DNA of 64,000 bases, from NCBI GenBank assembly GCA_013002225.1, contig JABDKL010000013.1, forward strand, positions 43,335 through 107,334, given 5' to 3'. Below the pieces are notes generated by a model, which was given only the letters and a program-made list of their open reading frames with translations, searched no databases and was not told the origin of the DNA. Shown one piece after another: positions 1-64,000 of the stretch. Position 1 is the first letter of the stretch, and every line of letters starts with the position of its first letter. Both the position numbers and the translations under genes were made by a program. The stretch comes from Winogradskyella sp. Lineage in GTDB: Bacteria > Bacteroidota > Bacteroidia > Flavobacteriales > Flavobacteriaceae.

Positions 1-111
1 ACTGACTGGAGGGAGCCAGATGTAATTCGATGTGCTCCAGTGCCTTTATACAATACTTTCGAAGACGTATACCTCATGGTTAATAAAATGAAAGCGATTT
101 TAGATGAGTAA
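1..111 (+). CDS. kynU: kynureninase, C-terminal end (partial)
   Basis: Reading frame 1 is open from the window edge to TAA at 109-111 and encodes the last 36 residues of a protein. The stretch [20 protein letters not shown] matches the conserved C-terminal strand of kynureninase, a PLP enzyme that cleaves 3-hydroxykynurenine to 3-hydroxyanthranilate and alanine. It overlaps the start of the downstream kmo gene by 8 bases, which suggests translational coupling. Only the tail is visible, so the family call rests on this motif and on the kynurenine genes that follow. Confidence 0.85.
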
Positions 112-1504
112 TAAACAACAAAACATCCTAATCATAGGAGCTGGACTTTGCGGAAGCCTATTAGCCTTAAGACTAGGACAACGCGGTTATAATGTCAACG
201 TTTACGAAATGCGACAGGACTTACGTCGTACAGATATTTCTGCTGGACGCTCTATTAATCTTGCATTTTCTGATCGAGGCAATAAAGCCATGAAGCTTGT
301 TGGTATGGAGGACAAAGTAAAATCATTATGTATTCCTATGAATGGCCGTATGCTGCACGATAAGGATGGTAATACCTTTCTGTCAAATTATAGCGGACGC
401 GACTATGAATATATTAATTCCATATCAAGAGGCCAGCTCAATGCTTTACTTTTGGATGAAGCTGAAAAACATAAAAATGTTACCATTCATTTTAATAAAA
501 AATGTAAATCAGTAGATTTTGAAAAAACAACAGCCCTATTTGAAGATTTCAACACTAAAGAAAAGTTTATTGAAGATGCAGATTGCATAATTGCGACAGA
601 CGGCGCTGGTTCTGCATTGCGTAAAAGCTACTTTTTAGAACGCAAATTTTTATTCAGTTTTTCTCAACAATGGTTAAGCCATGGCTATAAGGAACTAAGC
701 ATCTTACCAACAAAGGATGGCGATTATAAAACCTATAAAAATGCTTTACATATTTGGCCTCGTGGAGATTTCATGATTATTGCCTTACCAAATTTAGATG
801 GTAGTTTTACAGTAACACTCTTTTTGAGCTACAATGAAGGGGACTATAATTTCAATAATTTAACAACTCCAGAGATCGTTACAGAATTCTTCGAAAAAGA
901 ATTTCCCGATGCCTTAGAAATTATGCCTAATCTGGTTGATGATTTTTTTGAAAATCCAACAGCTCCTTTAGGAACTGTTAAATGCTCTCCATGGCATTAT
1001 AAAGGCAATACATTACTAATGGGAGATTCTGCCCATGCCATTGTCCCTTTTTACGGGCAAGGAATGAATGCCTCTTTTGAAGATGTCGTAGAATTTGATA
1101 AAGTTTTAGATCAAGATCTCGAAAATTGGGAAGCCATTTTTGCGACCTATGAAAATAACAGGAAGCCAGATACCGATGCTATTGCCGATTTAGCAATTGA
1201 TAATTTTCATGAAATGAAAGACCATGTCGGACAACCTATTTTTCAAGAGAAGCGAAAAATTGAAATGGCATTAGAAAAAGAGTTTCCTAACGATTATTCC
1301 TCAAAATATAGTTTAGTTACCTTTAATGAACAAATTGGTTACAGAGAAGCTATGTTAAAAGGACGCGCACAGGACAAAGCGATTTTAAACATGTTAACCG
1401 ATAATATTATTTCTTCGGAAGATGACATAAAAGATATATTAGAGAAAGTAAAAACTGAGACTGAAGCAATTTTAGAAGATGATAGAGTTGCAGGTCTGCA
1501 TTGA
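104..1504 (+). CDS. kmo: kynurenine 3-monooxygenase
   Basis: A 466-residue FAD-dependent aromatic hydroxylase that would convert L-kynurenine to 3-hydroxykynurenine using NADPH and O2. The N-terminus carries the Rossmann dinucleotide motif GAGLCG (residues 12-17). The second FAD motif, [16 protein letters not shown], lies near residue 307. Length fits the family. It overlaps the kynU tail by 8 bases and begins a run of tryptophan-degradation genes, so the substrate assignment is firm. The C-terminal segment should hold the membrane-associating region seen in mitochondrial KMO, but I see no clear transmembrane helix, so the protein may be soluble or peripheral. Confidence 0.95.
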
Positions 1505-1510
1505 CCATTT

Positions 1511-1586
1511 GTCATTCCGCACTTGATGCGGAATCCAATGTAAAGTGAAGTTAAATTAAATAGAATCCTGCCTTCGTAGGAATGAC
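1511..1586. repeat. palindromic intergenic repeat, copy 1
   Basis: The element is bounded by the inverted ends GTCATTCC (1511-1518) and GGAATGAC (1579-1586). Each half can fold its own small hairpin: CCGCA/TGCGG at 1517-1531 on the left and CCTGC/GTAGG at 1567-1580 on the right. A second copy with the same ends and layout lies at 4405-4477 in the same operon. Short repeats with GTCATTCC...GGAATGAC ends are common in intergenic DNA of many bacteria. The copy fills the gap between kmo and the RidA gene. Confidence 0.8.
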
Positions 1587-1593
1587 AATAATT

Positions 1594-2025
1594 ATGAGTA
1601 ACAAAGACAATAAAATTTCTGCTTCTACGGGAACACGTGTGACACCAAGAGGAGCGTATCCACATGTAAAACAAGTTGGCGATTTTATTTTCGTTTCAGG
1701 TACAAGTTCCCGTAGAGCAGACAATACCATTGCAGGAGTGGATATCATTGATGAGATGGGCACAAAACGCCTAAATGCTTATGTGCAAACACAGGAAGTA
1801 CTAAAAAACATTAATAAAAACTTACAAAAAGTCGGAGCAAGTTTAAAGGATGTGGTAGACGTTACGTCATTTTTAGTAAACATGAATGATTTTGCAGATT
1901 ACAATAAGGCTTATGCAGAATTCTTTGACAAAGAAACTGGACCAACCAGAACTACAGTTGCTGTACATCAATTACCACATCCAGATCTGGTGGTCGAAAT
2001 TAAAGTAATGGCTTACAAGAAATAA
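1594..2025 (+). CDS. RidA-family protein, probable 2-aminomuconate deaminase
   Basis: A 143-residue RidA/YjgF/UK114-fold protein. The family signature is clear: [12 protein letters not shown] followed by VEIKV, with the conserved substrate-binding Arg at residue 119. Because of its position between kmo and a semialdehyde dehydrogenase, I infer that it is the RidA-type 2-aminomuconate deaminase that releases ammonia to give 4-oxalocrotonate. A general imine deaminase role cannot be excluded. The frame is open from an ATG at 1582, but that codon lies in the end of the palindromic repeat. The second ATG (1594, MSNKDNK) is the more likely start. Confidence 0.88.
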
Positions 2026-2095
2026 GAATAAAAGTTCAAGAACCAAGTCAAAAAGTCGAGATTCTATTTTCTTAATTCTTTTATCTGAGAATAAA

Positions 2096-3535
2096 ATGAA
2101 CATTCAAAACTATATAAACGGTAACTTCCAGGATCCAGTTCTAGACAATTGGATAGACAACTATAATCCCTCAAACGGAGAAGTTTACGGACAATTACCT
2201 AATTCCACCAAAGAAGATGTAGATAATGCGTATTCAGCAGCTCGATCGGCATTTCCAGACTGGAGTCAAACTACATTGGAAGCTCGTAGTAGAATTCTTC
2301 TGAAAATTTCAGAATTACTCGAAGCTAAATTACAAGATTTCGCTGAGGCAGAGAGTAAAGACAACGGCAAGCCGGTTTCATTGGCAAAAACTATTGACAT
2401 ACCCAGAGCCGCAAGTAATTTTAGATTTTTTGCCAATGCCATTACCCAATTTGCTAGTGAAAGTCACGAGAGTGTAGGGCAAAATGCTATTAATTACACG
2501 TTACGCCAGCCTATTGGAGTTGTAGGATGTATTAGTCCATGGAACCTCCCTCTTTATTTATTTTCCTGGAAGATTGCTCCAGCGATTGCTGCAGGAAATT
2601 GCGTTGTTGCAAAGCCTAGCGAAGTCACACCAATGACAGCCTTTTTATTGGGACAAGTGTGTACAGAAGCTGGTTTGCCTAAAGGTGTACTAAATATTGT
2701 TCATGGATTAGGCACTACCACAGGTCAGGCCATCGTTGAGCATCCAGACATTAAAGCTATATCTTTTACTGGAGGCACCACTACTGGCGCTCGTATTGCT
2801 AAAGTTGCCGCGCCCATGTTTAAAAAACTATCTTTAGAATTAGGTGGTAAAAATCCAAATATCATTTTTGCAGATTGCGATTATGACGAGATGTTAGCAA
2901 CAACAGTACGATCGTCTTTCGCCAATCAAGGACAAATATGTCTTTGCGGAAGTCGAATTTTTGTAGAAACCTTTATCTATGAAAAATTTAAGAACGACTT
3001 TGTGCAAAGTGTGAAACAGCTTAAAGTTGGTCATCCTTCAGAACCAGAAACTAATATTGGTGCTTTAGTTTCAAAGCAGCATTTAGAAAAAGTTAAAGCC
3101 TATATAGATATTGCTAAGCAAGAAAACGGAACGGTGTTATGTGGTGGCAATATTGTTAAGATCAATGGTTATGAAAACGGATATTATTTAGAACCGACTG
3201 TTATTGAAGTCTCTAGTGATGATTGTAGAGTTAACCAGGAAGAGATATTTGGTCCTGTGGTTACAATTATGCCTTTTAAAACTGAACACGAAGTTTTGCA
3301 AATGGCGAACAAGGTAAAGTATGGCTTATCTGCAACCCTATGGACAAATAATTTAAAACGTACGATGCATTTAAGTAATATGCTCGAAGCCGGAATTGTT
3401 TGGGTAAATACCTGGTTAATGCGTGATTTACGTACACCATTTGGTGGTGTTAAAGATAGTGGCGTTGGCAGAGAAGGTGGCTTTGAAGCTTTACGCTTTT
3501 TTACAGAAGCTAAAAATGTTTGTATAAAGTATTGA
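2096..3535 (+). CDS. aldehyde dehydrogenase, probable 2-aminomuconic semialdehyde dehydrogenase
   Basis: A 479-residue NAD-dependent aldehyde dehydrogenase. The catalytic Cys is C282 in NQGQIC and the general-base Glu is E248 in LELGGK. The cofactor-binding FTGGT motif lies shortly upstream. Next to the HAO and ACMS decarboxylase genes, the expected reaction is oxidation of 2-aminomuconate 6-semialdehyde to 2-aminomuconate. The related 2-hydroxymuconic semialdehyde dehydrogenases share the fold, so the exact substrate is inferred from context. It sits 70 bases after the RidA gene, in the same direction. Confidence 0.9.
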   Translation: MNIQNYINGNFQDPVLDNWIDNYNPSNGEVYGQLPNSTKEDVDNAYSAARSAFPDWSQTTLEARSRILLKISELLEAKLQDFAEAESKDNGKPVSLAKTIDIPRAASNFRFFANAITQFASESHESVGQNAINYTLRQPIGVVGCISPWNLPLYLFSWKIAPAIAAGNCVVAKPSEVTPMTAFLLGQVCTEAGLPKGVLNIVHGLGTTTGQAIVEHPDIKAISFTGGTTTGARIAKVAAPMFKKLSLELGGKNPNIIFADCDYDEMLATTVRSSFANQGQICLCGSRIFVETFIYEKFKNDFVQSVKQLKVGHPSEPETNIGALVSKQHLEKVKAYIDIAKQENGTVLCGGNIVKINGYENGYYLEPTVIEVSSDDCRVNQEEIFGPVVTIMPFKTEHEVLQMANKVKYGLSATLWTNNLKRTMHLSNMLEAGIVWVNTWLMRDLRTPFGGVKDSGVGREGGFEALRFFTEAKNVCIKY

Positions 3536-3610
3536 TGCTTTGTAATTATGCTGAAAATACATTAGCAGTATATATTAAACTAAAAAATATTCCATAATTT
3601 CAGGAAAAAC

Positions 3611-4393
3611 ATGAACTTAAATTTAAACAACAAGTATGCCTTAGTCTGTGGTAGTACAGCAGGAATAGGAAAAGCAACAGCAATGGCTCTAGCGGCCGAA
3701 GGTACAATAGTAACCTTAGTTGCTAGAAATGAGGATAAGCTAAAAACTACCCTAGCCGAATTACCTCAGCATCGTAAACACGATTATATAGTTGCTGATT
3801 TTAGCAATCCACAGGAATTAAAAGAAAAAGTATCAGATTATATTTCAAATAATCACGGGTTCCATGTTTTGGTAAACAATACAGGTGGACCAGCCGGTGG
3901 ACCAATATTTTCCGCCAATATTGAAGAATTCGAAAGCGCTTTTACGCAACATCTAAAGTGTAATCACGTATTGGTTCAGTCTGTTGTTCCATTTATGAAA
4001 GAACATAATTTTGGTCGTATAATTAATGTTATATCTACCTCTGTAAAACAACCATTAGATGGTTTGGGTGTAAGTAATACTATTCGTGGAGCAGTGGCCA
4101 ACTGGAGCAAGACATTAGCCAATGAATTGGGTCAGTTTGGTATAACTGTAAATAATGTTTTACCTGGAGCAACAGGGACAGAACGTCTCACCCAAATTAT
4201 AAAGAATAAATCTGCTAAAGCCGGTAACACTGAGGAGGAAGCTGCTAATACCATGAAAAATGCTGTACCAGCAAAGCGGTTTGCAAAACCAGAAGAGCTC
4301 GCAGATGCCATTACATTTTTAGCAAGCGATCGTGCATCCTATATTAACGGAATTAACCTTCCGGTTGATGGCGGAAGAACAAAATCTTTGTAA
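3611..4393 (+). CDS. short-chain dehydrogenase/reductase family protein lacking the usual Tyr-x3-Lys
   Basis: A 260-residue SDR-fold protein. The N-terminal nucleotide motif GSTAGIG (around residues 14-20) and the NNTGG motif are present. The C-terminal GRTKSL tail follows PVDGG, as is usual for SDRs. Where the catalytic Tyr-x3-Lys should be, the sequence reads SNTIRGAVANW, so the usual proton donor and lysine are missing. This deviation is known in a subgroup of SDRs. It lies inside the kynurenine operon, but no SDR step belongs to the standard route, so its substrate is unknown. Confidence 0.85.
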   Translation: MNLNLNNKYALVCGSTAGIGKATAMALAAEGTIVTLVARNEDKLKTTLAELPQHRKHDYIVADFSNPQELKEKVSDYISNNHGFHVLVNNTGGPAGGPIFSANIEEFESAFTQHLKCNHVLVQSVVPFMKEHNFGRIINVISTSVKQPLDGLGVSNTIRGAVANWSKTLANELGQFGITVNNVLPGATGTERLTQIIKNKSAKAGNTEEEAANTMKNAVPAKRFAKPEELADAITFLASDRASYINGINLPVDGGRTKSL

Positions 4394-4404
4394 CTTTAGG
4401 ACAT

Positions 4405-4477
4405 GTCATTCCTGCGAATGCAGGGGTCCACAACATCTGATAAACATATAATAAATTCTTGCCCTCGCAGGAATGAC
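4405..4477. repeat. palindromic intergenic repeat, copy 2
   Basis: It has the same architecture as the element at 1511-1586: GTCATTCC at the left end and GGAATGAC at the right. The left hairpin is CCTGC-gaat-GCAGG and the right one is TTGC-cctc-GCAG. The central spacer is AT-rich and differs from copy 1, while the ends and hairpins are conserved. It lies between the SDR gene and the dioxygenase gene and contributes an in-frame ATG (4473) to the latter that is probably not used. Confidence 0.8.
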
Positions 4478-4490
4478 AAAAAATAGAACT

Positions 4491-5027
4491 ATGAGCACAT
4501 TATTTCCACCAATAAATTTCAAAGAATGGATAGAAGAAAACCGCCATTTATTAAAACCACCTGTAGGCAATAAAGTAGTTTGGAAAGGTGGCGACTTTAT
4601 AGTTATGGTTGTAGGTGGACCAAACAGTAGAAAAGATTACCATTACAATGAAACCCCTGAGTTTTTCTATCAGGTAGAAGGCGATATTGTCTTAAAAGTT
4701 ATAGACGAAGGCACACCAAAAGATATCCATATAAAAGAAGGGGATATATTCTTACTACCACCAAAAGTGCCGCACTCACCTCAGAGAGGCGCTAATACTG
4801 TTGGCCTGGTAATAGAATATCCTCGAGAAGATGGCGTAAAGGATGCGTTACTTTGGTTCTGTGAAAACTGTACTACTAAATTATACGAGGAAGATTTTAC
4901 GTTAGACAATATTGAAACAGATATGCCCAAGATATTTGATGAATATTACGGAGATAAACAAAAAAGAAGCTGCCCTAATTGTGGAGAAGTAATGCAACCA
5001 CCAAAAAAAGTTCAATTAGATGACTAA
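4491..5027 (+). CDS. nbaC: 3-hydroxyanthranilate 3,4-dioxygenase
   Basis: A 178-residue cupin dioxygenase that opens 3-hydroxyanthranilate to 2-amino-3-carboxymuconate semialdehyde using Fe(II). The iron ligands fall exactly where the bacterial family has them: H51, E57 and H95 (in VPHSPQR). The C-terminal rubredoxin-like site is intact, with Cys pairs at 124/127 (CENC) and 161/164 (CPNC), which marks the bacterial single-cupin type. The start at 4491 (MSTLFPP) is chosen over 4473, because the upstream ATG belongs to the repeat and would shift the His numbering. The gene overlaps the next one by 8 bases. Confidence 0.95.
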   Translation: MSTLFPPINFKEWIEENRHLLKPPVGNKVVWKGGDFIVMVVGGPNSRKDYHYNETPEFFYQVEGDIVLKVIDEGTPKDIHIKEGDIFLLPPKVPHSPQRGANTVGLVIEYPREDGVKDALLWFCENCTTKLYEEDFTLDNIETDMPKIFDEYYGDKQKRSCPNCGEVMQPPKKVQLDD

Positions 5028-6105
5028 GAAAAAACTTCGTATTAACGGTCACTCACATCTTCTACCCTACCCAGAAGAAATTCCTCAGTTTATGAAGGAT
5101 AAAGGTATTTTCTGGGTTGATAAGGATCGTAAATACATGCTTCAAAAAGACTGGAACCGACCAATAACAGACTCAAGCTTCTTTCTAAATGAAAAGTTAG
5201 CATGGATGGAACGTTTCAAAATAGACCATGCTGTCGTTTTAAACTTGTCTCAGCTCTACGGTAATGGCTTACGCGTTGAAGAAATGAAACAAGCTTTAAG
5301 ATTTCAGAATGATTTTAATGCAAAGGTGCAACACCAAAATCCTAGTAAATTTACCTGTGGTTTTGTTGTACACCCTGGTTTTGTTCGTGGTGCTTGCTGG
5401 GAAATAGAACGTTGTGTTGAGGAGTTGGGTATGCAATTATTGTGTCTTCCAACGCACTATATGGATACCATTGGGACCTGGCGCTGTATTTTTGATGAGG
5501 AAAATGAGCCAATATTTGAGTTAGCAAACAAGTATAATCTTGCCGTTGAGATTCATCCCTATGATGGAGAAAAATTTATAAAGCTAGAAAATACATCTTG
5601 GCGTTTCCACTTGATCTGGATGCTAGCCCAATGTGCTGATGCTTATCACTTTCTAACTTTAAACGGATATCAGGACAAATACCCGAATATGCGTACCTGT
5701 TTTGCTCATGGTGGACAGTTGGCACAAATTAACTTAGGAAGACGTATACAAGGCTTTGATGGACGACCAGACTTATTTGAAGGCAAGAGTCATCCAAGAA
5801 AAGCTGTAGGTCACAAAAATATTTTCTTTGACACATTAGTGCATGATACAGGTGGTCTAGAACTTCTCATAAAAAATCAGACCTCAAAACAAGTGTTAAT
5901 GGGATTAGACGATCCCTATCCATTAGGTGAAATGGAAAGTGAAAAACAATCCTCTTATCCAGGTAAAATTCTAGATTTAGCAATGGAACGAAAGATAATA
6001 TCTGAAAATGAACGTGATGCCATTTGGGAGGATAATGTAATCCAATGGTTGTGTGGAGATGATGAGCAAGCAAAACAAAAATTAATGCAACGTATTCTTT
6101 CTTAG
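5020..6105 (+). CDS. nbaD: 2-amino-3-carboxymuconate-6-semialdehyde decarboxylase (amidohydrolase family)
   Basis: A 361-residue metal-dependent amidohydrolase-fold decarboxylase. The N-terminal HxH metal pair is H11/H13 (NGHSHLLP), FAHGGQ lies in the middle, and the catalytic Asp is in GLDDPYPLG near residue 297. It would decarboxylate the ring-opening product of the preceding dioxygenase and so direct it away from quinolinate/NAD. Overlap with the dioxygenase gene (8 bases) and with the following methyltransferase (1 base) points to tight coupling in one operon. Confidence 0.95.
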   Translation: MTKKKLRINGHSHLLPYPEEIPQFMKDKGIFWVDKDRKYMLQKDWNRPITDSSFFLNEKLAWMERFKIDHAVVLNLSQLYGNGLRVEEMKQALRFQNDFNAKVQHQNPSKFTCGFVVHPGFVRGACWEIERCVEELGMQLLCLPTHYMDTIGTWRCIFDEENEPIFELANKYNLAVEIHPYDGEKFIKLENTSWRFHLIWMLAQCADAYHFLTLNGYQDKYPNMRTCFAHGGQLAQINLGRRIQGFDGRPDLFEGKSHPRKAVGHKNIFFDTLVHDTGGLELLIKNQTSKQVLMGLDDPYPLGEMESEKQSSYPGKILDLAMERKIISENERDAIWEDNVIQWLCGDDEQAKQKLMQRILS

Positions 6106-6746
6106 TGTATTTTTTACCTGAAAAATTAGACCATTATATTGTAGCACATTCTGAGCAAGAACCAGAGCTATTACAAGAACTTACGCGAGAGACATACCAA
6201 AAAGTATTGCAACCCATAATGCTAAGTGGGCCATACCAAGGCCGCGTTCTAAGTATGATCTCTAAACTTATTAATCCAAAATCAGTTTTAGAGTTAGGCA
6301 CATTTACAGGTTATTCTACGTTGTGCCTGGCAGAAGGACTGTCTTCAGATGGTGTTATTCACACCATTGATATTAATGAAGAGTTAGTAGACTTTCAACG
6401 CAAATATTTTGACAGATCTAAGTATGGACATCAAATAATTCAGCATACTGGAAATGCAATAGATATAATACCAACGCTGCACACGATGTTTGATTTGGTT
6501 TTTATTGATGCAGACAAACCTAATTACAGTAATTATTTTAATGCGGTCATAGACAAGTTAGAGGCTGGAGGAATTATTTTGTCTGATAATGTGTTATGGC
6601 ATGGTAAGGTCGTAGAGAAGCTTAAGAAGAAAGATATATCTACAAAGGCTGTTTTGGACTACAATACCCTTCTTAAAAATGATGATCGCATAGAAACAGT
6701 AGTTTTACCTATACGTGATGGTTTAACCATTAGCAGAAAGAAATAG
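6105..6746 (+). CDS. class I O-methyltransferase (catechol/caffeoyl-CoA type)
   Basis: A 213-residue SAM-dependent, probably metal-dependent O-methyltransferase. Motif I is LELGTFTGYST and the metal/substrate-binding part is FIDADKPNYSNYF, followed by SDNVLWHGKV. The start codon is GTG at 6105, whose first base is the last base of the upstream TAG, so translation is probably coupled. Its presence at the end of the kynurenine operon suggests a catechol-like pathway intermediate such as 3-hydroxyanthranilate or 3-hydroxykynurenine as substrate, but that is inference. It converges on tatA with one base between the stop codons. Confidence 0.9.
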   Translation: MYFLPEKLDHYIVAHSEQEPELLQELTRETYQKVLQPIMLSGPYQGRVLSMISKLINPKSVLELGTFTGYSTLCLAEGLSSDGVIHTIDINEELVDFQRKYFDRSKYGHQIIQHTGNAIDIIPTLHTMFDLVFIDADKPNYSNYFNAVIDKLEAGGIILSDNVLWHGKVVEKLKKKDISTKAVLDYNTLLKNDDRIETVVLPIRDGLTISRKK

Positions 6747-6747
6747 T

Positions 6748-7038
6748 CTATTTTCTTCGCTTTAAGGACCCTGTAAAATCTTCTAGATCATCTTTTACTT
6801 TATCCAGTTCCTGCTGAATCTCTTTGGCAGCATCCGTATCTATAATATTGCTTTCTTTTGCACTTTTAGTGACCTCGTGCTTAATATCGTTGGTTGCATC
6901 TCTAAGTGTACGCATACCTTTACCCATACCTCTTGCAATTTCAGGTAATTTATCTGCGCCAAAAACTAATACCACAATAAAGAGTATGAATACAATTTCT
7001 GTACCTCCAATAAATAATAATATGGTTGAATGTATCAC
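6748..7038 (-). CDS. tatA: Sec-independent translocase protein TatA/E family
   Basis: A 96-residue protein with the TatA layout: a short N-terminal transmembrane helix (about residues 8-26), the conserved hinge FGADKLPEIARGMGKGM, an amphipathic helix and a charged, Lys/Glu-rich tail. TatA oligomers form the pore of the twin-arginine pathway in the inner membrane. The start is GTG (MIHSTIL). A Bacteroidota -7 element (7043-7050) sits so close to it that the message would be nearly leaderless. No tatC lies nearby. Confidence 0.92.
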   Translation of the reverse strand: MIHSTILLFIGGTEIVFILFIVVLVFGADKLPEIARGMGKGMRTLRDATNDIKHEVTKSAKESNIIDTDAAKEIQQELDKVKDDLEDFTGSLKRRK

Positions 7039-7042
7039 GATG

Positions 7043-7050
7043 CAAATATA
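7043..7050 (-). promoter_or_regulatory. -7 promoter element of tatA
   Basis: The minus strand reads TATATTTG, an exact match to the Bacteroidota TAnnTTTG element. It ends only four bases before the tatA GTG. I see no TTTG -33 element at the usual distance. Transcription would start at or very near the start codon. Confidence 0.6.
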
Positions 7051-7072
7051 GAGTGACTTTATCTAATAAAAA

Positions 7073-7098
7073 AAAGCCGACTCGTTAAAGTCGGCTTT
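7073..7098 (-). terminator. intrinsic terminator of the M1 peptidase gene
   Basis: A 10-bp stem AAAGCCGACT/AGTCGGCTTT with a 6-base loop, followed on the minus strand by a run of T. It lies 20 bases past the peptidase stop codon and separates that gene from tatA. Confidence 0.85.
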
Positions 7099-7117
7099 AA
7101 TATTTAAATTTTATAAT

Positions 7118-9421
7118 TTAGTCTTTAACTGAATTTTTAAATTTATCAAATTCACTATCCTTAACTTCTTTAGGCCAAGAATTATTTGTGGTATCAACGT
7201 CTGCAGTTTCTAAATCTGGATCTACTACAATTGAAACTATTTCTTTTTCGCTGGCAATAGATTTTGATACTTCAGCGTCATTGAGCCTCCATACTTGTGC
7301 AGGATAGGTAACTTTTTCCTTAGTACCATCTGCGTATGTATATTCAACTATTAATGGCATAACTAATCCACCTGGCTTATTAAATGTGACATTATAGAAA
7401 TAATTAGGAGACTTTAATTGCTTACGTTCTTCTGGTGTAAAGTTATCCATAACATATTCCTTAACGGTTTTAACATTTTCAGACACATTACCAGAAGACA
7501 TTCCAGCTTCATAATCTTCACTTCCTTCCTCTACGAAAAATACTAATGGTGGTAAATCATCGATAGAACGTCCTTGCGCTTCAAGTTGTTTCTTTACGGC
7601 TGCTGTAGGATTACTAGTAACTTGATATTTCTTTACTTCTTTAATTCCTATATCTGTGTAATCTGTGGTATAAAACCATCCTCTCCAGAACCAATCTAAG
7701 TCTACTGCAGAAGCATCTTCCATTGTACGGAAAAAATCTTCTGGTGTTGGATGTTTAAACATCCATCGGTTTGAATATTCTCTAAAAGCATAATCAAAAA
7801 GATCGCGACCCATAATTGTTTCTCTTAATATGTTAAGCCCTGTTGCAGGCTTTCCATAGGCATTATTACCAAACTGATAGGTGTTTAATCCTTTTGTCAT
7901 AATAGGTGCAATAAAATCCTGCTCGCCACCCATATATCTTACAATATTCTTGGCAGGTCCTCTTCGTGATGGGTATTGTTTATCGTTTGGCGAAAGTGCT
8001 GTTGGATTCCATTCTGCAAAGTCCTGCTCAGCTACATACTGTACAAAGGTATTTAATCCTTCGTCCATCCACGTCCATTGGCGCTCATCACTATTTACGA
8101 TCATTGGGAAAAAGTTATGACCAACCTCGTGAATAATTACACTTATCATTCCGTATTTAGTTCTATCAGAATAATTTCCGTCTTTATCCGGACGACCAAA
8201 ATTGTAACATATCATTGGATACTCCATACCCATTGGCGCATGCACCGAAATAGCTTTATGATACGGATAGTCAAATGTCATACGAGAGTATGATTTTAAT
8301 GTACTTGCAACTGCTCGTGTAGACCATTGCTCCCAAAGCGGATTGCCTTCCTTAGAATATAAGGAAACTGCCATAACATCTTTGTCTCCAATTTTCACAG
8401 CCATCATATCCCAGATAAACTTACGCGACGTGGCAAAGCCAAAATCACGAACCATCTGTGCAGATAACTTCCAGGTTTTTTTGTCCTTACTCTTTGTTTT
8501 TTCAGTTTGCTCAGCTTCGTCTTGAGTTACAATCATTACAGGTTTATCGTATGATTTTTGAGCCTGCTTAAAACGTTTCATCATGTCTTTAGTAAATACC
8601 TCTTCTCTATTTACCAAGTATCCTGTACCGTCTAATATATGATCTGCTGGTACCGTAATATTTACATCAAAATCTCCAAAAGGTAGTGCGAATTCATCAC
8701 GTCCCCAAAACTGTGAATTTTGCCATCCTTCAACATCGTTGTATACAGCCATACGAGGATAGAACTGTGCCATCACATATATTCTGTTATCATTTTCTTC
8801 AAAATATTCGTAACCAGAACGACCACCTTCTGTAACGTGGTTGTTTATATTATAATTCCACTTAATTTTAAATGAAAACTTATCTCCAGTTTTCATTGGC
8901 TTTGGAAGTTCGACACGCATCATAGTGCGATTTATCATATGCGGTAAATCCTTACCATTGACATCTTTTACATGCTCTATATTAAAACCTCTATCCAAAG
9001 CTTGTTTTAAGTATTTATTCGTAAAACTAGATGCATAAGTTGCTTCCTGTGGTCTATCGTTAGAAATTAATGGTGTTTTAGAATCTTCAGCTCTCATATT
9101 TTGATCTAATTGAACCCATAAATACTTTAACTCGTCCGGAGAATTGTTAGTATACGTAATAGTTTCATTACCAAATAATCTTGCATTCTCATCATCAATT
9201 TCAATATCCATTTTATAATCTGCCTGCTGCTGATAATATGCTGGACCTGGTGCTCCAGATCCTGTTCTAAACATATTAGGTGTTGCAAACTCATCATATA
9301 ATTGCTTGAACTTGTTTTGGTTGGTGTGACCAGGTTTACGCTCCGGCTTTATTTCTTCTTGCGCAAAAGTGCTTGCACAAACAAATAATAAAGCAAAGGA
9401 GAAGTACTTAAAAATTTTCAT
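7118..9421 (-). CDS. secreted M1-family metallopeptidase
   Basis: A 767-residue protein with an N-terminal signal peptide ending near CASTFAQ. The gluzincin zinc site is complete: H431-E-V-G-H435, with the third ligand E454 in WMDEGLN. The N-terminal part is the beta-rich domain typical of M1 aminopeptidases. The C-terminal part (from about residue 560) is family-typical for Bacteroidota. It is probably an exported aminopeptidase for peptide scavenging, located in the periplasm or at the cell surface. No type IX sorting domain is visible. It is followed by its own terminator. Confidence 0.9.
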   Translation of the reverse strand: MKIFKYFSFALLFVCASTFAQEEIKPERKPGHTNQNKFKQLYDEFATPNMFRTGSGAPGPAYYQQQADYKMDIEIDDENARLFGNETITYTNNSPDELKYLWVQLDQNMRAEDSKTPLISNDRPQEATYASSFTNKYLKQALDRGFNIEHVKDVNGKDLPHMINRTMMRVELPKPMKTGDKFSFKIKWNYNINNHVTEGGRSGYEYFEENDNRIYVMAQFYPRMAVYNDVEGWQNSQFWGRDEFALPFGDFDVNITVPADHILDGTGYLVNREEVFTKDMMKRFKQAQKSYDKPVMIVTQDEAEQTEKTKSKDKKTWKLSAQMVRDFGFATSRKFIWDMMAVKIGDKDVMAVSLYSKEGNPLWEQWSTRAVASTLKSYSRMTFDYPYHKAISVHAPMGMEYPMICYNFGRPDKDGNYSDRTKYGMISVIIHEVGHNFFPMIVNSDERQWTWMDEGLNTFVQYVAEQDFAEWNPTALSPNDKQYPSRRGPAKNIVRYMGGEQDFIAPIMTKGLNTYQFGNNAYGKPATGLNILRETIMGRDLFDYAFREYSNRWMFKHPTPEDFFRTMEDASAVDLDWFWRGWFYTTDYTDIGIKEVKKYQVTSNPTAAVKKQLEAQGRSIDDLPPLVFFVEEGSEDYEAGMSSGNVSENVKTVKEYVMDNFTPEERKQLKSPNYFYNVTFNKPGGLVMPLIVEYTYADGTKEKVTYPAQVWRLNDAEVSKSIASEKEIVSIVVDPDLETADVDTTNNSWPKEVKDSEFDKFKNSVKD

Positions 9422-9484
9422 GTTAGTGTGTTAATGTTAAAAATGAAGCCTAAAATAATAATTTAGCATGGCTTTAACAGTGTT

Positions 9485-9994
9485 TTAGTTAAAGTTTAAC
9501 ACGCATTTATCATTGTCTGGAATGAGTAAAAAACTCTTGTTTCTTTTTTTCATTTTAAGGCGTACAATATTCTGTTGCTCTGGTAAAATATCGAATAGAA
9601 TACGATTTGTAACCTCAATTGAATTGAGATCATTTACATTCTCTATTTCAAGATAACAGTAAGTAATGTCCTCTTTATATTCTTTACCAATGAATTTAAA
9701 TTTTACGGCAGCCCCATTAACCCTAATTTTTAATTTATTCTGTAAATAGCGATTCATGTAATCTTCAATTAATTGAGATTCTTTATTACTATCTAAGGTT
9801 ATATTTTCGTCATATCGTTTGCGCAGTAATGTTTCAAAGTCATCTATAAAAATCTGACTAATAATTTGTAGTGAATTTTGCTCCTGAGCATATTCGATTT
9901 TTGTAACACTTACGTAATATTCGTGATCTAATTCAACATTTGTTTCAACCAATGGGGTAATTAACAATGCGATTATTAAGGATAGGTATTTCAT
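9485..9994 (-). CDS. DUF6702 family protein
   Basis: A 169-residue protein with a probable N-terminal signal (MKYLSLIIALLITPLVE). I recognise it as resembling DUF6702, a Bacteroidota family often encoded next to M1 peptidases, with the typical start HEYYVSVTKIEY and later CYLEIENV. Function is unknown. It is predicted to be exported and rich in beta-strand. It is read in the same direction as the M1 peptidase 63 bases downstream and may be cotranscribed with it. Confidence 0.8.
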   Translation of the reverse strand: MKYLSLIIALLITPLVETNVELDHEYYVSVTKIEYAQEQNSLQIISQIFIDDFETLLRKRYDENITLDSNKESQLIEDYMNRYLQNKLKIRVNGAAVKFKFIGKEYKEDITYCYLEIENVNDLNSIEVTNRILFDILPEQQNIVRLKMKKRNKSFLLIPDNDKCVLNFN

Positions 9995-10041
9995 TAATTG
10001 TGTTTAAATGTTTTTATAATTATTCAAAAAGCATTCCAAAA

Positions 10042-10839
10042 TTATTCTTTTTTAGTAGAATTTAGATTCTTCTTATAAGCAATTAGCTTTTCTTTTAAAA
10101 ATTCAATCGCTGTCAAATCATTATTAGAGTTACAATGCTCCTCAAATTCAGGATCTTCTTCACAGAAAAAGAAATATTCGTTCTTTAAAGTATCTGGTAG
10201 ATTATTGGTTTCGAAAATTATGGTTTCATAGTTTCGTCGAAGACGGTCAATACATTTTCCACGCTTTTCAAGGGCTACTATTTCTTTTAGCTTTTTTGTT
10301 CTTCCACTTACCGTGTTAAGCAATTTGTGAAAATTTACACCAAAACCAAGACCTAAATAGCCCCATGATCCTGCATCTGCATCATGTAATTTACGTTCGT
10401 TTTGTGTAAGTGGTTTACCTATATAACCAGGAATGCCTAAATCGTAGAAATCTATTTCTGTTTTTGCCTCTAAATTTTCGAGGTCAGATTCTAAACTACC
10501 TGTAAATATTTTACCAACTACCACTTCGTTAAGTTCATTAATCTTTTCAATAAGCGCAATACTTATGCTTCCGGTCTCATACATAGATCGACTAATTACT
10601 ACGCGTTTATTTTGGTATTTTAAGCCAGAAACAAATAAAGTGTCGTTAGTCTTTGCCAGAATATTAAAGCGGCCATTCTCGCCAGAAATGGCATATTTTA
10701 ATGCTGTTCTATTTAAGATATGGATCCCCTCAACGTCATCATCGGCAATAAGCGTACCTGAAAGATCTTTACGCTGGGCATTTAGTATTAAATTGAAACC
10801 TATTAAAATAAAAAAAATGTAATAGTTACCCCTTAACAC
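10042..10839 (-). CDS. carboxypeptidase-regulatory-like domain protein (copy B)
   Basis: A 265-residue exported protein. After a hydrophobic N-terminus (FFILIGFNLILNAQ), residues about 25-105 form a CarboxypepD-reg-like beta-sandwich ending in LNEVVVG. That motif usually precedes a TonB-box and plug in SusC-like receptors. No barrel follows: the remaining 150 residues are charged and end in a Lys-rich helix. It overlaps the upstream paralogue by 14 bases. Function is unknown. Confidence 0.75.
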   Translation of the reverse strand: MLRGNYYIFFILIGFNLILNAQRKDLSGTLIADDDVEGIHILNRTALKYAISGENGRFNILAKTNDTLFVSGLKYQNKRVVISRSMYETGSISIALIEKINELNEVVVGKIFTGSLESDLENLEAKTEIDFYDLGIPGYIGKPLTQNERKLHDADAGSWGYLGLGFGVNFHKLLNTVSGRTKKLKEIVALEKRGKCIDRLRRNYETIIFETNNLPDTLKNEYFFFCEEDPEFEEHCNSNNDLTAIEFLKEKLIAYKKNLNSTKKE

Positions 10840-11638
10840 CTTGTATTTTTAAAAATGACTTACTCAATTGGTTGACGCGCTCTAAGAGCTCTACCTCCCT
10901 ATTTTCTTTCAATAATTCTTTATCAATACCTTGTGCCTCCACATAATCAATAAATGCATCGACCTTATCCAATGGAATATTAAAGTTGTAATGAATAAAA
11001 TTAATACTGTATTGCTCTATGGCTTTTTTAAAAGGCGTAAACTGTAATTGTTTATCCTTTAGGTTTTTAGATTTATCAATACGCGTAACCTGACTTAATA
11101 AAAACCCTGTAACATTAATGATGTCTACCATATTTTCCACACTAGGATTGTACGCTTTAAAAGCTACATTTTCTGGTTTTGTTTTGTAATCTGCTGAAAA
11201 CTCGAAATCAGTAACATGATCTAAACCAAAATATATCGCATCCAAATCTGCATTAAACGTCCTAACATTTTCAAGGTCTTCATTTAAGTTACCGGTTAAA
11301 CCAAAAGGTAGCAATACCACTTCATCTAATTTATTCACTTCTTCTACTAAAATAACGGTCATTTGTCTGGTGGCTATAATTTTATCTGAAATCACAACTG
11401 TAAAATCTTTAAACTGTAGAGCCCCAAATTCCACGATATCGTTTAGCGCCACTTGTATATTAAAATTACCATTTACATCGGTTACAGTTCCTTTATTTGA
11501 TGAAGTATTATACACAGTAACGCCTTCCTTGTCTTGAGAGGATACAATAATTTTTCCGTTTACCGTAACTCGTTTTACATCCTGGGCATATACGTTTAAT
11601 GCGCAAAGTGAAAAGAATAGGATTAAGAAATTTTTCAT
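10826..11638 (-). CDS. carboxypeptidase-regulatory-like domain protein (copy A)
   Basis: A 270-residue paralogue of the next gene with the same layout: signal peptide ending at NVYAQ, a regulatory-like beta-sandwich (about residues 22-110) ending LDEVVLLPFGL, then a shared EDLENV segment and an alpha-rich C-terminal region. The pair look like a tandem duplication that has diverged. Both are likely periplasmic or membrane-anchored. The first of two overlapping genes, it runs divergently from pepE. Function is unknown. Confidence 0.75.
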   Translation of the reverse strand: MKNFLILFFSLCALNVYAQDVKRVTVNGKIIVSSQDKEGVTVYNTSSNKGTVTDVNGNFNIQVALNDIVEFGALQFKDFTVVISDKIIATRQMTVILVEEVNKLDEVVLLPFGLTGNLNEDLENVRTFNADLDAIYFGLDHVTDFEFSADYKTKPENVAFKAYNPSVENMVDIINVTGFLLSQVTRIDKSKNLKDKQLQFTPFKKAIEQYSINFIHYNFNIPLDKVDAFIDYVEAQGIDKELLKENREVELLERVNQLSKSFLKIQGVKG

Positions 11639-11785
11639 GTCGGTTAGTATTTACCTCTAAATTTCGACTTTATTCTTTAGTTTTCATAAATTTCTGCTGG
11701 TAAATCTTTGTTAAATCATTTATAAGGAAAGTTTAATTGTACTAACTCAAAAGAACTTTTACTTTTACAATAAAACACAAAGGTT

Positions 11786-12493
11786 TTGAAATCAATTATT
11801 ATTGCAAGTACATCAACCCTATTTGGAAGTGGCTATCTAGAATATTTATCAGAGGAGTTAAAACTTCATTTCAAAAATGCTAAGACCATCCTATTTATTC
11901 CCTACGCCAGACCTGGAGGCATCTCTCATGACGAGTATACCGAAATTGCAGCATTGGCCTTCAAAAAAATTGGTAAAGATTTAATTGGGCTGCATCAATC
12001 TAAAAATCCTAAAGAAGCCATAAAAAATGCGGAAGGCCTATTTGTTGGCGGCGGAAATACTTTTGTCCTTGTATCACAGCTTTACAAAAATGATATCCTA
12101 ATGGTTATTAAAGAAGCCATCGAACAAGGCACACCTTATTTAGGAACAAGTGCAGGTAGTAATATTTGTGGCTTAACCATGCATACAACAAACGATATGC
12201 CAATTATGTATCCTCCAAGTTTTAAGACTTTAGGTTTAGTACCGTTTAATATAAATCCACATTACTTAGACCCAGATCTAAATAGCGAACATATGGGTGA
12301 AACCAGAGAACAACGGATAAAAGAATTTCACGCCTATAACACACCGCCTGTCGTTGGACTTAGGGAAGGAAGTTATATTAAAATTAGAGACAATCAATTA
12401 ATATTAAAAGGCAAACTAAATGCGAGAATTTTTGAACAAAACAAAGCACCCTATGAAGTACCTTTGAATACAGATTTAAGCCATCTCAAATAG
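11786..12493 (+). CDS. pepE: dipeptidase E (peptidase family S51)
   Basis: A 235-residue cytoplasmic Asp-X dipeptidase. The nucleophile motif GTSAGSN places the Ser at residue 122, close to Ser120 of the E. coli enzyme. The FVGGGNTF and NPHYLD motifs are also present. The start codon is TTG (KSIIIASTST follows), and I see no ATG that would keep the N-terminal strand. It would hydrolyse dipeptides with N-terminal aspartate. Its stop codon is one base from that of the convergent GNAT gene. Confidence 0.93.
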   Translation: MKSIIIASTSTLFGSGYLEYLSEELKLHFKNAKTILFIPYARPGGISHDEYTEIAALAFKKIGKDLIGLHQSKNPKEAIKNAEGLFVGGGNTFVLVSQLYKNDILMVIKEAIEQGTPYLGTSAGSNICGLTMHTTNDMPIMYPPSFKTLGLVPFNINPHYLDPDLNSEHMGETREQRIKEFHAYNTPPVVGLREGSYIKIRDNQLILKGKLNARIFEQNKAPYEVPLNTDLSHLK

Positions 12494-12494
12494 G

Positions 12495-12920
12495 TTAGAT
12501 GTTCTTAAAAAAGTGATAACCCCAAATTTCATAACCTTCATTATAATAAAATTTATGCGAGGGGTAATTGTTGACATATGTATTTAATTCCATAGAATTA
12601 CAGCCTTTTTTTTTAACATATTTATAGATCCAATCCATAAACTTTTTACCCAATCCTTTACTTCTATATTGTGGTAAGATATAGACATGATCTAATTCTA
12701 CTGCTTTACCAACATAGTGCCTGGTACAGTACCACAACCCAGAAATACCAATTAATTTATCGTCGGCATAGATACCAGCACATTCATAATTTTGCTGCTT
12801 CATTTCTTCAAAACGTGATTTAAGCACATCCATACTTACTTTAGCTGCATTGAGCTCAAAAGCTAAAGGGATAATGTCACTAAACCGCTCATGTGGGATT
12901 ATTTTAAACTTGTAATTCAT
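12495..12920 (-). CDS. GNAT family N-acetyltransferase
   Basis: A 141-residue protein with the acetyl-CoA-binding motif A, LPQYRSKGLGKKFMDW (Q/R-x-x-G-x-G/A type), and motif B ending FYYNEGYEIWGYHF. Length and layout fit a single-domain GNAT. The acceptor substrate cannot be told from the sequence. It converges with pepE with almost no spacer. Confidence 0.88.
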   Translation of the reverse strand: MNYKFKIIPHERFSDIIPLAFELNAAKVSMDVLKSRFEEMKQQNYECAGIYADDKLIGISGLWYCTRHYVGKAVELDHVYILPQYRSKGLGKKFMDWIYKYVKKKGCNSMELNTYVNNYPSHKFYYNEGYEIWGYHFFKNI

Positions 12921-13027
12921 AGACGCTGATTCAACTTATAAAAATAATGTATTTGACAGAAAACTGAGACAATTTAAATAAATGATATGTCAAACTTTTG
13001 TAAATTTAGCGTACTTAGATTGGTATT

Positions 13028-13798
13028 ATGAGAAGAGGTAATTTTAAAGTAAGACTTTTAATAGGATTGGCAATAGTTGCTTTTGCATTTATACGCCGCT
13101 GTAGTCAACAAGAAACTAACCCTTATACAGGTAGAACTCAAGCCATTTCGCTATCTCCAGAACAAGAAATTGCTATAGGCTTACAGAGTGCTCCTGGTAT
13201 GGCGCAACAACATGGAGGGCTCCATCCCGACAATCGTTATCAAGCAACAGTAGATGACGTTGGTAATAAATTAGTAAATAATAGCATTGCGAATAAAACA
13301 CCTTATAAATATGATTTTCATCTACTAGCAGATGAAAAAACGATCAACGCTTTCGCCTTGCCTGGTGGTCAAATATTTATCACTTATGCGCTATTCGAAA
13401 AACTTCAGAATATAGATCAGCTGGCAGGTGTCTTAGGCCACGAAATAGGTCATGTATTGGGAAAACATTCTAACGAGCGTATTACCGACTCTAAATACTG
13501 GCAAACACTAATTATGGGAGCAGGAGCTATTGATATGGGTGCAGTAGCTTCTCAAATAGGAAATGGTACGTTACTTAAAAACGGAAGAGAAGACGAATTA
13601 GAAAGTGATGAACTTGGCGTTAAATTTATGATCAATGCTGGTTATAACCCTGAGGAAATGATTGGGGTAATGAAAATTTTAAAAGATGCCGCCGGACCAA
13701 ACAGAGTTCCCGAGTTTCAAAGCACTCATCCCTATCCTGAGAATAGAATAGAAAACATTAAGGCCGCTATTGAAAAATATAAAAACGCACTTAATTAA
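13028..13798 (+). CDS. M48 family metallopeptidase, membrane- or envelope-associated
   Basis: A 256-residue zinc peptidase. The HExxH motif is H138-E-I-G-H142 and the downstream Glu ligand is in DELESDELG. A hydrophobic N-terminal segment (LLIGLAIVAFAFI) is followed at once by RRCSQQ. This looks like a single anchor or an atypical lipoprotein signal. It resembles BepA/LoiP-type periplasmic M48 proteases that help outer-membrane protein quality control, though the substrate here is inferred. It stands alone between a convergent pair and gpmI. Confidence 0.88.
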   Translation: MRRGNFKVRLLIGLAIVAFAFIRRCSQQETNPYTGRTQAISLSPEQEIAIGLQSAPGMAQQHGGLHPDNRYQATVDDVGNKLVNNSIANKTPYKYDFHLLADEKTINAFALPGGQIFITYALFEKLQNIDQLAGVLGHEIGHVLGKHSNERITDSKYWQTLIMGAGAIDMGAVASQIGNGTLLKNGREDELESDELGVKFMINAGYNPEEMIGVMKILKDAAGPNRVPEFQSTHPYPENRIENIKAAIEKYKNALN

Positions 13799-13908
13799 AT
13801 CATGCACTTTCAGCTAAACAACCTAAATGCTTTTTGAAAGAAACTTCAATTTTTAATCCTCATAAAAATAGTGCTGTTAGCTTTAATTCATATTTTCTTG
13901 AGTTGAAA

Positions 13909-13938
13909 TTTGTAATCATTTGCTATCGTTTATCTTTG
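13909..13938 (+). promoter_or_regulatory. promoter of gpmI
   Basis: A TTTG (13909-13912) and an exact TATCTTTG (13931-13938) are separated by 18 bases, matching the Bacteroidota -33/-7 arrangement. The start codon lies 18 bases past the -7 element. Confidence 0.75.
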
Positions 13939-13956
13939 AAATATTAATTTTTACTT

Positions 13957-15474
13957 ATGAATAAAAAAGTCCTATTAATGATTTTAGATGGTTGGGGTAC
14001 TTCTCCAGACCCTAAAGTCTCTGCTATTGACCATGCTAAAACGCCCTATATAGATGCTCTTTACAAAAATTACCCACATGCAAGTTTAAGGACAGACGGG
14101 TTGCATGTTGGGCTGCCAGAGGGACAGATGGGTAATAGTGAAGTTGGACATATGAACCTAGGTGCTGGTCGAATTGTTTACCAGGATTTGGTTAAAATAA
14201 ATCTCGCCGTAAAAAATAAAACACTTAAAAATGAACAGGTTTTAAAAGATGCTTTTAATTACGCAAAGACTCAAAATAAAAATGTTCATTTATTAGGTCT
14301 GGTAAGTGATGGTGGTGTCCACTCTCATATCAATCATCTATTTGGACTCATTGATGCTGCCAACGCCTACGATCTAAAAAATGTTTTCGTACATGCTTTT
14401 ACAGATGGTCGTGATGTAGATCCAAAATCTGGGTATGGCTTTATTAGCGAGTTAAACGAATATTTAAATAAAACGACTGGTAAACTAGCTTCAGTAACTG
14501 GTCGTTATTATGCCATGGATAGAGATAAACGTTGGGAACGTATAAAATTAACGTACGATGCACTTGTTAATGGTAATGGTGAACTCACCAGTAATGTTTT
14601 AAAGTCGATTCAACAAAGTTATGAGGAAGGAATCACTGATGAGTTTGTCAAACCACTTATTCTTACAGATAAAAAGAATCAACCAATAGCCACTATAAAC
14701 GATGAGGATGTAGTCATTTTTTTTAATTTTAGAACCGATCGTGGCCGCCAACTCACTGATGCCTTATCACAAACAGATTTTCATGAATACAACATGCATA
14801 AGTTAAAACTACATTATGTAACCATGACCAACTATGACGATAGCTTTAAAGACATTAATGTGGTTTTTAATAAAGACAATCTAAGGGACACCTTAGGTGA
14901 GGTTTTAGCCCAACATAATAAAACACAGATTCGTATAGCGGAAACAGAAAAATATCCTCATGTAACGTTCTTTTTCTCTGGAGGCCAAGAGCAACCTTTT
15001 GAAGGTGAAACGCGAATTTTAAGAAATTCGCCAAAAGTGGCTACCTACGATTTAAAACCGGAAATGAGCGCTTTCGAATTGAGAGATGCTCTAATTCCTG
15101 AATTACAAAAAGGAGATGTCGATTTTGTATGTTTAAATTTTGCCAATGGCGATATGGTTGGCCATACAGGTGTTATGGAAGCTGCCATTAAAGCTTGTGA
15201 GGCTGTAGATAATTGTGTTAAAGATGTGACTCAGGTTGCTTTAGATAACAACTATACTATAATTTTAATTGCAGATCATGGTAATTGTGAAACTATGATA
15301 AATCCAGATGGATCGCCTAACACAGCACATACCACAAATCCAGTCCCGATTATTTTAATAGATAAAGATTTAAAACACATCGACAACGGTATTTTAGGTG
15401 ATATAGCTCCAACAATTTTAAAACTCATTGGTATACCGCAACCAAAAGCAATGACCCAAAAGAGCCTGGTGTAA
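13957..15474 (+). CDS. gpmI: 2,3-bisphosphoglycerate-independent phosphoglycerate mutase
   Basis: A 505-residue cytoplasmic glycolytic enzyme interconverting 3- and 2-phosphoglycerate. The metal-binding start MILDGWG, the phosphoserine motif GNSEVGHMNLGAGR (Ser61), FTDGRDVDP and the C-terminal IADHGN motif are all present. Length is normal for the family. It is preceded by a good -33/-7 promoter and followed 48 bases later by a small HAD gene with its own -7 element. Confidence 0.97.
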   Translation: MNKKVLLMILDGWGTSPDPKVSAIDHAKTPYIDALYKNYPHASLRTDGLHVGLPEGQMGNSEVGHMNLGAGRIVYQDLVKINLAVKNKTLKNEQVLKDAFNYAKTQNKNVHLLGLVSDGGVHSHINHLFGLIDAANAYDLKNVFVHAFTDGRDVDPKSGYGFISELNEYLNKTTGKLASVTGRYYAMDRDKRWERIKLTYDALVNGNGELTSNVLKSIQQSYEEGITDEFVKPLILTDKKNQPIATINDEDVVIFFNFRTDRGRQLTDALSQTDFHEYNMHKLKLHYVTMTNYDDSFKDINVVFNKDNLRDTLGEVLAQHNKTQIRIAETEKYPHVTFFFSGGQEQPFEGETRILRNSPKVATYDLKPEMSAFELRDALIPELQKGDVDFVCLNFANGDMVGHTGVMEAAIKACEAVDNCVKDVTQVALDNNYTIILIADHGNCETMINPDGSPNTAHTTNPVPIILIDKDLKHIDNGILGDIAPTILKLIGIPQPKAMTQKSLV

Positions 15475-15493
15475 CCGAGCATTCAAATTATTG

Positions 15494-15501
15494 TAAATTT
15501 G
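15494..15501 (+). promoter_or_regulatory. -7 promoter element of the HAD gene
   Basis: An exact TAAATTTG lies 21 bases before the ATG at 15523, just after the gpmI stop. No clear TTTG partner is seen upstream. Confidence 0.5.
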
Positions 15502-15522
15502 CTAAAAAATTGAACGAATAGC

Positions 15523-15921
15523 ATGAATTTTCAAGATAGATTAATAATAGCAATAGATTTTGATGGTACTATAGTAGAAGACGCTTATCCAAAGATTGGA
15601 AAAACGCGAATTTTCGCTTTTGAGACGCTCAAACGACTTCAGGAAGATGGCCATCGACTCATATTATGGACCTATCGATCTGGTATAAAACTTACTGAGG
15701 CTGTAGATTTTTGTAAAGAAAATGGTATTGAATTTTATGCCGTTAATGCAAGTTTTCCTGAAGAGCGCTTTGATTATAGTAGAAGTAGAAAAATAAATGC
15801 CGATTTATTTATAGACGATAGAAATATTGGAGGTATTCTTGGCTGGGGAGAGATCTATCAAATGATCACCAACGAAAAACCTAAGCTTCCAAAACAAAAT
15901 AAAAAGTGGTGGCAATTTTAA
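15523..15921 (+). CDS. small HAD-superfamily hydrolase (BT0820-like)
   Basis: A 132-residue capless HAD-fold protein. Motif I is IDFDGTIVED, motif II is LILWTYRSG and the metal-binding motif IV is LFIDDRNIGG. The C-terminus is basic and aromatic (KKWWQF). Similar short HAD proteins are common in Bacteroidota. The substrate is unknown, probably a small phosphorylated metabolite. A -7 element lies just upstream, so it may be transcribed separately from gpmI. Confidence 0.85.
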   Translation: MNFQDRLIIAIDFDGTIVEDAYPKIGKTRIFAFETLKRLQEDGHRLILWTYRSGIKLTEAVDFCKENGIEFYAVNASFPEERFDYSRSRKINADLFIDDRNIGGILGWGEIYQMITNEKPKLPKQNKKWWQF

Positions 15922-15981
15922 TAGCCTTTTTAAACGCTCATACAAGCTTTTACTTTCCTTTAGGGTGTATCTATATTTAAT

Positions 15982-15989
15982 TATCTTTG
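15982..15989 (+). promoter_or_regulatory. -7 promoter element of map
   Basis: An exact TATCTTTG followed by CACAC lies 19 bases before the map ATG. A weak TTTAGG is at the -33 position. Confidence 0.6.
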
Positions 15990-16008
15990 CACACTTAAAT
16001 TTTGCTCA

Positions 16009-16827
16009 ATGATTATTGTAAAAACCAAAGAAGAAATAGAATTAATGCGCCAAAGTGCTTTGGTGGTTTCTAAAACACTAGGCATGCTTGCAAAAGAAGT
16101 AAAGGAAGGTGTTACAACAAATCATTTAGATACTTTAGCCGAAACCTTTATAAGAGATCATGGTGCCGTACCCGGTTTTAAAGGACTTTATGACTGTCCC
16201 TCCACACTTTTATGCAGTGTAAATGAAGCTGTAGTGCATGGTTTACCAACTGACAAACCGTTAGAAGACGGTGATATTGTTTCTATAGATTGCGGTGCAT
16301 TTATGAATGATTTTTACGGAGATCATGCTTACACTTTCGAAATTGGAAATGTAGACGATGCTACTAAAAAATTAATTAAAACAACTAAGGAGTCTTTATA
16401 CGTAGGCATCAGTCAATTAAAGCTTGGTAATCGAGTTGGAGATGTAGGATTTGCAATTCAGCAATACTGCGAAGCTCAGGGATTTGGCGTTGTGCGTGAG
16501 TTAGTGGGGCATGGTATTGGTCGTAAAATGCATGAAGATCCGGAAATGCCAAACTATGGCAGACGTGGCAGAGGGAAAAAATTTATTGAAGGCATGGTAG
16601 TTGCCATAGAGCCTATGATAAATATGGGAACCCATAAGGTGAAACAACTTAAAGATGGTTGGACAATTGTTACCCAAGACGGAAAACCTAGTGTTCATTT
16701 TGAACATGATATTGCTATAGTAGATGGGCAACCAGAAATACTCTCTACTTTTGGTTATGTCCATGAAGCTTTAGGGATTAAAAGTGATGAGGAAAACAAC
16801 TTTAGGCGCGAAGCTTTGGTCTTATAA
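16009..16827 (+). CDS. map: methionine aminopeptidase, type I
   Basis: A 272-residue cytoplasmic metalloenzyme that removes the N-terminal Met of new proteins. The pita-bread metal ligands are visible: Asp in SIDCGAF, Asp in FYGDHAYTF, His in VGHGIG, Glu in AIEPMI and Glu in HFEHDIA. No N-terminal zinc-finger extension is present, so it is the short bacterial form. It stands alone with its own -7 element and is not in the usual ribosomal-protein operon. Confidence 0.96.
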   Translation: MIIVKTKEEIELMRQSALVVSKTLGMLAKEVKEGVTTNHLDTLAETFIRDHGAVPGFKGLYDCPSTLLCSVNEAVVHGLPTDKPLEDGDIVSIDCGAFMNDFYGDHAYTFEIGNVDDATKKLIKTTKESLYVGISQLKLGNRVGDVGFAIQQYCEAQGFGVVRELVGHGIGRKMHEDPEMPNYGRRGRGKKFIEGMVVAIEPMINMGTHKVKQLKDGWTIVTQDGKPSVHFEHDIAIVDGQPEILSTFGYVHEALGIKSDEENNFRREALVL

Positions 16828-16888
16828 TTAGGCCATAAAAAATCCTAAATATAATTGCTACACATTAGATATTATTAAAATTTATAGC

Positions 16889-17653
16889 TTGAAAAGCTTA
16901 TTCAAATTATTTTTAAATTTTATACCGCGACCACTATTAATCAGATTAAGTTATTTAGTGCGACCTGTTTTGGCTCTGCTGTTAAAAGGAGAGACCTACA
17001 CAGATCCAATCGATGGTCGCAGTTTCATTAAGTTTCTACCTTACGGATATGGTCAACAGCGAAACAATGTGCTTTCGCCTTCTACACTATCCTTAGAACG
17101 CCATCGATTACTCTGGTTATACCTAAGGGATAAAACAGATTTTTTTTCGGCTAAAAAAAGGGTCTTACATTTTGCTCCAGAACAATGCTTTTTAAAACGC
17201 TTTAGGGCCTTGGATAACCTCGATTATACCACTACCGATCTGATGTCGCCACTAGCAGACATAAAAGCAGATATTTGCAATTTACCATTTGAAGATGACA
17301 GTTATGATGTTATTCTCTGTAATCACGTATTAGAACACATACCAAATGACACTAAGGCAATGCAAGAGTTGTATCGTGTTTTAAAGCCAGGAGGCTTTGG
17401 TGTATTACAAATACCACAAGATTTAAATAGGAATGAAACTTTTGAAGATAATACGATAACGGATAAAACCGAACGTGCAAAGATTTTTGGTCAGTACGAT
17501 CATGTGCGTATTTATGGACGTGACTATTTTGATAAGCTCAGGCATATAGGTTTTAAAGTTGAAGAAGTTGATTATACCAGTTCGTTAACCGAACAACAAA
17601 TTGACCGTTTTAGGTTAGCAAAAGGTGAGATCATCCCTGTGGTATATAAGTAA
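16889..17653 (+). CDS. class I SAM-dependent methyltransferase
   Basis: A 254-residue protein with a Methyltransf_11-type core. Motif I is degenerate (VLHFAPEQ), the acidic strand is followed by DICNLPFEDDSYDVI, then CNHVLEHIPND and LKPGGFGVLQIP. The N-terminal 50 residues are basic and hydrophobic (FIPRPLLIRLSYLVRPVLAL) and may contact membrane. The start codon is TTG. The acceptor is unknown; the layout resembles sugar- or lipid-linked methyltransferases. Its stop codon directly abuts that of apbE on the other strand. Confidence 0.85.
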   Translation: MKSLFKLFLNFIPRPLLIRLSYLVRPVLALLLKGETYTDPIDGRSFIKFLPYGYGQQRNNVLSPSTLSLERHRLLWLYLRDKTDFFSAKKRVLHFAPEQCFLKRFRALDNLDYTTTDLMSPLADIKADICNLPFEDDSYDVILCNHVLEHIPNDTKAMQELYRVLKPGGFGVLQIPQDLNRNETFEDNTITDKTERAKIFGQYDHVRIYGRDYFDKLRHIGFKVEEVDYTSSLTEQQIDRFRLAKGEIIPVVYK

Positions 17654-18634
17654 TTATTCGGGAAAATTATTTAAAGCCAAGGTATTAAGGGTCTGATCTT
17701 CATCTTCATAAATGAAAAACACTTTTAATTCTGGATACGACCTTAAAAAGAGTTTGACCTCCTCAATTCCCATAGCCTGAAAAGCTGTCGCATAACCATC
17801 GGCCGTCATACAGTCCGGAGCTATAACCGATGCACTTAAAATGTTAGTTTTTGTAGGATAGCCAGTTCTAGTATCCATTATATGGGCATAGCGATTTCCC
17901 TGCTCGTCTTGTTTATATTTTCTATATGTACCAGAGGTCGCCATAGCCTCATTTTTAAGCACAACAACTTTAGAGTACGATTGTGTACCATCAAAATTAG
18001 GATCATCAATACCGACAGTCCATCCTGCACCACGTTGTATATTTATACCCTTAACTCTTAAATCACCACCAATATCTACTAAAAAGTTTGCAATACCATT
18101 TGTCTCTAAAAATTCACAAATTACATCAATGCCATAACCTTTCGCGATAGCATTAAACTCTAAGTATACTGGATCTGGTTTTATAATTCTACCAGCTTCT
18201 AAATTCACTTTGTCAAAGCCAACAAATTGCATTAAGCTATCAATTGTCGTACTGTCTGTTAAGAATTTATTATTCTCAGAGCCAAAATTCCAAGCATTCA
18301 CAACATTGCCAATTGTTGGATCAAAGACACCATCGGTTGCTATAAATATCGATTTAGAGGCTTTGTACACTCTGGCAAAATGGGTATCGACCTCAACACC
18401 CTCGTTTCTATTTAACCTCGAAATATCTGAATCTTTAATATAGGTGGACAACGATTGGTTAATGACCTTAAAAAGACTATCTATTTGTGCTTGATAATTT
18501 ATACCATCCTCTGAGAAGTATTGAATATTATAGGCTGTACCAAAAACAGGACCTGTTAACTTTATGTTTTCCGCAGGTTTATTTTTACAATTAAATACGG
18601 AAGTGATTAAAATTATAAACAGAAATCTTTTCAT
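17654..18634 (-). CDS. apbE: FAD:protein FMN transferase
   Basis: A 326-residue ApbE-family lipoprotein. The lipobox gives Cys16 (ITSVFNC). Family motifs are the NAIAKGYGID strand, the VDIGGDLRV loop and the C-terminal HIMDTRTG...AMATSGTYRKY region. It transfers FMN from FAD to Thr residues in exported or membrane proteins. The obvious clients in this window are NqrB and NqrC, encoded 9-13 kb away. It is the second gene of a pair with one base of spacing. Confidence 0.94.
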   Translation of the reverse strand: MKRFLFIILITSVFNCKNKPAENIKLTGPVFGTAYNIQYFSEDGINYQAQIDSLFKVINQSLSTYIKDSDISRLNRNEGVEVDTHFARVYKASKSIFIATDGVFDPTIGNVVNAWNFGSENNKFLTDSTTIDSLMQFVGFDKVNLEAGRIIKPDPVYLEFNAIAKGYGIDVICEFLETNGIANFLVDIGGDLRVKGINIQRGAGWTVGIDDPNFDGTQSYSKVVVLKNEAMATSGTYRKYKQDEQGNRYAHIMDTRTGYPTKTNILSASVIAPDCMTADGYATAFQAMGIEEVKLFLRSYPELKVFFIYEDEDQTLNTLALNNFPE

Positions 18635-18635
18635 A

Positions 18636-19013
18636 CTAATTTAGATTCATTTCTATGACTTGTATACCATTATATTCGATGAGATATTCTTCATTCAAAT
18701 AAATGGGTAGATTTTCACCTTTAGGGTTACCTAGTCCAACACCTGCATACAACACTTTCGCATCTTTATCAAAGGCATGCTTTTTAAATGTTTCCATCCA
18801 GACGACATCATAATTATTTGGATTCTCTGGTAGAATTACTGCTCTAACTACCACAAAAAAATATTGTTTTTTTTTATCTATACAAACAAACTGTGGATGC
18901 TTTTTAAGCTTACTGTTAATGGCTACAAATTCGAATCCTCGTGCTTCCAGATCCTTGCCAACGTGATTCATTGCTAAATTATGGAGTTCTTGTGGTGTTA
19001 GCGGTTTGCTCAT
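18636..19013 (-). CDS. conserved flavobacterial protein upstream of apbE
   Basis: A 125-residue soluble protein starting MSKPLTPQELHNLAMNHVG. I recognise it as a family conserved in Flavobacteriaceae. From memory, relatives are sometimes labelled NADH-quinone reductase subunit F, but no ferredoxin, FAD or NAD motif is visible, so that name should not be used. It may be a small restriction-endonuclease-like or partner domain. The longer frame to TTG at 19043 is rejected because a -7 element (19041-19048) overlaps it. It is cotranscribed with apbE (one base apart). Confidence 0.75.
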   Translation of the reverse strand: MSKPLTPQELHNLAMNHVGKDLEARGFEFVAINSKLKKHPQFVCIDKKKQYFFVVVRAVILPENPNNYDVVWMETFKKHAFDKDAKVLYAGVGLGNPKGENLPIYLNEEYLIEYNGIQVIEMNLN

Positions 19014-19040
19014 AAGTTTAATGCCGAATTTAATAAAAAA

Positions 19041-19048
19041 CAAAAATA
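19041..19048 (-). promoter_or_regulatory. -7 promoter element of the apbE operon
   Basis: The minus strand reads TATTTTTG, an exact TAnnTTTG. Transcription would start about 20 bases before the ATG at 19013, which supports that start. Confidence 0.5.
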
Positions 19049-19089
19049 CTAAAGCTGCGATTAAAAGTATCCTGATAAATTCAATAAAA

Positions 19090-19125
19090 AAATACCTCGA
19101 TAGATTAGATTCTATCGAGGTATTT
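19090..19125 (-). terminator. intrinsic terminator of the M36 protease gene
   Basis: A perfect 15-bp stem AAATACCTCGATAGA/TCTATCGAGGTATTT with a 6-base loop and a T-rich tail on the minus strand. It lies 70 bases past the protease stop codon. Confidence 0.9.
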
Positions 19126-19193
19126 AAGGTTGGATTAAAAAATTAATTAAATTTTTATTGGATAGAAATTAAATCCAATTGTATTATTTAATT

Positions 19194-22088
19194 TTAATTT
19201 TTTATTATTCTATGAGATGATACTTCGTCATCACCTGTCTTAATATTTAAAATATATACACCGTTAGATAAATTACTTATATCTATACTTGGTGTCCCAT
19301 TTAAATTAATATCTGTAGTTAATAAAGCTCTTCCATTTAAATCATAAATATTTGCTTCTACAACTCCGAAATTTTTAGCTGAAGAAATGAAAATACTTGA
19401 GTTAGAAGGGTTTGGATACACAACAAATGTAGAGCGATCGAAGTCATTAGTACTAAGTACTTCACTACAATTATTTAAGAATGTCCCACCATCTAAATCA
19501 AAATTTTCGATTTGGTCAGATCTACTATCAGCAGATCCCTGAACAGCTAGTGCACCTACACCACGAGTAGCAAATACTTGTCTTATTAAACACTCATTTG
19601 CACCACCATTAATAGCAGCATCTGCAGCTATAATAGAATCTCTACCTTCAACAAAACCAACCTCAGCACACGGAATAAGTTTCATCCCGTCCATTACTAA
19701 TTGCATAACCATGTTGTTTCCTCCACTACCATAATAAATATCTGGATCATAACCATATTCATCTACAAATGCCCAGTATAAATCCCATAACATCGTAGAC
19801 CAAACAAATCCAACACCATGAGGCACGGTTAAAGCTGGATCTGCAATATCTCCATAGGTATAATCGTTTATCGCAAAATCTGTAGAATAAGGTGCTGGCC
19901 TAATACCTGGTCCATCCGTAGTTTGAAACTGAACATAAGTACCAATACCTCTTGGGTCTGTAGAGTTTGGATTTAAAGCCATATTATGAGTAGTGATTAG
20001 ACCGAAAAAATCTGACCATCCTTCTCCCATTTGTTCTTCTTTCGCAGCTCCTGCACCAATTAAACAACCAACAACTTTTCTTCCACCTACTAATCTATTA
20101 GAGATACCATGCGCATACTCATGTGCTATAATACCTTGATCTAAATCACCATCTCTATTGATAAGATTAGATTCTGGTCCGCGGTCAATTAGCTTACCTG
20201 TTAGAACCTCACCTGCAGACTCTAATGTCCCATCACCATCTGCATCACCAATACGCTCTATAAGCGCCTCACCAGCGTTAAACGATAATGAAATCGCAGG
20301 AATTGTTAATGGCACATATTCTTCACCACCTCCATTTACTGGATCGTCTGGGTTAGCCGAATCATTATTTACTAAAACAACGCCGATGGCACCTGAATTT
20401 TGAGCTAAAGTAATTTTTTTAACAAACGTACACGTACCACGTCTAACTACTGCAATGTTACCAGCAAGATCTGCTGCGTTTACTAATGTTTGCGTTTCTG
20501 GAGAGGTACCAGTTCCTGTACAGCCATCACTTAAATTAGGACTTGGTCCTGGTGTACCACCATCTTCCTGTGCTGTATATGGTAAACCGTCATCTTGCAC
20601 TAATACTAATTGGGCTTCTACTGGTGCATCCGTTTCTCTTGGAATCGGTACAAATGGAAATCTAGTACTGTAATATGCTCCTAAAAAGCTATTCTCGTCT
20701 GTAGGCTCAATAACTTCAAAAAACTCACCAAATGGTGACGCTCCCCATAAAAACATTTGCATTCTTGGCTCAAATCCATCGACCAAGGTGGACATATTAG
20801 CATTATTTAAGCCACTACCATCCTGTGCTTCTGCATTAACTTCGTCACCATCCCAGTCATTTACAACCGCGCCATCTACATTGTCAAATCTATCATAATC
20901 TTCTTGCTGAAAGTTTCCACTAGTTTCATCAAAACCATAAGCATAAGCATAATCGTGCATATAGTTATTCCAAACAAATAAGTTAACTATAGCTGCATCT
21001 TGATATGCATCAGGAAACAGGTTTAAGTCAATCGGAAAATCGAAAGTCAAATCACCTGATGTACCATCTACACTGGCATTTGCCCATTTCCCAGGCGCAT
21101 TATTATCTGCAACATCCTCGTAAGCCTCAACATTATTACCCAATGTTTTTGTTGTTTGTACATAGGTATTAGTAGATTCTTCAAAATCGTGCCAGCCAAA
21201 TGGTGATGGCACTACGCCACCTGCAGATGGTGTTACCTCCCATGGGTTTGCTATACTTGTTCTAGCACCATGATTAGGCGTTTCAACTTTTAACGGATAT
21301 GCATTATAAGTTGCATTTACAGCTGTTAATGGTGGCATAAAAGCCGTTGCCGATTCTGATTTAAAAAACTCAGCTGTGAATTTTTCAATATTCGCAACAG
21401 ATTCAGTTTTATTATTACCTGAAAATCTGTGACTGTGCGTTTTATGATCCATAGGCTTGCTATCATCAACTCGTGTATCAAAATTACATGAAATAACAGC
21501 ATCAAATTTAGATTCGATCTTACCTGTATTTGCATTTACTTGAGTAACCCACCAATGGTCTTTTGTTTTAACAACGATCTCATAAGACAGGATATAATCT
21601 AAGTCTGTATTCTCAGCTATTTTTAAAGGTGCTTCTAAATTACTAGACAATAAATGTGCTTTATTAATATCCTTTTTCGTTAGATAATCTACAATTTGGA
21701 TGCTATTATCGCCACTCAAACCTAAGTTAGAGATAGCATAATTTGCAGCCATAACTGGTGAGAGCGAAGGCGTTTGTGCACTTATTTTTGAGGCTGCGTC
21801 GTTTACAAAATTGTGCTTAAAGGATTTCACCTCATCCTCATGCATTAAAACCGTAGCGATTTTTTGAGCAATTGGATAACCATTAAATTCTTGTTGCAAA
21901 TAGTAAACTGTAAATTCTTTGTTTGTTAAAGATGTAGAACTTAATATTCTGAAATTAGTTGCATCGTCTGCTGTTAATTTAAGAGTACTAAGATTGTTTT
22001 GAATGTACGACGTTATATTCTCCCTTTGAGCATGACTTATGCCAATAAAAAGTAAACATAACAGTAACGTTAAGTAAATTTTTTTCAT
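19194..22088 (-). CDS. secreted M36 (fungalysin-like) metalloprotease with type IX sorting domain
   Basis: A 964-residue extracellular protease. In order: a signal peptide (to HAQ, about residue 20); an N-terminal inhibitory/FTP-like propeptide; the M36 catalytic domain with zinc site H656-E-Y-A-H660 and Glu in GEGWSDFF; a protease-associated (PA) insert containing AVVRRGTCTFVKK; and a C-terminal type IX secretion sorting domain (VYPNPSNSSIFI ... GVYILNIKTGD ... HRIIKN). It would be exported by the T9SS and anchored or released at the cell surface to degrade proteins. It is a single gene with its own strong terminator. Confidence 0.95.
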   Translation of the reverse strand: MKKIYLTLLLCLLFIGISHAQRENITSYIQNNLSTLKLTADDATNFRILSSTSLTNKEFTVYYLQQEFNGYPIAQKIATVLMHEDEVKSFKHNFVNDAASKISAQTPSLSPVMAANYAISNLGLSGDNSIQIVDYLTKKDINKAHLLSSNLEAPLKIAENTDLDYILSYEIVVKTKDHWWVTQVNANTGKIESKFDAVISCNFDTRVDDSKPMDHKTHSHRFSGNNKTESVANIEKFTAEFFKSESATAFMPPLTAVNATYNAYPLKVETPNHGARTSIANPWEVTPSAGGVVPSPFGWHDFEESTNTYVQTTKTLGNNVEAYEDVADNNAPGKWANASVDGTSGDLTFDFPIDLNLFPDAYQDAAIVNLFVWNNYMHDYAYAYGFDETSGNFQQEDYDRFDNVDGAVVNDWDGDEVNAEAQDGSGLNNANMSTLVDGFEPRMQMFLWGASPFGEFFEVIEPTDENSFLGAYYSTRFPFVPIPRETDAPVEAQLVLVQDDGLPYTAQEDGGTPGPSPNLSDGCTGTGTSPETQTLVNAADLAGNIAVVRRGTCTFVKKITLAQNSGAIGVVLVNNDSANPDDPVNGGGEEYVPLTIPAISLSFNAGEALIERIGDADGDGTLESAGEVLTGKLIDRGPESNLINRDGDLDQGIIAHEYAHGISNRLVGGRKVVGCLIGAGAAKEEQMGEGWSDFFGLITTHNMALNPNSTDPRGIGTYVQFQTTDGPGIRPAPYSTDFAINDYTYGDIADPALTVPHGVGFVWSTMLWDLYWAFVDEYGYDPDIYYGSGGNNMVMQLVMDGMKLIPCAEVGFVEGRDSIIAADAAINGGANECLIRQVFATRGVGALAVQGSADSRSDQIENFDLDGGTFLNNCSEVLSTNDFDRSTFVVYPNPSNSSIFISSAKNFGVVEANIYDLNGRALLTTDINLNGTPSIDISNLSNGVYILNIKTGDDEVSSHRIIKN

Positions 22089-22372
22089 AGATACTTGATT
22101 TAGAATTAATTAAAATAAAACTTTTGGTGGGAAGAATTACTAAATTAAAATCGTCATTTCAATTCAGTTTTTAAATATATATATTATTTTAACATCTCAC
22201 AACGTATCAATTAAGATTATCCAATGAATTAATATGCTTGCATAGTGGTTATTGCAAATTTGACATTAAACCAATATGATAATTATTGTTAAAGTTATTT
22301 GTTTTGAATAAAATATTGATAGCCATTTTTACTCATATTTGTATTTATAATTAATGTCTATTTTTATGCATC

Positions 22373-23809
22373 ATGAGCACCTTTACATTATCAAAACAAA
22401 TTGGCCTAATATTAGCACCAATTACTTTTATAATTATTCAGTGCACTCCATTAGTATTAGTATCCGAAAAAATTGATACGGTTATTGCTATAGCCCTTTG
22501 GATGATAATCTGGTGGGTCACCGAAGCTGTTTCTATTTCCGTTACTGCGTTGCTGCCCTTATTATTATTCCCACTATTTAAGGTGATGCCCATTGAGGAG
22601 GTGAGTGCTAATTATGGAAGCCCAATTATATTTTTGTTTTTTGGAGGATTTGTTTTGGCTTTAGCATTAGAAAAGGTAAACCTGCATAAGCGGATTGCAC
22701 TAACTATTATAAATTGGACAGGCACATCGCCAAATAAGGTTATCCTTGGGTTTATGATTGCCACAGCTTTTATGAGCATGTGGATTAGTAATACGGCAAG
22801 TACTGTGGTAATGTTACCCATTGCCATGTCAGTAATTAATCTTCTTATAACTGATGCTGATGGATTAAGTAAGCAAGACAGTAATTTTGCATTAAGCATT
22901 ATGTTAGGAATAGCTTTTTCTGCGAATGCAGGTGGTATTGCCACAGTCATTGGCACGCCGCCAAACTCTGTGCTTATTGGATTATTAGAAAATGAATATC
23001 AGATCGAAATATCATTTTTAAACTGGATGCTACTTGGCCTTCCTTTTTCAATTATCTTACTTACAGTAATATATTTTGTACTAATAAAAATGTTTCCTAA
23101 TAAGGGTATTGTATTTGCCGCTTCAAAAAATGTTATCACAGACGAACTGGATAAATTAGGTAAAATGTCGGGTAAAGAAAAACAGGTTTCAATAATCTTT
23201 ACCATAATTGTATGTCTATGGATCTGCAGAAGCGTAATCAACAAATTAATTCCTGGTTTACAGCTTAACGATACGGTCATTAGTATTTTGGGTGCTGTAG
23301 CTCTATTTACTGTACCGCACAACTTCAAGAAAGGTAATTTTATACTGGTATGGCAGGATACCCATAAACTAGCCTGGGGAATACTTCTCTTATTTGGAGG
23401 AGGGTTGGCGTTAGCCAACGGAATGTCTACCACTGGCATTGTAGACTTAGTAGCTAATAATATTTCTCAATCCAATATAGGTATCGTTTTTACCGCAGCA
23501 TTATTAATACTCTTAATGTTATTTATGACAGAATTAATGAGCAATGTGGCATTAACTGCCGTGTTAATACCTGTTGTAGCTGGTATTGCAATTGGATTAG
23601 ACCTTCCGATACTGTATTTATTAATTCCAGTAACCATGGCAAGTAGTTGTGCGTTTATGCTACCAATGGCTACGCCTCCAAATGCTATTGTATTTGCAAG
23701 TGGCTTTATTAAAGTGCATGAGATGGCTCGCGTTGGAATAATTCTCAACCTTATCTCCGTTGGTCTGTTAATTCTGCTATTTCAATTTATTATTCCACTT
23801 TTGTTTTAA
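22373..23809 (+). CDS. SLC13/DASS family sodium-dependent anion transporter
   Basis: A 478-residue inner-membrane protein with about a dozen hydrophobic segments. Both SNT signature motifs are present: WISNTAST near residue 138 and the PMATPPNAIVF motif near residue 440. The family carries di- and tricarboxylates or sulfate in symport with Na+. In Bacteroidota a C4-dicarboxylate substrate is most likely, but this is inference. Na+ coupling fits an organism with Na+-NQR. It stands alone. Confidence 0.9.
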   Translation: MSTFTLSKQIGLILAPITFIIIQCTPLVLVSEKIDTVIAIALWMIIWWVTEAVSISVTALLPLLLFPLFKVMPIEEVSANYGSPIIFLFFGGFVLALALEKVNLHKRIALTIINWTGTSPNKVILGFMIATAFMSMWISNTASTVVMLPIAMSVINLLITDADGLSKQDSNFALSIMLGIAFSANAGGIATVIGTPPNSVLIGLLENEYQIEISFLNWMLLGLPFSIILLTVIYFVLIKMFPNKGIVFAASKNVITDELDKLGKMSGKEKQVSIIFTIIVCLWICRSVINKLIPGLQLNDTVISILGAVALFTVPHNFKKGNFILVWQDTHKLAWGILLLFGGGLALANGMSTTGIVDLVANNISQSNIGIVFTAALLILLMLFMTELMSNVALTAVLIPVVAGIAIGLDLPILYLLIPVTMASSCAFMLPMATPPNAIVFASGFIKVHEMARVGIILNLISVGLLILLFQFIIPLLF

Positions 23810-23978
23810 TTCAAATTAATTTGTAACTTTATTCATTGTTTAAGTGATTTACTGTTAAGTATTTAGACATAATATTACACACCCCCCTTCCCGCTAAGAA
23901 CTTTTTTTTAAAAGATTTGAACTAAAAAACTATCCATATTGGGTAGTCCACAATAGTTATAATATTTTATAAAAAAAG

Positions 23979-24155
23979 ATGAAAAACACAAAGCTAACCC
24001 TTGCCTTAATTGTTGCAGGCGTATTTCTAATGCTAAGTTGTGACAACAAAACCCAATCTAAACCTTACGATACAGATTCTAATATATTTCCAGAAACAGA
24101 CCATCCAGATTATGATATATTAAAACCAGCTGCTCTAGTTTCATCACACCCCTAA
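23979..24155 (+). CDS. small lipoprotein (58 residues)
   Basis: ATG at 23979 opens a 58-codon frame ending in TAA at 24153-24155. The product has a textbook lipoprotein signal: MKNTK, a hydrophobic stretch, then LMLSC with Cys21. About 37 mature residues follow, rich in Asp and Pro (YDTDSNIFPETDHPDYD). A purine-rich AAAAAAAG precedes the start. No family is recognised. It lies 50 bases before the SGNH-like/MBOAT pair in the same direction, so the three probably form one unit. Confidence 0.7.
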   Translation: MKNTKLTLALIVAGVFLMLSCDNKTQSKPYDTDSNIFPETDHPDYDILKPAALVSSHP

Positions 24156-24205
24156 AAATTTTAATATGACATCCACTAGCTATAATCAACTAATCAACCA
24201 ATCAT

Positions 24206-25243
24206 ATGCAATTAAAAACTTCATTTCTCATAGCACTTACCATAAGTGTTATCGGATTAATCTCTTGGGAACTTTATTGGCGTTCGCAAGGTTACGAACC
24301 AACACTAGATGATAATAAACATTTATGGGCTGTTGAGCGTGCTAAGGTCGACAAATTATCTAGTGATGATGTCATTCTTACAGGCTCCTCACGAGTACTG
24401 TTTGATATTCAGTTAGATGAATTTGAAAAAGTAACAGGAATCAGGCCTATTCAATTAGCCTCAGCAGGGAGTTCCCCTTTACCTATTTTCCATGATATTG
24501 TAGAGCATACCAATTTTGCCGGAACTATTATTGTTGGTGTTACTCCTCCTTTGTTTTTTTCGACAACATTCCCACAGGCAGGTCCGTGGCAGCGGCCACA
24601 AAAACGTGTCGATCATTTTCATAAGCGCACATACGCGCATCGTCTTAATCACTGGTTGTCCGTTCCACTTCAACAAAACTTAGTGATGATGTCCGGTCAT
24701 GAGGAAGACGCCGATGAAAATATCGATTTAAAAGGACTATTAAAGCGTTTAAAACTTCCAGAAAGAACTGGAAAACCTCAGTATCCCGCCTTCTTTGAAT
24801 TTGGGACTATTGACATAGATCGCAATATGCGAATGACGGAGAAGACCGTTTCCGATACTGCGTTTGCTAATATCATTAAGAATGCCTGGAAATTTATTAT
24901 TACCAGTAAAGGCCCAGCTCCAGATATAGAAGGTACAACCAAATTCTTTGTTACTGATGCTCAAAAATTTATGGCTCGCGGCGGCAATCTTATATTATTA
25001 AGGCCACCCTCTAGCGGTATGTTTAAAGGTGGAGAGAGTCAATTTTTTCCTCGAGAGCAATTATATGACCAACTAGTAAAGGCAACTGGTGCCAAAAGTT
25101 ATCATTACGAAGATTACGACCAGCTAAGAGATATGATTTGCCCAGAGTGGTCTCATCTTAGTGGTGAAGACGCTGATACATTTACGCGAGTCATAGCAGA
25201 AGCGCTAATTAAAGACAATGCATTAACCAAATCAAATCTATAA
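24206..25243 (+). CDS. SGNH-like protein, partner of MBOAT acyltransferase
   Basis: A 345-residue protein with an N-terminal membrane anchor (about residues 5-25) and a predicted periplasmic domain. ILTGSSRVLFDI resembles block I of SGNH/AlgJ-type hydrolases, with Ser in GSSR. The C-terminal PEWSHLS may carry the catalytic His. Such proteins act with MBOAT enzymes to transfer acetyl groups to extracellular polymers. It lies two bases before the MBOAT gene. The family call is moderate, because the catalytic triad cannot be confirmed by eye. Confidence 0.65.
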   Translation: MQLKTSFLIALTISVIGLISWELYWRSQGYEPTLDDNKHLWAVERAKVDKLSSDDVILTGSSRVLFDIQLDEFEKVTGIRPIQLASAGSSPLPIFHDIVEHTNFAGTIIVGVTPPLFFSTTFPQAGPWQRPQKRVDHFHKRTYAHRLNHWLSVPLQQNLVMMSGHEEDADENIDLKGLLKRLKLPERTGKPQYPAFFEFGTIDIDRNMRMTEKTVSDTAFANIIKNAWKFIITSKGPAPDIEGTTKFFVTDAQKFMARGGNLILLRPPSSGMFKGGESQFFPREQLYDQLVKATGAKSYHYEDYDQLRDMICPEWSHLSGEDADTFTRVIAEALIKDNALTKSNL

Positions 25244-25245
25244 TT

Positions 25246-26658
25246 ATGCTTTTCAACTCATTAAGTTTCATAGTCTTTTTAGCCATAGTATTGATTTTGT
25301 ACTATTCTAATATTTTTAATTGGACCAACCGAAAACGCATGCTTTTAGTGGCAAGTTATTTGTTTTATGCCATGTGGAATCCGCCATTGATAATACTACT
25401 CTGGATATCTACAATTGTAGATTACACCGCAGGAAAAAAACTCGCTACTGTAGACAACCAAAAACAACGTAAATTTTGGTTGCTTTTAAGTTTGTTTGTT
25501 AACCTTGGATTTCTGGCCTTCTTTAAATATGGTGACTTTTTATTAGAAAATTTTGTGGCCATCATGAACGGGTTAGGCATAGATTTTCAAGCACGGCCAA
25601 TGGATATTATCTTGCCAATGGGTATATCGTTTTACACATTTCAAACTATGTCATATACCATTGACATGTATAAGAGAAAAATTGAACCTGCCCGTAGCTT
25701 TTTAGATTTTGCCTTATATGTTACTTTTTTTCCGCAATTAGTCGCAGGACCAATTGTTAGGGCTAAAGAATTGATCACACAGTTTTATGAAGAAAAGAAA
25801 GCAACAACAGAACAGTTTCTATGGGGCTTGTTTCTTTTAACAGTAGGTCTGTTTCAAAAAATAGTTTTGGCCGATACGCTTCTTGCAGGCACAAGTGATG
25901 ATGTCTTCGGTACCAATACAGTATTGCATAGTTTAGATGCCTGGACAGGGACTTTAGCCTTTTCAGGACAAATATTTTTTGACTTTGCCGGCTACTCGAC
26001 ATGTGCCATCGGTATTGCTTTAATGCTGGGCATAATTTTACCGGATAACTTTAGATACCCTTATGCTGCTATTGGATTTTCTGATCTATGGAAACGATGG
26101 CATATATCTCTTTCTACCTGGCTAAGAGATTATCTATATATACCACTGGGCGGAAACAGACATGGTATAACGAGAATGTACGCAGCCCTAGTGATCACCA
26201 TGTTGCTGGGCGGTTTATGGCATGGTGCTGCCTGGACATTTGTAATTTGGGGTGCGCTCCATGGATTATATTTGGTTATAGAGCGTTTACTCCGCAACAG
26301 AATTCATTTTAAAATTAATACATGGAACGGAATTTTATTAGCCTTATTAACCTATACATGCGTTAATATAACATGGGTATTTTTCAGGGCGCGAGAATTC
26401 GCAAAAGCAAAAAGCATGTTGGCTTCAATGTTTGGCTTAAATGATGGTGAAAAGCTATTACAATCCTTTGATATTATAAAGGTATTTACAGTCATCACAC
26501 TTTTATTTATTTGTCATTGGGCGATGCGAAATACTTCAATGAAAGCCGTGTCTAAAAATACATCACCCCTAACTTTAGGAATTATATGGGCCTTTCTATT
26601 TGTATTGATTTGCATAGCACAAGGCAGCAGTGAGCAATTTATATATTTTCAATTTTAA
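25246..26658 (+). CDS. MBOAT family O-acyltransferase
   Basis: A 470-residue polytopic membrane protein of the AlgI/DltB type. PQLVAGPIVRAKEL, the WKRWHISLSTWLRDYLYIPL segment and the catalytic His in LLGGLWHGAAWTF are all present. It would pass an acyl (probably acetyl) group across the inner membrane to the partner encoded just upstream. No alginate or teichoic acid genes lie nearby, so the acceptor glycan is unknown. A terminator hairpin follows. Confidence 0.93.
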   Translation: MLFNSLSFIVFLAIVLILYYSNIFNWTNRKRMLLVASYLFYAMWNPPLIILLWISTIVDYTAGKKLATVDNQKQRKFWLLLSLFVNLGFLAFFKYGDFLLENFVAIMNGLGIDFQARPMDIILPMGISFYTFQTMSYTIDMYKRKIEPARSFLDFALYVTFFPQLVAGPIVRAKELITQFYEEKKATTEQFLWGLFLLTVGLFQKIVLADTLLAGTSDDVFGTNTVLHSLDAWTGTLAFSGQIFFDFAGYSTCAIGIALMLGIILPDNFRYPYAAIGFSDLWKRWHISLSTWLRDYLYIPLGGNRHGITRMYAALVITMLLGGLWHGAAWTFVIWGALHGLYLVIERLLRNRIHFKINTWNGILLALLTYTCVNITWVFFRAREFAKAKSMLASMFGLNDGEKLLQSFDIIKVFTVITLLFICHWAMRNTSMKAVSKNTSPLTLGIIWAFLFVLICIAQGSSEQFIYFQF

Positions 26659-26681
26659 GCAACATATTTGCTAAAACCTAG

Positions 26682-26705
26682 GCCTTACAATTAATATTGT
26701 AAGGC
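26682..26705 (+). terminator. intrinsic terminator after the MBOAT gene
   Basis: A 10-bp stem GCCTTACAAT/ATTGTAAGGC with a TAAT loop, followed by TTCTTTT. Confidence 0.8.
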
Positions 26706-26818
26706 TTCTTTTATAGCAATTAATTTCTATTATTAGCTAATGAATTATGCTATAGCTCATTAGAGAATAAAAACTAGAATTTTCGTATCTTATCATTGAA
26801 AAAGAAAAATAATAAAAA

Positions 26819-27274
26819 ATGAAAACCTCAAAACGATTCGACAGTGCGGTAAAGAAGCTCTATCAGGCTTTTCACAATAACACATTAAATCCTGAAGACT
26901 GTGCGCAATGTGCTGTTGGCAATATTTTAGATAACAATGATTTTTGGCGACATTTAACAGACATACATGGTTCTGTAAAATTAAATTATGTAGGCCTAGT
27001 CCATCAAAATTTAGGGAGAAGATTTAATGGTTATCTACCTCTAGAATTATTAAAAATTGAAGCAGCATTTTTAAAAGGTTGCGGATATCGATTAGGAACT
27101 AATTATTGCCATAAGCCAGAATACTTAAGAGATCAGTACATTTTGTTTAATGGCTTATGTGAGGTAATTTCTACCTTGTGCAAACTGGATAAAATAAGTT
27201 ATATATTAGAATGCAGCACCTTATTCAACTTTAGAAATCAACTAACTGAATTGACAACTTTAGAGTATCCTTAA
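26819..27274 (+). CDS. conserved flavobacterial protein convergent with nqr
   Basis: A 151-residue protein beginning MKTSKRFDSAVKKLYQAFHN. Conserved-looking features are a Cys pair (DCAQCAVGN, residues 23-26), GLVHQNLGRRFNGY, and further Cys/His residues (GCGYRLG, NYCHKP). I recognise the family from Flavobacteriaceae. From memory, relatives are sometimes named Na+-translocating NADH-quinone reductase subunit F, but none of the NqrF cofactor motifs is present. Function is unknown; the Cys/His content would allow metal binding. It converges on the nqr operon across a bidirectional terminator. Confidence 0.75.
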   Translation: MKTSKRFDSAVKKLYQAFHNNTLNPEDCAQCAVGNILDNNDFWRHLTDIHGSVKLNYVGLVHQNLGRRFNGYLPLELLKIEAAFLKGCGYRLGTNYCHKPEYLRDQYILFNGLCEVISTLCKLDKISYILECSTLFNFRNQLTELTTLEYP

Positions 27275-27275
27275 A

Positions 27276-27310
27276 AAAAATACCAGTACAAATTTTGTAC
27301 TGGTATTTTT
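27276..27310. terminator. bidirectional terminator between the 151-residue gene and nqrF
   Basis: A near-perfect 16-bp inverted repeat with core TACCAGTACA/TGTACTGGTA is flanked by A-run and T-run on both sides, so it can stop transcription from either strand. Confidence 0.88.
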
Positions 27311-27335
27311 TAGCATTTACAATTAAGCATTTAGT

Positions 27336-28007
27336 TTATCCACCAAAATCGTCAAATCTAATATGCTCATCTGGTATTCCGAAGTCTTCACCCATTTTTT
27401 GAACCGCCTGGTTCATTAATGGTGGACCACAGAAGTATAACTCTATGTCTTCTGGAGCGTCATGGTGATTTAAATAGTTATCAATTACACAATTGTGTAT
27501 AAACCCAACAAAACCATCACCTTCTTCGTCATTAATATCTTTCTTAACTTTCCAGTTATCCTCTTCTAAAGGCTCAGATAGTGCCATGTAGAATTTAAAA
27601 TTAGGAAAATCTTTTTCTAATTTTCTAAAATGTTCAATGTAGAACAGCTCACGCTTAGAACGACCGCCGTACCAATAGGTTACTTTTCTTCCAGTCTTAA
27701 TAGTTCTGAATAAGTGATAAAGGTGTGATCGCATTGGCGCCATACCTGCACCACCACCTACATAAAGCATTTCACTTTCTGACTCATTTATGAAGAATTC
27801 TCCATAAGGTCCCGAAATTGTTACTTTGTCACCCGGTTTCTGAGCAAATATATAAGAAGATGCTACACCAGGATTTACATCCATCCAACCGTTTTTAGCA
27901 CGATCCCATGGTGGGGTTGCAATACGAACATTTAGCATAATCTCACGACCTTCTGCAGGATAAGACGCCATTGAATAAGCGCGTTCTACAGTTTCGTTAT
28001 TTTTCAT
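27336..28007 (-). CDS. nqrF: NqrF C-terminal part (FAD/NADH-binding domain)
   Basis: This open frame of 223 codons starts at the ATG 9 bases after the TAG, so reinitiation is possible. It holds the FAD motif RAYSMASYP, the flavin-domain segment SGPYGEFFI, the NAD-binding [12 protein letters not shown] and the C-terminal [10 protein letters not shown] ... FDDFGG typical of NqrF. This domain takes hydride from NADH. Alone it would lack the membrane anchor and the iron-sulfur cluster. The frame ends 26 bases before the bidirectional terminator. Confidence 0.8.
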
Positions 28008-28016
28008 GACTAACGG

Positions 28017-28649
28017 CTATAATCCAAATTTATCCCATTCAGCTTGGAACTTATCTGGAGATTCATGCTCCTCTGGATGCGCCGTAATATCTATGTCTGA
28101 ATATTTTATTTCACATGGCGGAATTTCAATTTGAATATAACCTCCTGCTTTATAACCCATATCTTCTGGAATCTCAACTACAAACTCCTTAATAAATGAG
28201 GCTACATTATAATTTCGTACAACGGTTGCTTCCCATTTCTTGATACCAAAGACCTCTTCAGGAATTGTAATTTCCATATCCTGCTTAACCTTAACCTGGC
28301 AAGACAAACGTGCACCATGTGCCAATTCTTTTCTTGAAAAGTGGGGCGTCTCTGTTGGTAAAGCTTCACCTCCACCTTCCAGCACTTGACATTCACATTG
28401 AATACATGTTCCACCACCACCACAGGCAGATGGTAAAAAGATCTTATTATTACCTAAAGTAGATAATAAAGTGCCTCCTGAGGCTACTTCAATTTCGCGT
28501 TCGCCATTGATTAAAATCTTTACAGGACCAGATGGGGACAATTTTTGTTTTACAAATAATAATAAAGCAACCAATACCAGAGTTACCACTAAAAAGGCTC
28601 CTACTGTTGCTACTATAGTTCCGATTGTACTTGCGGCTAATATCATCAT
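28017..28649 (-). CDS. nqrF: NqrF N-terminal part (membrane anchor and 2Fe-2S domain)
   Basis: 210 codons from ATG 28649 (MMILAAST) to TAG. An N-terminal transmembrane helix (about residues 8-32) is followed by a plant-type ferredoxin domain with cluster cysteines in SACGGGGTCIQCEC and RLSCQV. The first part of the FAD-binding domain (IPEDMGYKAGGYIQIEIP) then runs to DKFGL and the stop. The start at 28649 is preferred over TTG 28658. It follows nqrE by only 9 bases. A truncated product of this sort could be membrane-bound but not NADH-reactive. Confidence 0.8.
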   Translation of the reverse strand: MMILAASTIGTIVATVGAFLVVTLVLVALLLFVKQKLSPSGPVKILINGEREIEVASGGTLLSTLGNNKIFLPSACGGGGTCIQCECQVLEGGGEALPTETPHFSRKELAHGARLSCQVKVKQDMEITIPEEVFGIKKWEATVVRNYNVASFIKEFVVEIPEDMGYKAGGYIQIEIPPCEIKYSDIDITAHPEEHESPDKFQAEWDKFGL

Positions 28650-28658
28650 ACTAATCAA

Positions 28659-29411
28659 TTACTTGTTTAAATTTTCAGTAATACTTTGACTGTCGTCAAC
28701 TACTACTGTTTTATTATCAGTTTCGTCATTTTCAATCGCTTCCATAATCACTTCACTAACTTCTGTATCAGTTGCTGGTTTTGCTTCCTCATCGCCTCCA
28801 GTTAACATTCCTCCAAAACTCATAAACCCAATAGCCATTAGACCCGTAATAATAAAAGTAATTCCTAAACCTCGTAAAGCTGGAGGGACATTACTATATC
28901 TAATTTTTTCACGAATTGCTGCAATTGCTAAAATCGCTAAAAACCATCCGATACCCGAAGCAACACCATAGTTAAGCGCTAAGCCTAAAGTTGCTATTTC
29001 TCTAGATTGCATAAATAGGGAACCTCCTAAAATGGCACAGTTTACAGCGATTAACGGTAAAAAGATACCTAATGAGTTATAAAGTGATGGCGAGAATTTC
29101 TCAACCACAATTTCTACTAATTGTACCATTGTTGCAATGGTTGCAATAAACATAATAAAAGATAAAAAGCTTAAATCGTAAGCTGCGTACTCTTCGCCTA
29201 ACCAAGATAAAGCACCTGGCTGAAGTATGTACTGATCTAACAACCAGTTTAAAGGTACTGTAATTGCTAAAACAAATATAACGGCAGCTCCTAAACCAAC
29301 AGCGGTTGAAACTTTTTTAGACACAGCAAGGTAAGAACACATTCCTAAGAATGTAGCAAATACCATGTTATCTATAAATATCGATTTGAAAAATAATTCT
29401 ATATGTTCCAT
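28659..29411 (-). CDS. nqrE: Na+-translocating NADH:quinone reductase subunit E
   Basis: A 250-residue inner-membrane subunit with six hydrophobic segments. Family motifs are [20 protein letters not shown] (with the cluster-binding Cys) and [11 protein letters not shown] near the end of the core. The core ends around residue 202. It is followed by about 48 acidic residues ([15 protein letters not shown] ... TENLNK) absent from the roughly 200-residue proteobacterial subunit. The tail is charged and probably cytoplasmic. It starts 75 bases after nqrD. Confidence 0.95.
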
Positions 29412-29486
29412 ATTCTTTTAGTTTTCAATCTCAGTGTCTGCTCGCAAAATAATACTACTTACGGCTACTGAAACCTGTATACTGAT

Positions 29487-30119
29487 TTAATCTTCTATTA
29501 AAGCTTTATTTCTACTTCTTTGAACCCAAATGATGATTCCCACTACTATAAGTGCCATTGGTGATAATAACATAAATCCGTTATTTTCGTAACCGATAGC
29601 ATAAAGTCCTGTTTTTTCGATAGGGTCGCCCAGCACTGGAATTCCTAATAAAGTACCAGAACCCAATAGCTCTCTAAAGAAACCTACTATAATTAAAATT
29701 ACCCCATAACCTAAAGCATTACCTATACCATCTAAAAAAGATCTGTAAGGACCGTTTCCTAAAGCAAACGCCTCAAAACGTCCCATAATAATACAGTTGG
29801 TTATTATTAATCCAACGAAAACAGAAAGTGTCTTACTTAATTCGTAGGCGAAAGCCTTTAAAACTAAATCGACTATAATTACTAAAGTTGCAACAACAAT
29901 AAGTTGCACTATAATTCTAATTTTTGAAGGTATGATATTACGCATTAATGAAATAACAACATTACCGATACCAAGTACAAATAACACAGATATAGACATC
30001 ACAATAGATGCTTCTAACTCTGCAGTAATTGCCAAAGCTGAACAAATACCTAAAACCTGAATAGTAATAGGGTTATTATCTGTTAATGGGTCTAATATTA
30101 ATTTACTGTCTTTTCCCAT
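29487..30119 (-). CDS. nqrD: Na+-translocating NADH:quinone reductase subunit D
   Basis: A 210-residue membrane subunit, homologous to NqrE and topologically inverted relative to it. Six hydrophobic segments are visible. TNCIIMGRFEAFALGNGP carries the conserved Cys that helps bind the intramembrane iron-sulfur centre, and the start DNNPITIQVLGICSALA is family-typical. Length is normal. It begins four bases after nqrC. Confidence 0.96.
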   Translation of the reverse strand: MGKDSKLILDPLTDNNPITIQVLGICSALAITAELEASIVMSISVLFVLGIGNVVISLMRNIIPSKIRIIVQLIVVATLVIIVDLVLKAFAYELSKTLSVFVGLIITNCIIMGRFEAFALGNGPYRSFLDGIGNALGYGVILIIVGFFRELLGSGTLLGIPVLGDPIEKTGLYAIGYENNGFMLLSPMALIVVGIIIWVQRSRNKALIED

Positions 30120-30122
30120 AAT

Positions 30123-30914
30123 TTAGTTTCCTTTTAAGGTTTCAAAATAAGGTAAGTATAATCTTAAATCTTTTTTTATCATCGCAGTAACGCCGTCACC
30201 TGTAATAGTTGCACCAGCAATTGCGTCTACCTCATTATCTGTTTTGTCTTCATTTTTTGGATCTGCATTTCCTTTAGCTACAGTAATGCCTTTAAAAACA
30301 CCAGCCTCAGTTAAAAGATGTTCTCCATAAAAATCATCCATAAAATAGCGTTGCTTAATGTTAGCACCTAAACCAGGTGTTTCACCTTTGTGATCAAAAT
30401 AAGCACCTTGAACCACCATGTTTTCATCCATTGCAATATATCCCCAGATCGCATCCCACAGTCCTTTACCATATATAGGTGCAACGTAAAATGTTTTCCC
30501 GTCCTTATTACCTACAAATAATGGTAATTGTCTCGGTTCTCCTCGTTTAGCCTTAGCTTGCTGCTTCTTAACATCTATTAAATAAGGTTCTTTATTGTAC
30601 TCTGCAACATACTCTTCTCGAGTCTGCGTTTTTAAAATCTTTCCTGAACTATCTACAGTGATAACGATCTGTTCGGTAATGTTTTTACCAAATTCTTCCG
30701 GTGCCACATCTGTTGACACAAATACTGCACTAGTTTCATCATTTTCATTAACACCCATTGCATACAATATATTCTGCTGCTTCTCGATCTCCTCGTTCTG
30801 CGTAATCATAGGTTTGGTATAACCAAATAATCCTGCTAAAATCACACCTACGACGATTACCATTCCTATGGCGAAAATTACAGTATAAGAGTTTTTATCT
30901 GTTCTGTTTTCCAT
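30123..30914 (-). CDS. nqrC: Na+-translocating NADH:quinone reductase subunit C
   Basis: A 263-residue subunit with one N-terminal transmembrane helix (about residues 12-33) and a periplasmic FMN-binding domain. The flavinylation motif reads DAIAGATITGDGV, with the FMN acceptor at Thr236. The usual Ser before GAT is Ala here. FMN would be attached by ApbE. HKGETPGLGANI, another family motif, is also present. It is two bases from nqrB. Confidence 0.96.
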   Translation of the reverse strand: MENRTDKNSYTVIFAIGMVIVVGVILAGLFGYTKPMITQNEEIEKQQNILYAMGVNENDETSAVFVSTDVAPEEFGKNITEQIVITVDSSGKILKTQTREEYVAEYNKEPYLIDVKKQQAKAKRGEPRQLPLFVGNKDGKTFYVAPIYGKGLWDAIWGYIAMDENMVVQGAYFDHKGETPGLGANIKQRYFMDDFYGEHLLTEAGVFKGITVAKGNADPKNEDKTDNEVDAIAGATITGDGVTAMIKKDLRLYLPYFETLKGN

Positions 30915-30916
30915 GG

Positions 30917-32143
30917 TTATGCTGCTTTTACTTTAACACGTTTCATTCGTTTCTTAACGTTACCTTGAACCACATAATGGTCTATAGTTGGTGCAAAAAC
31001 ATTCATTAAAAGAATGGCTAAGAATACACCTTCTGGATAAGCTGGATTAAATACTCGGATCATGATAGATATAAATCCTATTAAGAAACCGTAAATCCAT
31101 TTACCTTTATTAGTCTGTGATGCTGTAACAGGATCTGTAGCCATATATACTGCTCCAAATAAAATACTACCAATAATTAAATGCTGCCAAAACGGAACAC
31201 TCATTAATCCGTAGAATTTACTCGAGTCACTGATCCAGCCCATATCTACAACGCCGTTAAAAATTAGTCCCATTACCAAAGCACCAACAATGGTACTTAA
31301 TATAATTCTCCAGCTACCAATTTTTGTGAAAATCAAAAATAAGGCCCCGATAATTATTAAGAATTTAGACGTTTCACCAACTGAACCCGGAATAATACCC
31401 CAGAACATATCCCAGTAGTCTATACCTGCCAAGGAGCTATTTTGCGCGTAGGCGCCTAATAAGGTTTCTCCAGAAATAGCATCTACATTTTGGCCCGCAG
31501 CAATCATTTGATCACGTTCTACAGCACCATGTACCCATACCTTATCACCAGACATCCAGGTAGGATAGGCGAAGAATAAGAATGCTCTTATGGTTAAGGC
31601 TGGATTAAGAATATTCATACCTGTACCACCAAAGACTTCCTTCCCGATTACTACGCCAAATATAACAGCTACCGCAAGCATCCATAGCGGAATATCGACA
31701 GGAACAATTAATGGCACTAACATTCCAGTTACCAAATAGCCTTCCTCAACTTCATGACCTTTTATAATCGCGAAGACGAATTCAACAGCTAAACCTACAC
31801 CATAGGAAACGGCTACCAATGGCAAGACCGTCCATGCGCCAATAATTAGATTATCGAGTGTCCAAAACGATGCTCCTAAAAAGCCATTTGCCGCTTCAAT
31901 TTCACCTAATGCTAAATAATGCTGATAACCTGCATTGAACATACCAAATATTAAACATGGTACTAAAGCCATGATTACTGTATTCATCGTACGCTTCAAG
32001 TCATCTGCTGCCTTAATATGAGTACCATTATGTGTCGTCTCATTAGGCATATATAAAAACGTAAAGAGGGCATTAAATCCAGGAAGCCACTTTTTGTCTT
32101 TATTCTTCTCTTTAAAATTATGTAAATTTTGTTTTAAACCCAT
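30917..32143 (-). CDS. nqrB: Na+-translocating NADH:quinone reductase subunit B
   Basis: A 408-residue polytopic subunit that carries covalent FMN and riboflavin and holds the Na+ path. The covalent FMN site is Thr258 in GSVGETSKF. GKEVFGGTGMNILNPAL and MATDPVTASQTNKG are further hallmarks. The start codon shares one base with the nqrA stop codon (TAATG). Confidence 0.96.
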   Translation of the reverse strand: MGLKQNLHNFKEKNKDKKWLPGFNALFTFLYMPNETTHNGTHIKAADDLKRTMNTVIMALVPCLIFGMFNAGYQHYLALGEIEAANGFLGASFWTLDNLIIGAWTVLPLVAVSYGVGLAVEFVFAIIKGHEVEEGYLVTGMLVPLIVPVDIPLWMLAVAVIFGVVIGKEVFGGTGMNILNPALTIRAFLFFAYPTWMSGDKVWVHGAVERDQMIAAGQNVDAISGETLLGAYAQNSSLAGIDYWDMFWGIIPGSVGETSKFLIIIGALFLIFTKIGSWRIILSTIVGALVMGLIFNGVVDMGWISDSSKFYGLMSVPFWQHLIIGSILFGAVYMATDPVTASQTNKGKWIYGFLIGFISIMIRVFNPAYPEGVFLAILLMNVFAPTIDHYVVQGNVKKRMKRVKVKAA

Positions 32144-33492
32144 TATCCTATTTCTTTAAGCATTAAGTCTAATCCTTCTCTTATAATTTTTTGATGTGGT
32201 TGCTTAGACACACAAATAAATTCTGTTAATGCAAAATCCTCAGGTGCAACTTCGTACATTCCTAAAGCCTCCATTTCATCTAAATCCTGATACATACAGG
32301 CCTTTAAAATTTGCATTGGGTAAATATCTAAAGGAAATACTTCTTCGTAATTACCAGTAACTACAAATGCACGATGTTCGCCATTTGTGTTTGTGTCTAA
32401 ATCGTATTTCTTTTTTGGTGTTAGCCACGAAAACGTCAAAGCTCTTGTTGTGGATACTTTATCGAAAACAGGCTTATTCCAACCAAAAAATTCATAATCA
32501 TCACCTTCTGGTATTACAGTAATAACATTACTATAATAGTCCAAATTACCGTCAGGTTGCACATGCTTTCCTGATAATACGTTTCCAGAAATAATACGGT
32601 CATTGCCATTTTGCTCAACACCATTATCATATACCATTGTAGCAACCTCAGCTCCTATTTTGGTTTTGAAATATCTTGGTTTTTTAACAGATGACCCTGT
32701 TAAAGCAACAATACGTTCTGCATTAAATTTACCAGTTAACAAAAGTTCGCCTATAATGACTAAATCTTGCGCATTTACGGTCCAAACAACTTCCCCTTTA
32801 TTCACAGGACTAACCTTATTGATTAAAGTCCCTACATTCCCTGATGGGTGAGGCCCAGAAACATGATAGGTTGTAGCATCTTTTAATTGAGCTAATGGAG
32901 AATTAGAACTTCCTACGGAGATATGTACACCTCCTTCGGTTAACTTTGATAAGGCAGTTACCGCAGTTTGTAATTCTGCCTCCTTACCTGCCAATGTATA
33001 GTCTAAATCTGCTGCTAACGGTGCACTCGCATACCCGGAAATAAAAATTGCTTTTGGCGATCTATCGGCTTTTGCAACAACGTCATAAGGACGTTGTTTT
33101 ATAAATGCCCAACAACCAGAAGCCAACAAATGTGATTTCAATTTATCAGCATCAGATGATACATCAAATTTACCATGATCTACATAAGCCTGCTCTTTAT
33201 CTGCAGTAATTTTGATAGCGTCGATACGACGTCTAGGTCCACGTTGTACTTCAGTTACTTCACCAGAAACCGGTGAAACAAACTTCATAGCCTCGTTATC
33301 TTTATTGTAAAAAAGTGTTTCACCTGCCTTAACACGTGTGCCTTCTTTTGCAACAAGTTTTGGAATAATACTGTGGAAATCTTCAGGTCTAATAGAATAG
33401 AAATTACTAACAATAGCGTTCTCTGTAGCTTTTTCGGCTTCACCGACTAACCTAATATCTAAACCCTTTTTTATTCTGATGTCTTTTGACAT
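32143..33492 (-). CDS. nqrA: Na+-translocating NADH:quinone reductase subunit A
   Basis: A 449-residue cytoplasm-facing subunit and the first gene of the operon. It begins KDIRIKKGLDIRLVGEAE, then FHSIIPKLVAKEGTRVKAG, a biotinyl-lipoyl-like hairpin with LFYNKDNEAMKFVSPVSG, and GPHPSGNVGTLI. These are diagnostic for NqrA, which contacts the quinone site. A -7 promoter element lies 33 bases upstream. The whole nqr operon runs from here to the terminator near 27.3 kb. Confidence 0.96.
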   Translation of the reverse strand: MSKDIRIKKGLDIRLVGEAEKATENAIVSNFYSIRPEDFHSIIPKLVAKEGTRVKAGETLFYNKDNEAMKFVSPVSGEVTEVQRGPRRRIDAIKITADKEQAYVDHGKFDVSSDADKLKSHLLASGCWAFIKQRPYDVVAKADRSPKAIFISGYASAPLAADLDYTLAGKEAELQTAVTALSKLTEGGVHISVGSSNSPLAQLKDATTYHVSGPHPSGNVGTLINKVSPVNKGEVVWTVNAQDLVIIGELLLTGKFNAERIVALTGSSVKKPRYFKTKIGAEVATMVYDNGVEQNGNDRIISGNVLSGKHVQPDGNLDYYSNVITVIPEGDDYEFFGWNKPVFDKVSTTRALTFSWLTPKKKYDLDTNTNGEHRAFVVTGNYEEVFPLDIYPMQILKACMYQDLDEMEALGMYEVAPEDFALTEFICVSKQPHQKIIREGLDLMLKEIG

Positions 33493-33524
33493 ATACTTAA
33501 AGATTAGTTATCTAAAAATCCGTG

Positions 33525-33532
33525 CAAATTTA
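33525..33532 (-). promoter_or_regulatory. -7 promoter element of the nqr operon
   Basis: The minus strand reads TAAATTTG, an exact TAnnTTTG. A TTTG lies 24 bases further upstream (33557-33560), slightly longer than the usual spacing. Confidence 0.6.
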
Positions 33533-33655
33533 CGAATTAATGGGCAATTATATTTTCAAATTAAAGTCAACCTTTTTATTTATAATCATTATAAATAATA
33601 GTTTTCTAAAAGGCATGGAATTTGATTATCTTTATGCTCTGTATCTAGAACTATC

Positions 33656-34906
33656 ATGAATAAACCTATTTTAAGCTTACTTTTACTTTTTATTTTCAAC
33701 TCACCTTTATATGCACAGGCTGTTGAAGTTAGTCCTCCGGACTTTATCAAAACGATTACCTTTAAAAGTTCAACAACACAAGGTCAGCTGCCAATATTAA
33801 AACTCGGTGAAACTTTAGAGTTAGAATTTGATGCTTTGAATAATTATGAAGAAGATTTCTACTATGTTATCGAGCATTATAATTATGACTGGACACCCTC
33901 TAATCTGGTAAAATCGGAATATTTAAAAGGTTTAGATAATCAAAGAATTCTGACTTACGTTAATTCTTTTAATACCTATCAAATATATTCTCATTACGAT
34001 CTAAAGATTCCGAATTTACAAACCAGAGCCTTACTTAAAAGTGGTAACTACATGATTTCTATTTTTGATGATTACGGTGAACTAATGTTCAGTCGCAAGT
34101 TCATGATCTATGAAGATATTCTTAGTGTTGGAGCTCAGGTTAAGCGCAGCAGAGATGTCACCGCCATTGCCGAGAAGCAATCTGTCGATCTAAAAATTTC
34201 GGCCAATAGTTTTAATTTTAATAATCCGCTGGAAACCGTAAAAGCACTGATCATTCAAAACAACAACCTTAACACGGCCATTGCAGACTTAAAACCACAG
34301 TACACATTAGGCAACGAGCTCATCTATCGCTATGACACCGAATCTGCTTTTTATGGTGGCAACGAATACCTGTTCTTTGAAAACAAGGATGTTAGAGGAG
34401 CCAATATTTCTATTCAGTTTATTGATCTAAAAGAATTGTATCACGCTTATTTATTCACAAATACACCACGCAGAAATCAACCTTATACTTACAATCCAGA
34501 CATTAATGGAAATTTTATTATTACAGCATTAGACAGAACTGATGTAGATGTAGAGGCAGATTACACAATGATCCATTTTTCTTTAGCTTTGGAAGAGTTA
34601 GAGAATAAAGATATTTATGTTTACGGAAATTACAATGCTTTTGCACTAAATGAACTTAACCGAATGCAATTTAATACTGAGCGTAATAAATATGAATGCA
34701 CAATGCGATTAAAGCAAGGGTTTTACAATTACAAGTATGTTGTAGTAGATAGACTCACGGGCGAATTAGATGAGGGTGCAATAAGTGGCAATTACTGGCA
34801 AACAGAAAATAATTATAAAGTTTTAGTATATTATAGAGATTTGGGAGCGCGATTCGATAGGCTTATAGGCTATGGTGAAGCTTCCTCAGTTAATATTTCT
34901 AATTAA
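33656..34906 (+). CDS. type IX secretion Plug protein (DUF5103)
   Basis: A 416-residue exported protein with signal peptide ending at SPLYAQA. I recognise it as a DUF5103 protein. The family includes Plug, which closes the SprA pore of the type IX secretion system on the periplasmic side. Typical features are VIEHYNYDWTPSNL near the start and the repeated immunoglobulin-like beta segments ending NYWQTENNYKVLVYYRD. It begins 163 bases from the divergent nqrA and would support export of proteins such as the M36 protease. Confidence 0.85.
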   Translation: MNKPILSLLLLFIFNSPLYAQAVEVSPPDFIKTITFKSSTTQGQLPILKLGETLELEFDALNNYEEDFYYVIEHYNYDWTPSNLVKSEYLKGLDNQRILTYVNSFNTYQIYSHYDLKIPNLQTRALLKSGNYMISIFDDYGELMFSRKFMIYEDILSVGAQVKRSRDVTAIAEKQSVDLKISANSFNFNNPLETVKALIIQNNNLNTAIADLKPQYTLGNELIYRYDTESAFYGGNEYLFFENKDVRGANISIQFIDLKELYHAYLFTNTPRRNQPYTYNPDINGNFIITALDRTDVDVEADYTMIHFSLALEELENKDIYVYGNYNAFALNELNRMQFNTERNKYECTMRLKQGFYNYKYVVVDRLTGELDEGAISGNYWQTENNYKVLVYYRDLGARFDRLIGYGEASSVNISN

Positions 34907-34965
34907 TCTCCGGGCTATTTAATTCTGTTAGAATTAGTCATACTACTTACTAATAACTATTTATA

Positions 34966-36342
34966 ATGCAAGATGAAATTGCTCTTTTTAATGAATTATC
35001 CAAATTACTTCTAGATCTAGAAAAAACACAACCTGTTGCTAAACCCATAGCTTCATCTCAGCTTCAAAACACTTTAGATTTATCCTTAAACGAAAACGGA
35101 ATTAGCAATGAGGAACTTAAAGAGATTCTCAAAACCGTTGTAAAGCGGACTCCAAAAACGGCTTCAAAATCCTTTTTTAACCAGCTTTATGGTGGTAGAG
35201 TAAACAAAGCTACTCTCGGCGATCTACTTGCTGTTATGCTTAACAGCAGTATGTACACGTACAAGGTAGCTGGCCTTCATGTAGGAATAGAGAAAGAAGT
35301 GATCTCTGAGATATGTAAGCTCGTAGGTTACACCAGTAATGGCGCAGGCACCATTGCTCCTGGTGGGTCTATGAGCAATATGATGGCATTAATTATGGCA
35401 AGAGATACTAAAAACCGTGACATAGCTGATGAAGGGCAAACTTTAAAAATGACCTTGTACACCTCCGAAGCATCACATTATTCCGTTTCCAAAAATGCAG
35501 CCTTAATAGGAATTGGCAGAAATCAGGTTCGTTTAGTTAAAACAAATAAAGGCGGTGAAATGTCTTCTGAGCATCTTAGAGAGTTAATTGAAGAAGACAT
35601 TGAAAAAGGATATATACCATTTCTTGTTAATGCTACTTCAGGCACTACAGTACTAGGAGCTTTTGATGATCTAGAAGCCATAAACACGATTTGTAAATCA
35701 TTTAATTTATGGTTACATGTGGATGGCGCCTATTGCGGAGGCGTTATCTTTAGTACTAAATACAAGCATCTGGTAAAAGGCCTGGAGCATACTGACTCTT
35801 TTAGCATAAATGCACACAAAATGTTGGGAACGCCTTTAAGTTGCTCAATAATCGTAACTCAAAATAAAACTCAACTGCATCATTCCTTTTCTAATGATGC
35901 CGATTATCTATACCAAACTGATACTGACGATTTTAATCTTGGCAAAACTTCTTTACAATGTGGAAGACGAAACGATGCTTTAAAGTTTTGGACATTGTGG
36001 AAGTTTACCGGCACAAAAGGATTAGAAAAAATAGTAGATAAACAATTTTCTTTAGCCAAACTTGCCAGAGATTACATTACTAAACATAAGGATTACGAGC
36101 TTTATAGTTTTGATGATTCCATTTCGGTTTGTTTTAAATATAAAAACATTTCAGCAAGAGATTTATGTACAGCGCTATATGAAAATGCCGAATTGATGGT
36201 TGGTTATGGAAATTTTAATAATCAGGAGTTTGTGCGCATGGTTACCATTAACTCCCAACTTGAAGAGGAAGATATTTTTGCCTTCTTTACATCAATCGAA
36301 TCCTTTGTAGCACAGAATATGTTAAAAATTTCTGTATCTTAA
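34966..36342 (+). CDS. group II PLP-dependent decarboxylase
   Basis: A 458-residue fold-type I PLP enzyme of the glutamate/aromatic/diaminobutyrate decarboxylase group. GAGTIAPGGSMSNMMAL, LHVDGAYCGG (PLP-binding Asp) and FSINAHKMLG (the PLP Lys) are conserved. The amino acid substrate (glutamate, cysteine sulfinate, diaminobutyrate or aromatic) cannot be told from these motifs. It lies 59 bases after the Plug gene, in the same direction, with no obvious functional link. Confidence 0.9.
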   Translation: MQDEIALFNELSKLLLDLEKTQPVAKPIASSQLQNTLDLSLNENGISNEELKEILKTVVKRTPKTASKSFFNQLYGGRVNKATLGDLLAVMLNSSMYTYKVAGLHVGIEKEVISEICKLVGYTSNGAGTIAPGGSMSNMMALIMARDTKNRDIADEGQTLKMTLYTSEASHYSVSKNAALIGIGRNQVRLVKTNKGGEMSSEHLRELIEEDIEKGYIPFLVNATSGTTVLGAFDDLEAINTICKSFNLWLHVDGAYCGGVIFSTKYKHLVKGLEHTDSFSINAHKMLGTPLSCSIIVTQNKTQLHHSFSNDADYLYQTDTDDFNLGKTSLQCGRRNDALKFWTLWKFTGTKGLEKIVDKQFSLAKLARDYITKHKDYELYSFDDSISVCFKYKNISARDLCTALYENAELMVGYGNFNNQEFVRMVTINSQLEEEDIFAFFTSIESFVAQNMLKISVS

Positions 36343-36403
36343 CCAAGATTTTATTTAGCATCGAAAAATTATGCTATTTTAGCACACACTATTATTAATA
36401 CAT

Positions 36404-36790
36404 ATGGTTCAACAAGTTACAAGCGGTATTAAAATTTCGGTAGAAACGAATTTCGAAGGTACATTTTATAAAAATTATAAAGTGCATTTTGCTTTTGGAT
36501 ACAAAGTAACGATAGAAAACCAAAGTAAAGATTCGGTACAACTCAACTCGAGACATTGGAAAATTCTAGATGCTCTTAATAATGAAGAAATTATAGAAGG
36601 TGAAGGTGTTATTGGCAAAAAACCCGTTTTAAAACCTGGAGAATCGCACACCTATAATTCTGGATGCCTGCTTACGTCTCCATTTGGAGCTATGCAAGGT
36701 CATTACAATATGGTGAACTTTACAAAAGCAAATAAGTTTAAAGTGTATATACCATCCTTTAAATTAAGCGCACCTTTCGCTCTAAATTAA
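36404..36790 (+). CDS. apaG: ApaG domain protein
   Basis: A 128-residue single-domain protein with a fibronectin-like beta-sandwich. ALNNEEIIEGEGVIGKKPVL and YNSGCLLTSPFGAMQGHYNM are the ApaG signatures. Its exact role is unclear; in enterobacteria apaG mutation affects Co2+ resistance and Mg2+ efflux. The stop codon overlaps the end of the convergent DUF6695 gene by 4 bases. Confidence 0.95.
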   Translation: MVQQVTSGIKISVETNFEGTFYKNYKVHFAFGYKVTIENQSKDSVQLNSRHWKILDALNNEEIIEGEGVIGKKPVLKPGESHTYNSGCLLTSPFGAMQGHYNMVNFTKANKFKVYIPSFKLSAPFALN

Positions 36791-37794
36791 TTTGTTAAGC
36801 TTTTTTTATATTCAAATCGATATGTTATCGAGTCTTGTTCAATATGAAAAAACAAGCAATTTGAATAATGAACAAACTGATATTTTTTGTTAATATCAAA
36901 GCTGGTATCAGTGGCAAGATAAATCCCATCACAATCTACATGACCATAAGGCGATATGCGTCTAAACCTATACTCCGATTTACTTCCAATATCATTTAAT
37001 TCAAACCAGGCACCTGCAGCTATTCCTCCTAACCACTGAGCGTGTTTGGCTTTTTGATTATTATGTTTTGGCCTTAATGTACCCTCTAAACTCGGGCTAT
37101 AATCCGTCAAAGTATCTAAAAATAAACGTAAATTCTCACGCCAAACAGACGATTGAAATTTTAAAAACATACCTTCTTCTGATACCAAATAGATCTTTGA
37201 ATTTGTATCTGCTTTAATAACATTACCTATAGTACTTGGTGTAAAAAATTTAGATCGTTTTAGCTTTTGCCTTACACGCTTATCAGTCACACTTGCAATT
37301 AGAGTATTTGTAACAAAACGCGCACAATTACTCGCATTTTTAATAAATGCTGCATATCTAATAAGTCCTTTAGCTTGCATTTTATTAATATGTGTCCTGG
37401 CAAAATTATAGTCCACACTGCTGCATACTGAGGCATACATCTGTCCCTCTCCATGTGTCAATTTAGGATGTGTTGCCAAATATCTAAGAATTTCTTTCAA
37501 ATTAAGTATGAGCCCATTTTCAATTTTAGCTATAATAGGGAAGTCTAATTCAAAATCTGTTTCTTTACCTCTTACTCTTCCATTAGGTGAAGGCGTTATA
37601 TATCTACCAAAATCATGGTACTCAAGAACTCCTGTCGTTTTTTTGATCAATACTAGAGCAGCATGCCCTGCTCTCACGTGATTCTTGTTTCCAATAAAAA
37701 AATATCTTAAAAATTTTGAATACCATTCTTCAGCGTGCAAAACGATAGTTTCCGGGTAGGCAAGTGTGATAATAAAGGCATCCTCGTTAAGCAT
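36787..37794 (-). CDS. DUF6695 family protein
   Basis: A 335-residue protein with no signal peptide or membrane segment. I recognise it as DUF6695-like. The first 170 residues contain RAGHAALVLI (a His after a small residue) and later NASNCARFVTNTLI. This His-then-Cys order with a helix after the Cys resembles permuted NlpC/P60 or LRAT-like papain-fold enzymes. The C-terminal 150 residues are a separate beta-rich part with WLGGIAAGAWFEL and GHVDCDGIY. Function is unknown; the catalytic idea is inference. It overlaps apaG by 4 bases. Confidence 0.7.
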   Translation of the reverse strand: MLNEDAFIITLAYPETIVLHAEEWYSKFLRYFFIGNKNHVRAGHAALVLIKKTTGVLEYHDFGRYITPSPNGRVRGKETDFELDFPIIAKIENGLILNLKEILRYLATHPKLTHGEGQMYASVCSSVDYNFARTHINKMQAKGLIRYAAFIKNASNCARFVTNTLIASVTDKRVRQKLKRSKFFTPSTIGNVIKADTNSKIYLVSEEGMFLKFQSSVWRENLRLFLDTLTDYSPSLEGTLRPKHNNQKAKHAQWLGGIAAGAWFELNDIGSKSEYRFRRISPYGHVDCDGIYLATDTSFDINKKYQFVHYSNCLFFHIEQDSITYRFEYKKSLTN

Positions 37795-37892
37795 ATACTA
37801 CTTCTAAAATTTTAATTGCCAACTTACAAAATTATTATATAACACCTAAGATAACTATGCCCTTTCAAATCTATAATCTGTCATAAATATTG

Positions 37893-37900
37893 TACCTTTG
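37893..37900 (+). promoter_or_regulatory. -7 promoter element of pruA
   Basis: An exact TACCTTTG followed by CAC lies 36 bases before the ATG at 37937. Confidence 0.6.
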
Positions 37901-37936
37901 CACTTTCAAAAATTAAACTAAAAAATAGAATATATT

Positions 37937-39562
37937 ATGGGAAAAGGATTCTTTAATGTACCTGTAGCAATAAATGAACCTGTTAAATCTTATGCGCCAG
38001 GTTCTCCTGAACGTAAAGCAGTATCAGAGGCTTACAAAGCAATGTTTAACAGCAAGGTCGAAGTCCCAATGTACATAAATGGAAAGGATGTTAAAACTGG
38101 TAACACCAGAACTATGTCCCCACCACACGATCATAAACATATTGTTGGTGAGTACCATGTTGCGGAACAAAAACATATAGAAGAAGCTATTGCAACTGCA
38201 TTAGAAGCTCGCAAATCCTGGTCTCAAATGCCTTGGGAGCAGCGCGCTGGTATATTCTTAAAAGCGGCAGAATTAATTGCAGGCCCATACCGCGCAAAGA
38301 TTAACGCCGCTACAATGATTGCACAGTCTAAAACTATACACCAGGCGGAAATTGATGCAGCTTGTGAACTTATAGATTTCTTGCGTTTTAATGTTCAGTT
38401 TATGACTGACATTTACATGGAACAACCAGAAAGTACAAGTGACGCATGGAACAGAGTTGAATACAGACCTTTAGAAGGTTTTACTTATGCGGTAACACCA
38501 TTTAACTTTACAGCTATTGCAGGTAATTTACCGGCATGTATGGCACTAATGGGCAATGTAGTTGTCTGGAAACCGAGTGATAGTCAAGTTTATTCGGCTA
38601 AAGTGATCATGGATATATTTAAAGAAGCAGGTGTACCAGATGGTGTAATTAATGTTGTTTTTGGAGATCCTGAAATGATTACCAATACGGTACTGGCAAG
38701 TCCGGATTTTTCTGGATTACACTTTACTGGATCGACCCATGTGTTTAAAGAATTATGGAAACAAATTGGTAATAACATTCATAATTACAAAACCTACCCA
38801 AGGATTGTTGGAGAAACTGGTGGTAAAGATTTTATAGTAGCTCACAAATCTGCGAATGCAAAACAAGTCGCCACAGCAATTGCACGTGGTGCGTTTGAGT
38901 TCCAAGGACAAAAATGTAGTGCTGCTTCGAGAGCTTACATTCCTAAAGGTATCTGGGAAGATGTTAAATCCTATTTGATAGAAGACCTTAAAACCTTTAA
39001 AATGGGATCTCCAGAAGATATGAGCAATTTTATTACAGCAGTGATACACGAAGGTTCATTTGACAAACTGGCAAAATATATTGATGGTGCAAAAGCAGAT
39101 AGCGATGCGGAAATCATTGCTGGTGGAAATTATGATAAGTCTAAAGGGTATTTTGTTGAGCCGACCGTTATTGTTACAACAAGTCCAAAATATACGACCA
39201 TGTGTACGGAATTATTTGGCCCGGTAATTACAATATATGTTTATGAAGATGATAAGTTTTCAGAGACTTTAAAGCTTGTTGACGACACCAGTGAGTACGC
39301 CTTAACAGGTGCTATCATTTCTTCAGACAGATATGCTGTTGAGGAAGCAACTAAAGCGCTGCAAAATTCAGCTGGAAACTTTTATATAAATGATAAACCA
39401 ACTGGTGCAGTTGTAGGTCAGCAGCCATTTGGGGGAGCAAGAGCTTCAGGCACTAATGACAAAGCTGGAAGTGCTCAAAACTTATTACGTTGGGTATCTC
39501 CAAGATTAATTAAAGAAACATTTGTAACACCAACAGATTACAGGTATCCGTTTTTAGGATAA
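37937..39562 (+). CDS. pruA: L-glutamate gamma-semialdehyde dehydrogenase
   Basis: A 541-residue aldehyde dehydrogenase of the P5CDH type. It oxidises glutamate semialdehyde (from proline) to glutamate with NAD+. The catalytic Cys is C327 in FQGQKCSAASRAYI, the Glu is in VGETGGKDF, and PTGAVVGQQPFGGARASGTN is diagnostic for P5CDH. It is a stand-alone form with no proline dehydrogenase domain and no putA/proDH gene beside it. It has its own promoter and terminator. Confidence 0.96.
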   Translation: MGKGFFNVPVAINEPVKSYAPGSPERKAVSEAYKAMFNSKVEVPMYINGKDVKTGNTRTMSPPHDHKHIVGEYHVAEQKHIEEAIATALEARKSWSQMPWEQRAGIFLKAAELIAGPYRAKINAATMIAQSKTIHQAEIDAACELIDFLRFNVQFMTDIYMEQPESTSDAWNRVEYRPLEGFTYAVTPFNFTAIAGNLPACMALMGNVVVWKPSDSQVYSAKVIMDIFKEAGVPDGVINVVFGDPEMITNTVLASPDFSGLHFTGSTHVFKELWKQIGNNIHNYKTYPRIVGETGGKDFIVAHKSANAKQVATAIARGAFEFQGQKCSAASRAYIPKGIWEDVKSYLIEDLKTFKMGSPEDMSNFITAVIHEGSFDKLAKYIDGAKADSDAEIIAGGNYDKSKGYFVEPTVIVTTSPKYTTMCTELFGPVITIYVYEDDKFSETLKLVDDTSEYALTGAIISSDRYAVEEATKALQNSAGNFYINDKPTGAVVGQQPFGGARASGTNDKAGSAQNLLRWVSPRLIKETFVTPTDYRYPFLG

Positions 39563-39582
39563 CTAGTATTGTTGATTTATAT

Positions 39583-39615
39583 AAAATCCTTAGAAGTACT
39601 GCTTTTAAGGATTTT
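39583..39615 (+). terminator. intrinsic terminator of pruA
   Basis: A 10-bp stem AAAATCCTTA/TAAGGATTTT, a 13-base loop and a run of eight T starting in the stem. Confidence 0.8.
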
Positions 39616-39948
39616 TTTTGCCTAGTATAGAACGTCTGTTAAATATTGACTCTACTTATACAATCTGATTTCCTTATACTAACTAAGCAATAATAAGCGC
39701 TGCAAGAAGAATCGTCTCGCATATGAATTAATGTAACATTTACAGTCAATTTTAGGAAAGACCACTTCTAAAATCTCAATTCTGGAAGATTTGCATGGCT
39801 ACATATATGCTCGTGGTCAGTTTAACAGAATTTCAATTCTAATCAATTTGTAAACTGAATACTGTATTCCAAAAATAAGAGATGATCACCAACAAGTGTA
39901 ATAAATCGAGATTATGTGAGATTACAATAACGCCTCCTTTTAATAAAG
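39616..39948. other. 333-bp intergenic region with no recognised gene
   Basis: Between the pruA terminator and the end of rsmG (opposite strand) I see no convincing frame, hairpin, tRNA or promoter. Short AT-rich segments dominate, so it may be a decayed gene or simple spacer. Confidence 0.5.
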
Positions 39949-40575
39949 TTATTTATATTTTAACGGTAAATAAATAACCTTTTTTGTTTCAAAAAATTCT
40001 TCTTCAAAATAATTGGACAGTAAGTAGGCTTTTACATTGGTGTATTGTTTTAATTCTTCAGTTAAGTCGCCACCTTTAAGATACAAAATTCCATTCTTAA
40101 GTTCATTCTGTTGCCTTCTAATAATCTTTCCTTTTACCCATTTGGTAAATTCAGGCATGGCAGTCACGGCTCTACTTACTATAAAGTCGAAGGTCTCATC
40201 TATCGCTTCTACTCTACTATGTGTCGTTTTAACATTTGTTAGACCAATAGCTTCACAAACACCGTTAATTACTTTAAGTTTTTTATTGATGCTATCTACT
40301 AAATGAAATTGGCAATCTGGAAATAATATGGCAAGTGGTACTCCCGGAAATCCTCCACCAGTACCAACGTCTAAAATGTTAGAACCATCAGTAAATTGTA
40401 TGACCTTAGCAATACCTAAAGAATGAAGTACGTGCCGCAAATATAACTCATCGATATCTTTGCGAGATACAACGTTAATTTTTGAATTCCAGTCTTTATA
40501 CAACCCTTCAAGGTCTTCAAATTGTTTTATTTGATGCTCAGTAAGATCCGGAAAATATTTTAAAATTAAATCCAT
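39949..40575 (-). CDS. rsmG: 16S rRNA (guanine-527-N7)-methyltransferase
   Basis: A 208-residue SAM-dependent enzyme (GidB) that methylates G527 of 16S rRNA. NILDVGTGGGFPGVPLAI is the motif I region and FDFIVSRAVTAMPEF is the family-specific segment, with KNGILYLKGGDL after it. Length is normal. A -7 element lies just upstream, so it is probably transcribed on its own. It is divergent from the desaturase gene. Confidence 0.96.
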   Translation of the reverse strand: MDLILKYFPDLTEHQIKQFEDLEGLYKDWNSKINVVSRKDIDELYLRHVLHSLGIAKVIQFTDGSNILDVGTGGGFPGVPLAILFPDCQFHLVDSINKKLKVINGVCEAIGLTNVKTTHSRVEAIDETFDFIVSRAVTAMPEFTKWVKGKIIRRQQNELKNGILYLKGGDLTEELKQYTNVKAYLLSNYFEEEFFETKKVIYLPLKYK

Positions 40576-40590
40576 TTATTGCAGTTTTGG

Positions 40591-40598
40591 CAAAAGTA
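40591..40598 (-). promoter_or_regulatory. -7 promoter element of rsmG
   Basis: The minus strand reads TACTTTTG, an exact TAnnTTTG, 15 bases before the start codon. Confidence 0.5.
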
Positions 40599-40656
40599 CA
40601 TTATTTTAGTTTGCATAAATTAACGTATTGGTAAACGATTGACTTTAATTATTAAC

Positions 40657-40664
40657 TATCTTTG
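40657..40664 (+). promoter_or_regulatory. -7 promoter element of the desaturase gene
   Basis: An exact TATCTTTG followed by CCGC lies 50 bases before the ATG. A TTGAC is 15 bases upstream of it, closer than usual. Confidence 0.6.
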
Positions 40665-40714
40665 CCGCTTTATAATCTATCACAGAAAGATACGTTATAT
40701 CTTAAATTTAATAC

Positions 40715-41815
40715 ATGGCACAACAAACATTATCCTTTTCGAGAGTTGATTCAGCGAAATTTTTTAGAACCTTAAACAAACGTGTTAATCTTTATTTTAA
40801 AGAAAACAATATCAAACGTACAGGAAACTGGCAGCTTTGGGTAAAGACCATCGTTATGTTTGGGTTATTTTTGGCTCCCTACTTTTTATTACTTACGCTT
40901 AACATTCCAACCTGGGGGCAATTGCTTTTAACAATAGTTATGGGTATTGGTATGGCTGGTGTGGGTATGAATGTAATGCATGACGGTAATCATGGCTCAT
41001 TCTCCAATAAAGAATGGATAAACAGACTCATGGGAAGCAGCATTTATATTCTTGCAGGAAATGTATACAATTGGAAAGTACAGCACAATGTTTTGCACCA
41101 TACCTATACTAACATTCATGGTCATGATGAAGATTTAGAAGCAGGAAGAATATTAAGATTCTCAAAACACTCGGAATGGCATAAACATCATAAATTTCAG
41201 CATTACTATTCTGTTTTGTTATACGGCTTACTAACTATAAACTGGGCGATTACGACAGACTTTCAACAAATGAGTCGCTACATGAAACGTAAGTTATCTT
41301 ATGGTAAATTTCCAAACCCTGTAGTAAACTGGAGTAAACTAGTCGTTTCAAAACTCATCTATATTTCTATGTGGATAGTACTACCTATAGTACTTACAGA
41401 TATTGCCTGGTATAAAATTTTAATTGGATTTTTTATTATGCATTATGTTGCAGGTTTAATTCTTAGTATTGTTTTTCAATTAGCGCACGTTATGGACGAA
41501 GCAGAAATGCCAGTGCCTGAACAAGACGGTACGATGAAAAACACTTGGGCGATACATCAATTAAAAACGACTGTAAACTTTGGTGCTAAAAATTGGTTAA
41601 TAAACTGGTATACAGGTGGCTTAAACCATCAGGTAGAGCATCATATTTTTCCACATATCAGTCATATTCATTATGGGAAAATTTCTAAGATCGTTAAAGA
41701 CACTGCTAAGGAATTTAACTTACCATACAAGGAATACGAAACAACCAGAAAGGCCATAGCTGCACATTTTAAATTTCTAAAAGAAATGGGGACAAACCCT
41801 GCAATGCAAGCCTAA
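40715..41815 (+). CDS. membrane fatty acid desaturase
   Basis: A 366-residue di-iron desaturase. The three His boxes are MHDGNHG, NVLHHTYTNIHGHDED and NHQVEHHIFPHISH. The last one, starting with Gln, is typical of acyl-lipid/acyl-CoA front-end-like desaturases. Hydrophobic pairs flank the boxes (LFLAPYFLLLT, LLLTIVMGIGMAGVG). It probably adds a double bond to membrane fatty acids, but position specificity cannot be read from the sequence. No N-terminal cytochrome b5 domain is present. Confidence 0.93.
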   Translation: MAQQTLSFSRVDSAKFFRTLNKRVNLYFKENNIKRTGNWQLWVKTIVMFGLFLAPYFLLLTLNIPTWGQLLLTIVMGIGMAGVGMNVMHDGNHGSFSNKEWINRLMGSSIYILAGNVYNWKVQHNVLHHTYTNIHGHDEDLEAGRILRFSKHSEWHKHHKFQHYYSVLLYGLLTINWAITTDFQQMSRYMKRKLSYGKFPNPVVNWSKLVVSKLIYISMWIVLPIVLTDIAWYKILIGFFIMHYVAGLILSIVFQLAHVMDEAEMPVPEQDGTMKNTWAIHQLKTTVNFGAKNWLINWYTGGLNHQVEHHIFPHISHIHYGKISKIVKDTAKEFNLPYKEYETTRKAIAAHFKFLKEMGTNPAMQA

Positions 41816-41834
41816 TTTTATTACCACTATTAGT

Positions 41835-43019
41835 ATGAACCAACTATCTGATAGAATCAATAATCTATCAACCTCAGCAACTTTGGCAATGGCCGCAAAG
41901 GCCAGAGAACTGAAAGAGGAAGGTAAAGACATTATTGGGCTTAGCCTTGGCGAACCCGATTTTAATACGCCCGATTTTATTAAACAGGCCGCTATTGAAG
42001 CTATAAATCAAAATTACAACAGCTATTCTCCGGTAGATGGCTATTCTGATTTAAAAGCTGCCATAATCACTAAATTTAAGCGCGATAATAATTTAAGTTA
42101 CAATGCAAAGCAAATTGTAGTTTCTACAGGAGCAAAACAAGCCCTGTATAATATTGCAGCAGTGCTTTTAAATGATGGCGACGAAGTGATATTACCTTGC
42201 CCATACTGGGTGAGTTATAGTGATATTGTTAAGCTTAATGGAGGTGTCCCTGTTGAAGTTAAAACAGATATCGAGAACGATTTTAAGATGACTCCTGCAC
42301 AATTAGAAGCGGCTATTACACCGAAGACTAAAATGATTTGGTACAGTTCGCCCTGCAATCCCAGTGGTTCGGTTTATAGTAAGGAGGAGCTGAGAGCACT
42401 GGCAGATGTGCTGCAAAAACATCCTAATATTTATGTCGTATCAGATGAGATCTACGAACATATAAACTTTAAAGGTGATCATTTTAGCATCGCTGAGTTT
42501 GATGATATGTACGATAGAACCATTACTGTAAATGGCGTTTCAAAAGCATTTGCAATGACCGGTTGGAGAATTGGATATATTGGCGCACCTGAGAATGTTG
42601 CGAGGGCTTGTAATAAAATGCAAGGACAAGTTACCAGCGGGGCAAATTGTATAGCGCAACGTGCTGTAATTACCGCCTTAGAGTCTCCTGCTTCTAAAAT
42701 TCAATATATGGTTGACGAATTTAAAGAACGTCGAACTATTGTATTAGAACTTTTGGACCAAATAGAAGGCTTTAAAACCAATGAGCCAGAAGGTGCATTT
42801 TATGTATTTCCTAACGTCTCTTCTTTCTTTGGCAAAACAATTAAAGGTAAAACCATTAATTCTGCTTCGGATATGTCTTTGTTTTTACTCGAAGAAGCAC
42901 TTGTGGCTACAGTAACTGGCGAAGCTTTTGGTAATCCAGATTGTATCAGAATCTCATATGCTGCTTCAAAAGAAAATATTATAGAGGCCATTAAACGAAT
43001 TAAATTAGCACTGACCTAA
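41835..43019 (+). CDS. pyridoxal phosphate-dependent aminotransferase (aspartate aminotransferase type)
   Basis: A 394-residue class I aminotransferase. GLSLGEPDFNTP at the N-terminus, CNPSGSVYSKEEL, and SKAFAMTGWRIGY with the PLP Lys are the subgroup Ib hallmarks. Aspartate/prephenate specificity is likely but not proven. It begins 19 bases after the desaturase stop and may be cotranscribed with it. A strong terminator follows. Confidence 0.93.
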   Translation: MNQLSDRINNLSTSATLAMAAKARELKEEGKDIIGLSLGEPDFNTPDFIKQAAIEAINQNYNSYSPVDGYSDLKAAIITKFKRDNNLSYNAKQIVVSTGAKQALYNIAAVLLNDGDEVILPCPYWVSYSDIVKLNGGVPVEVKTDIENDFKMTPAQLEAAITPKTKMIWYSSPCNPSGSVYSKEELRALADVLQKHPNIYVVSDEIYEHINFKGDHFSIAEFDDMYDRTITVNGVSKAFAMTGWRIGYIGAPENVARACNKMQGQVTSGANCIAQRAVITALESPASKIQYMVDEFKERRTIVLELLDQIEGFKTNEPEGAFYVFPNVSSFFGKTIKGKTINSASDMSLFLLEEALVATVTGEAFGNPDCIRISYAASKENIIEAIKRIKLALT

Positions 43020-43046
43020 AGTCTAAGCATCTAATAACTTTAAATG

Positions 43047-43080
43047 AAAAGCTAAAACGATTGTGGTCGTTTTAGCTTTT
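43047..43080 (+). terminator. intrinsic terminator after the aminotransferase gene
   Basis: A 14-bp stem AAAAGCTAAAACGA/TCGTTTTAGCTTTT with a 6-base loop runs into eight T. It can also act weakly on the opposite strand, where a small gene ends at 43083. Confidence 0.9.
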
Positions 43081-43082
43081 TT

Positions 43083-43346
43083 TTATATAAATAGAAGACT
43101 CGCTAAGGTGGCAACAATAACAATTGTCGAAACAATAATTTTGAGCCTTCTGCTCCTGTTCTCCCTTTTTATACGCACTCTTATGTCGTTCAGCATTTTC
43201 GGGGTGGCCTCAGGTAAATTGTATTCTGGTTTAGGATTAGAACGATAACCTCCTAGTGTTTTCTTAAACTTATCCCGCGTAGATCGCATTTTCGCATTGT
43301 TCTTAAGCGTTGTAATCATTGCCTGTGCAGACCCTCCGAAGCTCAT
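43083..43346 (-). CDS. small conserved membrane protein
   Basis: An 87-residue protein. The N-terminal part is soluble and very basic (MSFGGSAQAMITTLKNNAKM, then many Lys/Arg), and a single hydrophobic segment ends the chain (IIVSTIVIVATLASLLFI). Proteins beginning MSFGGSAQAM occur in Flavobacteriaceae. Function is unknown. A C-terminal anchor with a basic cytoplasmic head is the only structural reading I can support. It ends at the terminator shared with the aminotransferase gene. Confidence 0.7.
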   Translation of the reverse strand: MSFGGSAQAMITTLKNNAKMRSTRDKFKKTLGGYRSNPKPEYNLPEATPKMLNDIRVRIKRENRSRRLKIIVSTIVIVATLASLLFI

Positions 43347-43469
43347 AGTTTTTAAGTTTTAATGGTTATATTATTGTAATTTATAATTGCCGTCCAAGCG
43401 CTGCTTAACAGTTAATCTCACAATACTGGTAAGCTGATTAAGAAATTATAAGTAACTGATAAAATTAGA

Positions 43470-43718
43470 TCAGAATAATGCTACAAATAAAATGGCAAAA
43501 ACTGATATTTTTAAAATTACAGCTGTGTGATTAATGGTATTAAACTGAGTAGATTTAAGACGCTGTCTTATTCCGAATATGGACTTTGATTTAGACCTAC
43601 TGAAATTTTGTTTTACAAGAGATTTATAATTGGAGTTTAAAAGTCCACGATTTTTAAATCTTAGCACCTCAATGGGTTCTGGCACATATTCTAATTCCTG
43701 ATTTAATACTAATTCCAT
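43470..43718 (-). CDS. small C-tail-anchored basic protein
   Basis: An 82-residue frame: acidic start (MELVLNQELEYVPEPIEVL), basic middle (KQNFSRSKSKSIFGIRQRLK) and a C-terminal hydrophobic segment (ILKISVFAILFVALF). The layout mirrors the next gene, and both lie between trkH and a strong terminator. I do not recognise a family. The regular layout and lack of an alternative frame favour a real gene. Confidence 0.55.
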   Translation of the reverse strand: MELVLNQELEYVPEPIEVLRFKNRGLLNSNYKSLVKQNFSRSKSKSIFGIRQRLKSTQFNTINHTAVILKISVFAILFVALF

Positions 43719-43883
43719 GATTGATGAATTTTAATTGGTTACACAGATATGACGTACAACACTGTAAAATGTTACAAGCTTAATTACAACAATAGCAAAG
43801 CATTAAGCTTTAAAAACAGTTAAAATATCAGTAAAAATATAGGCTGGCTAAATGCTATAATAAGTCAAAAAATATTAAAATGA

Positions 43884-45386
43884 TTATCTATTTCTCCAGA
43901 AGAAAGGCGTTAATAAAATGAGGACTGTAAACAATTCTAAACGACCAATAAGCATTAAAAAGGAAGCCCACCATTTTCCTAAAGGCGGTAATGCTGCGTA
44001 ATTATTGGCAGGACCAAAATCACCTAATGCCGGACCAACATTTCCTAAACTTGAAGCCGATAAACCTATCGCAGATTCAAAATCAATCTGAAACATTGAA
44101 AACACTAATGCTCCGATAATAAATGACAGCATGTATAAGATAAAAAAGCCCAGTATGTTAAAAACGATGTCTCCTGAAATTGATTTATTATTATACCTCA
44201 CAGGAACAATAGCATTAGGATGTAGTGCGCGCTTAAATTCTAAAAAACCATTTTTGATTAAAATGAGGTGTCTCACAACTTTGACGCCTCCCGAAGTACT
44301 ACCAGCTGAACCACCTAAAAACATTAATCCAAAAAAGAATACCGTTAAAAATGGCGTCCACATTGTATAATCTGCAGTTGCAAATCCAGTGGTTGTTACA
44401 ATGGCTAACACCTGAAACAAGGCATGTCTTATAGCGCTTTCGCCTTCTCCCAACACCATGGGGTGAGCAATTGAAGACTGTGAAATGTCTGCTCTAAAAT
44501 AGATCAAAAGTGCAGCTACTATTGTAAAGACGGCTATAAACTTGAAGTATAGTTTAAATTCTTCGTCCCTTAGCATGTTTACAACCTTTCCCTTAAACAG
44601 ATAATAACTTAGTACAAAATTGGTTCCTGCTAAGAACATAAAAAACATTATGATATACTGTATGGCAGGGTTATCATTCCAATGCGCAACACTCGCATTT
44701 TTTGTAGAAAAACCACCTGTGGACAACGTACTTAATGCGTGGTTAATAGCATCGAAAAAGGACATGCCCGCAATTTGCAGTAATATCGTTTCAGCAATTG
44801 TATAACCTACATAAATAAGCCATAAACGTTTTGCTGTATCCGTAATACGAGGATGTAGCTTATCGCCGCCAGGTCCCGGAGCTTCTGCAGCAAACAACTG
44901 CATACCACCAACCCCAAGTAATGGCAAAATGGCAATGGCAAGTACAATTATACCCATACCTCCAATCCAATGTGTTATACTTCGCCAAAATAAAACCCCT
45001 TCGGGTATAACTTCGATGTCGTTAAGAATACTGGCTCCTGTAGTTGTATAACCGGATATGGTTTCAAAAAACGCATTAGTAAAAGAAGGAATTGCCTCTG
45101 TAACCATATAGGGTAAGGTCCCAGTTAATGACATCACAATCCAACCAAAGGCCACAACAATATACCCCTCGCGTTTATTCATTTCCTTACGATGGTTTCT
45201 TGTACCAGTCATGGCGAATGTACCAATAAGTAAGGTGACTAAGCCCGACAGAAAAAGTTGCAACGTTACACCATCCTTATAGATAAGACTTACCAGCGTT
45301 GCAAGGAGCATAAATCCGCCATTAAACAACAATAGCAATCCAAAAAAATGGAATATAATTTTATAATTAAGCTTCATTCTGGACAT
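43884..45386 (-). CDS. trkH: potassium uptake transporter, TrkH/KtrB family
   Basis: A 500-residue membrane protein with repeated M1-pore-M2 units. Filter-like segments include TISGYTTTGAS, ALSTLSTGGFST and VTTTGFATADY, and GSAGSTSGGVKV is typical of TrkH. It imports K+ together with the NAD-binding regulator TrkA, encoded three bases upstream. Length is normal. Confidence 0.95.
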   Translation of the reverse strand: MSRMKLNYKIIFHFFGLLLLFNGGFMLLATLVSLIYKDGVTLQLFLSGLVTLLIGTFAMTGTRNHRKEMNKREGYIVVAFGWIVMSLTGTLPYMVTEAIPSFTNAFFETISGYTTTGASILNDIEVIPEGVLFWRSITHWIGGMGIIVLAIAILPLLGVGGMQLFAAEAPGPGGDKLHPRITDTAKRLWLIYVGYTIAETILLQIAGMSFFDAINHALSTLSTGGFSTKNASVAHWNDNPAIQYIIMFFMFLAGTNFVLSYYLFKGKVVNMLRDEEFKLYFKFIAVFTIVAALLIYFRADISQSSIAHPMVLGEGESAIRHALFQVLAIVTTTGFATADYTMWTPFLTVFFFGLMFLGGSAGSTSGGVKVVRHLILIKNGFLEFKRALHPNAIVPVRYNNKSISGDIVFNILGFFILYMLSFIIGALVFSMFQIDFESAIGLSASSLGNVGPALGDFGPANNYAALPPLGKWWASFLMLIGRLELFTVLILLTPFFWRNR

Positions 45387-45389
45387 AAG

Positions 45390-46739
45390 CTATGAGAAAA
45401 ATGCTTCCACTTCTGTAATTGACCTTGGCAAACAACAAACAACCACACGGTCCCCTGCTTCTATTTTAAAACTCCCTAAAGGTATTAAACCTATTCCGTT
45501 TCTTATTACGCCTCCAAATATGGCTGACCTCGGAAAATTTAGGTCTTTAATCACCTTATTGGTGATCTTCGAATTTGGTTTTACAACAAACTCTAGTAGT
45601 TCTGCATTCATATTGGTTAATTTGGTCATAGCCACAACCTCACCTTTACGGATGTATCTAAAAATATTATTAGCCGCAAGTAATTTTTTGTTGATGAGTG
45701 TATCTATACCAATAGACTGGGATAACTGATAATAGTCCATATTCTCTACTAAAGCAATGGTTTTTTTGACCCCTTTAGATTTTGCGAGTAAACAAGACAT
45801 AATATTAGTTTCCGAATTCCCAGTTACGGAGATAAAGGCATCCGTGTCTGATATATTTTCCTCTTCTAAAATCTCAACATTACGTCCATCTCCACAAATA
45901 ACCAAGGCGTTTGGTAAATCTTCTGCTAAGTCTTCTGCAACCCCCTTTTTACTTTCTACAATTTTTACATTAAACTTACTGGCGCACAAATCTTTAGCTG
46001 TTTTAAAGCCTATTTTACTTCCCCCAAGAATCATTACGTTTTTAATATCCACTTTTACCTTTCCAGATAAATCAAACAATTCTGCATCACCGCCTTTTGA
46101 GGTCATAAAAACAACCTTATCCCCTTCTTTAAATTGTGTGTCGCCTCTTGGTATTATGGTATATTGTGTCCCATAACGCTGAATAGCAATGGGGATAAAA
46201 TGTAACTCCGGAAAAATTGCCGCGGCCTCTTTAACTGTTTTACCGACAAAGGTTGCTGTTCTGGACAGACGTAAGCCCAGCATCGTTAATGCTCCATCCT
46301 CAAACTCATAAGTATCGTTAAAACCGTACTGATTAAGCAATAGCTCTATTTCGGATGCTGCTAAAGACTCTGGCGAGATTAATTCATCGATACCAAATTG
46401 CGAAAATCCTATCGTTTCTTTTTCATCAATAAATTCAGTATTAGAAATACGAGCTATAGTACGTTGTGCACCAAGTTGCTTGGCCAATACACATGCTGTA
46501 ATGTTAGTCGTTTCAGAGGAGGTGACCGCAATAAAAAGTGCTGCGGTATCTATACGTGCATCTCTTAAAATGGCAATAGATGTAGCATCTCCTTTAATGG
46601 TTCTAATATCTAAATGTTCCCCAGCATACGTAAGACTGTCCTTTTTCGTATCTATAAGGGTGATCTCTTGAGACTCATAAGATAATAATTTTGCCAAATG
46701 AAACCCTACCTCTCCAGCACCTGCGATAATTATTTTCAT
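45390..46739 (-). CDS. trkA: Trk system potassium uptake regulator
   Basis: A 449-residue cytoplasmic protein with two RCK units. The first Rossmann motif is IIAGAGEVGFHLAKLL near residue 3, and a degenerate second one is MILGGSKIGFKTA near residue 230. Each is followed by a TrkA-C domain (residues about 140-220 and 370-449). It gates TrkH in response to NAD(H)/ATP. Operon trkA-trkH; a -33/-7 promoter lies just upstream. Confidence 0.95.
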   Translation of the reverse strand: MKIIIAGAGEVGFHLAKLLSYESQEITLIDTKKDSLTYAGEHLDIRTIKGDATSIAILRDARIDTAALFIAVTSSETTNITACVLAKQLGAQRTIARISNTEFIDEKETIGFSQFGIDELISPESLAASEIELLLNQYGFNDTYEFEDGALTMLGLRLSRTATFVGKTVKEAAAIFPELHFIPIAIQRYGTQYTIIPRGDTQFKEGDKVVFMTSKGGDAELFDLSGKVKVDIKNVMILGGSKIGFKTAKDLCASKFNVKIVESKKGVAEDLAEDLPNALVICGDGRNVEILEEENISDTDAFISVTGNSETNIMSCLLAKSKGVKKTIALVENMDYYQLSQSIGIDTLINKKLLAANNIFRYIRKGEVVAMTKLTNMNAELLEFVVKPNSKITNKVIKDLNFPRSAIFGGVIRNGIGLIPLGSFKIEAGDRVVVCCLPRSITEVEAFFS

Positions 46740-46762
46740 TCTATAGTATTAAAATGGACGTG

Positions 46763-46794
46763 CAAATATACTAAGAAGTTACAAGTGAAACCAA
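46763..46794 (-). promoter_or_regulatory. promoter of the trkAH operon
   Basis: The minus strand carries TTGG (46791-46794), then after about 20 bases TATATTTG (46763-46770), an exact -7 element, 23 bases before the trkA start. Confidence 0.65.
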
Positions 46795-46852
46795 GTTGTC
46801 AGATAATAACTACCTAAAGCATTTAAAGTTATACGGACTTATAAGTAATCCA

Positions 46853-46860
46853 TATATTTG
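46853..46860 (+). promoter_or_regulatory. -7 promoter element of ubiE
   Basis: An exact TATATTTG followed by C lies 14 bases before the ATG at 46875. No clear -33 TTTG is seen. Confidence 0.6.
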
Positions 46861-46874
46861 CAAAAATTTTATTG

Positions 46875-47606
46875 ATGTCCAAAAAAGTAAAACCATATAA
46901 AGATAGTGAAGCAACTAAGAAGGCTCAGGTAACTAAAATGTTTGATACTATCTCAAAAGAATATGATGGTTTAAACCGTGTGATCTCTTTTGGGATAGAC
47001 GTAAAGTGGCGCAAAAAAGTAGTTGAACTCGTAAAACAAAAACAGCCCGAAAACATACTAGATATTGCTACTGGCACTGGTGACTTGGCTATAAATTTAA
47101 CCGAAACTTCGGCAAAAGAAATTATAGGTTTAGACATTAGTGACGGTATGTTAGAGGTCGGTCGTCAAAAAATTTCAGATAAAAAATTAGATAGCGTAAT
47201 TTCAATGGTCATTGGAGATTCTGAAGATCTCCCGTTTGAAGCTAACACCTTCGATGCAATAACAGTTGCTTTTGGCGTTCGAAATTTTGAGAATTTAGAA
47301 AAAGGACTTACTGAAATTCTAAGGGTGCTAAAACCCGATGGCATATTTGTAATTCTTGAAACATCAGTACCCACCAATCCAGTCTTTAAATTAGGGTATA
47401 ATGCCTATTCAAAATTTATGTTACCAGCTATTGGCAAGTTATTTTCCAGAGATCGTGTAGCTTACAAATACTTAAGCGAGTCTGCATCCGTTTTTCCATA
47501 TGGAGAACAGCTAAACAATATTTTAAGAAAAATTGGGTTTATTAATGTCGAACACAAGCCACAAACTATGGGAGTGGCAACTATTTATACTGCATCAAAA
47601 GCATAA
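46875..47606 (+). CDS. ubiE: demethylmenaquinone methyltransferase
   Basis: A 243-residue SAM enzyme that makes menaquinone from demethylmenaquinone. [21 protein letters not shown] at the N-terminus (residues about 20-40), motif [13 protein letters not shown] and [14 protein letters not shown] are diagnostic. Menaquinone is the expected electron acceptor of Na+-NQR in this organism. The ATG at 46875 is chosen over TTG 46872. porT follows two bases after the stop, as is usual in Flavobacteria. Confidence 0.95.
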
Positions 47607-47607
47607 T

Positions 47608-48324
47608 ATGAAGCGAATCGTAATTATTTTAGCATTTATTTTTGCATCTCAAAATATATCAGCCCAGTTATTTACAAAGGAAAAGGTCGCCAATAACCCT
47701 GACTTTATTGATCAGAAATTTTTGTCCTGGGGTTATTTTTTAGGCTTTAATCAATATGATTTTAAATTCGAATACAATGAAGATCTAGACGATATTTTAG
47801 TCGATGATTCATTTGGGTTTCACCTTGGATTAATTGGTGATATGCGCATCAATAATTTTATGAATTTGCGTTTTGAACCTGGTGTATTTTTTACAACCAG
47901 AAACCTACGTTATGATGAAAGTTATTTTGGAGCAACAGAGTTTAGCGATGCAGATCTGCTACGTGAAGTAAAATCTACTTATATACACCTACCGCTTTTA
48001 CTTAAATTTTCTACCAAACGCATCAATAATTTTAAACCATTTGTTCTTGGAGGGGTTTCTACAGCATTAAACTTATCCAGTAATGAAAATAACCCTGATG
48101 ATAATAGCTCAGGCCAGTTTAGAATGAGAAAAAACACATTTTTCTATGAGATTGGTTTTGGTGTAGACTTCTATTTAATGTGGTTTAAATTTACGCCATC
48201 GATAAGAGGTATATTTTCCTTTAATGATGAACTGGTAAGAGATGAAGATCCTAATAGCCCCTGGACAGGTAATATTGCAGATATGCAAACACGTGGTGTG
48301 TTTATTAATTTCACCTTTCAATAA
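47608..48324 (+). CDS. porT: PorT family outer-membrane protein of type IX secretion
   Basis: A 238-residue beta-barrel protein with a signal peptide (MKRIVIILAFIFASQNISAQ). Alternating aromatic strands such as FLGFNQYDFKFEY and NLRFEPGVFFTTRNL and a final GVFINFTFQ with terminal aromatic are typical. It matches PorT/SprT, needed for type IX secretion and gliding. The position directly after ubiE is also typical. A longer frame from 47533 is rejected, because it would overlap ubiE and put the signal peptide inside. It overlaps the convergent methyltransferase gene by 14 bases. Confidence 0.92.
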   Translation: MKRIVIILAFIFASQNISAQLFTKEKVANNPDFIDQKFLSWGYFLGFNQYDFKFEYNEDLDDILVDDSFGFHLGLIGDMRINNFMNLRFEPGVFFTTRNLRYDESYFGATEFSDADLLREVKSTYIHLPLLLKFSTKRINNFKPFVLGGVSTALNLSSNENNPDDNSSGQFRMRKNTFFYEIGFGVDFYLMWFKFTPSIRGIFSFNDELVRDEDPNSPWTGNIADMQTRGVFINFTFQ

Positions 48325-49045
48325 CGCGTCTTCTAAACTCGCTTAATACTATTGCTGTTGCGTTTGCTACATTTAAACTCTCTGTACTTGAGCTATCGCC
48401 AAACCTTGGTATGGCCAATTTTTGAGTAACGTAACCTTCAATAGTTGTTGAAATACCGTTAGCCTCATTTCCTAAAACAATAATACCTTCTTTAGGTAAT
48501 TGAGTCGTATAGATATTTTCCCCATTCATATATGTGCCATAAATCGGAATGGACAATGCCTTTAAATAGGGCTCTAAATCCATATAATTTATTTGGACAC
48601 GTGTTAAAGAACCCATGGTAGCCTGTACCACTTTTTGGTTATAGCAATCTACAGTTTTACTACTGCACACAAGCTGTTTAACACCATACCAGTCACATAG
48701 CCTTATTATTGTCCCTAAATTGCCTGGGTCTCTCACCTCATCTAATGCTACGATTAAGCCGTGTTGACTTACTACGCCAGGTTCAGGAATTTTGAATATG
48801 GCTAGAGCGGTGTTTGGATTTTTTAAAGCACTGATCTTTTGTAATTCCAATTCTGAAATTTCAATAATCTTACGTTCGTTGGTTTCAAAAATCATTTCTG
48901 TGGTATATAATGAATCCAATTCATAATTGGACTTTAGAAACTCATTAATCCCTTTAATACCCTCTACTGTAAACAAACTTAATTGCTGTCGGTATTTTTT
49001 TTGGCCTAAACTTTTAATTAACTTTATTTGATTCTTTGATAACAT
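48311..49045 (-). CDS. TrmH/SpoU-family RNA methyltransferase
   Basis: A 244-residue SPOUT-class protein that probably 2'-O-methylates rRNA or tRNA. All three knot motifs are visible: RDPGNLGTIIRLCDW, IIVLGNEANGIS and STESLNVANATAIVL. The N-terminal substrate-binding part (VEGIKGINEFL) is the SpoU substrate-binding domain. The exact RNA target is not clear. It is divergent from the outer-membrane protein gene at 49146. Confidence 0.92.
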   Translation of the reverse strand: MLSKNQIKLIKSLGQKKYRQQLSLFTVEGIKGINEFLKSNYELDSLYTTEMIFETNERKIIEISELELQKISALKNPNTALAIFKIPEPGVVSQHGLIVALDEVRDPGNLGTIIRLCDWYGVKQLVCSSKTVDCYNQKVVQATMGSLTRVQINYMDLEPYLKALSIPIYGTYMNGENIYTTQLPKEGIIVLGNEANGISTTIEGYVTQKLAIPRFGDSSSTESLNVANATAIVLSEFRRRVIER

Positions 49046-49145
49046 TAAAATGTCTTTACATTTGTTAGGTAAAAATACAAAGTAAACCTTTTTTTAGACT
49101 AATATTTGTATCGCTTACACATTATAAAATTAAACGGTAAAACTA

Positions 49146-51740
49146 TTGAACCTGCACACACGCAATTTATATTCTAATACAAACCGAGGCCAGCTTTGTA
49201 AAAGCATTATTTGCCTTGTGTTTTTAGCAGTTTTAACTTCCTGTAATGTGGTAAAACGTGTAAAAAAGGGAGACCATTTAATTACAGAAAACACCATTCT
49301 TGTAGATGGTAAAAAGACCAGTGAAGAGCGCATCAACAATATCATTATTCAGAAAACAAATTTAGGGATGAATGGCTTATTGGGCCTCCCAATTCCGCTG
49401 AGATTACATATCTACAATCTGGCGCGTCCAAACATAGACTCCATTATCAGAGCCAACATACTCAGTGACTCGCTTGAGGTAAAACGAAAGGTTGCCTTGC
49501 TATCAAAAAAGCAGTTCGATAAATGGCTCGAGTCTAAAAGAGACTTTAATAGCTGGTTGAAACGTACAGGTGAAGCACCAACAATACTTAACGAAAATAA
49601 AACCGAAAAAACGGCCAACAATTTACGGAAATACTACTTTAGCAAAGGCTGGTTTAACAATGAGGTGAATTACGAGATAGAAAGGGACAGTAATAAACGT
49701 GCACAGGTCACCTATAAAGTAACTACAAATAACCCTTATCTATTAGACTCCATAACACCTATTATAAGTAGCCCTGCTATCGATTCATTATATTCCAATT
49801 TCAGCAAATCGTCTTATCTTATAGAAGGCGAGCAATACGATGAAGAAAATTTTGAAAATGAAAGAGCGCGAATCAATACCTACCTTCGTAACAAGGGATT
49901 CTATTATTTTGGTAAGGACAACATTAGATTTGTTACAGATACCATTGGTACCAACTATAAAATAAATACGGATCTTATAATCAGTGACAGAAGTATCCGC
50001 ACAGATGATTCTACACGAGTAGAGCCATTTAAGGTCTACAAGATCAAAGCGGTTAACATATTCACCGACGATAATTTTGAGAACCGCTTTAAAGCCATTT
50101 CAGATACCACTACTTATAAAGATTACAAGTTCTACAGTAAAAATGGATTACGGTTTAGACCCAAGGCTATTGCTGATGCCATATTTATAAATAAGGGTGA
50201 TTTATATAGCGATCTGGCAAGAAGCAGAACGTCACGCTACCTTAACGATCTACAGATGTTCAGATATCCAAATATTAGCTATTTAGAAAATGAAGCAGAC
50301 TCATCTCTTATAGCAAATATTTATCTCGAACCTAAAAAGAAATATCAGTTTGCCTTGGATTTCGATATTACGCAAAGTAATATCCAGACCATCGGGTTTT
50401 CTGTAAGTCCCGGACTAAAAATTAGAAACATTTTTAGAGGAGCAGAAACTCTAGATATTAGCGGGATAGCGGCGGTTGGCGCATCAAAAGACAAAAATGA
50501 AGACGTGACTTCCTTTTTTGACATTAACGAATTTGGTGGTAGTATAAGGTTAACGATTCCACGTTTATTTACGCCCTTTAATACCGATAAGCTTATTCCT
50601 AAATATATGTCTCCCAGTACGGCGATTAGCTTATCAGCAACTGGTCAACAAAATATTGGTTTAGATAAACAAACCTTGTCGGGTATTGTAAGCTATAACT
50701 GGTTACCTACAACTACAGTATCAAATAATTTAGAGCTATTTAATGTTCAGTTTGTTAAGAACTTAAATACCAACAATTATTTTGGTGTCTATTCCAATTC
50801 CTTTAGTAGTTTAAATACCATCGCGAGAGACATTGGCTATATCAATAGCAACGAAACGCTTCAAGAAAATACTTCTAATCCGTTTGCCCCAGCAGATATG
50901 TTTATTGCAGATGTATTAAACGGTGCAACCAACTTATCTCCAAATGATGAAGAATTTATAACTGTAAAAAACATTGACGAGCGTAAACAGCGATTAACAG
51001 AAAATAACCTGATTTTCTCCTCAAGTTTTGATTACAAAAAAGATAAGCGACAAAACATTTTTGATAACGATTTCTCTATTTTTAAATGGCGTATTGAAAT
51101 CGCTGGTAATTTACTATCCAGCATTTCAAGATTATCAGGTGCTACTAAAAATGAAAATAATAGTTATGAGGTATTTGGTGTGGCTTTTTCGCAATATTTA
51201 AAAACAGAGGTCGATTATATTAAGTACTTCGATTTAGGACGAAACAATATTCTTGCTTTTAGAAGCTACGCAGGTATTGCAATTCCTTATGGCAATTCTA
51301 ACAGTATACCGTTTGCAGAAAGTTTTTTTGCTGGTGGACCAAACGACAATCGTGCGTGGACAGCATATAACCTTGGGCCTGGAAGTTCTAAAAGCACTAA
51401 TGAGTTTAACGAAGCTAACTTTAAAATTCATCTTAGTGCAGAACAGCGCTTTATTTTATTTGGAAATTTTAGAGGGGCTCTTTTTGTAGATGCGGGGAAT
51501 ATTTGGAATGTCTTAGATAATGTAGAAGATGATGCCGCTACATTTTCGGGGATCAGTTCACTTAAAGATATTGCTATTGGCTCTGGATTTGGTATTCGTT
51601 ACGATTTCGACTTTTTTGTTTTACGATTCGATATTGGCTTTAAAACCTATGACCCTTCACAAGATATTGACAACCGTTGGTTTTACGATTACAACTTCAG
51701 AAACGCAGTTTACAACATAGGTATTAACTATCCATTTTAG
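49146..51740 (+). CDS. BamA/TamA-family outer-membrane assembly protein
   Basis: An 864-residue protein with a lipoprotein-type signal (CLVFLAVLTSC, Cys about residue 33), several POTRA-like domains (about residues 50-400) and a C-terminal Omp85 barrel ending IGINYPF. FFAGGPNDNRAWTAYNLGPG is the Omp85 loop-6 region with the RAW in place of the usual RGY/F motif. The start is TTG, since an in-frame stop (49131-49133) leaves no room upstream. It probably inserts or exports a subset of outer-membrane proteins. The usual position after ubiE-porT-trmH supports this. Confidence 0.88.
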   Translation: MNLHTRNLYSNTNRGQLCKSIICLVFLAVLTSCNVVKRVKKGDHLITENTILVDGKKTSEERINNIIIQKTNLGMNGLLGLPIPLRLHIYNLARPNIDSIIRANILSDSLEVKRKVALLSKKQFDKWLESKRDFNSWLKRTGEAPTILNENKTEKTANNLRKYYFSKGWFNNEVNYEIERDSNKRAQVTYKVTTNNPYLLDSITPIISSPAIDSLYSNFSKSSYLIEGEQYDEENFENERARINTYLRNKGFYYFGKDNIRFVTDTIGTNYKINTDLIISDRSIRTDDSTRVEPFKVYKIKAVNIFTDDNFENRFKAISDTTTYKDYKFYSKNGLRFRPKAIADAIFINKGDLYSDLARSRTSRYLNDLQMFRYPNISYLENEADSSLIANIYLEPKKKYQFALDFDITQSNIQTIGFSVSPGLKIRNIFRGAETLDISGIAAVGASKDKNEDVTSFFDINEFGGSIRLTIPRLFTPFNTDKLIPKYMSPSTAISLSATGQQNIGLDKQTLSGIVSYNWLPTTTVSNNLELFNVQFVKNLNTNNYFGVYSNSFSSLNTIARDIGYINSNETLQENTSNPFAPADMFIADVLNGATNLSPNDEEFITVKNIDERKQRLTENNLIFSSSFDYKKDKRQNIFDNDFSIFKWRIEIAGNLLSSISRLSGATKNENNSYEVFGVAFSQYLKTEVDYIKYFDLGRNNILAFRSYAGIAIPYGNSNSIPFAESFFAGGPNDNRAWTAYNLGPGSSKSTNEFNEANFKIHLSAEQRFILFGNFRGALFVDAGNIWNVLDNVEDDAATFSGISSLKDIAIGSGFGIRYDFDFFVLRFDIGFKTYDPSQDIDNRWFYDYNFRNAVYNIGINYPF

Positions 51741-51807
51741 ATTACTTTACGATAACGATTTCGAAATTTTAGGCCTCACCTAAGCCAGTAAATACTCAAA
51801 TTTTACG

Positions 51808-51815
51808 TACTTTTG
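51808..51815 (+). promoter_or_regulatory. -7 promoter element of fbaA
   Basis: An exact TACTTTTG lies 25 bases before the ATG. No clear -33 partner is seen. Confidence 0.5.
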
Positions 51816-51840
51816 ATATCTAATTTCAACCTAAAAAACT

Positions 51841-52908
51841 ATGAGTCACAATATTAAACCAGGAGTTGCTACAGGCAGAGAAGTACAGGATATTTTTAAA
51901 CTCGCAAAGGCCAAAGGATTTGCATTACCAGCGGTAAACGTTATTGGATCTAACAGCATAAATGGTGTTTTAGAAACTGCTAAAGCATTAAATGCACCAG
52001 TAATTATTCAGTTTTCTAATGGAGGTGCACAATTTAATGCCGGTAAAGGGTTAAGTAACGAAGATCAGAAAGCGGCCATTGCAGGTTCAATAGCCGGTGC
52101 TAAGCATGTGCACCAAATGGCAGAAGCTTATGGTGTTCCCGTAATTTTACATACAGATCATTGTGCTAAAAAACTATTACCCTGGATTGATGGCTTATTA
52201 GATGCTAGCGAAGCCCATTTTAAAGACACAGGTAAACCACTTTACAGCTCGCATATGATCGACTTATCCGAAGAGCCTATTGAGGAGAATATCGAAATCT
52301 GTAAATCCTATTTAGAACGTATGTCTAAAATGGGTATGACGTTAGAAATTGAGCTTGGTATAACAGGTGGTGAGGAAGATGGTGTGGATAACACAGATGT
52401 AGATGATTCTAAATTGTACACGCAACCAGAAGAAGTTGCCTATGCCTATGAAGAATTAAGTAAAATTAGTGACCAGTTTACAATAGCCGCTGCTTTTGGT
52501 AACGTCCATGGCGTATACAAACCTGGAAATGTAAAATTAACGCCTAAAATTTTAAAGAACTCACAAGATTATGTGTCCGAAAAATTTGGAGTTGGACACA
52601 ATCACATCGATTTCGTATTTCATGGTGGATCAGGATCTACTGTGGAAGAAATCAGAGAAGGCATAAGCTATGGTGTTATTAAAATGAACATAGATACCGA
52701 TATGCAATGGGCATTTTTAAGTGGTGTAAGAGACTATATCGAAGATAAAAGTGATTATTTGCAAACACAAATAGGAAATCCAGATGGTGACGAAGTCCCT
52801 AACAAAAAATATTACGATCCACGGGTGTGGTTACGTAAAGGTGAAGCGGCGTTTGTAGAACGACTTAAGAAAGCCTTCGAAGATTTAAATAATGTAGATA
52901 CTTTGTAA
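51841..52908 (+). CDS. fbaA: fructose-bisphosphate aldolase, class II
   Basis: A 355-residue zinc-dependent aldolase. HTDHCAKKLLPWIDG carries the catalytic Asp and a zinc His, and GEEDGVDNTDV, VHGVYKPG and FVFHGGSGSTVEEI complete the type A signature. It cleaves fructose 1,6-bisphosphate in glycolysis and joins trioses in gluconeogenesis. Length is normal for the E. coli-like class IIA. It has a single gene context with its own -7 element. Confidence 0.97.
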   Translation: MSHNIKPGVATGREVQDIFKLAKAKGFALPAVNVIGSNSINGVLETAKALNAPVIIQFSNGGAQFNAGKGLSNEDQKAAIAGSIAGAKHVHQMAEAYGVPVILHTDHCAKKLLPWIDGLLDASEAHFKDTGKPLYSSHMIDLSEEPIEENIEICKSYLERMSKMGMTLEIELGITGGEEDGVDNTDVDDSKLYTQPEEVAYAYEELSKISDQFTIAAAFGNVHGVYKPGNVKLTPKILKNSQDYVSEKFGVGHNHIDFVFHGGSGSTVEEIREGISYGVIKMNIDTDMQWAFLSGVRDYIEDKSDYLQTQIGNPDGDEVPNKKYYDPRVWLRKGEAAFVERLKKAFEDLNNVDTL

Positions 52909-52927
52909 AAGTGTTTGAGCTATTTTT

Positions 52928-52970
52928 AAATATCCATTACAACTCAAAATCAAGGGTTTAATGGATATTT
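52928..52970 (+). terminator. probable terminator of fbaA
   Basis: A 12-bp AT-rich stem AAATATCCATTA/TAATGGATATTT with a 19-base loop, followed by ATTTGTTT. The T run is weak. Confidence 0.55.
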
Positions 52971-53128
52971 ATTTGTTTACAAAGTTTAATTGTAAAGATA
53001 CAGGCACTAATATTTGAGTTATATTTAATAAAAATAGTAATTTTGTACCCTTTGCAATTGCAAATATTAACTAACTAAACGTACCGATTTAAGACGTACT
53101 AATCTAAAATCGTAAATCATAATTCTAT

Positions 53129-53995
53129 ATGGCTTGGTTTAAGAGAAAAGAAAAAGGTATACATACCTCAACAGAGGAAAAGAAAGACACTCCTAAAGGA
53201 CTTTGGTATAAATCTCCTACTGGTAAAATAATTGACACTAAGGAATTAGAACAAAACTTCTACGTGAGCCCTGAAGATGGTTATCACGTGAGAATTGGCA
53301 GTAAAGAATACTTTGAGATTTTATTTGATGATAATAAATTCACAGAATTAGATGCTAATTTGTCTTCAAAAGACCCTTTAAAATTTATAGATACCAAAAA
53401 ATACCCAGATCGTCTTAAAGCGGCGCAATCTAAGACTAATCTTAAGGACGCTGTTCGTACAGCGGTAGGTAAATGCAATGGGCAGGATTTGGTAATTGCC
53501 TGTATGGACTTTAGTTTTATTGGAGGCTCAATGGGAAGTGTTGTCGGTGAAAAAATCGCCAGAGCTGCAGATTATGCCCTTAAAAAGAAAACACCTTTTA
53601 TGATTATCAGTAAGTCTGGTGGCGCCCGTATGATGGAAGCTGCATTATCCCTAATGCAACTTGCAAAAACATCTGCAAAGCTGGCGCAACTTGCCGAGGC
53701 TAAGATTCCATATATTTCGTTGTGTACCGATCCTACAACAGGAGGAACTACGGCATCATTTGCGATGTTGGGTGATATTAATATATCAGAACCTGGAGCA
53801 CTTATTGGCTTTGCAGGTCCAAGAGTGGTACGTGACACGACCGGTCAGGAATTACCGGAAGGTTTCCAAACATCAGAATTTTTATTAGAACATGGGTTCC
53901 TGGATTTTATTACGCATCGAAAAGATCTAAAGCGAAAAGTGACGCTTTACATTGATCTGATCAAAAATCAACCCTTACGAGTTAAAACCAAATAA
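53129..53995 (+). CDS. accD: acetyl-CoA carboxylase, carboxyltransferase subunit beta
   Basis: A 288-residue subunit of the first enzyme of fatty acid synthesis; with AccA it moves CO2 from biotin to acetyl-CoA. The crotonase-fold core is intact ([49 protein letters not shown]). The N-terminal zinc ribbon is not: where the family usually has two CxxC pairs, this protein has S29-P-T-G32 and S47-P-E-D50. The surrounding fold ([20 protein letters not shown]) is otherwise conserved. No accA gene is in the window. Confidence 0.95.
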
Positions 53996-53998
53996 ATT

Positions 53999-54023
53999 AA
54001 AGAGATGAATTTTTCATCTCTTT
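53999..54023 (+). terminator. intrinsic terminator of accD
   Basis: An 11-bp stem AAAGAGATGAA/TTCATCTCTTT with a 3-base loop runs into six T. Confidence 0.85.
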
Positions 54024-54067
54024 TTTATTTTATCTTTATAAGGTTAACGCTATAATTACCTATTGCC

Positions 54068-54595
54068 ATGAAACCTTTTAAAACCTTACTACTAACTTTC
54101 TTTATTGCTTTTACGGCTTGCGAAAAAGAAGCCCCACTTACCTTCCGCACAGTCACAGAAAACTTTGTGGTGACCAATACCATAACCGTTACAAACAGCT
54201 CGACAGTAGCGCAACAAGTCAGTAGTTCTGAACTTTTAGATATGTCTTCAAATCAGGAGATCTCAGATAATCAGCCCTTAATTTTAGGAGCAAGAATTAA
54301 TTCCTTATCCTACCAGATTACAGATTTTACGGGTGAGTCTAATGCTATTCTTTCTGATGCTTCAATTGTAATTGGTGGTACACAATTCGATATAGAGCCG
54401 ATAAACTTAGAAGCAGCAAGCAATGCTAATTTTAGTTTCGAAGTCAATGATCCTTATTTATTAGAGCAAAGCAGCCAGGCATTTAAACACGGAACATCGA
54501 GTGTGGTATTAGTTAAAGGAATACTCAATACTACTCCTGTAGATTTTAAGGTCAACGTGATTGTTAATATCTCGGTGGCAATAGATAATTTATAA
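54068..54595 (+). CDS. hypothetical lipoprotein
   Basis: A 175-residue lipoprotein: MKPFKTLLLTFFIAFTAC with Cys18. The mature part is rich in Ser, Thr and Asn with alternating hydrophobic residues and ends in a strand (VNVIVNISVAIDNL), so a beta-sandwich is likely. No family is recognised. It is a single gene convergent with another lipoprotein gene. Confidence 0.7.
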   Translation: MKPFKTLLLTFFIAFTACEKEAPLTFRTVTENFVVTNTITVTNSSTVAQQVSSSELLDMSSNQEISDNQPLILGARINSLSYQITDFTGESNAILSDASIVIGGTQFDIEPINLEAASNANFSFEVNDPYLLEQSSQAFKHGTSSVVLVKGILNTTPVDFKVNVIVNISVAIDNL

Positions 54596-54600
54596 TCTAA

Positions 54601-54638
54601 AAACCCTCAGCAACTAAATACATAGTCACTGAGGGTTT
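54601..54638 (-). terminator. intrinsic terminator of the 282-residue lipoprotein gene
   Basis: A perfect 10-bp stem AAACCCTCAG/CTGAGGGTTT with an 18-base loop. The T run (TTTTTAG) is on the minus strand, with weaker tail on the plus strand. Confidence 0.75.
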
Positions 54639-54667
54639 AAGATTCAACCAATCAAACTGAAGTTTTT

Positions 54668-55516
54668 CTAATTCAATGTAATTTCAATCTCTTGTCCGTT
54701 ATTAAAGGTAAAGGTGGCCTGATTATCACATTCTCCAGAGCCATAATCAAATACACCACCAAAGTTTGTGCGTTGCATATCAAAGCTTCCACTTACAAAA
54801 TAAGTACAAATAACCTCGCGACGTAACGGAATAATAACTTCATAGGTATGGGTGTTCCCGTTTACAAAAGTGGCTGTCCAGTCGCCAGAAATTTCGAATA
54901 CATTATCACTAAAAATTCCACTTCCAAAGCCTTCTACCCATTCTCTAATTTTTGTACCCTCTCGCGATGCCTCTAAGCCATTAGGCCAGATCACTGTTAC
55001 ACTTAGGTCGTGTGTAAACTGTGGATTTCCATTATCGTTAGATAATTCTTTTAAGATAGTACGACTGCCTATCACTTGTTTTGCGTCAAAATAAAAATCA
55101 ACTAAGTTGTAATTAATAAGTATTTCTTGTGCCTGTGGATCTCTGGTGTAATCAAAAACAATCTGTCCCTTAATTATATGACCATAAACTAAGCAACCTT
55201 CTGTACCAAAATCTAAAGTGACCTGTCGGTAACCTTGTTGAGCTACGACAGTTATAGTAACACATGCAGGAATATCCTTGGCATAAAACCCAGACTTATC
55301 TGCTAAGTTAGATTCCTGCTCTTCATAGGCATCTATAATTAAGTCACCAAGTACAACATCAATTTTATCCATTTCAGCAGCTTGTATAAGTTCTTCACCA
55401 GTTTCTAATTGACTATTGGCATCTATAGCTGTGTCCTCATTACTACAAGATGTAAATGTTAAGCCTAAAACCACAACACTTAAGATAGCCGATTTTAATG
55501 CATTTAAATTTTTCAT
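54668..55516 (-). CDS. hypothetical lipoprotein
   Basis: A 282-residue lipoprotein with lipobox LTFTSC (Cys24) after a basic, hydrophobic N-terminus. Three later Cys residues (ACVTI, EGCLVYG, ICTYF) plus GECDN could form disulfides. The mature part is beta-rich: YRQVTLDFGTEGCLVYG, GSFDMQRTNFGG. I recognise no family beyond the general style of Bacteroidota surface lipoproteins. It is read towards its own terminator. Confidence 0.7.
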   Translation of the reverse strand: MKNLNALKSAILSVVVLGLTFTSCSNEDTAIDANSQLETGEELIQAAEMDKIDVVLGDLIIDAYEEQESNLADKSGFYAKDIPACVTITVVAQQGYRQVTLDFGTEGCLVYGHIIKGQIVFDYTRDPQAQEILINYNLVDFYFDAKQVIGSRTILKELSNDNGNPQFTHDLSVTVIWPNGLEASREGTKIREWVEGFGSGIFSDNVFEISGDWTATFVNGNTHTYEVIIPLRREVICTYFVSGSFDMQRTNFGGVFDYGSGECDNQATFTFNNGQEIEITLN

Positions 55517-55696
55517 AATTTCTGTTTTAATGTTAATATACTGTTAAGACCAGTAAACGTCAAAAAGGTTTAAAGATTGTAAAAAAAATGTTTGTAAATG
55601 AGATAGGCCTATTTGGATAAGTTACTATACAAACCTTGTAGCAAGGGATGCCATCAATCTTTTGAGAGGTTATAATACCGATAAATTAATAGGCTC

Positions 55697-56794
55697 TTAT
55701 GCTTTTAAGAACGAAATAGAAAAACAGGTCCCTACACCAACTGCACTATCTACTTCAATTTTACCACCAATACTTTCAATATGATTTTTTGTGATAAATA
55801 AACCGATACCTCTGGAATCTTTATGCTTGTGGAAGGTGCCATTTAGAGTGAATAATCTATCACCATGGGCTTCCAGGTTTATGCCCAGGCCATTATCCTT
55901 AATTTTTAATACGACATATTTATCCTTCAATTCACTATCTATAGAAACTACAAGCGGACGTTCTTCCGCTCTATATTTTATAGCATTGGTCAAAAAGTTA
56001 AGCACTATACTATCCAGATATGCTTCAATGCCCCAGATATTAGTATTTGAGTCGACATTATTGATGATGGTACACTTATTCTTTTTAGCTATGGCATTAA
56101 CATTATAAATAGCATTGGCTACATACTCAGATAAGGACAATTTATTGAGCGAATTAAAACTAGTCGGCTTATCTAATCTTATCATGTTAAGATTCTTTAA
56201 GGTATCTTCTAAATTAGACACTGCCTGTTTTAGCATCTCAAAATTTTCTGTCTCACAAATTTCTTGTTGCTCTTCCTCCATAAATTCCACAATAGAACCC
56301 AAGTTACCCACATGGGTTCTGTAATCGTGGGTTGCAATACGCGCAAAGTCTTTTAATTTTTCGTTCTGTCCTTTTACAACATTCATTAGAAACTGAAGAT
56401 GCCATGTTGCAGATTTTTGTGCCGAAATATCGGTAATCTGAGAAATAAAATACATAGGTAAGCCGGCATCGTCCTTTACCATTGCCACAGATAACAAAGC
56501 CCAAACTACATGACCGTTTTTATGGAAATAGCGTTTTTCCATCTGGTAGTCATCAATTTCTCCGCTAACCAGTTGTTCTAAGTATTGTAAGTCGGTATCT
56601 AAATCGTCGCGGTGTGTGATATCCTGAAATGTCAATGCATACATTTCTTCTTCCGAGTAACCTAAAAGCTCCGTTATACTTTTGTTCACCTTAAGCCATC
56701 TGCCCTCCAAACTCACAATTGAAAGCCCTCCATTGGCGAATTTAAAGATACTTTCAAACAGTTCTCCCTTTACTTTGTGTAAACGTCTTGGCAT
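55697..56794 (-). CDS. PAS-domain sensor histidine kinase
   Basis: A 365-residue soluble kinase. One PAS/PAC unit (about residues 10-130, with SITELLGYSEEEM and FISQITDISAQK) is followed by a dimerisation domain whose phospho-His is H156 in THDYRTHVGN, an unusual H-box. The ATPase domain has NFLTNAIKYR, KDNGLGIN and SRGIGLFITK. No membrane segment is present, so it senses a cytoplasmic signal. No response regulator lies next to it, so its partner is unknown. Confidence 0.92.
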   Translation of the reverse strand: MPRRLHKVKGELFESIFKFANGGLSIVSLEGRWLKVNKSITELLGYSEEEMYALTFQDITHRDDLDTDLQYLEQLVSGEIDDYQMEKRYFHKNGHVVWALLSVAMVKDDAGLPMYFISQITDISAQKSATWHLQFLMNVVKGQNEKLKDFARIATHDYRTHVGNLGSIVEFMEEEQQEICETENFEMLKQAVSNLEDTLKNLNMIRLDKPTSFNSLNKLSLSEYVANAIYNVNAIAKKNKCTIINNVDSNTNIWGIEAYLDSIVLNFLTNAIKYRAEERPLVVSIDSELKDKYVVLKIKDNGLGINLEAHGDRLFTLNGTFHKHKDSRGIGLFITKNHIESIGGKIEVDSAVGVGTCFSISFLKA

Positions 56795-56921
56795 AGGATT
56801 AAGTAATTTGGTTAGTTTTACTAAATTTAATCATTTTTTAGCATTTTCATTTAGTCGATTCGCAAATTTTATTAGCTCAAAAAAGCAAAGCACTTTATAA
56901 GGTCATAATAAAAATATTGCG

Positions 56922-56929
56922 TATATTTG
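56922..56929 (+). promoter_or_regulatory. -7 promoter element of rpsO
   Basis: An exact TATATTTG followed by CCG lies about 55 bases before the S15 start. It would start transcription downstream of the upstream in-frame TTG codon (56934) or at it. Confidence 0.6.
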
Positions 56930-56984
56930 CCGCTTGGAAGAAAATCTTTCAACGTACATAAAAATCATTTACAATAATATTAGC

Positions 56985-57254
56985 ATGTATTTAGATCAAA
57001 AAGCTAAAGAGAAACTCTTTAAAAAACACGGTAAAAACGCTAAGGACACAGGTTCTGCAGAAGGGCAAATTGCGTTATTTACTGAAAGAATTAACCATTT
57101 AACAGAACACTTAAAAAACAATCGTAAAGATTTTAACACAGAGCGTTCACTTGTTAAATTAGTAGGTAAGCGTCGTGCTTTACTAGATTACCTTACTAAG
57201 AAAGATATTTTAAGATATCGTGCAATAGTTAAAGAACTAGGATTAAGAAAATAA
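56985..57254 (+). CDS. rpsO: 30S ribosomal protein S15
   Basis: An 89-residue protein matching S15 from MYLDQKAKEKL to KELGLRK. DTGSAEGQIALFTERINHLTEHL is family-typical, as is KRRALLDYL. It binds 16S rRNA in the platform. The frame is open 17 codons further upstream from TTG 56934, but the S15 start at 56985 matches the usual length and the promoter position. A strong terminator follows, so it is separated from pnp. Confidence 0.97.
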   Translation: MYLDQKAKEKLFKKHGKNAKDTGSAEGQIALFTERINHLTEHLKNNRKDFNTERSLVKLVGKRRALLDYLTKKDILRYRAIVKELGLRK

Positions 57255-57256
57255 AT

Positions 57257-57282
57257 AAAAAGAGGCTTTTGAGCCTCTTTTT
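57257..57282 (+). terminator. intrinsic terminator of rpsO
   Basis: An 11-bp stem AAAAAGAGGCT/AGCCTCTTTTT with a 4-base loop and T-rich tail. Confidence 0.9.
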
Positions 57283-57467
57283 GCTTTTATATAACTCTAG
57301 CGCAGAGTATAAACTACGCATTGAAGAAGCTAATTATAGTTTTTCATTGGTCAGACTTTAAAGTCAACAACACTACACACAACAACACAACGACCATTGT
57401 TTAACAGAATTTTATTGGGCATTTCGACGTCGCGCGATGCCAGTACAATTCAAGAATTAAAAAATTT

Positions 57468-59735
57468 ATGATTCCAAAAGTATTTAAAGAGGTCATTGAC
57501 CTTGGGGATGGTAGAGAAATTTCTATCGAAACCGGAAAATTAGCAAAACAAGCGCATGGTAGCGTTGTGGTGCAGTCTGGAAAATGTATGTTATTATGTA
57601 CAGTTGTTTCTAATTACAAGCAAAGTCCAGTAGACTTTTTACCACTTACTGTAGATTACAGAGAAAAGTTTGCTGCTGCAGGGCGTTATCCTGGTGGTTT
57701 CTTTAAAAGAGAAGCACGACCAAGTGATGGAGAAGTATTAACGATGCGTTTAGTAGACCGCGTTTTACGTCCGTTGTTTCCTAAAGATTATCACGCAGAA
57801 ACACAGGTGATGATCCAGTTAATGTCGCATGATGATGATGTAATGCCAGATGCAATGGCAGGATTAGCCGCATCTGCTGCCATTCAATTATCAGATTTCC
57901 CGTTTGAATGTCCAATTTCTGAAGCCAGAGTTGGTCGTATTAATGGCGAATTTGTGATTAACCCAACACGTTCTCAATTATTAGAATCTGACTTAGATAT
58001 GATGATTGGTGCTTCTGCAGATTCAGTGATGATGGTAGAAGGTGAAATGGATGAGATCTCTGAAGAAGAAATGGCTGAAGCGATTAAGTTTGCACACGAG
58101 GCTATTAAAAAACAGTGTGAAGCTCAGGTAAGACTTGCTGAAGCTGTTGGTAAAAAAGAAACACGTGAGTATGAGCCGGAACCATCTGATGAAGACTTGG
58201 CTAAGAAAATTCACGATATGGCATATGATAAAGTATATGCAATTGCTAAAGCAGGTTCTGCTAAGCACGAAAGAAGCAACGCATTTTCTGAAATAAAAGA
58301 AGAAATAAAAGCGACTTTTTCTGAGGAAGAACAAGAAGAACTTGGCGATTTAATTTCAAAATATTATTACAAAGCAGAAAAAGCTGCCATCAGAGATTTA
58401 ACCTTAAACGAAGGCTTACGTTTAGATGGTCGTAAAACAGATGAGATAAGACCAATTTGGTGTGAGGTAGATTACTTACCATCTACACACGGATCGTCTA
58501 TCTTTACACGAGGAGAAACACAGGCTTTAGCTACGGTAACGTTAGGAACCTCAAGAGAAGCTAACCAAATAGATATGCCATCTTTTGAAGGCGAAGAGCG
58601 TTTCTATTTACATTATAACTTCCCACCGTTTTCAACTGGTGAGGCAAGACCCATCCGTGGAACATCTCGTAGAGAAGTTGGCCATGGTAATTTAGCACAA
58701 CGTGCCTTAAAAGGTATGGTGCCAGAAGATTGTCCTTATACGGTTAGAGTAGTATCTGAAGTTTTAGAATCTAACGGTTCGTCATCTATGGCAACTGTAT
58801 GTTCTGGTACAATGGCATTAATGGATGCTGGTGTACAATTAAAGAAACCTGTCTCTGGTATTGCCATGGGATTGATCTCTGATGCAGAGTCTGGAAACTA
58901 CGCTGTTTTATCTGATATTTTAGGGGATGAAGATCACCTTGGTGATATGGACTTTAAAGTAACTGGTACGGCAGATGGTATTACCGCTTGCCAAATGGAT
59001 ATTAAAGTAAAAGGATTGTCTTACGAAATTCTTGTAAATGCTTTAAAACAAGCACGTGAAGGTCGTTTACATATCTTAGAAAAACTAACTGACACTATTG
59101 CTGAACCAAATGCAGAGGTTAAAGATCATGCGCCAACTATGGTAACGCGTCGTATACCTAACGAATTTATCGGTGCTTTAATCGGACCAGGTGGTAAAGT
59201 CATTCAGGAATTACAAAAAGAAACAGATACCACTATTGTTATTAACGAAGATCCAGTAACTGAAGAAGGTATTGTAGAAGTTCTTGGTGTTGGCAGAAAA
59301 GGGATTGATGCTGTTATGGCAAAGATCGATTCATTATTATTTAAGCCAGAAGTGGGTAGTGTTTACGAAGTAAAGGTCATTAAGATGTTAGACTTTGGCG
59401 CTGTGGTAGAATATACTGAAGCACCAGGAAACGAAGTTTTATTACACGTTAGTGAACTTGCCTGGGAACGTACAGAAAATGTATCTGATGTGGTAAACAT
59501 GGGCGATGTATTTGATGTAAAATACTTTGGTATAGACTCCAGAACACGTAAGGAAAAAGTATCTCGTAAAGCTATCTTACCAAAACCAGAAGGTTTTAAA
59601 GAAAGACCGCCTAGAGATAATAATCGTAATGGACGAGATAACAACAGAGGTCGAGATAATCGTAACCGTGACAATCGTGGACGCGATAATCGTAGAGACG
59701 ACAGGAAACCAAGAGAAGAAAAGAAAGAAGATTAA
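57468..59735 (+). CDS. pnp: polynucleotide phosphorylase
   Basis: A 755-residue 3'-5' exoribonuclease that degrades RNA with phosphate. The order is two RNase PH-like domains (about 10-220 and 315-550) with an alpha-helical linker, a KH domain (about 560-620, [17 protein letters not shown]) and an S1 domain (about 625-695, [17 protein letters not shown]). A Lys/Arg/Asp/Asn-rich tail of RDN and RG repeats ends the protein and probably adds RNA binding. It follows rpsO, as in many bacteria, but across a terminator and a 213-base gap. Confidence 0.97.
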
Positions 59736-59758
59736 TTTCTTATCTACTTTTAATATTA

Positions 59759-59789
59759 AAAAAGCCCATCAAATTTTGATGGGCTTTTT
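59759..59789 (+). terminator. intrinsic terminator of pnp
   Basis: A stem of about 14 bp with core AAAGCCCATCAAA/TTTGATGGGCTTT and a 3-base loop, ending in a T run. Confidence 0.9.
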
Positions 59790-59897
59790 GTATGAAAAAA
59801 CCACTATCTCTTAAATAAATACTAAAAAGGATCCAAATCCTGTTTTACCACGTACATCTCTTGTTAACATTAAAATTTTAAACGGAGATTACCAAAC

Positions 59898-61322
59898 ATG
59901 ACCTCAAATAACAAAGCCCTCAAATCTTTAACCTATTTATTTACACAATTAAAACTTAAGCTAAGCACTGTAATTTATAGTAATGAAAAGATCCAAAATC
60001 CACATAATAAAATTGTACTCCTAAGTACCTTTTTTATTCTTCTAGTGGGCCTGTTTTTCTTTTACACCTTTCATAGTGATTTACTACAATTCAATCTAAA
60101 CAGAAAAAGCTCATTATTAGGTTTAACCTTTGCAACCGTAGCCAGCTGCTTATTCTTATACAAGCTGTTCTTTTTTCTGTATACCGCCTACAATTATTAC
60201 AAATACAAAGCTATAGATGCTGTTGCGAACGACGAACTTCCTACTTGTACTGTTATCGTTCCAGCTTACAATGAGGGCCATCAGGTGTATGACACCCTTA
60301 TGAGTTTGGCAAAGAGCGACTATCCTAAAGATAAGCTACAATTAATTGCCATTGACGATGGTAGTGCAGACAACACCTGGATCTACATGCTAATAGCTAA
60401 GAAACAACTTGGAGATCGCCTGGAGATCTATCAACAGCCAGAAAATAAAGGGAAACGCCAGGCACTTTATAAAGGGTTCCATTTAGGCTCCGGGGAGGTT
60501 TTTATTACTGTAGATAGTGATTCTATTGTCACCAAAGACACCTTAAAAAACTTGGTAAGCCCATTTGTAACTCAAAAAAACTGTGGTGCTGTGGCAGGAA
60601 ATATTAGAGTGCTCAATAATAAAAAGGAAATTCTTCCTAAAATGTTAGACGTAAGTTTTGTGATGAGTTTTGAATTTGTACGTTCAGCAGAAAGCCATTT
60701 AAACTCAGTACTCTGTACACCAGGTGCACTAGCCGCATACCGACGTGATGCCATTTTTGAGTGTTTACCAGAGTGGATCAACCAGACCTTTATGGGACAA
60801 CCCTCAGATATTGGTGAGGACCGAGCGCTCACTAATATGATTCTAAAACAAGGAAAACATGTGTTATTTCAAAACAATGCTGTGGCTTACACCAATGTCC
60901 CGGAGAAATATCCTGGTCTGTATAAAATGTTTATTCGCTGGGGACGTAGCAATGTAAGAGAGAATATTGCGATGGCAAAATATGTATTCACAGACTTTAA
61001 GGAGGGTAGTAAATTAGGAAGTCGCCTTTTATTTTTTAGTCAATTCCTAACCTTAGTCATGAGTTACCCCTTTGTGATTTTTATGCTGTTTTTTGTATTG
61101 ACCCATCCCCTTCTATTTCTGGGGTCGAGCATTATAAGTATTCTGGTCGCCGGTTCATTTGCTGTTGGCTTTTATTCCTATCGTTATGAAGTTAAAGAAG
61201 CGCTTTGGGTGTATACCTATAGCATTCTGTACACCTTTGCTTTGTTCTGGATCACACCCTACGCCATAGCTACAGCTAATAAAAGTGGCTGGCTAACACG
61301 TGGGCTGACGGCGCATTCCTAA
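59898..61322 (+). CDS. family 2 glycosyltransferase, processive type
   Basis: A 474-residue membrane glycosyltransferase. Two N-terminal hydrophobic segments precede the GT-A domain with VIVPAYNEG, AIDDGSADNT, VDSDS and the catalytic-base GEDRALTN. The C-terminal motif is FIRWGRSNVRE, so the usual Q-x-x-R-W starts with Phe here, as in hyaluronan/chitin-synthase-like relatives. Three or four transmembrane helices follow. It probably makes or extends a beta-linked N-acetylglucosamine or hyaluronan-like glycan, but the sugar is not proven. No other polysaccharide gene is adjacent. Confidence 0.85.
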   Translation: MTSNNKALKSLTYLFTQLKLKLSTVIYSNEKIQNPHNKIVLLSTFFILLVGLFFFYTFHSDLLQFNLNRKSSLLGLTFATVASCLFLYKLFFFLYTAYNYYKYKAIDAVANDELPTCTVIVPAYNEGHQVYDTLMSLAKSDYPKDKLQLIAIDDGSADNTWIYMLIAKKQLGDRLEIYQQPENKGKRQALYKGFHLGSGEVFITVDSDSIVTKDTLKNLVSPFVTQKNCGAVAGNIRVLNNKKEILPKMLDVSFVMSFEFVRSAESHLNSVLCTPGALAAYRRDAIFECLPEWINQTFMGQPSDIGEDRALTNMILKQGKHVLFQNNAVAYTNVPEKYPGLYKMFIRWGRSNVRENIAMAKYVFTDFKEGSKLGSRLLFFSQFLTLVMSYPFVIFMLFFVLTHPLLFLGSSIISILVAGSFAVGFYSYRYEVKEALWVYTYSILYTFALFWITPYAIATANKSGWLTRGLTAHS

Positions 61323-61341
61323 GCAACAATTAAATACTTTT

Positions 61342-61375
61342 AAAAACCATCAATTCTAAAGGATTGATGGTTTTT
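61342..61375 (+). terminator. intrinsic terminator of the glycosyltransferase gene
   Basis: A 13-bp stem AAAAACCATCAAT/ATTGATGGTTTTT with an 8-base loop and a long T run. Confidence 0.9.
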
Positions 61376-61586
61376 TTATTGCCATTATACAATTTGTCAC
61401 CGACAGCCTGTCAGTACTCAAAATTTTTAGCATTTAGATATTACCAATAAATAAGCTATAATCTTTTAGATACCTCAAGGATTAAGTCAAATACTTTAGG
61501 ACTCCATAATTCTCAAAATTAGACGTTCTAATTGGCACAATCGTATAGTCCTTGCAGTAAATAGAGTGTAACTATTAGATAAAATC

Positions 61587-62393
61587 ATGAAAGTATTAGT
61601 CATTGGAGCCGGTAATATGGGCTTAACATATTCTGAAGGTATGGCAGACTCGCCATTACTAAATAAACATAAATTGAGAATATATGATACCGATCCAAAA
61701 AAAATTGATAGCCTTAATAAAGACACCAGATTCGATGTTTACGATAATCTCGAAGACTGCCTGCCAAAGGCACATATCGTATTTATAGCTGTAAAACCAT
61801 ACCATAGCGACAATTTGTTTGCACAAATGAAGCCAATGATAAACGATGGACAGTTATTTGTATCGCTTATGGCTGGTGTCACTATAGACACCATTCAACA
61901 AAAACTCGACGCCAAAAAAGTGATCCGAACCATGCCTAACTTACCAGCCCAGGTTGGAAAAGGGGTAACTTCCTATACAGAATCCGAAGAAGTTTCTAAG
62001 GTCGAGTTGCTCATGGTACGTAATTTACTGGATACGACCGGAACCTCAATACACGTGAATACTGAAAAATTTATTGATGCGTCCACAGGGATCTCTGGTA
62101 GTGGACCAGCCTATGTCTTTTACTTTATGCAATCCATGCTGGAAGCAGCCCTAAAGATGGGATTTTCAGATTACGATTCTAAAGTATTAGTAAGTAGCAC
62201 CTTTGAGGGCGCCATCGAACTCTTCAATCAAAATAACATATCTCCAAAATCCTGGATAGATAAGGTTGCCTCAAAAGGCGGCACAACACAAGCAGCCATA
62301 GACTCTATGGAAGATAACAATGTAAAACAACTCATCCAAGATGCAGCCTATGCTGCTTTTGACAGGGCTGTAGAACTAGGTAAAGACAAATAA
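61587..62393 (+). CDS. proC: pyrroline-5-carboxylate reductase
   Basis: A 268-residue NAD(P)H enzyme for the last step of proline synthesis. The N-terminal Rossmann motif is VIGAGNMGLTYSEG and the substrate-binding segment is GISGSGPAYVFYFMQSM; ASKGGTTQAAIDSM near the end is family-typical. It is the first gene of a proC-proB-proA cluster, two bases before proB. Confidence 0.95.
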   Translation: MKVLVIGAGNMGLTYSEGMADSPLLNKHKLRIYDTDPKKIDSLNKDTRFDVYDNLEDCLPKAHIVFIAVKPYHSDNLFAQMKPMINDGQLFVSLMAGVTIDTIQQKLDAKKVIRTMPNLPAQVGKGVTSYTESEEVSKVELLMVRNLLDTTGTSIHVNTEKFIDASTGISGSGPAYVFYFMQSMLEAALKMGFSDYDSKVLVSSTFEGAIELFNQNNISPKSWIDKVASKGGTTQAAIDSMEDNNVKQLIQDAAYAAFDRAVELGKDK

Positions 62394-62395
62394 AA

Positions 62396-63175
62396 ATGGA
62401 TACAGATATTAAACGCATAGTCGTTAAGGTAGGCACCAATGTACTTACCAATAAAGACAACAGAATTTTAGGACCTGTTCTTAGAGAACTGGTACGTCAA
62501 ATCGCGGTGTTGTACGAAGAAGACATTATGGTGATCTTAGTATCGTCCGGCTCTGCAATGGCAGGAATGGAAGTTTTGGGCGACACCTCCATAGCAGACA
62601 AATCTATACGTAGGCAAGTCTACTCTTCGGTAGGTCAACCCAGAATGATGCGACATTATTACAGCATTTTCCACGACCACGGTATGCGTTGTGCGCAGAT
62701 CTTGGCCACAAAGCGTGATTTTGATCCAGGTAAGCACCGTCAAAATATGATTAATTGTTACGAAGGCTTATTATCTGAAGGAGTCATACCGATTGCCAAT
62801 GAGGATGATGCGGTATCACTAACCATGTCAATGTTTTCAGACAACGATGAACTGGCAAGTCTGGTGGCCGAACTGGTAGATGCCGATCGACTTATCATAC
62901 TATCAGATACCGATGGCCTGTACACTGGGCATCCGGATGATGATGCATCAGAAAAACTAAACGTGGTTAGAACCGACGAAAATGTAGAACAATACGTGCA
63001 AGCTTCTAACAAAAAAGAAGGAGAAGGACGAGGTGGTATGGCTTCAAAATTAAAGATAGCCAAAGGCACCGCAAATAAAGATATCCCAACTTATATCGCT
63101 AACGGTAAACGCGAAAATGTCATTGTAGATATCATAAAAAACAAACCCATAGGGACTAAATTTATTAGTGCCTAA
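62396..63175 (+). CDS. proB: glutamate 5-kinase without PUA domain
   Basis: A 259-residue amino acid kinase-fold enzyme that phosphorylates glutamate for proline synthesis. VVKVGTNVLTNKDN, VSSGSAMAGMEVLG, IANEDDAVS, and LSDTDGLYTGHP are the expected motifs, and GRGGMASKLKIA binds ATP. The C-terminal PUA domain of the E. coli enzyme is absent, as the frame ends right after the kinase domain (PIGTKFI). It is linked to proC and to proA, 13 bases downstream. Confidence 0.94.
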   Translation: MDTDIKRIVVKVGTNVLTNKDNRILGPVLRELVRQIAVLYEEDIMVILVSSGSAMAGMEVLGDTSIADKSIRRQVYSSVGQPRMMRHYYSIFHDHGMRCAQILATKRDFDPGKHRQNMINCYEGLLSEGVIPIANEDDAVSLTMSMFSDNDELASLVAELVDADRLIILSDTDGLYTGHPDDDASEKLNVVRTDENVEQYVQASNKKEGEGRGGMASKLKIAKGTANKDIPTYIANGKRENVIVDIIKNKPIGTKFISA

Positions 63176-63188
63176 ATAACACAAACAC

Positions 63189-64000
63189 ATGGAAATTTTA
63201 AATACAGATAAGAAAAATAAAGTTTTAAAATCAATGCTTTCGATTTTAGAGCGCGAACGCACACAGATTATTAATGCTAATAAAAAAGATTTGGAGGCCT
63301 TTCAAAAAGAAGACCAGGCGCTTTACGATCGACTCATTGTGAATAACAAAAAAGTGGACGAAATGATTGCTGCGGTAGAAGCGGTAATGCTTCAAGACGA
63401 TCCGGTGGGTAAGGAGATTTCTAACAGAACGCTTAAAAACAATTTAAATATTGTAAACACCACAGCGCCTTTTGGTACCATATTAATTATTTATGAATCG
63501 CGACCAGATGTCACCATCGAAGCCGCAGTACTGGCATTTAAAGCTAATAATAAAATCCTATTAAAAGGTGGTAAAGAAGCTTTACACAGTAATTTGATTC
63601 TGGAACAATGCTGGCACGAGGCATTAGAGGTGAATGGTCTATCTAAAGACTGGATCAAATTGTTACACCTTCAACGCGAAGAAACTCAGGAATTTCTAAA
63701 AAACCCAACAGAACCTTTAGATCTGATCGTACCACGAGGAGGCGAATACCTTATTAATTTTGTTAAGACCCATGCGACCTGTGCGGTTTTAGTGAGTGGT
63801 AGAGGTAATAATTTTCTATACGTTTCAGAAAAGGCCGATTGGAGTAAGGCGGTAAATGTTATTATTAATGCTAAAACCGACAAGATCTCGGGTTGTAATG
63901 CCTTAGACAAAGTATTAATTAATAAAAATCTGCCGGAGTATAAGATCAAATTAAAAATGCTTCAGGAAAAGCTGGAACAACATCAGGTTGAAGTTATAGT
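63189..64000 (+). CDS. proA: glutamate-5-semialdehyde dehydrogenase (partial)
   Basis: The frame opens at ATG 63189 and runs off the end after about 270 codons with no stop. It is the gamma-glutamyl phosphate reductase that follows proB. APFGTILIIYESRPDVTIEA, LKGGKEALHSN, LIVPRGGEYL and the catalytic region DKISGCNALDK (with the Cys) are diagnostic. About one third of the gene lies outside the window. It completes the set for glutamate-to-proline synthesis. Confidence 0.95.
   Translation, partial: MEILNTDKKNKVLKSMLSILERERTQIINANKKDLEAFQKEDQALYDRLIVNNKKVDEMIAAVEAVMLQDDPVGKEISNRTLKNNLNIVNTTAPFGTILIIYESRPDVTIEAAVLAFKANNKILLKGGKEALHSNLILEQCWHEALEVNGLSKDWIKLLHLQREETQEFLKNPTEPLDLIVPRGGEYLINFVKTHATCAVLVSGRGNNFLYVSEKADWSKAVNVIINAKTDKISGCNALDKVLINKNLPEYKIKLKMLQEKLEQHQVEVI

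Follow-up and report, generated by a model that had tools for sequence, protein, structure and literature searches.

Why does nqrF in a Winogradskyella genome, encoded together with a complete set of nqrABCDE genes, contain an in-frame TAG? The window, i.e., the whole stretch of 64,000 nucleotides analysed here, could hold a damaged gene, an enzyme made in two pieces, or a codon that the cell reads as an amino acid. We compared the locus with related genomes, placed the stop within the domains of the protein, and examined gene junctions, termination and tRNAs in the same draft genome.

Results and discussion

The nqrF frame and its operon

The nqrF frame runs on the minus strand from 28658 to its normal end at 27336, and the TAG is its sole internal stop, with the residues ...DKFGL before it and PLVMKNN... 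after it in one frame (Table 1). This bears out the initial annotation, which had described an in-frame TAG with the same frame on both sides and no other lesion. The site occupies bases 71,351-71,353 of a 107,334-base contig, far from the contig ends. As encoded, nqrF is not one continuous 2Fe-2S, FAD and NADH chain, since the TAG breaks it. With the TAG read as a residue, the protein scores 563.8 bits over the whole TIGR01941 model (cut-off 295). The upstream piece, whose start was taken at the ATG at 28649, was delimited by Pfam Fer2 at residues 50-125, TIGR01941 profile positions 1-193 and the PDB alignment, and alone it reaches 232.6 bits, below the cut-off. The downstream piece matches PF00970 (from profile position 43) and PF00175, and covers TIGR01941 profile positions 200-405 with 309.5 bits, above the cut-off. 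It begins at the next ATG, which had been pointed out as lying shortly after the stop and is indeed the fourth codon on, at 28007. An AlphaFold model of the read-through protein had a mean pLDDT of 51.6, and no conclusion rests on it.

Table 1. Features of the nqr locus, in window coordinates.
Feature	Position	Strand	Basis
nqrA, intact	32143..33492	-	NF003761, 640.9 bits, cut-off 450
nqrB, intact	30917..32143	-	NF003756, 527.7 bits, cut-off 414
nqrC, intact	30123..30914	-	NF003753, 345 bits, cut-off 329
nqrD, intact	29487..30119	-	NF006777, 310.4 bits, cut-off 235
nqrE, intact	28659..29411	-	TIGR01940, 294.1 bits, cut-off 247.55
nqrF upstream piece: N-terminal hydrophobic segment, 2Fe-2S domain, first part of FNR-like (FAD/NADH) domain	28020..28649	-	
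In-frame TAG, codon 214 of nqrF counted from TTG at 28658	28017..28019	-	sequence, translation
nqrF downstream piece from next ATG: rest of FAD-binding region and NAD-binding region	27336..28007	-	

The other five genes of the operon are intact, as had been proposed; all score above their NCBIfam equivalog cut-offs, and none was flagged as shortened against five relatives. We found no second NqrF in this genome. A plasmid search matched 28 records, all of which fell short of 80% query coverage, and a viral-contig scan for the stop site gave 0 matches.

Position of the stop in the protein

In the alignment with Vibrio cholerae NqrF (PDB 8a1t chain F), codon 214 corresponds to residue 198. The similarity of the read-through protein to this subunit begins at query residue 13 and reaches the end, whereas the Winogradskyella copy has TAG at the position of residue 198. 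According to the available part of one source, the FNR-like NADH-oxidising domain of V. cholerae NqrF comprises residues 129-408 (PMC10643135). With these borders the stop sits within the FNR-like domain, which rules out a domain border at this point and contradicts the earlier placement of the TAG between the iron-sulfur and FAD/NADH domains. The FNR-like domain is therefore cut in two: its first part stays on the upstream piece, along with the anchor and the 2Fe-2S domain, and is missing from the downstream piece. The Pfam FAD_binding_6 match begins six residues past the stop, in mid-profile. Tyr212, Ser213 and Phe406 of V. cholerae NqrF lie near the flavin, as stated in the accessible portion of PMC10739449, and all three map after the stop.

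The same codon in relatives

NqrF is present in all 67 other genomes of the same genus (Winogradskyella grade), being partial in one (G049). At the position of codon 214 they carry TGG in 61 cases and an arginine codon in six (CGT 4, CGA 1, AGA 1); a stop occurs in none. The TAG is thus one base off the tryptophan codon of the relatives, in agreement with the single TGG-to-TAG change suggested at the outset. The accompanying expectation of an aromatic residue holds for the tryptophan majority but fails for the six genomes with arginine (L031, L320, L321, L322, L346 and L347), so the position is not strictly aromatic. In a separate set of 109 loci, 29 from the genus and 80 from a wider genome collection, two sources that overlap, the codon was TGG in 108 and CGA in one.

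A search for the NqrF family matched 385 of 397 genomes at E 1e-60, and by hand count five of the 150 family matches listed carried a stop flag, this genome included. Three of these flagged stops (G241, G413 and G239) sit upstream of the ATG, and G376 was flagged, yet no stop was seen in its aligned body. Two genomes of the genus were likewise considered for a shared split and rejected: in G024 the flagged stop, at residue 3, precedes the ATG, and G029 shows no stop in the aligned stretch despite its flag. Among the relatives compared, the TAG at codon 214 is private to this assembly. The ATG at 28007 is a conserved methionine codon: a codon-level reading of 29 relatives, all without the stop, showed it in every one, so the stop did not bring a new reinitiation site with it.

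Assembly quality and gene junctions

The genome that holds the window is a 214-contig draft of 2.99 Mb with 95.12% completeness and 4.28% contamination. The window was compared with 374 gene-sized frames of five relatives; 200 of these frames matched and together spanned 46,091 of its bases. Within these bases the nqrF stop is the sole in-frame stop backed by more than one relative, namely by all five, and no frameshifts were reported. Nine other stop positions, each seen with the frame of one relative only, were taken for shadow frames.

A scan of 461,000 bases (the window plus 397,000 others), which uses codon bias alone and is blind to frameshifts, returned 17 same-frame junctions with coding signal on both flanks; in long frames, 84% of 8,307 positions used as a test pass its two-flank criterion, a share that the extra filters lower. 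In thirteen junctions, all ending in TAA, an ATG follows at a distance of 1-7 codons; these were taken by look as ordinary gene borders, with homology for the two in the nqr operon. Three without a near ATG (L202:6228, L210:5196 and window:20401) were by look taken as antisense shadows. This leaves nqrF as the only interrupted-looking gene among the 17. That the assembly is clean elsewhere makes a generally careless consensus less likely but says nothing against an isolated error, and a lone lesion is what either a single mutation or a single error would leave.

The two junctions within the operon share the layout of the nqrF lesion. At the nqrC/nqrD border (30125-30119) the frame is the same and an ATG follows two codons after the stop, and at the nqrE/nqrF border (28661-28649) it follows four codons after; both are ordinary gene borders.

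Conservation of the two pieces

The median dN/dS against relatives was 0.017 for the downstream part of nqrF, compared with 0.027 among the relatives themselves, and 0.041 for the upstream part, compared with 0.046 (29 relatives' loci, of which 28 could be used for downstream dS). Sites private to this genome comprise five synonymous and no nonsynonymous changes downstream, and three synonymous and one nonsynonymous upstream. The downstream piece thus shows no decay. Because synonymous sites are near saturation, dN/dS indicates only a young lesion or a working gene and gives no date; the lack of decay in nqrF would be equally compatible with a functional gene and with a lesion of very recent origin.

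A nonsense lesion as the preferred explanation

We consider it very probable that nqrF carries an ordinary single-base nonsense lesion, whether from a recent mutation in the assembled population or from a consensus or assembly error in the draft. In this case one base in an otherwise well-kept gene would have turned the usual tryptophan codon into TAG. The lesion resembles known recent amber mutations and draft-consensus errors in conserved genes, affecting one base, being private, with open flanks and no other decay, and we detected no difference from them. Sequencing error and recent mutation, both among the options named initially, stand after the comparison with relatives. We rate the two as about equal. 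The literature on readthrough, suppression and draft-genome errors offered nothing decisive for this case; in the parts of the literature available, there was no match for nqrF in Winogradskyella and nothing relevant on nqrF pseudogenes.

If the lesion is real, translation would stop at the TAG and yield a membrane-anchored 2Fe-2S piece without the residues that contact flavin and NADH, and with such a piece the pump presumably could not take electrons from NADH. We infer from the sequence that NqrF function would be lost. No NuoH-type match for complex I was found in this genome and nqrA to nqrE are intact, so a lasting loss of NqrF would be costly. The protein encoded at G000:C65:22444-23403 resembles type II NADH dehydrogenases, and its best PDB match is 9mqy, a non-electrogenic NADH:ubiquinone reductase (E 3.9e-73). 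Through this gene the loss could be survivable, as it offers a bypass in principle, and the cell would then probably lean on the type II enzyme. The early remark that an inactivated operon would be surprising is softened by the type II gene, the lack of a complex I match notwithstanding.

Improbable alternatives: readthrough, reinitiation and recoding

A real stop fixed in the species, with NqrF made as two chains by stop and restart at 28017/28007 or as one chain by leaky UAG readthrough, is in our judgement very improbable.

Amber suppression or natural readthrough would require some ribosomes to insert an amino acid at the UAG, yielding full-length NqrF in sufficient amounts; we regard it as very unlikely. 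The base directly after the TAG is C, a context called inefficient for termination, especially of UGA, in the accessible portion of PMC5289835, and the arginine in six relatives implies that an inserted residue other than tryptophan may work. At -34.2 kcal/mol, the folding energy of the region around the stop is below that of most shuffles (z -2.16), yet the values of the 67 relatives, which all lack the stop, range from -38.1 to -19.6 and bracket it.

TAG also serves as a stop in this genome. Fifty window frames have relatives in at least three of the five genomes, and 45 of them end alike in at least two, i.e., within 3 residues of the relatives' frame end. Seven of the 45 end in TAG, one of which, 45390-46739, is likewise followed by C. 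Four of the other five differ at the end by a few residues (at most 12), and the fifth, nqrF, is short by 227 residues against all five relatives. The RF1 gene (prfA) is present. The search flagged two stops in it, suggesting damage, but no stop interrupts its frame across 358 aa. Similar prfA flags occur in many other genomes of the genus.

A tRNA family search, in which the best 150 of 262 candidates were scored, gave at least 31 tRNA places. None of the 31 tRNAs has a CTA anticodon according to ARAGORN, which was run on 30 loci that also cover the 31st place. The tRNA set of this draft is incomplete, as tRNA-Trp was not found in the assembly and tRNA-Ile and tRNA-Asn are absent among the 31, so a suppressor could be missed. 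An anticodon-loop-like match to GGTCTCTAAAACC at G000:C77:39675 was rejected, as ARAGORN finds no tRNA there. In four relatives tRNA-Trp lies 1.3-1.4 kb beyond tRNA-Thr(GGT); in the draft, the contig breaks off 183 bases past tRNA-Thr(GGT), at the contig end G000:C33:59477-59731. With RF1 open, TAG ending other genes and no suppressor in this incomplete set, the suggestion of amber suppression gained no support.

A two-chain NqrF, in which ribosomes stop at the TAG and restart at the ATG in the fourth codon after it and the chains assemble into a working subunit, is a still fainter prospect. Its geometry is possible, given the 13 other junctions in 461 kb with an equally near ATG, both pieces are free of decay, and the downstream piece alone exceeds the cut-off of the NqrF model. 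Against it, the cut lies inside the FNR-like domain as delimited above and not at an inter-domain linker, the restart ATG is the methionine conserved among relatives that lack the stop, and no genome of the genus shares the split. The functional two-piece NqrF offered in the initial annotation thus found no backing. Recoding of TAG, genome-wide or at this site, has nothing in its favour beyond the stop itself and is exceedingly improbable, as TAG ends 29 of the 202 stop-to-stop frames of at least 300 codons in the 461 kb sample besides the seven window frames at relatives' ends, and RF1 is present with an open frame.

Implications

Most likely, the stop in nqrF reflects a recent loss mutation or an error in the sequence and not a new two-piece enzyme. 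Since ordinary junctions also have a near ATG, a lone stop in a clean draft can mimic a designed gene junction, and the case of nqrF is a caution on reading lone in-frame stops in clean draft genomes. Were the two-chain reading true, the pieces would rebuild the FNR-like domain non-covalently; leaky readthrough, if true, would throttle the sodium pump, with the type II dehydrogenase carrying most NADH oxidation. If the stop is real and tolerated, this natural population would be living with a sodium pump that NADH does not feed or, alternatively, with a respiratory flavoprotein split within one of its domains.
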